Positions 1 through 26,916 of a stretch of 26,916 nt of DNA are shown piece after piece. The notes under the pieces were generated by a model. The model saw only the letters and a program-made list of their open reading frames with translations, did no database searches and was not told where the DNA came from. The stretch is from a virus. The translations under genes were made by a program, and so were the position numbers. The stretch is taken from positions 1-26,916 of the IMG/VR virus record IMGVR_UViG_3300000230_000028; one strand, given 5' to 3'. Numbering within the stretch: the first letter of the stretch is position 1; each line of letters begins with the position of its first letter.

Positions 1-295
1 CTACTCTACTCATTATAATATCTTCTTCTCCATAAGAATCACGAGTGAAAGTAGTTTCTTCTTCATCACCCTCATCATCTTCATAATCATCATCTTCATC
101 ATAATTATCTTCATCATAATCATCTTCATAATCATCTTCATCATCTTCATAATCATCACTATAATCAGAGTTATCTACATCTTCATTATACATATCATTT
201 ACTCTTACTAATTTAGATTCTTTAATCTCAATTAACTCTGGATGAGTATGCTGTAATTCTAATAATTTGTCTATTTCAAATTCAAGATTTTCCAT
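1..295 (-). CDS. Acidic D/E/Y-rich protein, partial (C-terminus outside window)
   Basis: Reading leftward from the ATG at 295 gives an open frame of 98 codons that is still open at position 1, so the protein is cut by the window edge. The first ~35 residues look like an ordinary helical segment (MENLEFEIDKLLELQHTHPE at the start). They are followed by a ~45-residue tract made almost only of Asp, Glu and Tyr, encoded by near-repetitive GAT/GAA/TAT codons. The frame then becomes more mixed (TTFTRDSYGEEDII). The start overlaps the end of the upstream gene by 14 nt, as expected in this packed operon. Acidic tracts of this sort occur in DNA mimics, tail-assembly chaperones and simple linkers; nothing here decides between them. 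No function is assigned. Confidence 0.75.
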   Translation of the reverse strand, partial: MENLEFEIDKLLELQHTHPELIEIKESKLVRVNDMYNEDVDNSDYSDDYEDDEDDYEDDYDEDNYDEDDDYEDDEGDEEETTFTRDSYGEEDIIMSRV

Positions 296-581
296 ATTTT
301 ACAGTTTTTTGATATTCTTTTATCTTTTTAAACTTCTCTACATTAATGAGTTCTTTTTGCCTTTTATTTGCAGAACTACCTAAGTGAGAATATTTAGGGT
401 TTACTTGAATGTACTCCCCATTCATCACCAGCTCATTAGGATTCATATTGCATAACTTCTTGAGTTCCTCTAATTTAGGTTCCCAATTATAGTTTAAATC
501 CAAAGCTAGTTTAATAGAGCTATAGTGTTTAGGCTCACCACTTTTACCTAATACCCTTAATAATATATCTAATTGTTTCAT
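282..581 (-). CDS. Small basic protein, possible helix-turn-helix
   Basis: 99 aa, basic, no membrane segment. The N-terminal half (residues ~1-60) is predicted helical, and the phrase ILLRVLGKSGEPKHYSSI resembles the opening of winged-helix domains, in which a helix is followed by a G-x-P turn and a second helix. The C-terminal third is Lys-rich (KRQKELINVEKFKKIKEYQK) and may bind nucleic acid. The start overlaps the end of the upstream gene by 4 nt, and its own end overlaps the next gene by 14 nt, so it is co-transcribed. The HTH reading is an inference from pattern only; it is otherwise an unassigned phage small protein. Confidence 0.7.
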   Translation of the reverse strand: MKQLDILLRVLGKSGEPKHYSSIKLALDLNYNWEPKLEELKKLCNMNPNELVMNGEYIQVNPKYSHLGSSANKRQKELINVEKFKKIKEYQKTVKYGKS

Positions 582-895
582 AATACTACATTTAAAGTTA
601 TTTTCATAAAGTTCTGTAATTCATGTACATAAGTAAACTTAATATCAGTTTCCCACGCATCATAAAACCAATTGTTATCCCTAAACATTAGGTGTACACC
701 ATCTCTGTATACTACAGAACTAGTTGAATTAATTAGCTTAAAACCTAAGTCATCAGCTAATACTTCTTGGGTTAATGCCATTGGTTCAAATAATTCTGGA
801 CTAGATACAATATCCAATATAACTAAAGGTGTTACTATACAAAGACTACCTTCTTTAGTTATAATATTCCCTATCATTAAATCTTTAATGTCCAT
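578..895 (-). CDS. Conserved Bacteroidota phage/prophage small protein (IGN...YVHELQN type)
   Basis: 105 aa. The wording is that of a very common but unnamed family in Bacteroidota phages and prophages: an N-terminal LMIGNII beta hairpin, a middle ALTQEVLADDLGF helix, and a C-terminal KFTYVHELQNF signature (family consensus roughly KYVHQLQNLYFALTG). The conserved N- and C-terminal blocks are both present, so the gene is probably intact, although the tail after YVHELQNF is shorter or diverged compared with relatives that end in a LTGEEL-like motif. No biochemical role is known for the family. It starts inside the end of the upstream gene (overlap 885-895) and overlaps the next gene by 4 nt. 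Confidence 0.8.
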   Translation of the reverse strand: MDIKDLMIGNIITKEGSLCIVTPLVILDIVSSPELFEPMALTQEVLADDLGFKLINSTSSVVYRDGVHLMFRDNNWFYDAWETDIKFTYVHELQNFMKITLNVVL

Positions 896-1073
896 GATAA
901 GAAGGGTCTATGAGTCTTTTTAGTTCCTCTTGTTCAGCCCACTCTGAGAACATTCTACTTTCAATTTGTTCTCTTAACTCTTGCTCTTTACGTTCTTTCA
1001 TACGCCTGCGGTATTCGTGATTTGTTACCGTGTCCTTTTCTGCTTTTGCAGATAATAAATAACCGTGATTCAT
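885..1073 (-). CDS. Small charged helical protein
   Basis: 62 aa. Residues ~20-55 form a continuous charged helix rich in Glu, Arg and Lys (RRRMKERKEQELREQIESR), likely a short coiled coil. There is no signal peptide or membrane segment. It overlaps the start of the following gene by 11 nt and is separated from the preceding 43-codon gene by about 20 nt. No family recognised. It could be an oligomerising adaptor or an inhibitor-type microprotein, but nothing in the sequence decides this. Confidence 0.65.
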   Translation of the reverse strand: MNHGYLLSAKAEKDTVTNHEYRRRMKERKEQELREQIESRMFSEWAEQEELKRLIDPSYHGH

Positions 1074-1095
1074 AGCTTACGCTGGTTTAAAAGGT

Positions 1096-1227
1096 TTAAT
1101 TAACTATTAATTGTTTATACATCTGATAACTTTGAGGTGTTATCCCAACCTTTTTACAATCTCTACAATACCTTAAATACTCTTTATATTTAGGATTGTC
1201 TTTATACTTTCTATTAGGATTATTCAT
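1096..1227 (-). CDS. Tiny CxxC protein (43 aa)
   Basis: From the ATG at 1227 a frame of 43 codons ends with TAA at 1096-1098. The product is strongly basic and Tyr-rich, and contains a single zinc-knuckle-like half site YCRDCKK around residues 20-26. It lies 4 nt after the end of the SEC-C gene, which matches the spacing used throughout this operon and supports it being real. Two cysteines alone give half of a zinc site, so it may dimerise or be a degenerate zinc ribbon. Function unknown. Confidence 0.6.
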   Translation of the reverse strand: MNNPNRKYKDNPKYKEYLRYCRDCKKVGITPQSYQMYKQLIVN

Positions 1228-1231
1228 AGTT

Positions 1232-1486
1232 CTATTTCTTAATAAATCTTGAATCCTCATCCTTATTTAAGCAGCATTTCTTGTACTTCAACCCACTACC
1301 ACAATGGCACTTGGCATTTCTATCCAATAATACTTCTTTGGGGTTTACCATAAACCCTCTTCTTCTCCAGTTCCTTGCTTTAACTGGTGCTTTTGGTTTC
1401 TCTAATCCAACTAAATCCCCTAATGGTGTTCCAGGAGTTACCTCTATATGTCTCAAAGGATTTCTAAATTCATCTGTTTTACTCAT
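1232..1486 (-). CDS. SEC-C zinc-motif protein
   Basis: 84 aa. The C-terminal part carries a clear SEC-C motif, CHCGSGLKYKKCCL (residues ~60-73), with the Cx1Cx8CC arrangement that binds one zinc ion. This motif is best known from the C-terminus of SecA and from many small stand-alone proteins, where it mediates binding to protein or nucleic-acid partners. The first ~55 residues are basic (NWRRRGF) and unassigned. Since this is far too short to be a SecA, it should be read as an accessory adaptor protein. Its start overlaps the end of the upstream 48-aa gene by 8 nt. Confidence 0.8.
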   Translation of the reverse strand: MSKTDEFRNPLRHIEVTPGTPLGDLVGLEKPKAPVKARNWRRRGFMVNPKEVLLDRNAKCHCGSGLKYKKCCLNKDEDSRFIKK

Positions 1487-1625
1487 TGTTTAAAAGTTCT
1501 AGTTCAATTAAATATTTAACTACTCCATCTTCTCTTACTATTCTCGAAAAATAAGGAATTAAATCTGGATTTTCCTCAATTGCCTTTATATATTCGTCTT
1601 CAGGTAAGTCTATTATTTCTCTCAT
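1479..1625 (-). CDS. Tiny acidic protein (48 aa)
   Basis: Frame from ATG at 1625 to TAA at 1479-1481. It encodes an acidic helical protein (starts MREIIDLPEDEYIKAIEEN, ends LIELELLNNE). The 8-nt overlap with the SEC-C gene start and the lack of any competing frame support translation. The preceding 130 bp (1626-1759) hold no gene but several hairpins, so this gene may have a structured leader. Function unknown. Confidence 0.6.
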   Translation of the reverse strand: MREIIDLPEDEYIKAIEENPDLIPYFSRIVREDGVVKYLIELELLNNE

Positions 1626-1652
1626 ATATTTTATATTACGTCACTCTGTACT

Positions 1653-1753
1653 CTACAATATGTAGCTAATCCTTGTGAAACTAGTATGGTACATTGCCAT
1701 AATCTACCGAGAGCTTGATGAGAATCATTTGTTCATCTCGCATCCCTCGGTAG
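1653..1753 (-). ncRNA. Structured intergenic RNA candidate (three hairpins)
   Basis: The only sizeable gap in the small-gene operon contains three nested or successive inverted repeats: CTACA/TGTAG at 1653-1665, TATGG/CCATA at 1685-1701, and a perfect 8-bp outer stem CTACCGAG/CTCGGTAG at 1704-1711 and 1746-1753, which encloses a weaker GATGA/TCATC stem. The gap is more GC-rich than its neighbours and has no plausible coding frame. It could be a processed leader of the downstream genes, a riboswitch-like element or a stand-alone RNA. The strand is inferred from the surrounding leftward genes. No known RNA family is recognised. Confidence 0.4.
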
Positions 1754-1759
1754 GTATTT

Positions 1760-1951
1760 TTATTCGTATAAGTTTAGAATGTAATTGTATACTACTTGAT
1801 TCTCTGTATCAGTTCTGTTATACACTTCAAAAATAAACCCATCTTGCTTTAAAGCGTTTATATGTAGCAGTATTATATAGAATTTGTTCTTAGGAATAAT
1901 TCCTGTAAATACTGCTCTACTTATAACTTTACGTTCTTTAGTTTCTTCCAT
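1760..1951 (-). CDS. Small protein of unknown function
   Basis: 63 aa if translated from the ATG at 1949-1951 (MEETKERKVISR). A longer frame starts at 1981 but would overlap the upstream coding sequence by 29 nt. The chosen start lies 1 nt after the upstream stop, the usual spacing here. The product looks like a small mixed alpha/beta protein with alternating hydrophobic residues (FYIILLHINAL, FIFEVYN), without signal peptide. No family recognised. The stop is followed immediately by the hairpin cluster at 1653-1753. Confidence 0.6.
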   Translation of the reverse strand: MEETKERKVISRAVFTGIIPKNKFYIILLHINALKQDGFIFEVYNRTDTENQVVYNYILNLYE

Positions 1952-1952
1952 A

Positions 1953-2240
1953 TTATTTACGTATGAATTGTATAGTATCACCTACATAGAATACATTTGT
2001 GCTATCATGCATCTGTATTACACGAGATGTTTTACCCTCTGTTGGTACGTTTCTTAAAGTATAGAAGCTCATTGAGTCAATCTTATCTTTAATTATATTA
2101 ATAACAACCCATTGGTTTATGGGCTGTTTATAATATACAGGTTTCTTAGCTTCTGGCTCAGGAGTATCATCATTTAGTGCAGCTAATAGTAATAACATTA
2201 TGGCTATCACTGAGATTATTATAGGAAGTTTAGTCTTCAT
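1953..2240 (-). CDS. Membrane-anchored small protein
   Basis: 95 aa. Residues ~4-22 (LPIIISVIAIMLLLLAALN) are a clear single membrane segment after a short basic N-terminus (MKTK), followed by a Pro/acid-rich linker and a ~60-residue beta-rich domain. The arrangement predicts an inner-membrane anchor with a periplasmic domain; there is no lipobox cysteine at the end of the hydrophobic stretch. It overlaps the upstream gene by 11 nt. With the other membrane-anchored gene at 2436-2885 it could belong to a lysis (spanin-like) or superinfection-exclusion function. This is inferred from topology only. Confidence 0.7.
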   Translation of the reverse strand: MKTKLPIIISVIAIMLLLLAALNDDTPEPEAKKPVYYKQPINQWVVINIIKDKIDSMSFYTLRNVPTEGKTSRVIQMHDSTNVFYVGDTIQFIRK

Positions 2241-2436
2241 TTTCTTTCATTATAATAGCTTGCCATTCTTCATCAGTTACACCACTAATTAAGAACTCTC
2301 TTTCAGCAGCACTTAAATTAGGCATCACATCCTGAATTAGTTCGCCATTCTCCCAACGGTTCAACTGTTCTTCTGTGATGTTTAAGTCCAAGGTATGCTC
2401 CATACCTGTGAACATGCTTTCTTTTGTAATTTTCAT
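2230..2436 (-). CDS. Conserved phage small protein (ITEEQLNRWENG...EREFLISGVTDEEW type)
   Basis: 68 aa, intact. The wording matches a widespread small-protein family in phages and their hosts: MFTG near the start, a hydrophobic DLNIT strand, the helix EEQLNRWENGELIQDVMPNL, then AAEREFLISGVTDEEW. The conserved W-x-x-G, IQ-x-x-x-P-x-L and EREFL-x-x-G-x-T-x-x-EW positions are all kept, so it is under constraint. No function has been established for the family. The ATG overlaps the stop of the upstream gene by 1 nt, and the end overlaps the next gene by 11 nt. It is a soluble protein sitting between two membrane-anchored ones. Confidence 0.8.
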   Translation of the reverse strand: MKITKESMFTGMEHTLDLNITEEQLNRWENGELIQDVMPNLSAAEREFLISGVTDEEWQAIIMKENED

Positions 2437-2885
2437 TAGTATCCGTATTTATTGAAGTTATTAATTTCTTTTAATTCTTTAGCTATTGCATAGTTTGAAT
2501 TAATTATTGCTTCTTCAGTCATCCTAATACGTAATAGTTCATCCATTATTTTTCTCTCACGTTCTTGTTCTGTTCTGCATACGTTAGAACCTGAGTTATG
2601 AGGATTATAATAGTCTTTTATAACTTGTGGCATAACAGAGTTTAAACTGTTTGTAGTTTTATGCTCTTCTGCATATTTATTTAATTCCATCAAGTTGTTA
2701 TCGCACTCTATTCTCATAGAGTCTATCCTTCTTTCTCTAGCAGCTTGCTTAATTGAGTCCAGTTGTGGATTATATGTAGCTGCATAAGAGTTAGGATTAG
2801 GTTTTCCTGGTTGTATACTCCCTATCGTTAAGCCTATAAAGAATAGTGATATAGCTACTAGAGCTAATGTTAAGTTTAGTTTCAT
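2436..2885 (-). CDS. Membrane-anchored coiled-coil protein (spanin-like topology)
   Basis: 149 aa. Residues ~4-24 (NLTLALVAISLFFIGLTIG) are a membrane anchor or uncleaved signal. They are followed by a Pro/Asn-rich linker, then charged helices (DSIKQAARERRIDSMRIE; EQERERKIMDELLRIRMTEE) of coiled-coil character. A single N-terminal anchor plus a periplasmic coiled coil is the topology of phage inner-membrane spanins and of holin-associated proteins. However, no outer-membrane lipoprotein partner with a lipobox is visible next to it, so the role is unproven. It is the first gene of the leftward small-gene operon. A weak TGAATTTG box (2921-2928) lies upstream, one base off the Bacteroidota -7 consensus. 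Confidence 0.7.
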   Translation of the reverse strand: MKLNLTLALVAISLFFIGLTIGSIQPGKPNPNSYAATYNPQLDSIKQAARERRIDSMRIECDNNLMELNKYAEEHKTTNSLNSVMPQVIKDYYNPHNSGSNVCRTEQERERKIMDELLRIRMTEEAIINSNYAIAKELKEINNFNKYGY

Positions 2886-2948
2886 ATATAATGTTTGTTT
2901 ATTGGTTACATTGTATTATTCAAATTCATACACTTTCGGTAAACCCTT

Positions 2949-2981
2949 AAAAAATCCCCCTCTCCCGTGTGGGAAAGAGGG
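2949..2981 (-). terminator. Rho-independent terminator (leftward)
   Basis: On the minus strand a GC-rich stem (CCCTCT...CCC, loop ACAC, GGG...AGAGGG, 2958-2981) is followed within three bases by six T residues (plus-strand A run 2949-2954). This is a textbook intrinsic terminator about 65 nt beyond the stop of the 3046-3627 gene. It isolates that gene from the small-gene operon further left. Confidence 0.85.
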
Positions 2982-2991
2982 AATAAGAGTA

Positions 2992-3034
2992 GCAAGGCAA
3001 GAGCGTACATGATGTATGGCTCTTTATACCTTGC
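2992..3034 (-). other. Hairpin in the 3' untranslated region
   Basis: Inverted repeat GCAAGG (2992-2997) with CCTTGC (3029-3034) and an inner GAGC/GCTC pair (3001-3004 with 3019-3022). It lies between the stop codon at 3046 and the terminator, so it would form in the mRNA tail, possibly protecting the transcript from 3' exonucleases. Confidence 0.45.
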
Positions 3035-3045
3035 AAACCTCAAGC

Positions 3046-3627
3046 TTAGACTTTAGCTGGCTTAGCTACTGGTGTCTTGAGCGATTCATCGAATGGGTCG
3101 AAGTCTGCTATTTTATCTACAGATTTGCTTGCAGGTTTAACAGTAGTCTCTACCTCGTCGATTTCAGGCTCAGCTTGCTTCTTGGCAACTCGTTTCATAT
3201 CAGGCGTATAGATGGCGTTGTTGTCGTTTACACGTTTCTGGATGAAGTCGTAACGTTGCATGGTCTTCTCTTCATTCAGGAATACGCTGATTCCATTGAG
3301 CTCAGCAGTATCACTAGACACCGTAAACTCCCCACCAGTACGCTCATTCTCATAAACTTCACCAGCCTCAAGCATACGTGATTCAGCAGGATTCCAAGTA
3401 ATCTCAGCTCCAACAAGATAGTCCAAATGCGGTGCATGCACTGTCTTGGTATCAAGCAAGCTCGTTAGAGTGCTGTATACTAGTCCAATACCATAATAGC
3501 ATGGATTACTAAAGCCTTCAATACTTAGAACTAAACGTTGTACACCATCCTCGTTAGGTAGTGATACACTTGCCTTCTTAATTAGGCTTTTACCAGTTGC
3601 GATTGTTTTCATGTCAATTGCGTTCAT
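3046..3627 (-). CDS. Putative single-stranded-DNA-binding-like protein
   Basis: 193 aa, soluble. Residues ~1-145 form a compact beta-rich domain (SVSLPNEDGVQRLVLSIEGF; GGEFTVSSDTAELNGISVFL). Then come a flexible Lys/Glu/Pro/Thr linker and an acidic segment (ADFDPFDESL) with a basic end (KTPVAKPAKV). A beta domain followed by a disordered linker and an acidic F-containing tail is the layout of SSB proteins, whose acidic tip recruits partners. Here the acidic motif is not at the very end and no OB-fold signature was identified, so this is tentative. The gene has its own promoter and terminator, and more G/C-ending codons than its neighbours, both suggesting high expression. Start chosen at 3627; an in-frame ATG five codons later is an alternative. 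Confidence 0.75.
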   Translation of the reverse strand: MNAIDMKTIATGKSLIKKASVSLPNEDGVQRLVLSIEGFSNPCYYGIGLVYSTLTSLLDTKTVHAPHLDYLVGAEITWNPAESRMLEAGEVYENERTGGEFTVSSDTAELNGISVFLNEEKTMQRYDFIQKRVNDNNAIYTPDMKRVAKKQAEPEIDEVETTVKPASKSVDKIADFDPFDESLKTPVAKPAKV

Positions 3628-3711
3628 AACTTTGAGTTTGAATTTGAACTGTGATTATCGTATCAACAGTATAACGGCAATTCAGAGTGCCACGGGGGCT
3701 ATTCGGTTCTG

Positions 3712-3719
3712 CAAATATA
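3712..3719 (-). promoter_or_regulatory. Bacteroidota-type -7 box for the 3046-3627 gene
   Basis: The minus strand reads TATATTTG, an exact TAnnTTTG match. Expected start near 3705 gives a ~78-nt leader to the ATG at 3627. No good -33 TTTG is seen 18-19 nt upstream, so the box may need an activator; the tandem repeats beginning at 3741 lie just upstream of it. Confidence 0.6.
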
Positions 3720-3740
3720 TGATGGGGTCCGATTAGGGGA

Positions 3741-3885
3741 TAGTATTGCTTCATCTGTACATAGTATTACCCCACCTATACACGGGATAATATTACCTTA
3801 TCTGTACACGGTATAGTATTGCCCATCCGTACATGGTATAGTATTACTCTATCTACACGAGGATAGTATCACTCCATCTAAGTTT
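3741..3885. repeat. Degenerate 25-26 bp tandem repeat, about six copies
   Basis: TAGTATT-like starts occur at 3741, 3762, 3788, 3814, 3839 and 3864 (spacing 21, 26, 26, 25, 25). The consensus is TAGTATTRCYYYATCT followed by GTACACGGTA, with a palindromic TGTACA core in the better copies. A partial relative lies at about 3902-3928. The array lies immediately upstream of the promoter at 3712-3719, so it could be a set of protein-binding sites acting on that promoter. Confidence 0.75.
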
Positions 3886-4011
3886 AGCCTCTCAATCTGT
3901 AAGTATACTACCACGCTATCTATAAGTATAGTATCACTAGAGCTATCAAGTATATCAAGAGCTATAGTTATACTAGTAAATAAGCTATGGTATAAGAAAC
4001 TGTATGTAGGT

Positions 4012-4087
4012 TGGTGGCGTGGGAAGTGAAGGAAAGGAGAATACCCCGAAGGGTATTCGACTGACCGCACAATGACCCCAGCCACCA
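4012..4087 (-). other. GC-rich 76-bp stem structure with apical UUCG-capped hairpin
   Basis: An outer perfect 7-bp stem pairs TGGTGGC (4012-4018) with GCCACCA (4081-4087). After one bulged base it continues as TGGG (4020-4023) with CCCA (4077-4080). At the apex GAATACCC (4039-4046) pairs perfectly with GGGTATTC (4051-4058). Read on the minus strand the apex is C(UUCG)G, the exceptionally stable RNA tetraloop; on the plus strand it is CGAA. This strand preference favours an RNA function in leftward transcripts, though a DNA cruciform at an origin is also possible. It is much more GC-rich than the surroundings. Confidence 0.6.
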
Positions 4088-4111
4088 TAACACCTCATCC
4101 TTTAATATGCT

Positions 4112-4187
4112 GTTATAGTAGCTATAAAGTATTACAAGAGCTATTAAGTATCACAAGAGCTATATGCTATTACAAGAGCTAGTGGTA
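4112..4187. repeat. 19-bp iteron-like tandem repeat (ATTACAAGAGCTAT core)
   Basis: Three close copies start at 4131, 4150 and 4169, and a degenerate fourth (14/19 identical) at 4112, all exactly 19 bp apart. The shared core is ACAAGAGCTA. The same AGAGCTA core recurs at 3939 and 3958 (again 19 bp apart), and at 4218 and 4238. Exact phasing of about two helical turns places the sites on one face of the DNA, as in plasmid and phage iterons bound by initiator or repressor proteins. Confidence 0.7.
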
Positions 4188-4274
4188 TAGTAGGGGGAGT
4201 AGCTTCTACTTATTTAAAGAGCTAGGGGTGTTTCAGGAGAGCTATGGATATAGTAGAGGAAGAGCGATATATAT

Positions 4275-4342
4275 ACTAGAGTGGGCATTTTCCCCATTCT
4301 AATATATATACTCTCTACTAGAATGGGCATTTTGCCCTTTCT
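4275..4342. repeat. Two 26-bp copies of a hairpin-forming repeat
   Basis: The copies at 4275-4300 and 4317-4342 differ at only a few positions (ACTAGAGTGGGCATTTTCCC versus ACTAGAATGGGCATTTTGCC in their first 20 bases). Both are preceded by ATATATA-type sequence. The second contains a GGGCA-TTT-TGCCC stem and encodes the last residues of the gene ending at 4299; the first lies just beyond the stop. It looks like a local duplication at a gene end. Confidence 0.65.
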
Positions 4343-4808
4343 CCTGATTATAAAGTAGTTGGAATATCTTAAAATCTAGGTTATAAGAGTATCTAGCTGA
4401 TAATCTGGTACGTCTGGAGGATATGAATGGTAGTTTTCTAAGTCTTGTAAGTGGATCGTGCATACGTTCTGCGGACATGGTATCATCAAGTAATCCAACA
4501 TCTCTCCCTATTTGTTTAGCCTCTCGTACTATTACTCTATTTTTTGTCTGCATCATAAATTCTAAAATAAGGTGCATAACTATCATAGTTACTTTAGTAT
4601 CTCTATTACACATTATGAGCAATATTTTATTAAATGTATCTTGGTCTGATATTGTCTTTCTTTCTATTTGTAGGAAATCTGAAAGATCTTTATATGCAGG
4701 ATGTTTATCATATAAAAGTTCTTTAGTAATTTCTCCGTAAACTGGTCTGTCTTCTTCCTTTACAATATGGAGTATTGGTAGTTGGGTATTATATTTTGTA
4801 GTCCCCAT
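4299..4808 (-). CDS. Putative DNA-binding protein next to the repeat region
   Basis: 169 aa, basic, no membrane segment, predicted mostly helical. Residues ~70-95 form a hydrophobic helix (MIVMHLILEFMMQT). The region around residues 100-150 (AKQIGRDVGLLDD, then MHDPLTRLRKLPFISSRRTR) reads like helix-turn-helix followed by a basic wing. The C-terminal ~14 residues are encoded by the hairpin repeat at 4317-4342. No family is recognised. Because it abuts the iteron-like region and is basic, it may be the protein that binds those repeats (initiator or repressor); that is inference from position. Upstream is the terminator of the small RNA at 4820-4940, and no separate -7 box was found. Confidence 0.7.
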   Translation of the reverse strand: MGTTKYNTQLPILHIVKEEDRPVYGEITKELLYDKHPAYKDLSDFLQIERKTISDQDTFNKILLIMCNRDTKVTMIVMHLILEFMMQTKNRVIVREAKQIGRDVGLLDDTMSAERMHDPLTRLRKLPFISSRRTRLSARYSYNLDFKIFQLLYNQEKGQNAHSSREYIY

Positions 4809-4819
4809 AATAAGTATAT

Positions 4820-4940
4820 TTAAAATAAAAGCTCTAGCTTCCCCGAGGCGACGGTTCTGCTAGAGCTTTATTTAAGTTTGAGCAACTTAAAATGTCGTTA
4901 GGTTTTTGTGTGGCTCGCCTTCCATTCTCACTCAACCAAT
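4820..4940 (-). ncRNA. Candidate small RNA (~115-120 nt) with pseudoknot potential
   Basis: A complete transcription unit without a coding frame: promoter box at 4945-4952, a body of about 115 nt, and an intrinsic terminator at 4828-4869. The body contains a perfect 8-bp hairpin (TTTAAGTT/AACTTAAA, 4871-4891, loop of 5). The minus-strand sequence AGGCGA near its 5' end (4915-4920) is complementary to UCGCCU in the 20-nt terminator loop (4846-4851), allowing a 6-bp long-range pseudoknot. The unusually large, GC-rich loop suggests it is functional and not only a terminator. Role unknown; candidates are an antisense or sponge RNA or an RNA that binds a protein. No known family recognised. Confidence 0.55.
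4828..4869 (-). terminator. Intrinsic terminator with perfect 11-bp stem
   Basis: AAAGCTCTAGC (4828-4838) pairs perfectly with GCTAGAGCTTT (4859-4869). On the minus strand the stem is followed by TTTTATTTTA. The 20-nt loop is GC-rich. It ends the small RNA, and also any read-through from the gene at 4960-5184. Confidence 0.8.
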
Positions 4941-4944
4941 AATA

Positions 4945-4974
4945 CAAAGATAGAAAACTTTATAAATACTGCAA
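4945..4974 (-). promoter_or_regulatory. Bacteroidota-type promoter for the small RNA
   Basis: The minus strand has TTG at 4974-4972, then 19 nt, then TATCTTTG at 4952-4945, matching the TTTG / N~19 / TAnnTTTG pattern except for the first T of the -33 box. The -33 part lies in the last codons of the gene at 4960-5184. No coding gene starts within 130 nt downstream. Confidence 0.6.
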
Positions 4975-5184
4975 GAAGTCTTGTCCTGCTTTTTCTTTTT
5001 CTTTTTCTATCTTCTTAAGTTCTTCTGAAGAATCAATAGGTTCTGTACCTAATGACGTGTTTACAAGTTTAAACTCATCCTCGTTTACTTCAGTATTAAC
5101 TTCAAGTTCTTCTGTAGGAGTACTCCCACTAATATCTACATTATCAGTAGATTCAATTTTAGCTTTAACTTTAGCTTTTTCCAT
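4960..5184 (-). CDS. Small acidic, low-complexity protein
   Basis: 74 aa. It begins with a basic Lys/Ala stretch (MEKAKVKAKIE). Residues ~12-60 are rich in Glu, Thr, Ser and Asp (STPTEELEVNTEVNEDEF) and likely disordered, and the end is a charged helix (EELKKIEKEKEKAGQDFLQYL in part). No domain is recognised. Such proteins may be virion-associated, assembly cofactors or anti-host mimics, and the sequence does not say which. The end of the coding region contains the -33 element of the small-RNA promoter. Confidence 0.6.
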   Translation of the reverse strand: MEKAKVKAKIESTDNVDISGSTPTEELEVNTEVNEDEFKLVNTSLGTEPIDSSEELKKIEKEKEKAGQDFLQYL

Positions 5185-5250
5185 TTTAGTATAGTTTTAA
5201 TAGTTATTAAATAAAGAAAGGCCTAAGAGATAAGGACTTCCTGGATCTTT

Positions 5251-5316
5251 TTAAGCTAAATGGTTAGCATTTCTTGCCACCTTTTTTAGCTCCTTTTTTA
5301 CTGTTACCTTTTTCAT
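5251..5316 (-). CDS. Possible 21-aa basic microprotein
   Basis: ATG at 5316 followed by 21 codons to TAA at 5251-5253. The product begins MKKVTVKKELKKVARN and is strongly basic. It lies in the otherwise empty gap between 5184 and 5389, with an AT-rich leader like that of the neighbouring gene at 5184. It is too short for any statistical support, so it is a tentative call. Confidence 0.3.
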   Translation of the reverse strand: MKKVTVKKELKKVARNANHLA

Positions 5317-5343
5317 TGTAGTATATTAAATTAAAGACTTAAA

Positions 5344-5365
5344 TATACCTAAAAATATAGGTATA
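5344..5365 (-). terminator. AT-rich hairpin after the 5389-7272 gene group
   Basis: Perfect 8-bp inverted repeat TATACCTA (5344-5351) and TAGGTATA (5358-5365) with a 6-nt loop. On the minus strand it is followed by TTTAAGTCTTT. It sits 24 nt beyond the stop at 5389, a plausible but weak terminator for the three-gene group. Confidence 0.45.
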
Positions 5366-5388
5366 ATATACTTTTAGTACTATTTTTA

Positions 5389-5619
5389 TTACTTAAGGAA
5401 GTCTTGGTTTTCAGTTAGTAAAGTTGATAGGTTTGGGTAATATGTAAGGTTTTCCCTTTGGAGTAATACTACTTCTATTGGCCCTAGTAATTTAGTCCCA
5501 TCTGGAGATTCTATTGAGATAATTGTATCTCCATGGAATGATTTAAGTACCGCTTTATTGGAAGGAACTATGTCCGAACCTAAGTGGAATAAGCTGTTTG
5601 CATCTTTATAAAATAACAT
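5389..5619 (-). CDS. Stand-alone FYK-domain protein, copy 3
   Basis: 76 aa, a single domain recognisably paralogous to the 5659-5898 gene and to the first ~77 residues of the 5902-7272 gene. Shared positions include FYK at the start, IVP around residues 17-19, LKSFHGD, GPIEVVLLQRE, then TYYPNLSTLLTENQDFL. The pattern of alternating strands suggests a small beta-sandwich or beta-barrel. It contains no enzyme motif. By context it is a stand-alone version of the attachment or oligomerisation module of the large adhesin. No name is known to me for the domain. Confidence 0.75.
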   Translation of the reverse strand: MLFYKDANSLFHLGSDIVPSNKAVLKSFHGDTIISIESPDGTKLLGPIEVVLLQRENLTYYPNLSTLLTENQDFLK

Positions 5620-5658
5620 AGTTGTATGATTTATGGTTTAGGTATTAATCATTTTATT

Positions 5659-5898
5659 TTATATGGAACTTGGTAGAAAAAAGTCTTTATTAGTTGAGAT
5701 AATCTCATCAGAGTTTGAGTAAAAACTTCCATCCTGTTTCTTAACTAAGCTGGATTCTATTGGTCCAGCCATTATTGTACCATTTAGTAAAGTAAACGCT
5801 ATTTTATCTCCAGGATAAACTTTAAGCACCATAGAAGTATGAGGAACTATCATAGTGTCTAATATAAATATTCCGTATGAGTTTTTATAAAATTTCAT
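5659..5898 (-). CDS. Stand-alone FYK-domain protein, copy 2
   Basis: 79 aa, the middle of three tandem paralogues. It shares FYKN-x-x-G near the start, IVP, VLKVYPGDKI, GPIESSLVKKQDGSFY and ISTNKDFF with its neighbours. The upstream adhesin gene stops 3 nt before its ATG, and a ~39-nt gap precedes the next copy, so the three are almost certainly co-transcribed. Retention of the same conserved residues in all copies argues that each is functional. Whether it assembles with the adhesin (as a hetero-oligomer) or competes with it is unknown. Confidence 0.75.
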   Translation of the reverse strand: MKFYKNSYGIFILDTMIVPHTSMVLKVYPGDKIAFTLLNGTIMAGPIESSLVKKQDGSFYSNSDEIISTNKDFFLPSSI

Positions 5899-5901
5899 AA
5901 T

Positions 5902-7272
5902 TTAAGTTTTTATGGTTACACGACTTATACCTACTTCTCCACCTTCTTTAGTAAATTTTGTTGTATCAGGGGAATCCCCAATTATATCAGCAGTTACCGC
6001 ATTTGTTTCCCAGTTAAGATGTTTAATCCCTAAGTAAGTATTAGGTAATCCGAAAGCTACCCCTGATCCTGGAGGGTAGTAACCGATGAACTCAAAGTTA
6101 GGAATTACGGGATAAGCGAAGGTATACTTTTGTATTTCTTCTGGGCTTATGCAGATTGGCATTATAGAGCCTATAAATACATTTGGGTCTACTTCTCGTA
6201 GTGAGATTGAGTCAAAACTACATTTTCCTCCTACTCCTGCAGTCCCTGCATAAAAATTTAGAGAAGCTGTAGAACTTCCTGTATCTATCAATATATTGAA
6301 TATATTAATTGAGTTAGGGGTAAGTGGTACTTCAATAGAGGCTGCTCCAGATAAGGATACATAAGGCTCTCCTCGTTCCCAATCTCCTATAGTAACTGTA
6401 ATCTCATAAGTTTTTCCTGCTATAACCGTTTTATTTATTTGGGCCATAAAGTTATTAGTAACTGTATTCCCATAAACTTTTCCATTTGCCCAGCTATACC
6501 CAGTTTGTAATACCCACCCAGAAGTGTTAATATCAAAATTACCATTGTTAATCATTTCATTTCCTAAGTATTTACTTATTCTTTTATAATATGCAGCTCC
6601 TATTGTTAGTTCATAGGGTTCTATATCATTTGAGGTAGATCCCCAAAAAGCTGGAAAGTCTGTAGCTACTACTATTGCATTGTTTTTATTTTCGCCTATA
6701 TCCCAAATTGTAGACCCTTGTCCATGGTTAAATATTAATGAGGTTCCATCTGAAAAAGTAATACTTATTAAATATCCTATAGTTACATTAATCCTTTGAT
6801 CACTTATTTTTGTTGGTACTGAAGTTCCTATGTATGAGATAATTGTTGCCCCATTTAAGTTGTCAAAGGTTAAGTAAGTAGTACCATTAAAAGTACCTAC
6901 TTGCATAGTATTAATCTTTACATCATTTCCATTCCCAGTTTTATCCAAGAAGTAGAATTTACCATCAAGTTTCACTTCAGGTATAGTCCCAAATATATCT
7001 TGTACAAAGGTTTCTACTGGAATCCCTTTCCCATCTGGCCCCATAAAGAAATCAATATTCTCTGTAATAAAGCCTGTTACGGATAGATAGTAACTACCAT
7101 CTTCACGTTGTAAAAACAGTATCCTTATTGGCGGCATTATAACAGAGAAGTCTACTGAAGATCTGAGTTCTATTGCAGTTAAATCTCGATACACTTTCAG
7201 TATGGATTTACCAGGAGATACATAGTTGTCCCCTATCTTGTATAACCCATCAGTATTTTTATAAAAGTCCAT
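5902..7272 (-). CDS. Putative receptor-binding adhesin with carbohydrate-binding-like domain
   Basis: 456 aa. Residues 1-77 are the FYK domain shared with the two following genes (MDFYKNTDGLYKIG; FLQREDGSYY; ITENIDFF). A short MGPDGKGIP linker leads to a beta-rich LamG/concanavalin-like stretch (residues ~105-215) containing DKTGNGNDVKI, the usual opening of such domains. Residues ~241-361 resemble carbohydrate-binding jelly-roll modules of the CBM4/9 type: NNGNFDINTSGW, a conserved internal TYEITVTIG strand, and FDSISLREV at the end. The C-terminal ~90 residues are unassigned. It is likely an extracellular or virion-borne glycan binder, encoded on the strand opposite to the virion operon. 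It is the first gene after the leftward promoter at 7290-7297. Confidence 0.75.
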   Translation of the reverse strand: MDFYKNTDGLYKIGDNYVSPGKSILKVYRDLTAIELRSSVDFSVIMPPIRILFLQREDGSYYLSVTGFITENIDFFMGPDGKGIPVETFVQDIFGTIPEVKLDGKFYFLDKTGNGNDVKINTMQVGTFNGTTYLTFDNLNGATIISYIGTSVPTKISDQRINVTIGYLISITFSDGTSLIFNHGQGSTIWDIGENKNNAIVVATDFPAFWGSTSNDIEPYELTIGAAYYKRISKYLGNEMINNGNFDINTSGWVLQTGYSWANGKVYGNTVTNNFMAQINKTVIAGKTYEITVTIGDWERGEPYVSLSGAASIEVPLTPNSINIFNILIDTGSSTASLNFYAGTAGVGGKCSFDSISLREVDPNVFIGSIMPICISPEEIQKYTFAYPVIPNFEFIGYYPPGSGVAFGLPNTYLGIKHLNWETNAVTADIIGDSPDTTKFTKEGGEVGISRVTIKT

Positions 7273-7289
7273 AGAATAAAATATTTAAT

Positions 7290-7297
7290 CAAAGATA
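7290..7297 (-). promoter_or_regulatory. Leftward -7 box for the adhesin group
   Basis: The minus strand reads TATCTTTG, an exact TAnnTTTG match, 18 nt upstream of the ATG at 7272. A convincing -33 element is not seen. It forms the leftward half of a divergent promoter region with 7392-7421. Confidence 0.6.
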
Positions 7298-7391
7298 CTA
7301 CTTTTTATATAAACATATAGGAATTAGATATATTTGAAGTTTAGCTTATATACTCGATTTTCTTTATTATTTAAAATATTACTTAAAAAGA

Positions 7392-7421
7392 TTTGGTTTT
7401 TATAATTTATAAGTATATTTG
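7392..7421 (+). promoter_or_regulatory. Rightward promoter at the head of the virion arm
   Basis: TTTG at 7392-7395, then 18 nt, then TATATTTG at 7414-7421: the full Bacteroidota -33/-7 pattern. The first ATG of the rightward arm is at 7438, implying a leader of about 10 nt. This is the best promoter match in the window. Confidence 0.75.
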
Positions 7422-7437
7422 TATAAAAAATATAAAC

Positions 7438-7743
7438 ATGGATACCCCATTTGTTAAACTATATATTGGAAATCTTAATGTAATAACTAAGCTCTCTCCT
7501 ACTGCAAAGAATACGCTATTAGGGATGTTGTACTATCTGGATGAAGATAATACTATTGATATTAGTATTCACCGAAGAGAACAAATGCTGCATTTACTGG
7601 ACATAAAGAAGCAAACTTTGGCTAATGGACTTGTTGAATTACAGAAAGCTGGAGTTATCAGTAGGATAGGGCAAAGTTATTACATGTTAGTTCCCTCATT
7701 TATAGAAAAACCAAAAGATAATGATTATAAACTTGAAAGTTAA
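7438..7743 (+). CDS. Winged-helix DNA-binding protein (RepL-like pattern)
   Basis: 101 aa from the ATG at 7438; the frame is open further upstream, but that part lies inside the promoter. The order of elements is that of a compact winged-helix domain: a helix LSPTAKNTLLGMLYYLDED, the strand-helix ISIHRREQMLHLLDI, the recognition-helix region KKQTLANGLVELQKAGVISR, and a beta wing IGQSYYMLVPSF. The same order and the ISR-x-G-x-x-Y-M-L ending are found in replication or transcription regulators of the RepL/plasmid-initiator type in Bacteroidota. As first gene behind a strong promoter it is a good candidate for the regulator of the late arm. Target unknown. Confidence 0.75.
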   Translation: MDTPFVKLYIGNLNVITKLSPTAKNTLLGMLYYLDEDNTIDISIHRREQMLHLLDIKKQTLANGLVELQKAGVISRIGQSYYMLVPSFIEKPKDNDYKLES

Positions 7744-8080
7744 GGATAGTCGAGAAGCCGTTACTATGTACTTAAAGTTACTGCACATGTTCCATAAGCT
7801 TACGGATAAGGAGATGCATTTAACTGTCGAGCTTATACTTGCTTATCTTGAATATTTAGAAGTGTATAAGAGTAAAGAAGCTGCTGTTAAACTCTATCTT
7901 GAGCGTGAAAGTAGAATAAAGATATGTACTTATCTAGAGATTAAAGACCAACAGATATTTAGCAATTATTTAACAGTCTTGAAAAAGAAGAAAGTGCTAG
8001 AGCCAACTATGGCTATTAATCCTGTACTTATTCCCAATATGGAAGATGTAAGTATAGCTGTAAATATGAAGTATGAATAA
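7721..8080 (+). CDS. Second winged-helix-like protein
   Basis: 119 aa. It overlaps the preceding gene by 23 nt if started at 7721; an in-frame ATG at 7766 (MYLKLLHMF) is an alternative. The sequence has the wording of a phage DNA-binding family: LTDKEMHLTVELILAYLEY, then IKICTYLEIKDQQIFSNYL, then TVLKKKKVLEPTMAINPVLI, i.e. helix, recognition helix, and the L-K-K-K-x-V-L turn that precedes the wing. It is probably a partner or paralogue of the preceding winged-helix protein. It overlaps the next gene by 8 nt, so translation of the three is coupled. Confidence 0.7.
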   Translation: MIINLKVKDSREAVTMYLKLLHMFHKLTDKEMHLTVELILAYLEYLEVYKSKEAAVKLYLERESRIKICTYLEIKDQQIFSNYLTVLKKKKVLEPTMAINPVLIPNMEDVSIAVNMKYE

Positions 8081-8393
8081 TAGGAATGTAACTAAGGATA
8101 GTGTACTTGAAAGATTAGTTAATGAAACTGCAAAAGAGTTAGGGTATAGTCAGGAAACTGTATGGAAAGTATATAATCACTTCTATAATTTTATCTATAC
8201 AATGATGACACAAGACTCTCTTAGGCATGTAGTTAAGGAGGAAAAACGAAAGAGATGTGTAAATATATTAATCCCAGGGTTCGGTAGATTTAATAATATA
8301 TTTGGTAAAATATATAAGACAAAAGGAGCAAAAGAAGAATTTCACATAAAACGAGCAAATGAAAACAGAAACTTTAAAAAGTCAGAATCTTAG
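8073..8393 (+). CDS. HU/IHF-like DNA-bending protein
   Basis: 106 aa, basic. It has the HU/IHF layout: two N-terminal helices (VLERLVNETAKELGYSQETV and the following VYNHFYNFIYTMM), then the hallmark strand-turn VNILIPGFGRFNN (residues ~65-77), and a short basic C-terminal arm. The GFGRF turn corresponds to GFGTF at the base of the DNA-clasping arm in HU. The arm itself is shorter than in host HU. Small IHF/HU-like proteins are a conserved component of crAss-like genomes. It probably bends or compacts phage DNA, during late transcription or packaging. Start chosen by the 8-nt overlap with the upstream gene. Confidence 0.8.
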   Translation: MNNRNVTKDSVLERLVNETAKELGYSQETVWKVYNHFYNFIYTMMTQDSLRHVVKEEKRKRCVNILIPGFGRFNNIFGKIYKTKGAKEEFHIKRANENRNFKKSES

Positions 8394-8736
8394 ACAGGAA
8401 AAGTCTATTAGTTATCCTAAAGTAGTATTATTCTATGACCATATTTTAACTACTGCTTTTACAAGAGATGTTACAAAGTCTGGAATTATAATGTCGGATA
8501 ACAAGGGAAACATTGAAACAAGACAAACAGTAGTAGCTGTCGGTCCTGGTGCTGCGGTAACAGTAGGGGACGAAGTAGAAATTGATCCTAGTCGTTTTCA
8601 GGTAAAAATGCAGAAAGCGAAGTATGATATTGGGCCTGATACATCTGTGATTCAGGTTCCAATAGAATTTATTGATGAGATACCTTATTTATTTATGAGT
8701 ACTCGTGAGCTCAAGTACAGGTATATTAAGGTATGA
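8359..8736 (+). CDS. GroES-like co-chaperonin
   Basis: 125 aa. Residues ~20-78 follow the GroES (Cpn10) plan: a first strand KVVLFYDHILTTAF in place of the usual DRVLV, a mobile-loop segment TKSGIIMSDN that keeps a hydrophobic IIM tripeptide for docking on GroEL, then TVVAVGPGAAVTVGDEVEI, which is the classic VVAVGPG...VGD-x-V core. A ~35-residue insertion then precedes a final strand pair (IPYLFMSTRELKYRY). It probably works with the host GroEL to fold phage proteins such as the capsid protein, as T4 gp31 does. It overlaps the HU-like gene by 35 nt and shares ATGA with the next gene. Confidence 0.75.
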   Translation: MKTETLKSQNLRQEKSISYPKVVLFYDHILTTAFTRDVTKSGIIMSDNKGNIETRQTVVAVGPGAAVTVGDEVEIDPSRFQVKMQKAKYDIGPDTSVIQVPIEFIDEIPYLFMSTRELKYRYIKV

Positions 8737-9260
8737 AAAATCTCTTTAGTGTAAACTCTGAAGGAGCTGTAGAAGCCTTGCCACAAGCCTGGCTTTTTCA
8801 GCCTTTTGCAAATATCAGGGCTAAGTACTCGGAGTCTGCCATAGCTTCAGTAGAACTTGGCCTTGTATATTTTGCTGCTGATTATAGAAGTAACTTTTTA
8901 TCTGTATCTAATATACAAGATCGTGTATTAAGAATACAGAAGGATTTATATGCTCAGAGAAAGCTAAAGATTGATGAAGTTACTTATGAAGCTATTAAGT
9001 TTTATCAGAAGGAACAAGATGATGTTAATATCAGGCTGATAAAAGCTGTTAGTTCTGCTGTAGAGAAAGCTATTATTACCATTGAGGTGTCTGATATGGA
9101 TACTTTAGATGATATTAAATTGTTGTCTGATATAGCTGCTAAACTTCCTGGGATGATGCAGAATTTAGCAGAGTTAGAGAAGTTTGTTAAGAAAGGTACT
9201 CAACTTGAAGAAGGAGTTGTAGGTTCAGGACAGAAAAGTTTATATGAAGATCATGGATAA
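8733..9260 (+). CDS. Conserved terminase-proximal phage protein
   Basis: 175 aa. The first half matches a family common next to packaging genes in Bacteroidota and Firmicutes phages: PQAWLFQPFANIRAKY (family: P-x-ALLI-P-x-F-x-x-I), then VELGLVYFAADYRSNF (family: L-x-Y-I-Y-F-M-x-DY-x-S-P-Y) and DRVLRIQKDLY. The second half is two long helices ending in an acidic coil (MMQNLAELEKFVKKG). No enzymatic motif. It is probably a virion or packaging accessory. ATGA overlap with the GroES-like gene indicates translational coupling, and it also overlaps the next gene. Confidence 0.7.
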   Translation: MKNLFSVNSEGAVEALPQAWLFQPFANIRAKYSESAIASVELGLVYFAADYRSNFLSVSNIQDRVLRIQKDLYAQRKLKIDEVTYEAIKFYQKEQDDVNIRLIKAVSSAVEKAIITIEVSDMDTLDDIKLLSDIAAKLPGMMQNLAELEKFVKKGTQLEEGVVGSGQKSLYEDHG

Positions 9261-9657
9261 ATTTGTAGTAACTAAATCTTTTGAGATACCATTATACTTT
9301 GGTAGACTAGCAATATTATTTGCAGACTCTGATATAACTATTGCAGATTATTATAAAGATTGTGAGGATAACTGGAAACTTAAATATGGGCATACTTATA
9401 GAGTAAATGAGGAGGTTGATGGGAAATCTACTCGTGCATATTTAGTAGCTTTTCATTTAAAGAACTCGTATAGTAATTTAACACATGGAGTAATATCCCA
9501 TGAGGCATTACATGCTGTTAATATGATTTTAGATTTTGCAGGAGTAGAGCCTTGTGATAAAAGTGAGGAAGCTTATGCTTATTTAATGACTTGGGTTGTA
9601 GACTCTATATATTCAGTAATTAAGTCAGACAAGTTTATTGAGTCTAATATATTCTAA
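9253..9657 (+). CDS. Putative zincin-type metallopeptidase
   Basis: 134 aa from the ATG at 9253 (MDKFVVTK); an in-frame ATG at 9244 adds three residues. A HEALH sequence in VISHEALHAV (residues ~90-99) is a canonical HExxH zinc site. About 20 residues later, EEAYAYLMTWVVD supplies the downstream glutamate that is the third ligand in gluzincins. The domain is small, like other phage-encoded stand-alone zincins. It could trim a virion protein (capsid maturation is proteolytic in many phages) or act on a host protein; neither is proven. It overlaps the upstream gene by 8 nt, and its 3' end overlaps the convergent amidase by 33 bp. Confidence 0.65.
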   Translation: MDKFVVTKSFEIPLYFGRLAILFADSDITIADYYKDCEDNWKLKYGHTYRVNEEVDGKSTRAYLVAFHLKNSYSNLTHGVISHEALHAVNMILDFAGVEPCDKSEEAYAYLMTWVVDSIYSVIKSDKFIESNIF

Positions 9658-10212
9658 TATCCCTTTTACATGTAAATCTATTATCCTATCCTTACCCTCT
9701 TTTGATAGTAGTATTTTACAGTCTTCCCATGTATCCATGAATAGGTTCTCAGTTAATACTGCTGGACATTTTGTATTTTTTAATAGGTAAAAATCTGCTT
9801 CTTTATCTGGGTCCCCATCATTCTCGTCTATCCTCATACGTATTTCAGGTAGTACTTTATGCGCTTCTACAAATATGCATGTAGCTAGTTCATCACTCTT
9901 AGTTTTGCCTTTTGATGTGAATATTTCCCAACCAGTTCCTCCTCCAGCATTAGCGTGTACTGATATTAAGAAGGCACTATTATCGTATTTATGTATATTA
10001 TTTGCTCTCTTAACTCTATTCTCAAGAGATACATCTATTTCTTCTGGAACTAGTTTTATAATCGGTGTACCCATCTTTTCCATTCTAAAGTAAATACCAT
10101 CCACAATTTCCCTATTGAATTTCCATTCTATAAGTTGTTGCCCTGTTTTCCATATTGGAGAACGTTTTCCTGGGGTGTCTATACCATGCCCATTATCTAA
10201 GATAATTACCAT
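9625..10212 (-). CDS. N-acetylmuramoyl-L-alanine amidase (Amidase_3 family)
   Basis: 195 aa from the ATG at 10212 (MVIILDNGHG); a GTG-initiated frame six codons longer starts at 10230, but its first base is also the last base of the promoter box. It cleaves the bond between MurNAc and L-Ala of peptidoglycan. The zinc-site blocks of the family are in order: the first His in DNGHGIDTPGKRSP, a Glu-containing helix EWKFNREIVDGI, SVHANAGGGTGWEIF with the second His, and PAVLTENLFM with the catalytic Glu near the end. There is no signal peptide or membrane segment, so release needs a holin or it acts as a virion enzyme. It is a single leftward gene set into the rightward virion arm, with its own promoter. 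Confidence 0.9.
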   Translation of the reverse strand: MVIILDNGHGIDTPGKRSPIWKTGQQLIEWKFNREIVDGIYFRMEKMGTPIIKLVPEEIDVSLENRVKRANNIHKYDNSAFLISVHANAGGGTGWEIFTSKGKTKSDELATCIFVEAHKVLPEIRMRIDENDGDPDKEADFYLLKNTKCPAVLTENLFMDTWEDCKILLSKEGKDRIIDLHVKGILEYIRLNKLV

Positions 10213-10229
10213 ATTTTTAGATTTATACA

Positions 10230-10237
10230 CAAATATA
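10230..10237 (-). promoter_or_regulatory. Leftward -7 box for the amidase gene
   Basis: The minus strand reads TATATTTG, 17 nt before the ATG at 10212, giving a leader of roughly 10 nt. It rules against the upstream GTG start. It is paired back to back with the box at 10258-10265. Confidence 0.65.
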
Positions 10238-10257
10238 CAATTTTCAGTTAAATAATA

Positions 10258-10265
10258 TATCTTTG
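10258..10265 (+). promoter_or_regulatory. Rightward -7 box for the terminase gene
   Basis: TATCTTTG, an exact TAnnTTTG match, 18 nt before the ATG at 10284. Only 20 bp separate it from the leftward amidase box, so one regulator bound here could control both directions. No clear -33 element. Confidence 0.65.
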
Positions 10266-10283
10266 TAAATAAAATACGTTTAT

Positions 10284-12452
10284 ATGGAGATAATTTCTAA
10301 GTTTGAAGAAGGAACTGAAGCAAAAGCAGAGTTACAGAATTTTATAGATTCTATACTTCTCCTTAGAAATATAACTTCTCCAAACAGAGAAAGGGCCAGA
10401 AATAGGGACAAAAGTCCTGATGGCAAAATTATCGTAGATGTAGTAAAACCCCATATACTAGAGGACATGGATTACTTCCGTAAACCAGCCTTATCTTTTA
10501 TTAAAACAGGAAAGTATACAGAAGCTTACCCATCATCAGACCCTAATAGTCCTTATAGAAAATTCTGGGATGGAGAAATACAGAAATGTATTTATGGGAT
10601 GCTACGTAAATCAGATGGGGAATGGATTACAGGCTATCACTATTACTACCTGAATTATTGTCCTATATTAAAATCTCAGATTATAGGTAAACGTACAGTA
10701 GATGGTAATGTTAGGGCTGATCGTGTAGAGGGATTTCCAGACATGTGGGATGGGGATTACCTCTTTTTTCATTATGTAGAACAAGCAGAAGCTGTAGGAG
10801 AATATGCTGCTGTACTAAAAGCACGTGGCAAAGGTTACTCTTTTAAGGCTGCTTCTATGCTTGTAAGAAATTATGAGTTATTTCCTAGGAGTAAATCATT
10901 TGCTTTTGCTGGTGATTCAGAGTATCTAGACAATGATGGTATATTAAATAAGGCTTGGTCTTACATGGACTTTGCTAATAAACATGTAGGTTTTGCTAAG
11001 AAACTTAGACTTAAAGATAGCATGATGGAGAAGACTTCTGGGTATAGAAAGCCAGGAGATCCTACAGATCATGGTATGCGGTCCACTATATCTGGAGTAA
11101 CTTTAAAGAATAACGCAGGGAAGTCGAGAGGAAAAAGAGGTAAGCTTATAGTATGGGAAGAGTCTGGTATATTTGTAGACTTATTAAAAGCTTGGCGTAT
11201 AGCCCAGAAGTCTATGGAAGATGGCAATCGTGTATTTGGATTGATGCTAGCTCTAGGTACTGGTGGAGAGAAAGGTGCTAATTTTGAAGGACTTGAAGCT
11301 TTGTTTTATAAGTGTAAGGCTTATCGTGTAAAGTCTATTGATAATGTATTTGATAAAAATATAATAAACCAGATATGTGGTTTCTTTGTTCCTGAGTACT
11401 TAAATAGAGCGGATTGCTATGACTATAACGGTAATTCAGATGTTATAAAAGCTCTCGAAGAGGTAATTACTAGAAGATTAAAGCTTAAATATAGTGGTGT
11501 AGACTCTGAAGATTTTGCTCAAGCTATTGCTGAAGAGGCTATTACTCCTCAAGAGGCTGTAATGCGTACAGAAGGGACTGTATTTCCTATTGAAGAACTT
11601 AAAAACTACCTAGCGTCTGTAGCTCCTAATACAGATAAATTTACATCTACACATTACATTGGAGAATTATACTATACAGAATCTGGAGGTGTAGAACTTA
11701 AACCTGTGTTTTCTCTAGTACCGCTTAGAGAATATCCTATTAGAAAATCTGATACTACTGGAGCTGTAGAGATATTTGAACTCCCTAAAAAGGGTGAAAA
11801 CGGTATAGTTCCTAGAGGTAGATATATTGGTGGTGCTGATACTGTTGATGATGATTATGGGTCCTCTTTATTCTCTATTTTTATATTTGATTTATTCACG
11901 GATAAGATAGTAGCAGAGTGGACAGGTAGATATAGAACTGCTGCACAAAACTTTGAAGTAGCTTTGAAATTGGCTATATTTTTTAATGCTGAGATAAACT
12001 ATGAGAATAAACTTAAAGGGATGTTTGCACATTTTGATAAGAGAAACTCCCTAGCTTATTTAGCAGATATTCCTAATATTCTTCAAGATATGGATTATGT
12101 AGGAGTAAAAGAAAAGTATGGTAATAAGAAGAAGGGTACCCCGCCTACTGTTATTATTAACTCTTGGGGTCGTAGACTACAAGCAGACTGGATGCTTACT
12201 AGAAGTCAAATAACTGATGACTTAAATTTACATACTATAAGATCATTAGGATATATACGGGAAGCTATTTCCTGGAATATATTAGGTAACTTTGATAGAG
12301 TTTCTGCAATGAACATGGTATTTATACTTAGAGAAGATAGAATGAAGGCTATAGAAAGAATAAAAAATAATCCATTTGGTGAAGAAGAAGCAGATTATAA
12401 TCAAGATGGATTTTTTAAAGATTCTTATGTGTTTGAAGAGTTCACATTTTAA
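10284..12452 (+). CDS. terL: Terminase large subunit
   Basis: 722 aa, the usual size of crAss-like TerL. This is the ATP-driven motor that pumps DNA into the prohead and the nuclease that cuts concatemers. The ATPase domain has a deviant Walker A, RGKGYSFK (residues 181-188), a Walker B KLIVWEES (287-294) with the catalytic Glu, and a coupling motif ALGTGG (323-328). The C-terminal RNase H-like nuclease begins at GGADTVDDDYG (516-526), whose first Asp is a metal ligand. The portal gene follows after 51 bp. No small terminase subunit was recognised next to it, as is common in this group. Confidence 0.92.
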   Translation: MEIISKFEEGTEAKAELQNFIDSILLLRNITSPNRERARNRDKSPDGKIIVDVVKPHILEDMDYFRKPALSFIKTGKYTEAYPSSDPNSPYRKFWDGEIQKCIYGMLRKSDGEWITGYHYYYLNYCPILKSQIIGKRTVDGNVRADRVEGFPDMWDGDYLFFHYVEQAEAVGEYAAVLKARGKGYSFKAASMLVRNYELFPRSKSFAFAGDSEYLDNDGILNKAWSYMDFANKHVGFAKKLRLKDSMMEKTSGYRKPGDPTDHGMRSTISGVTLKNNAGKSRGKRGKLIVWEESGIFVDLLKAWRIAQKSMEDGNRVFGLMLALGTGGEKGANFEGLEALFYKCKAYRVKSIDNVFDKNIINQICGFFVPEYLNRADCYDYNGNSDVIKALEEVITRRLKLKYSGVDSEDFAQAIAEEAITPQEAVMRTEGTVFPIEELKNYLASVAPNTDKFTSTHYIGELYYTESGGVELKPVFSLVPLREYPIRKSDTTGAVEIFELPKKGENGIVPRGRYIGGADTVDDDYGSSLFSIFIFDLFTDKIVAEWTGRYRTAAQNFEVALKLAIFFNAEINYENKLKGMFAHFDKRNSLAYLADIPNILQDMDYVGVKEKYGNKKKGTPPTVIINSWGRRLQADWMLTRSQITDDLNLHTIRSLGYIREAISWNILGNFDRVSAMNMVFILREDRMKAIERIKNNPFGEEEADYNQDGFFKDSYVFEEFTF

Positions 12453-12456
12453 TATA

Positions 12457-12485
12457 TTATACTATATACTACGTATATAGTGTAA
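12457..12485. other. 13-bp hairpin between terminase and portal genes
   Basis: ACTATATAC (12461-12469), loop TAC, GTATATAGT (12473-12481) is a perfect inverted repeat. It extends outward to 13 pairs (12457-12485) with one G-U. It fills most of the 51-bp gap. It has no T-tract, so it is better read as an RNA-processing or protein-binding site than as a terminator. Confidence 0.5.
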
Positions 12486-12503
12486 ACCTAAAAAGTTTTT
12501 GCT

Positions 12504-14795
12504 ATGACTATACTACGATTACCCCCTCAAAAAAAGTCTTATCGTTCCAAAAATAAGGAATGGAGAGAAGAGAATATGCAAGTAATTGATGCTGGGATTT
12601 CTTACGCCCAAAGTGGACATGTAAGAAGGAGTATTACTGAAAAGTATATTAATGCTAGGCTCTATGACGGGCAATTAACTATGTCGGATGTTTTAGAAAC
12701 TGTAAGTTCTGCTGGTGTGTTAAATGCTTACGTTCCAAAAACTATACAACATAGGCCAATTATTAGACCTAAAATAGAATTGTTAGTTGGAGAAGCTTCT
12801 AAAGAGCCCTTCTCTTGGTCCGTCATGGTCACAGATCCCGCTAGTATTTCTGCTAAAGAGGAGACTAAAAAGAAGATGATCAATGATAAGATTACAGAAT
12901 TGTTAAAATCTGAATTGACTGAAGATGAACTAGCTGTTAAACTCAAGGATTTATCTTTGTACTTTAAGTATACATGGAAAGATGCTAAGGAAGTAAGGGC
13001 TACAAAAATATTGAAGTACTTTGAACAAAAGCTTAAACTTGAGGAGAAGTGGATAGAAGCTATGATAGATAAGTTAGTTCAAGGTGAACAATTTATGATG
13101 TTTGATATTGTAGGTAAAACTGTAGAAGCTCAAAAGATAGACCCTAAGAAAGTATTTACTCTATATTCTGGAGAATCTAATAGTGTAGCAGATGCTAACA
13201 TTATCATCATTGAAGAATATTGGCCTACTGGACGTGTAATAGATCATTACTATGAAGACCTTACACCAGATGAAATTGATAGAATAAATGAAGGAACCTT
13301 AAACCAGGAACCTAATGTAAGATATGATAACTCTATCAGTATGTCTGTAGATGGGTTATTATTAGATAATGTTCTATCTGAGGTGTCTTTAAACAATAGG
13401 GATTTTGTATCTAACCGTGCTTATACAGATAGATATGGAAACTTACGTGTAGTACGGGCTTTATGGAGATCCCAGAAATTAGTAAAGGTTGTTTCTGGTA
13501 CAGATCCTGTAACAGGTGAACAGTATGAAAGAACCATGTCTGAAGAATATACCCCTAACCCTCTATATGGAGAATCTATAAAGAAAGTATGGGTTGGTGA
13601 GTGGTGGCAAGGAGCTAAAATAGGGAGTATGTATAAAAGAATACAACCTAGACCAGTACAGTTTACCAGTATGGGGAACTTATCTAAAGGACACCCTGGG
13701 ATTGTAGGAAGGTTTAACTCTACATCTGGCGGAAAGGTTATTTCATTTTTAGGTAAGATGAAACCTTATCAGTACTTGTATGATATAGTTTGGGATAGAT
13801 TACTTGATGCATTAAAGAAGGACTTAGGTAATATCGTAGAGATGGATATGGCTAAGAAACCTGCTGGGTGGGAAACTGAAAAATGGTTACACTATGCCTA
13901 TAAAGGTGGTATCCTGTTTATAGATTCTTTCAAAGAGGCTACTAAAGGTGCAGCCATGGGTAAGATAGCTGGACAATTTAATACTACTGGTAAGACTATT
14001 TCTACATCTAGAGGAGAGTATATACAGCAACACGTAAATTTACTTGAGTATATTAAACGTGAGCTAGGTGATGTAGGTGGAATTACTCCTCAACGTGAAG
14101 GTCAGGTATCTCCTTCAGCTAGTGTAGGTGGTACAGAACGTAGTGTATTAGCTAGCAATAATAGTACTGCTTATGAGTTTTATAGCCATGAGCAGTTTAA
14201 ATTAGAGTGTTTAAATATACTATTGGAAACTGCTAAAGTAGCATTACGTGGCAACAAGGAGTTGGCCCAGGTAATACTTGATGACTTCTCTATAGAGATG
14301 TTTGATATAGATGGTGATGATTTTATAGATTCTGATTATTCTGTATTTATAACTACTAACCGTAAATCTCAGAAACTTGAACAAAGTCTTGAAACTTATG
14401 GACAAGCATTTATGCAGAATGGTGGTAAGTTTAGTACTGTACTTGATATTCTATTCTCAGATAGTATTGCAGAGAAAAGGCGTAAGATAGAATTGGCTGA
14501 ATCTGAGATGACTGCTCAAGCTCAACAAGCTAATGAAGCTCAGATTAAAGCTCAACAAGAAGCTATTGCTAGAGAGGACAAGAATAAGGAACTTGATAGG
14601 GATCTTAAACGTTATGAAATTGACCAGGTTAATACTACTAAACTACAGTTAGGCCTTTTAAGTTCTGAAGATGAGGATAAACGGGTAGCTGCTGATTTAG
14701 CTAAGACTGCAGAGTCTGCTGTTACTCAAAAGAATAAGATGGTAAGTGCTGAGAGGATAGCTAGTACTAAAGAAAAAAAGAAAGAGGGGCAATAA
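12504..14795 (+). CDS. Portal protein
   Basis: 763 aa, the size and position of the crAss-like portal (between terminase and scaffold/capsid). The dodecameric portal is the channel through which DNA enters and leaves the capsid. The N-terminal third is mixed alpha/beta with the wording of this portal group (APKTIQHRPIIRPKIELLVG-type region around residues 75-100). The centre holds the long stem and crown helices. The last ~100 residues are a Gln/Ala/Lys-rich coiled coil (EMTAQAQQANEAQIKAQQEA) that may form the barrel. Assignment rests on order and size more than on a catalytic motif. The ATG follows the intergenic hairpin by 18 nt. Confidence 0.85.
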   Translation: MTILRLPPQKKSYRSKNKEWREENMQVIDAGISYAQSGHVRRSITEKYINARLYDGQLTMSDVLETVSSAGVLNAYVPKTIQHRPIIRPKIELLVGEASKEPFSWSVMVTDPASISAKEETKKKMINDKITELLKSELTEDELAVKLKDLSLYFKYTWKDAKEVRATKILKYFEQKLKLEEKWIEAMIDKLVQGEQFMMFDIVGKTVEAQKIDPKKVFTLYSGESNSVADANIIIIEEYWPTGRVIDHYYEDLTPDEIDRINEGTLNQEPNVRYDNSISMSVDGLLLDNVLSEVSLNNRDFVSNRAYTDRYGNLRVVRALWRSQKLVKVVSGTDPVTGEQYERTMSEEYTPNPLYGESIKKVWVGEWWQGAKIGSMYKRIQPRPVQFTSMGNLSKGHPGIVGRFNSTSGGKVISFLGKMKPYQYLYDIVWDRLLDALKKDLGNIVEMDMAKKPAGWETEKWLHYAYKGGILFIDSFKEATKGAAMGKIAGQFNTTGKTISTSRGEYIQQHVNLLEYIKRELGDVGGITPQREGQVSPSASVGGTERSVLASNNSTAYEFYSHEQFKLECLNILLETAKVALRGNKELAQVILDDFSIEMFDIDGDDFIDSDYSVFITTNRKSQKLEQSLETYGQAFMQNGGKFSTVLDILFSDSIAEKRRKIELAESEMTAQAQQANEAQIKAQQEAIAREDKNKELDRDLKRYEIDQVNTTKLQLGLLSSEDEDKRVAADLAKTAESAVTQKNKMVSAERIASTKEKKKEGQ

Positions 14796-14812
14796 TAAGC
14801 CCCCTACTTTTA
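14786..14812 (+). terminator. Probable terminator at the end of the portal gene
   Basis: GGGGC (14786-14790) pairs with GCCCC (14799-14803) across the portal stop codon, followed by CTACTTTTACT. Short GC stem plus a modest T-rich tail suggests partial termination just before the promoter at 14841-14848. Confidence 0.5.
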
Positions 14813-14840
14813 CTATGAATTTACTTTAATAAAAAGTACA

Positions 14841-14848
14841 TATATTTG
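14841..14848 (+). promoter_or_regulatory. -7 box for the scaffold/capsid genes
   Basis: TATATTTG, exact TAnnTTTG match, 27 nt before the ATG at 14876. Together with the hairpin at 14786-14812 it punctuates the virion operon and would allow the capsid genes to be expressed at a higher level than terminase and portal. Confidence 0.65.
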
Positions 14849-14875
14849 TAATACTAATTTAATTAAAAAGTAAAC

Positions 14876-16048
14876 ATGCAAACATTAGATTTAAGTTCTC
14901 TCTCTGCTAGTGTGGTTGAAGCTGCTGCTCTTCCATCTCAGAAACAAGAACCAATTGCACCTGTGAGCACCTCTGGACAAGTTGCTTCACAAACTCCTGC
15001 TGCACAAAACCATGTTAGTGTAGAAGAAGAACCTTTGATGCTAGGAGATACTATATCTCCTATAACTAATACTCCTGAAAAAGTTTCAGATGCTTTGGAT
15101 AAACTGGAAGATATTATAGAGTTAGGAGATCCAGATGATGAAGATGAGGATGATCAAGGAGAAAATGGGATTACTAAAAGTAAAGATACCAATAGTGTAT
15201 ACCCAGCTTTAGCTAGTTTCTTAAAAGAGAAAGGGATTATAGATACAGTAGATGAAATCAATGATGAGGAATCTTTTGTGTCTGCTATTACTAAAACTAT
15301 TGAAGCAGGTAAATATTCCACATTAAACCAGAATCAATTACTGTACTTAAAGTCATTAGAAGCTGGTATACCTGAAGAAGAGTCTAAGGTACTGGTATCA
15401 AGTATGGATTCTGTATCTAGGATAGATGCTAAAATGCTTACTGATACTCCTGATTTAGCCGAGCGTATTATTGCTGAGGATTTAAAATCTCAAGGATGGG
15501 ATGAAGCAAGAATCAATAAGCAGATTGAAAGACTACGTAAAACAGATGAGCTTGTATCTGAGGGTTTAACTGCTAAAGATAATATTATTGAGCGTAGCAA
15601 ACAGGATATTGAAGATGCAAAAGCCCAAAAGATTGCACTCAAAGCTGAAAGAGAAAAGAAAGAAACCCAACAACTATTAAAATTAAAAGATTCTGTATTT
15701 AGTTATGATAAAGCCTTATCTGCTGTTAAAGTAGATGATAGGTTAAAGAATCAGGTATATGAAGCAATGACTAAACCTGTAGGTGTAACTGATTCAGGAG
15801 CTCCTTTAAATACATTATTAAAAGATCGTCAGGATGACCCAGTAGATTTTGAGAAGCGTATGTATTATGCTTATGTTCTTACTAATGGGTTTAGGGATAT
15901 ATCTAGATTACAAAGAAGAGCTGAATCTTCAGCAGCTAGAAAACTAAAAGATGTAGTATCTGGTTTAAGTCTTGATATGTCAGGTTCTTCTTATAGTCCT
16001 GCAGACCACGATGAAAATATAAAAATTCCAGATATAGTCAATGTTTAA
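14876..16048 (+). CDS. Scaffold-like protein
   Basis: 390 aa, directly upstream of the capsid gene, where scaffolding proteins are found. The N-terminal ~100 residues are low-complexity and acidic (ending around GDPDDEDEDDQGEN). The middle is helical, with a strongly charged coiled coil about residues 235-275 (SKQDIEDAKAQKIALKAERE). The C-terminal ~100 residues are basic and helical (RLQRRAESSAARKLKD), as needed to contact the capsid shell. Acidic start, long coiled coil and basic end are the physical features of internal scaffolds. It may alternatively remain in the mature capsid as a cargo protein. No protease domain is visible in it. Confidence 0.7.
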   Translation: MQTLDLSSLSASVVEAAALPSQKQEPIAPVSTSGQVASQTPAAQNHVSVEEEPLMLGDTISPITNTPEKVSDALDKLEDIIELGDPDDEDEDDQGENGITKSKDTNSVYPALASFLKEKGIIDTVDEINDEESFVSAITKTIEAGKYSTLNQNQLLYLKSLEAGIPEEESKVLVSSMDSVSRIDAKMLTDTPDLAERIIAEDLKSQGWDEARINKQIERLRKTDELVSEGLTAKDNIIERSKQDIEDAKAQKIALKAEREKKETQQLLKLKDSVFSYDKALSAVKVDDRLKNQVYEAMTKPVGVTDSGAPLNTLLKDRQDDPVDFEKRMYYAYVLTNGFRDISRLQRRAESSAARKLKDVVSGLSLDMSGSSYSPADHDENIKIPDIVNV

Positions 16049-16066
16049 CCTTAATACAAAAGTAAA

Positions 16067-17563
16067 ATGAGTTCAAAATTAGGTAAATTTCAGATGGCCG
16101 AAGCTCAAAGTTTTGCTGGGTTGGTTACCGCCAACCAGTTAGGACTTTTATTCGGAAATAAGCCACAGGTGCTTAACAATGCCATCCACAAGTTCCTTGC
16201 TGGTTCCAATGTGAATAACTTGGCTACCGTCTTGGAAAAGTATCCTTTGCACACTCTTGAAAACGAAGAGGACTTCACATGGAAATTAAAGGGCCATGAT
16301 GAGAAGAATATAGCTTTGAGCTATGCGTATATTGATAGTTCTACTAGGGCTCCTATATCTTCAGGTACTCCTGGAGTAGGTGGACAGTCTATTTTCTTGG
16401 TATTCCCAGAAAAGATTTTCTCTGAAGTAAACATCATCGTTGGTGAGAAGAATGAAGTATATCAATTTGCCGTTGTAGCTCCTGCTTTTGAGCAAGCTGA
16501 CGGATGGCATTTTGAAACAAAATTAATGGGTGCTGCTAAAACAACTGGAGTTCCATTTGGTGAAGTACTTTCTGGGAAACGTTTCTCAAAAGACTTCTCT
16601 CCTGTTGAAGATACCATGTCTTTAAAGGGTGGAAACGTTGTTTTCAATTCTCCTATTGATATGCGTAATGGTTTTACTACTTTACGTATGGAGCATAAAT
16701 CTCCTGGAAATATGCTTAACCGTAGGGTTGAAGGTACTCTTGTTGGTACTGATTCTGCTGGTGCTACTAAAGAATTTCAGGTTTGGATGCTTTATGCTGA
16801 ATGGGAATTTGATAAACAATGGGCTCGTGAGAAATCAAGAGCATATATGTTTGCTCGCTCAAACCGTGATGAGAATGGTGAGTTCTCTGATTTAGGTAAA
16901 TCTGGTTTCTATATCAAGCAAGGTGCTGGTATTCGTGAGCAAATGGAAGTTTCTAACGTATTCTTTAGTGACAATGTTACTATTGAGTTGTTGGAATCTA
17001 TCATGGTAGACATGGTTGAAGGTCGTGTTGATACTGATTCAGTAGTTGAATTTATGGTACGTACTGGTCGTCGTGGTGCTGGTATTATCTCTAAAGCTGC
17101 TGCTACTCATTTGTCTGGATGGGTTGCCCTTAATCCTTATAACCCAGAAACTTATCAGAAGGTAGCTTCTAGTTTGCACTCTAACTCTTTTAAGGGTGGT
17201 TTCCAGTTTACTGAATTTTTACTTCCTAACAATATTATCCTAAAAGTGGAAGTAGATTCTATGTATGATGATAAAGTACGTAACAAGATATTACATCCTC
17301 AAGGTGGAGTAGCTGAGTCTTATCGTATGGACATCTTCTACATGGGTAATGAAAACACTCCTAATATTGTACGTTTGGGTACTAAAACTGGAGATCTTCG
17401 TGGGTATCTTTCTGGTTTCCGTAATGCTTGGACTGGTGAAATTAACAACATGCATCAAGGAACTATGGAAGATTCTGCAACCTATACCCGTTATACTAGC
17501 TTAGGTGCTTGCGTTATTGATAGCTCTAAAACAGCTACAATCCTACCAACCATGTTCGCTTAG
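16067..17563 (+). CDS. Major capsid protein (HK97 fold, crAss-like)
   Basis: 498 aa, the usual size for crAss-like capsid proteins. It forms the icosahedral shell. The N-terminus is helical (MAEAQSFAGLVTANQLGLLF), followed by an extended-loop region rich in Gly and Ser. Residues ~215-265 include the long spine helix region (FQVWMLYAEWEFDKQWAR). Residues ~330-345 carry the R-T-G-R-R-G turn typical of this group, and the C-terminal half is the P- and A-domain beta framework. The first ~70 codons use more C- and G-ending codons than neighbours, consistent with high expression. The stop is TAG, so TAG is not recoded in this gene. An 18-bp gap follows the scaffold gene. Confidence 0.92.
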   Translation: MSSKLGKFQMAEAQSFAGLVTANQLGLLFGNKPQVLNNAIHKFLAGSNVNNLATVLEKYPLHTLENEEDFTWKLKGHDEKNIALSYAYIDSSTRAPISSGTPGVGGQSIFLVFPEKIFSEVNIIVGEKNEVYQFAVVAPAFEQADGWHFETKLMGAAKTTGVPFGEVLSGKRFSKDFSPVEDTMSLKGGNVVFNSPIDMRNGFTTLRMEHKSPGNMLNRRVEGTLVGTDSAGATKEFQVWMLYAEWEFDKQWAREKSRAYMFARSNRDENGEFSDLGKSGFYIKQGAGIREQMEVSNVFFSDNVTIELLESIMVDMVEGRVDTDSVVEFMVRTGRRGAGIISKAAATHLSGWVALNPYNPETYQKVASSLHSNSFKGGFQFTEFLLPNNIILKVEVDSMYDDKVRNKILHPQGGVAESYRMDIFYMGNENTPNIVRLGTKTGDLRGYLSGFRNAWTGEINNMHQGTMEDSATYTRYTSLGACVIDSSKTATILPTMFA

Positions 17564-17582
17564 GTTTAGCAAAATAATTCTT

Positions 17583-17604
17583 GGAGAGGCTGAAAAGCCT
17601 TTCC
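17583..17604 (+). other. GAAA-capped hairpin after the capsid gene
   Basis: Nine-pair stem (17583-17591 with 17596-17604, one G-U pair) closed by a GAAA tetraloop, a stable RNA loop. It is followed by CTCAATTATG and not a T run, so it is more likely an mRNA 3'-end stabiliser or a partial attenuator than a full terminator. It lies 20 nt after the capsid stop. Confidence 0.55.
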
Positions 17605-17634
17605 TCAATTATGTTTAAATCTAAATTATAAATA

Positions 17635-18528
17635 ATGGAAACAGCAAGTAAACAAGTTGTAGAGAAAAAGGTTATGGACAAACCTGTATTCTCTTTACCT
17701 ACTGAAGTAATTCAAGTAGAATTTATTAAAAGACAAAAGGGTCAAATAACAAATACTAAGCATGTATTGTATGGCGGTATGTCTGAAACTGCTAAACGTA
17801 GGCTTACACCTATAAGGTCTAAGGTAAACTTTAAGTATATTCAGATACTCACTCCTGAAGAGCAAGGATTTTTAGAGACAGCTTTATCTTTACCTAAAGA
17901 TGGGTTAAGTATCTATAAAGTAGAGAATAACTATTGGGACACTGTATATATTGATTTATTTAAAGAAGGAATATCTTTACATTTATCTGACCCAATTGAG
18001 TATATAAAGTATAAAGTTATACTATCTTATACTGATTTAATCTGCCCCTCGTTAGCAGAAATGAAATTAGCATTTAGACAAACTTATATGTTTGTTATAG
18101 TTCATTCAGGAGATAGGGCAAACGAGAAAGTATCAGTATACAATGTACGTAAAGAGGCATATAAAATTGCTGCTCAACTTGAATTAAACCCAGAGCATAT
18201 CAAGGAATTCTTATATTTAGCTGGAGTTCGTTCTACTGGTAGTTCTTCTATAACTTGGTTAAAGGAGAAATTAGCAGATATGGTAGAAGAGCAACCACAA
18301 AAGGTTATTGATATAGTTACTGCTGCTGATTACCCAATTAGGGCATTACTTTCTAAAGCTGTATTAGCTGGAGTTGTACGTGATAATAATGGTAGATATT
18401 CTCTTGAAGATGGATTACAATTATGTGGAGATGGTGAGACTGCAAATTTAGCTACAGCTATTAAGTTTCTATCTTCTAATAGTAATGCTGATGTAAAATT
18501 ATTAATCGAAGCTAAATTAGGGAAATAA
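17635..18528 (+). CDS. Structural protein following the capsid gene
   Basis: 297 aa, soluble. Residues ~20-130 are beta-rich (VIQVEFIKRQKGQITNTKHV; NFKYIQILTPEEQGFLETAL). The C-terminal part (residues ~225-295) reads like a winged-helix-type module: ADYPIRALLSKAVLAGVVRD, then GRYSLEDGLQLCGDGE, then ATAIKFLSSNSNADVKLLIE. The same helix, Y-x-L-x-D-G and helix order recurs in capsid-proximal proteins of several phage groups. No enzymatic motif. By position it is a capsid-associated or head-completion protein. Its stop overlaps the next start by 1 nt (TAATG), showing coupling. Confidence 0.65.
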   Translation: METASKQVVEKKVMDKPVFSLPTEVIQVEFIKRQKGQITNTKHVLYGGMSETAKRRLTPIRSKVNFKYIQILTPEEQGFLETALSLPKDGLSIYKVENNYWDTVYIDLFKEGISLHLSDPIEYIKYKVILSYTDLICPSLAEMKLAFRQTYMFVIVHSGDRANEKVSVYNVRKEAYKIAAQLELNPEHIKEFLYLAGVRSTGSSSITWLKEKLADMVEEQPQKVIDIVTAADYPIRALLSKAVLAGVVRDNNGRYSLEDGLQLCGDGETANLATAIKFLSSNSNADVKLLIEAKLGK

Positions 18529-19286
18529 TGACTAATATAGAATTTGCAATGGAGATGGATGTAATCTATGAAAACATCAATAAAGGTGGTGGAATTGGAT
18601 TAGATCCTTATGAGAAATCTGTAATACTAACTAGAGCACAAGAGTTACTTGTATATGAGTTAGCTAATAAAGATTTATCCTTATTATCTTCACTTGTAAA
18701 AACTAGTAGATTATTACCTATAGATATTTCTGCATTAACTTATCCTAAGATAGATGAAAGGTCTACTATATTCAAGTTACCTGATAACTATCTTAGGATA
18801 CTTAATGAAGTTGTATATTCATATACTGTGGATCCTATAGGGGATCCAGGAGAGGAGGAGCCTACTCCAGGCGAGACTATTCAACTACCTTTAAGTGCAC
18901 TTAGGTACTCTGTTATTCCTATAAGCTTTGAGCAATATACAGTTCTTATGGCTAAACCGTATAATTATCCTCATAGAAGAACTGCTTGGAGATTATTAAA
19001 TACTGGAGGTGAAATTCCATTATATATAGAGATATTATCTAGAGCTAATACTTTGTCCCCATTAAAAGGTTTAGCTGAATATAGGATTACTTATTTAGTG
19101 GTTCCTACTCCTATTATACTGGAAGCTCTAGCTACTGGTGAAAGTATAAGAGGTATAAATACTGAATCTGAAACTAATCTTATTGAAAGCCTTCATCCAT
19201 TTATATTAGATAAAGCTGTTACTTTAGCAGAACAATACTACTATGATAAATATGGAAATCCTCAATCCCAACAACAAACTGAATAA
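18528..19286 (+). CDS. Head-tail connector protein, paralogue A
   Basis: 252 aa. The N-terminal region contains GGIGLDPYEKSVILTRAQEL (residues ~21-40), matched in the next gene by GGIQKDEYEKSLYLTRAQDI, so the two are tandem paralogues. The fold appears mixed alpha/beta, with a Gln-rich tail (GNPQSQQQTE). The position after capsid and before the tail genes fits a connector or tail-stabilisation ring protein, the role of the P22 gp4-like or gp10-like proteins in short-tailed phages. That assignment is from order. No catalytic motif. The start is set by the TAATG overlap with the preceding gene. Confidence 0.7.
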   Translation: MTNIEFAMEMDVIYENINKGGGIGLDPYEKSVILTRAQELLVYELANKDLSLLSSLVKTSRLLPIDISALTYPKIDERSTIFKLPDNYLRILNEVVYSYTVDPIGDPGEEEPTPGETIQLPLSALRYSVIPISFEQYTVLMAKPYNYPHRRTAWRLLNTGGEIPLYIEILSRANTLSPLKGLAEYRITYLVVPTPIILEALATGESIRGINTESETNLIESLHPFILDKAVTLAEQYYYDKYGNPQSQQQTE

Positions 19287-19288
19287 CT

Positions 19289-20002
19289 ATGGAAGCAACT
19301 ACATTAAGTGATTTATTTGATACAAGATTAAACTCTTTTTCTGGAGGTATTCAAAAAGATGAATATGAGAAATCATTATATCTAACTAGAGCTCAAGATA
19401 TTTATTATGATGCTATATTGGATGATTTTGAAGTAACTAATACTATATCCGAGAAAGTTGAAAGACTGTTAGAAGATATAGAGGTTGATACATTTACTCT
19501 TGATTCTTATGGTGGTTATATTGCAGATTTTTCTCCAATTGTAGCTAGAAAAATATTACGTGAAAGAGTACAGTTTACTAATGACTTAACAAGCTTGCCT
19601 TTATACAGAGGTAAAGAAAGTCAAGTTAAAGAGGATAGGTTATCAGAAATTGAGAACTCACTTGAAAATCCTTTTAGGTTACCATCATTAGATTTTATTA
19701 ATAGGGTAATTAAAGATACACTTACATTTAGTAGAGTTAGTTTGTACATTCCTGTATCAACTATGTTGGCAAAATATAAAGCTACTGTGGCTAAAGAGCC
19801 AGCTCCTATTATTTTAGAAACTCTTATAGCTCCTTTAGAAATAAGGGGTTCAAGTGTAGTTACAACAAATTTTGAATTTAAAGATAAAGATTTAGATAAG
19901 ATATTAGAAATAGCAGTATCTTTGGTACTGAAAGATCTAGGTTACATTGAGCAGTCAGAACAACAGGCTCAACAGCAGAGGTCGGATTCTAGTAGAAAGT
20001 AG
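19289..20002 (+). CDS. Head-tail connector protein, paralogue B
   Basis: 237 aa, 2 nt after the end of paralogue A. It shares with it the block EYEKSLYLTRAQDIYYDAIL (residues ~26-45), the late segment EPAPIILETLIAPLEIRG (paralogue A: PTPIILEALATGESIRG) and a Gln-rich end (SEQQAQQQRS). The central parts differ, so the duplication is old. A pair of related ring proteins stacked between portal and tail would explain both copies. Together they probably form successive layers of the neck. Inference from similarity and order only. Confidence 0.7.
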   Translation: MEATTLSDLFDTRLNSFSGGIQKDEYEKSLYLTRAQDIYYDAILDDFEVTNTISEKVERLLEDIEVDTFTLDSYGGYIADFSPIVARKILRERVQFTNDLTSLPLYRGKESQVKEDRLSEIENSLENPFRLPSLDFINRVIKDTLTFSRVSLYIPVSTMLAKYKATVAKEPAPIILETLIAPLEIRGSSVVTTNFEFKDKDLDKILEIAVSLVLKDLGYIEQSEQQAQQQRSDSSRK

Positions 20003-20026
20003 TATAAACTTAAAAACTGAGAAATC

Positions 20027-20875
20027 ATGTTCACACAACAAAATTCATTACAGGTATTCGTTACTAAAGTAGCCCCTTTCGTTACCCCAGGGCCTATTTC
20101 GGGTCTAACTGTAGACTCACAGATTGCAATGGTAGATGCTAAAACTGGTTTAATAATCGCCGGTACTTCTGCTGTAGATTGTTATATTATCCAAAAAAGG
20201 GGTAACTCGTATAAAAAATCTCGTATTATTACTGATGGATTTTTATGGTCTACTTTAACATCAGATACTTCTGTAGCTGCTGTACCAATGCAACAAACAC
20301 TTGCTATTCCTGCTACTATTCAAGTTGATGAATCTTATCAGTTGAAAGTACGTGTATTAGCCCCTAATTTTAATGGGGATGAAACTAAAGTAGGTGAATA
20401 TCTAACTAAGACTGGAGATACCCCTACTATTGTTGCAGCTGCTTTAGTTGCTAGTATCAATGCTTCTTTAACTAGAGATTATATTAAAGATTTTACCATT
20501 AGTGCTACTACTGGTACTATTACAGCAGTTGCTGGTGCTCAACCTTTTAAAGTTGGACGTAAGCCAGGTGGATATACTAGATTTGAGATGCAATTAGTTT
20601 CTCCTAGTAATATTGCTCTTTCAGCTACTGATTCAGTATTGCCTAAAGATGGTAAAGGTTTAGGTTATCAAATTCTTAACCAAGAGTTTTTTGCTCGTCA
20701 GAATGAAGATGCAGTAAGCATTAATGAATTTAGGACTGCTTTGCCAGTTAAGTTATATGCTACTGAGTCAAATACTTATAAGACTTTAGAGCTTAGACTT
20801 GAGGGTAAAGAGTGGAATGTAGCTGCAAACGCTATTGCAACACCATCTCATATATTAATTGCACAACAAGTATAG
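20027..20875 (+). CDS. Structural protein, tandem paralogue 1
   Basis: 282 aa, beta-rich, no signal peptide. It starts MFTQQNSLQVFV and is paralogous along its whole length to the following gene. Shared blocks include VDESYQLKVRVLAPNFNGDE, the PFKVGRKPGGYTRFEMQL region (residues ~178-195), and EFFARQNEDAVSINEFRTAL (residues ~222-241). The high conservation of the last two blocks suggests an assembly interface. The predicted all-beta nature and location fit an abundant neck, tail-ring or capsid-decorating protein. No exact counterpart is claimed. The last codons carry the Shine-Dalgarno sequence of the next gene. Confidence 0.75.
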   Translation: MFTQQNSLQVFVTKVAPFVTPGPISGLTVDSQIAMVDAKTGLIIAGTSAVDCYIIQKRGNSYKKSRIITDGFLWSTLTSDTSVAAVPMQQTLAIPATIQVDESYQLKVRVLAPNFNGDETKVGEYLTKTGDTPTIVAAALVASINASLTRDYIKDFTISATTGTITAVAGAQPFKVGRKPGGYTRFEMQLVSPSNIALSATDSVLPKDGKGLGYQILNQEFFARQNEDAVSINEFRTALPVKLYATESNTYKTLELRLEGKEWNVAANAIATPSHILIAQQV

Positions 20876-20880
20876 GAGGA
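20874..20880 (+). promoter_or_regulatory. Unusually strong Shine-Dalgarno sequence
   Basis: AGGAGGA ends 7 nt before the ATG at 20888, and its first two bases belong to the preceding TAG stop. Most genes here, like those of Bacteroidota generally, lack a recognisable Shine-Dalgarno, so this one stands out and suggests that the downstream protein is made in large amounts. Confidence 0.7.
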
Positions 20881-20887
20881 ATTAGCT

Positions 20888-21760
20888 ATGTTTACACAAC
20901 AGAATGTTTTACGTGTATTTGTTAGTGATAGAGCTACTCCTGTTTATGATGATGCGGGGGGAACTCCTGCCCCTATATCATTCTCTACATTTTGTACAGG
21001 AAGTACCTATCATGGAGCAATAGCTGCGTTTGCAGTAAGTACTAACCTATCTGTAGATATTGCAGAAACAGCAGATGCTTATATAGCATTTAATGATGGA
21101 GGTAAGATTAAAACTAGTGAAGTAATCCCAGGGTTTACTTGGGATATTATCTCTTATGCCGCTGAAACTCCAATGTCTCAAGATTTAACCATAACTGGTA
21201 CTATAGTGGCTGATGAGGTTTATCAGTTAGAGATCCGTACTTTAACAGATAACTATAATGGGGATGAGACTAAAAAGGCTAACTATATGGTTAAATCAGG
21301 GGATACTGCATCTATTGTAGCAGATGCTTTAATAGCTGGTATTCAGGCATCTTTAAAAAACGATGTTATAAAAGATTACACTATTGCTAAAACATCTACT
21401 GCTACTATACATGTAGTTGCTTTACAACAGCCATTTAAACTTGGAAGAAAACCCGGTGGTTTTACTAAGTTTAATATGATACTATCCAAACCTGTTTATT
21501 TGGCTACTAATGGTGTTACAACTATTGGAACAGTTGGTATAGGTGTAGGAAGAGTAGTATTAACTCAAGAGTTTTTCGCAAGACAGAACTCAGATGCAGT
21601 TAGTATTAACCAGTTCCGTACTGCTTTACCAATTAAGCTTAATGCTGTAGAATCTGGTATCTATGATGTGCAAGAAGTTGTACATTATGATAAGATTTGG
21701 GATAATGATGGCGGAGCTATTCAGGTACAAAAAAACACATTAGTTGCGTTTTTACAGTAA
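20888..21760 (+). CDS. Structural protein, tandem paralogue 2
   Basis: 290 aa, starting MFTQQNVLRVFV. It matches the preceding gene in VADEVYQLEIRTLTDNYNGD, PFKLGRKPGGFTKFNMIL and EFFARQNSDAVSINQFRTAL, with an additional loop near the N-terminus (DDAGGTPAPIS). It is preceded by a canonical Shine-Dalgarno sequence and followed by a strong terminator, so it closes the capsid-connector operon. Retention of the FFARQN-x-DAVSIN-x-FRTALP block in both copies suggests hetero-oligomeric assembly. The exact virion location is unknown. Confidence 0.75.
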   Translation: MFTQQNVLRVFVSDRATPVYDDAGGTPAPISFSTFCTGSTYHGAIAAFAVSTNLSVDIAETADAYIAFNDGGKIKTSEVIPGFTWDIISYAAETPMSQDLTITGTIVADEVYQLEIRTLTDNYNGDETKKANYMVKSGDTASIVADALIAGIQASLKNDVIKDYTIAKTSTATIHVVALQQPFKLGRKPGGFTKFNMILSKPVYLATNGVTTIGTVGIGVGRVVLTQEFFARQNSDAVSINQFRTALPIKLNAVESGIYDVQEVVHYDKIWDNDGGAIQVQKNTLVAFLQ

Positions 21761-21801
21761 CTAATAAGGAACTAAAGTTTGTTTACTTGTGTCCAGATTT
21801 G

Positions 21802-21837
21802 CAGTCCGTTCTTGTTAGGACGGGCTGTTTTTCTTTT
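21802..21837 (+). terminator. Strong rho-independent terminator
   Basis: CAGTCCGTTC (21802-21811) pairs with GGACGGGCTG (21818-21827) through ten pairs including two G-U, loop TTGTTA, followed by TTTTTCTTTT. It ends the capsid-connector operon; the tail genes downstream need read-through or their own promoter, for which no exact TAnnTTTG box is seen in the gap. Confidence 0.85.
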
Positions 21838-21874
21838 AAGTAATTTATTTTAACTTTAACAAAAAATTAATACC

Positions 21875-22489
21875 ATGATAGTAATAAACTCATTGAATTT
21901 ATCTCAGGATTTTAAAACAATACATGTAGCTTTTGAGGTAGATGCATCTTCTTCCCAGGATAGTGTTGGTTTAAAGATATATATTGGAGATTTATATTTA
22001 AGTAAAGAAGGTGTAGATATAGTAGATCCTACCTCATTTGATTTTAGCTCCTTTCCTCAAGTTTTAGTTACTGTACCTATAACACTGGTATCTGATTATT
22101 ATGGTGATGTTATCCCTAATAACGGTGGGTATGATAAAGACATTTTTGATGGAGTTTTTATAGTTGAACCTTATGCAGAAGAGAGTGCTTTACCAGTTAT
22201 AACTGAAAAGTCAATTACTAATCTATATTATACTTCCATGGTTTTATGCCATAAAGTAATAGCTTTAAATAGTCCAGATAAACTAAATGAAGTCAATCTT
22301 TTATACCTATTAATGGATGCTACTAATAGGTATAGTATTGCAAACCAGATAGAATTATGTTTAGGGGCCTATGATAGAGTTCTTGCTATATGTGAATCAG
22401 AACCTCAAGAGTTTTATGATACTGATGTATCTAGTAGTGGTGAAGGAGTAGGTAATTGGATTATTAATGGTATTTATACAAAGAGATAA
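21875..22489 (+). CDS. Tail-stub protein of unknown function
   Basis: 204 aa. The first ~100 residues are beta-rich with an opening (DFKTIHVAFEVDASSSQDSV) that resembles small tail adaptor domains. Residues ~105-170 are helical and carry conserved aromatic and Cys residues (NLYYTSMVLCHKVIAL; SIANQIELCLGAYDRVLAI). It ends with a Ser/Gly-rich stretch. There is no enzyme motif. As first gene after the strong terminator and 3 nt from the next gene, it heads the tail operon and may be an adaptor that attaches the fibres. Unassigned family. Confidence 0.65.
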   Translation: MIVINSLNLSQDFKTIHVAFEVDASSSQDSVGLKIYIGDLYLSKEGVDIVDPTSFDFSSFPQVLVTVPITLVSDYYGDVIPNNGGYDKDIFDGVFIVEPYAEESALPVITEKSITNLYYTSMVLCHKVIALNSPDKLNEVNLLYLLMDATNRYSIANQIELCLGAYDRVLAICESEPQEFYDTDVSSSGEGVGNWIINGIYTKR

Positions 22490-22492
22490 ACC

Positions 22493-23083
22493 ATGATGAT
22501 AGATATAAAAATTCAGCATGTACTTAACTCTATACCGTCTATAAAAAATAGGGTTATTATTAGGTACTCAAAGAACTTAGATATATATGGAAAACAGGAA
22601 GCTACTTTAGGGTTTAGTATTGAATTATTTAGGTACTGCCTATCTTTGCCAGGTTTAGGTGATACATTAAAATTAGAACTATACAAACGGTTTAATGTGA
22701 TGCTTAGAGAAACTAATCTTATTAATTTTATACCGCCTATGGAACCTGTACAAGGAGTTATTAGTGCCCCATTTTATTATGGTTCAACTTTACCTAATTC
22801 TACTCCAGAAGAATTACAAGCTATTTTAACTATTGATGTTTCTCCTTTAGCTTCTTCTAAGTTTTATAACTTTACAGCAGTTGAACAGGTATTTGTATTT
22901 GCATACCCAGTTTCTTATGGTATACTGTTTAAGGTATTAGACCAGAACTTATTTTTGACTACTCTTGCTTGGAAAAGAAGGACAGAAATATTTATAATTA
23001 ATGAGCAAGAGATACCATATTATGTGTATGAAACAAAGTATATAACCACATTATTGAACTATACTAACAGCTTTTACTTTTAA
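22493..23083 (+). CDS. Small tail protein with C-terminal FAYP domain
   Basis: 196 aa. The first ~120 residues are mainly helical and unassigned. The C-terminal ~75 residues (VEQVFVFAYPVSYGILFKVL, DQNLFL, then YYVYETKYITTLLNYTNSFYF-like ending in F) match the ends of the next two genes. This is the shortest of the proteins with this domain and has a different N-terminus, so the domain is mobile between scaffolds. It is probably a tail-tip or fibre-base component. The start is chosen as the first ATG of a double ATG at 22493 (MMIDIK), 3 nt after the previous stop. Confidence 0.7.
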   Translation: MMIDIKIQHVLNSIPSIKNRVIIRYSKNLDIYGKQEATLGFSIELFRYCLSLPGLGDTLKLELYKRFNVMLRETNLINFIPPMEPVQGVISAPFYYGSTLPNSTPEELQAILTIDVSPLASSKFYNFTAVEQVFVFAYPVSYGILFKVLDQNLFLTTLAWKRRTEIFIINEQEIPYYVYETKYITTLLNYTNSFYF

Positions 23084-23094
23084 TACTAGTAACC

Positions 23095-24087
23095 ATGCCT
23101 ATAGGAGATATTCAATTATATGCCAATTTTCACTTATCCTCACAAAGACCGTTAGATGATAAGACAGTTGTTGAAACTATAGTAGAGAGAGATACAATAG
23201 AAACTGTAGGTAGATATGATTTAATGAGAGTTGATGTTTTAGAAGATAAGAAATATTATCAATTAAGATTAGGTACAACTTCTGAAGATTTAGCGGATAA
23301 TGGTAACTGGGTTTTAGTTACTAATGATTCTAACTTTGATAGTAAAAGAGCAACTAAACGAGCAGGTATACCCTCTGTTACTGTAGGTGGAGAAACGGTT
23401 AATGAGTTTCTTGAAGGGTATTTTTTCCCATTTGTACCTGCAACTATAGCTATAGGTGGAAATGAGCTATATGAAGTTGGGGATATTAGAGATATAGTTA
23501 TTGTAGGTTCAACTACTACAAATGAAGAAACTGTATTTAGTAATGGACATATACTAAGCCCTGCTCAAAGTGCTGTTATACTTTATACGTTTGGTACTGC
23601 TGTATCTGTAAATTATACCGATGTTGGTGTAAATGATTCATTACTTCCCCCATTAGGAGGAGGGACAGATGTACATAAAAGAAAAACATATAGTTTGGAG
23701 CAGACAACAGGAAACAATGGTACTCCTATAAAGATTGTATCAGGGACCAAGAATGTAGAGTTTGTATATCCTTATCTATGGGGTATGGATGCTGCCCTAT
23801 TAACAGGATCTAATATTTATTCTCTAAAACAAGCTCCATCTAAGTATGGAACTAAGGCTGTTACTCTAAATGGTATTAATAAAAGAATATACTTTGCTTA
23901 TCCAATAGGGTACCCTGATTTAACTTCTATTAAGGATCAGAATGGATTTGAGCAGATAGGTACTTTTACAAAAACCACTATGTTGGTGGCTAGTTCTGGT
24001 TTAGATGTAAACTGGAATACCCAATACAAAGTTTATTATACAGAAATAACCACGGCTAATTCAGCTATATTTACCTTTAAATACTAG
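23095..24087 (+). CDS. Modular tail-fibre or tail-tip protein (short form)
   Basis: 330 aa. Residues ~1-75 form a small module (YANFHLSSQRPLDDKTVVET; YYQLRLGTTSEDL) also seen at the start of the next gene. A central beta module follows (VTVGGETVNEFLEGYFFPFV and ELYEVGDIRDIVIVGSTTTN). The C-terminus is the FAYP domain (KRIYFAYPIGYPDLTSIKDQ, then a YKVYYTEIT strand). The paralogous next gene contains all three modules around a long insert. The role is most likely binding to the cell surface, or forming the base to which the larger fibre attaches. Confidence 0.75.
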   Translation: MPIGDIQLYANFHLSSQRPLDDKTVVETIVERDTIETVGRYDLMRVDVLEDKKYYQLRLGTTSEDLADNGNWVLVTNDSNFDSKRATKRAGIPSVTVGGETVNEFLEGYFFPFVPATIAIGGNELYEVGDIRDIVIVGSTTTNEETVFSNGHILSPAQSAVILYTFGTAVSVNYTDVGVNDSLLPPLGGGTDVHKRKTYSLEQTTGNNGTPIKIVSGTKNVEFVYPYLWGMDAALLTGSNIYSLKQAPSKYGTKAVTLNGINKRIYFAYPIGYPDLTSIKDQNGFEQIGTFTKTTMLVASSGLDVNWNTQYKVYYTEITTANSAIFTFKY

Positions 24088-24091
24088 TACT

Positions 24092-26299
24092 ATGGCTATA
24101 GAAATTATATCAGGATTTAAAGTTTATTCAAAAGATCCTATAGATGACAAATTTGTGTTTAGTACTATAGCTTTGAGAAATGCACTAGATATTAATGTTA
24201 GATATTTTGGGTTAATATGTTCTGTTACTTCTGATACAGATCCATCGAATAATAGTACATACCATTTTAAAAAGGGTAAAGTAGATGACGACTTAAATAA
24301 CAATGAAAACTGGGAAAAGGTAGGTAGTGGTGCTGGTGCAATAGATTCTGGATTTATAAGTAGAGATGAGTCTACTATATCATTTGATAAAGCAACTAAT
24401 ACCTTACACTTAACTGCTACAGGTGATAACTATTATTTTGTTTCTCCTAATGGTACTGAATATAAAAAGGCATCTGACAGTTATAAGATTACAGAAGTAG
24501 TTGGAGTGATTTATATATACTATGATGATGATGGAGTTATGCACCAAGTAGCTAACTTTAATCGTGATGAGTATTATGAGATACTATTGATTACACTACC
24601 TATTGCTATAATATATTGGACTGGGTCTAAAGTATCCTATGCAGGAGATTGTAGAAAAACGCAGACATCTACTGGATTGTGGATTAAAAACTTTTTTGAT
24701 GTTGCTATAAAAAGACTTACTGGAGTAGTAATATCTGGAGTTACTTATGGGACAGGAAATAATAATGCAGATGCTAGATTTATGGTTTCATCAGGACAAC
24801 TAATACTAACTGATGCTAAGTATGATTTTGATACTAGACAGACTACAGATGTATGGAATATAATATACCAAAGTCCAGTAAATTCTACAAATATACTTAT
24901 AGACGCTGTTTTTCCAGTTATACGTGATACAGATATTGCTATAGGTACAACTAATAGAATTGTCTTTAATAACAATGGTGTTCCTACAACTATTACTAGT
25001 GGTAGGTTTATGTGGTATTTTATGTCTGTCAATAATGCTATATACCAACCAAATAGGGCAAATATGTTTATGGGTAATCAGCAGTATACCTCTATAAATA
25101 GTGCTAATAATGCTTTAAACTCTGAAGTTTTACAAGCTGAGTTATCTATAAAGATACAGCAAGGTGTTACCCTCGTTTATGGGATTTTATATCAGTGTAA
25201 TAATACTTATACTAATTCATGCCATTCACGTATAGTAAGTGTTGTAGAGTTACACAAAGAGGGAACTTACTCTACAGCTATCCCTGCTATTCCAGAAGAA
25301 CTTATAAATGGTAGTGATGCCTCTTCATTACATAACCATGCTTCAATTACTATGAAGTGGGTTGGTGAATGGGTTGCAGGTACTTATGCAAAGAATGATG
25401 TAGTAAGCCATGGTAGTTTAACTATGGTAGCTAATAAATCTACAAGTTTAGAACCTAGTGTTACAAGTACTGATTGGGATTTAGTATCTAATGATGGTGT
25501 ACTCCCAGATATACCTTTAGATGATGATGTTCTACTATCAGATACTATAACTGCTACTATAGCTGTTGGTGGGGTTAATGTAGGTAAATCATTTAGTACA
25601 ACTGATAGTATACGTGATATATTTTTAAGTTTAATTGCTCCGTATGTTAAACCCTCACTTAGCTCTATTAATATAAATCCAGCTGGTCCTGTAGAAGTAG
25701 GCACTATAATTACTATAGTTAATGCTCTTGTATATTGGGTAAATGATAGTACTAATGCAGCCCCTATAAGTTGCTCTATAGACGGTCCAGGATTTGGCCC
25801 TTTTACTGCAACTTCTAGTCCACAAGTAATAAATGCTGTTCCAGAAACTACTGTAACTAAAACTACAGATACTGGTCAAACGTTTATATTATATGGTAAT
25901 GATAAAGATGGTATTGCATTACCTTCTGTATATAAGGATATAAGATGGCAGTTTATGTTTTGCTTTGGTGGGGATCATAGGTTAGTTACGGATACTATAT
26001 CTGCTCAAGCAGTTATAGAGAATTTAACTGATTCTGCATTAGCTTCTGGTAAAGCCAGACTTGTAACCTGTAATGTTAATAACTCTAATGTTAATAATTA
26101 TACTTATATAAGTTATGCTTCAAAGTACGGGTTATTATCCACTATATCATTAAATGGAAATCTAGATGTTCTAGGGGCTTTTACTGATTTAGGAAACTTC
26201 TCTTATACAAATACTAAAGGGCATACGGAAAGTTATAAAGTATATAAATCAAATGCTAAAGGAGCTTTTTCTGATGGTGATAAACTAACAATTTCTTAA
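24092..26299 (+). CDS. Modular tail fibre / receptor-binding protein (long form)
   Basis: 735 aa. It shares the N-terminal module (FKVYSKDPIDDKFVFSTIAL; YHFKKGKVDDDLNNNENW) with the preceding gene. A large beta-rich middle of about 400 residues (residues ~90-470) contains Gly/Asn-rich loops and a short WVGEWVAGTYAKNDVV segment of the type found in carbohydrate-binding or Ig-like fibre insertions. It is followed by the shared TIAVGGVNVGKSFSTTDSIR/KPSLSSININPAGPVEVG module and a C-terminal FAYP-like domain with a diverged core (YTYISYASKYGLLSTI). It is probably the host-contact fibre, with the middle as the variable receptor-specific part. Confidence 0.75.
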   Translation: MAIEIISGFKVYSKDPIDDKFVFSTIALRNALDINVRYFGLICSVTSDTDPSNNSTYHFKKGKVDDDLNNNENWEKVGSGAGAIDSGFISRDESTISFDKATNTLHLTATGDNYYFVSPNGTEYKKASDSYKITEVVGVIYIYYDDDGVMHQVANFNRDEYYEILLITLPIAIIYWTGSKVSYAGDCRKTQTSTGLWIKNFFDVAIKRLTGVVISGVTYGTGNNNADARFMVSSGQLILTDAKYDFDTRQTTDVWNIIYQSPVNSTNILIDAVFPVIRDTDIAIGTTNRIVFNNNGVPTTITSGRFMWYFMSVNNAIYQPNRANMFMGNQQYTSINSANNALNSEVLQAELSIKIQQGVTLVYGILYQCNNTYTNSCHSRIVSVVELHKEGTYSTAIPAIPEELINGSDASSLHNHASITMKWVGEWVAGTYAKNDVVSHGSLTMVANKSTSLEPSVTSTDWDLVSNDGVLPDIPLDDDVLLSDTITATIAVGGVNVGKSFSTTDSIRDIFLSLIAPYVKPSLSSININPAGPVEVGTIITIVNALVYWVNDSTNAAPISCSIDGPGFGPFTATSSPQVINAVPETTVTKTTDTGQTFILYGNDKDGIALPSVYKDIRWQFMFCFGGDHRLVTDTISAQAVIENLTDSALASGKARLVTCNVNNSNVNNYTYISYASKYGLLSTISLNGNLDVLGAFTDLGNFSYTNTKGHTESYKVYKSNAKGAFSDGDKLTIS

Positions 26300-26300
26300 A

Positions 26301-26916
26301 ATGGCTATAGGTTATCCAGATATTATTCAGCATACAAACCCAGCGTATGCACTTATGGAAAGTAAGCAACTTAGGGGCGGAGCTGTAAACGTAGGTAGTG
26401 TGGCAGAAAGAAATGCTATACCAATAGATAAGCGTGTATTTCTAATGATAGTATCCTATGTAGATGGAACTACTAATGTTACTAAGAGATATGATGGTAC
26501 TACTGTTGATGATACTGCTTGGACTACTGAAATTAATTGGGTAGAGATTGGCGGTACAGTAGATACTTTTTGGTCTAAAAATGGTACGAGTATTTATTAT
26601 GACTTGGGCAACGTTGGTATTGGAACTACTACACCACAATCTAAATTAGATATAGCAGGAGCGGGGGAGACGAATATTCATATAAAAAATTTAATCACTC
26701 AAAACAGCATTTATTTAGGTATTTCTGGGAGTGAAGGCTATATTATTATCCCTGAGAGTTTCCCGTTAAATTTTTATACCAACAATTTAAGAAGAATGAC
26801 TATTGGAGCTGACGGAAATGTAGGTATTGGAACTAGTTCTACTTCTGATGTTCGATTAACATTGCTTGAAGATGTTGCGGGTGTCAGGGATATGTTAATA
26901 TTATCCAATCCGAATA
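26301..26916 (+). CDS. Tail fibre protein, partial (C-terminus outside window)
   Basis: 205 codons, open at the window end; ATG one base after the previous stop. The N-terminal ~90 residues form the small module common on Bacteroidota phage fibres: VGSVAERNAIPIDKRVFLMI, then DGTTNVTKRYDGTTVDD and INWVEIGG. The following repeats contain GNVGIGTTTPQSKLDI and GNVGIGTSSTSDVRLTL, the VGIGT-type signature of trimeric beta-stranded fibre shafts, sometimes ending in a self-cleaving chaperone domain (not reached here). It is the third distinct fibre gene in a row and probably a second receptor-binding fibre. Confidence 0.8.
   Translation, partial: MAIGYPDIIQHTNPAYALMESKQLRGGAVNVGSVAERNAIPIDKRVFLMIVSYVDGTTNVTKRYDGTTVDDTAWTTEINWVEIGGTVDTFWSKNGTSIYYDLGNVGIGTTTPQSKLDIAGAGETNIHIKNLITQNSIYLGISGSEGYIIIPESFPLNFYTNNLRRMTIGADGNVGIGTSSTSDVRLTLLEDVAGVRDMLILSNPN

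Follow-up and report, generated by a model that had tools for sequence, protein, structure and literature searches.

Two serial hairpins on the minus strand of a crAss-like phage record carry complementary apical loops, and the same architecture recurs at the syntenic position in three relatives (L002, L009 and L010), each time immediately ahead of a wHTH-like gene that is highly divergent. From comparison of the four loci, we consider it very likely that this kissing-loop structure is real. The element is probably an RNA control element and not the free-standing small RNA that had been predicted here, and its best reading, which we regard as reasonably likely, is that of a leader RNA acting in cis on the wHTH-like gene.

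Promoter and hairpins of the window RNA

The window, a 26.9-kb virus record, encodes a terminase, a portal protein and a major head protein of crAss-like type; among named phages, Cellulophaga phage phi14:2 (Crassvirales, Steigviridae) is its best-covered relative at the DNA level. The element occupies ~4939 to 4822 of the minus strand, between one ORF that ends at 4960 and another that starts at 4808. The upstream gene (4960-5184, minus strand) encodes a small acidic protein of 74 aa that is syntenic in L002, and the downstream gene (4299-4808, minus strand) encodes a 169-aa winged-helix-like protein, a putative replication initiator or regulator. Elsewhere on the minus strand of the window, three adjoining genes (5389-5619, 5659-5898 and 5902-7272) open with the same type of module (FYKN..G...I...V.P.KS.LKVY), which is apparently duplicated; the largest of them (5902-7272) runs on into a 456-aa protein for which we found no database match.

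A Bacteroidota-type promoter (4945-4974, minus strand) precedes the first hairpin. Its TTG (4974-4972), 19-nt spacing and TATCTTTG (4952-4945) exactly match the consensus, as the original prediction stated; the sigma-ABfr consensus is TAnnTTTG, with TTTG near -33 (PMC7366714). We counted 7 copies of the composite TTG-N18-21-TAnnTTTG in the window, where shuffles averaged 2.2 (maximum of 5 in 100 shuffles); this is above chance and not decisive. The promoter TTG falls within the 3' end of the upstream ORF, and the predicted range, said to be free of ORFs, slightly overlaps this gene; the rest of the range is indeed without a separate ORF. Another promoter of this kind, TTG/TATATTTG, stands at the start of the rightward arm of the window (7392-7421, plus strand), and at the matching place of a distant crAss-like phage, L038 (~3489-3550), there is a stretch of ~60 bases that is similar across many crAss-like contigs.

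The MFE fold of the window RNA contains a 5' hairpin, P1 (4901-4937, minus strand; GGUU..GUG..UGG[AAGGCGAG]CCA..CAC..AACC, with inner pairs 4924-4922/4913-4911), whose loop holds the 5' kissing segment AGGCGA. P2, a terminator-like hairpin (4828-4869, minus strand), consists of 11 perfect pairs (AAAGCUCUAGC with GCUAGAGCUUU) around a 20-nt loop, AGAACCG-UCGCCU-CGGGGAA, and is directly followed by UAUUUUAAAU; the stem, loop and T-tail described earlier are thus real in the window. The U-rich tract after P2 (4814-4830, minus strand) doubles as an A/U-rich translation initiation region. Within the P2 loop, the 3' kissing segment UCGCCU forms an apical loop closed by an inner CCG/CGG helix, and this 3-bp helix belongs to the conserved unit. 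The two kissing segments, AGGCGA (4920-4915) and UCGCCU (4851-4846), are exact complements, as had been claimed. Because AGGCGA sits in the P1 loop, the interaction would be one of kissing loops, and both segments are exposed as hairpin loops in single-sequence folds (the MFE fold for the window, the centroid fold for L002). A perfect 8-bp internal hairpin (4871-4891, minus strand) was also predicted and is present in the window MFE fold, but it is absent from L002, L009 and L010, and we dropped it as part of the conserved unit.

Intrinsic terminators normally have small loops, and a 20-nt GC-rich loop complementary to the 5' part of its own RNA is unusual, as was pointed out in the original prediction. 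P2 has the G+C-rich stem and following U-run of an intrinsic terminator, but its loop of 20-22 nt with an inner 3-bp helix departs from the short loop of that class. The U-run is good in the window and L002 and interrupted in L009/L010 (UUUUCAAUUUU), which makes for a weak terminator there. A strong canonical terminator after the 3046-3627 gene of the window (2955-2983, minus strand; 12 pairs, 4-nt loop, T6) contrasts with the large-loop P2.

The whole window RNA is more stable than its shuffles (z = -2.7). A loop/upstream match like that of the window arose by chance in 9% of shuffles when scored by length and in 3% when scored by stacking energy, and across the window and L002 the chance of such a single-sequence match is 3-16%. 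Since the single-sequence match is weak (chance of 3-9% in the window), the case is carried by the comparative evidence.

Conservation and compensatory change

We reached L002 via its terminase (83% identical) and L009 and L010 via a conserved 175-aa neighbor. A protein search with the downstream gene itself returned no relatives, and neither blastn with the region nor tblastn with the neighboring genes found the element in named phages. From 3750 to 7374 the window shows no detectable DNA similarity to L002; the L002 hairpin is enclosed by homologs of the upstream gene (E 2e-9) and of the downstream gene (L002 2727-3140; 24% identity, E 4e-5). The L002 5' hairpin, AAGC[AGGCAC]GCUU, starts right at the upstream stop codon; the P2 that follows has another stem (CCCCAACU/AGUUGGGG), which encloses the loop AAGUACCG-GUGCCU-CGGGAAC. 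L009 and L010 contain CUUAUC[15-nt loop]GAUAAG and then a 15-bp hairpin with a 22-nt loop. The letters of the P2 stem are therefore entirely different yet perfectly paired in L002 and in L009/L010, and in all four phages exactly 7 loop nt separate the 3' kissing segment from the P2 3' arm. The promoter did not share this conservation: its exact form is missing in the relatives, with only degenerate versions at the matching place in L009/L010 (TACTTTTA/TAATTTTA) and no match ahead of P1 in the L002 leader.

The kissing pair AGGCGA/UCGCCU of the window is AGGCAC/GUGCCU in L002, which amounts to two double compensatory changes. Within L009/L010, CCCUCAC/GUGAGGG compares with CCUUCGC/GCGAAGG, again with two double changes (C-G to U-A and A-U to G-C), both of them in the kissing helix. 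In an unassisted MAFFT alignment of the window and L002, all 12 named pairs form in both sequences and two P1 pairs also change on both sides, whereas sliding the partners by 1-3 columns gave ~20-50% paired cells and no double change. All 28 named pairs form in both L009 and L010, whose P2 stems differ by G-U changes. In a simple substitution simulation, the probability that the kiss is kept with at least two double changes by chance was ~1e-3 and 5e-4 in the two comparisons. Shuffles reached the observed value in 26 of 500 cases (window/L002) and 132 of 500 (L009/L010), two-row alignments giving little power, and the covariation evidence comes from just four instances, equivalent to two independent comparisons.

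As the loop letters are replaced yet remain paired, and as the 7-nt register is fixed in 4/4 phages, these data argue for a conserved kissing-loop element. The earlier proposal of a structured RNA with long-range pairing between its 5' region and the terminator loop is borne out in this respect, with compensatory changes in the three relatives, and on these alignments we take the fold, the kissing pair and the position upstream of the gene to be established by comparison.

The L009 and L010 leaders are 88% identical; their alignment breaks down at the start codon, and phmmer detected no mutual match between the downstream proteins. That the leaders are so similar despite dissimilar downstream proteins indicates that selection acts on the leader. 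The two loci (L009 5695-6210 and L010 158-634) carry the same IMG/VR sample number, and the shared leader in front of unrelated-looking genes suggests gene replacement behind a conserved leader.

To our first scan we assigned hairpins of at least 8 pairs (at most 1 mismatch) with a 14-26 nt loop, a loop/upstream match of at least 6, a U-rich tail and a nearby ATG. It covered 91 sequences (1.19 Mb), mostly crAss-like and most from the terminase search, and with an unbroken stem required it returned only the four leader loci. A second descriptor, which used the register and P1 and made no use of the start codon, was applied to 2.3 Mb and returned three of the four loci (the P1 inner stem of the window lies below its cut-off) and one extra place, in L038; the control gave 15 raw matches in 52 Mb of shuffled sequence. 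In the scanned data, the element is confined to a clade with terminases at least ~72% identical.

The extra place in L038 (3404, plus strand) fits the descriptor, but we did not count it, as there is no listed ORF at that start and the hit is near the expected false-positive rate. The hairpin in this intergenic stretch (3360-3444, plus strand) has a 20-24 nt loop in which CCACCCC matches an upstream GGGGTGG hairpin loop, and it may be a candidate or chance. L003 (64-66% terL) has another gene arrangement and no element by eye or scan. L032 (55% terL) was set aside as lacking the element; the complementary repeats present there precede the likely promoter and have the appearance of DNA repeats. 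Four distant terL loci from a search of genome contigs were also without the element, and a DNA pattern built from the L009/L010 loop matched only L009/L010 and unrelated sequences. A known Rfam family, for which the original prediction suggested a check, did not emerge: Rfam 15 gave only chance-level matches at gathering and relaxed thresholds, none at or above the gathering threshold. No description of the element was found in the searchable open literature, which covers few subscription journals.

The downstream gene and adjoining repeats

In 4/4 phages, only 15-20 nt separate the end of P2 from the AUG of the following gene, which lies on the same strand. The position of the element is equally conserved, upstream of a wHTH-like gene slot in all four, and homology among the proteins encoded there is weak. 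The four proteins are short and divergent. In the structural model of the L002 protein, a C-terminal winged helix is predicted with fair confidence (pLDDT ~71-88), with weak matches to ArsR/MarR-type folds, and the model of the window protein is of low confidence with the same order of elements. Profile matches of the downstream proteins are all weak; those of the L002 and L010 proteins point to DnaD-like loaders and replication initiation proteins.

A repeat search identified iteron-like direct repeats with 19-nt and 21-26-nt spacings after the downstream gene of the window (3737-4279). Direct-repeat clusters with ~19-26 nt spacing also follow the wHTH-like gene in L002 (2514-2584) and L009 (5614-5688), with a different sequence in each phage, and possibly represent iterons or operators. 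A cluster of this spacing with its own sequence is found in L003 as well (5435-5636). The GC skew of the window changes sign at ~7 kb. The succession of gene and iteron-like repeats near the GC-skew switch suggests, by resemblance, a plasmid-like initiator/regulator cassette, and since the repeats follow the downstream gene, it is plausible that the element controls both this gene and its repeat region.

Among the first genes of the rightward arm there are sub-threshold matches to plasmid RepL (Pfam PF05732) in the window (7393-7743, E 0.02) and L009 (6637-6939, E 0.0075), which may be a further sign of plasmid-like replication genes. The crAss-like phage p-crAssphage carries repL genes (PMC10136315), and a phage-plasmid lifestyle with plasmid-like maintenance has been reported for it, according to work cited in PMC11844821.

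A cis-acting leader and its alternatives

The 15-20 nt between P2 and the start codon hold no promoter, so the mRNA of the downstream gene must carry or pass P2. Passage of the mRNA through P2 favors a cis-acting leader, either an attenuator or a translational switch, over a stand-alone sRNA. The L002 locus, where P1 lies at the upstream stop codon and has no promoter match, suits an intra-operon control element. Given a U-tract that is good in two phages and interrupted in the other two, we entertain both termination and translational control.

We infer the mode of action, namely the direction of regulation, its level (transcription or translation), its trigger and a role of the protein as an initiator or regulator acting on the adjoining repeats, along the following lines. 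Transcription would start just upstream of P1, P1 and P2 would fold as the RNA emerges, and the apical loops would kiss via 6-7 Watson-Crick pairs, giving a compact fold whose end lies 15-20 nt short of the start codon. As P2 is shaped like an intrinsic terminator, the folded state would most likely lower downstream expression, through an end to transcription in the U-tract or through blocked 30S binding, and opening of the kissing pair or of P2 would raise it. The terminated RNA of ~115-120 nt would be a by-product that might use the same loops to act in trans as well. We identified neither an alternative anti-terminator fold nor a ligand site in the leader.

A dedicated small RNA gene, as originally predicted, would produce a trans-acting RNA ended by P2, with the P1 and P2 loops as seeds that also kiss closed and the downstream gene expressed by read-through only. 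The window promoter just upstream of P1, the terminator-like P2 with its U-tract and a size typical of Bacteroides intergenic sRNAs with a TSS and terminator (PMC7366714) are in keeping with this. However, the element is tied to the same kind of downstream gene at the same short distance in 4/4 phages, which would leave that gene promoterless, with no room for another promoter; the L002 RNA, lacking a promoter match before P1, would lie inside an operon; and the loop letters vary freely among close relatives, which would not be expected of a seed that recognizes a conserved target. We find a stand-alone sRNA unlikely and a 5' leader simpler; any short RNA that stops at P2 would then be the attenuated product of this leader. 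The loops could also pair between two molecules rather than within one, and an autoregulatory variant modeled on phage P4/P1 immunity RNAs or plasmid counter-transcripts, in which the terminated RNA acts in trans on fresh leaders and its P2 loop pairs with the P1 loop of another molecule to promote termination before the replication gene, would draw on the self-complementary loops, the terminator-like P2, the possible initiator gene, the iteron-like repeats and the weak replication-initiator profile matches. Sequence alone cannot separate this trans model from the cis model, but intramolecular pairing is expected to win kinetically, and the opposite strand within the leaders has no conserved TTG/TAnnTTTG promoter for an antisense RNA; we rate it a little less probable than the stand-alone sRNA.

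An ordinary intergenic terminator of the upstream gene with a coincidental loop match would account for the terminator-like P2 stems and for a match within the chance range given above, but would leave unexplained the compensatory changes in two independent pairs and the identical loop register, and we judge it improbable. We give even less weight to inverted repeats that act as DNA, as an operator or origin structure: the region lies near the GC-skew switch and beside repeats, yet it is hard to see what a distant kissing match of 6-7 nt would do in DNA, and the G-U changes tolerated in the L009/L010 P2 stem fit RNA.

The favored cis-acting leader has partial counterparts among known systems. 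Plasmids of the pT181 and pIP501/pAMbeta1 types have transcription attenuators ahead of their rep genes, and here too a terminator-like leader hairpin is found shortly before a putative replication gene begins. Unlike those systems, the element showed no antisense RNA promoter or alternative anti-terminator; its control element would be a kissing pair within the leader, and its downstream gene is only tentatively rep. The phage P4 CI and P1 c4 immunity RNAs are short RNAs from replication-operon leaders with complementary leader segments and premature termination. The element resembles them in a putative short leader RNA, complementary segments in the same leader and putative premature termination, and differs in having two complementary apical loops, one of them the terminator loop, and no sequence relation. 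As in riboswitches built on loop-loop contacts, such as the purine riboswitch, and in the kissing-loop RNAs RNAI/RNAII and TAR-TAR*, apical loop segments of 6-7 nt are fully paired together, but the element consists of two serial hairpins without a closing multi-branch helix. Bacteroides GibS-type intergenic or 5'-UTR-derived sRNAs (PMC7366714) share the host-type promoter seen in the window, the intrinsic-terminator-like 3' end and a similar length, whereas the element is phage-borne, abuts a gene start, has kissing loops and matches no Rfam family.

In the searchable literature there is hardly any description of regulatory RNAs from crAss-like phages, and it is still an open question how these phages manage to persist without lysogeny. 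A kissing terminator loop would be an unusual coupling of a 5' hairpin to termination or initiation. Tentatively, the element may represent a new class of phage riboregulator in which a terminator-like loop kisses an upstream loop and sets how much is made of a replication initiator or lifestyle regulator encoded next to an iteron-type origin, providing plasmid-style copy or latency control in some crAss-like phages. If this is true, a conserved switch in the leader of a putative initiator gene that adjoins origin-like repeats would constitute a concrete, testable control point.
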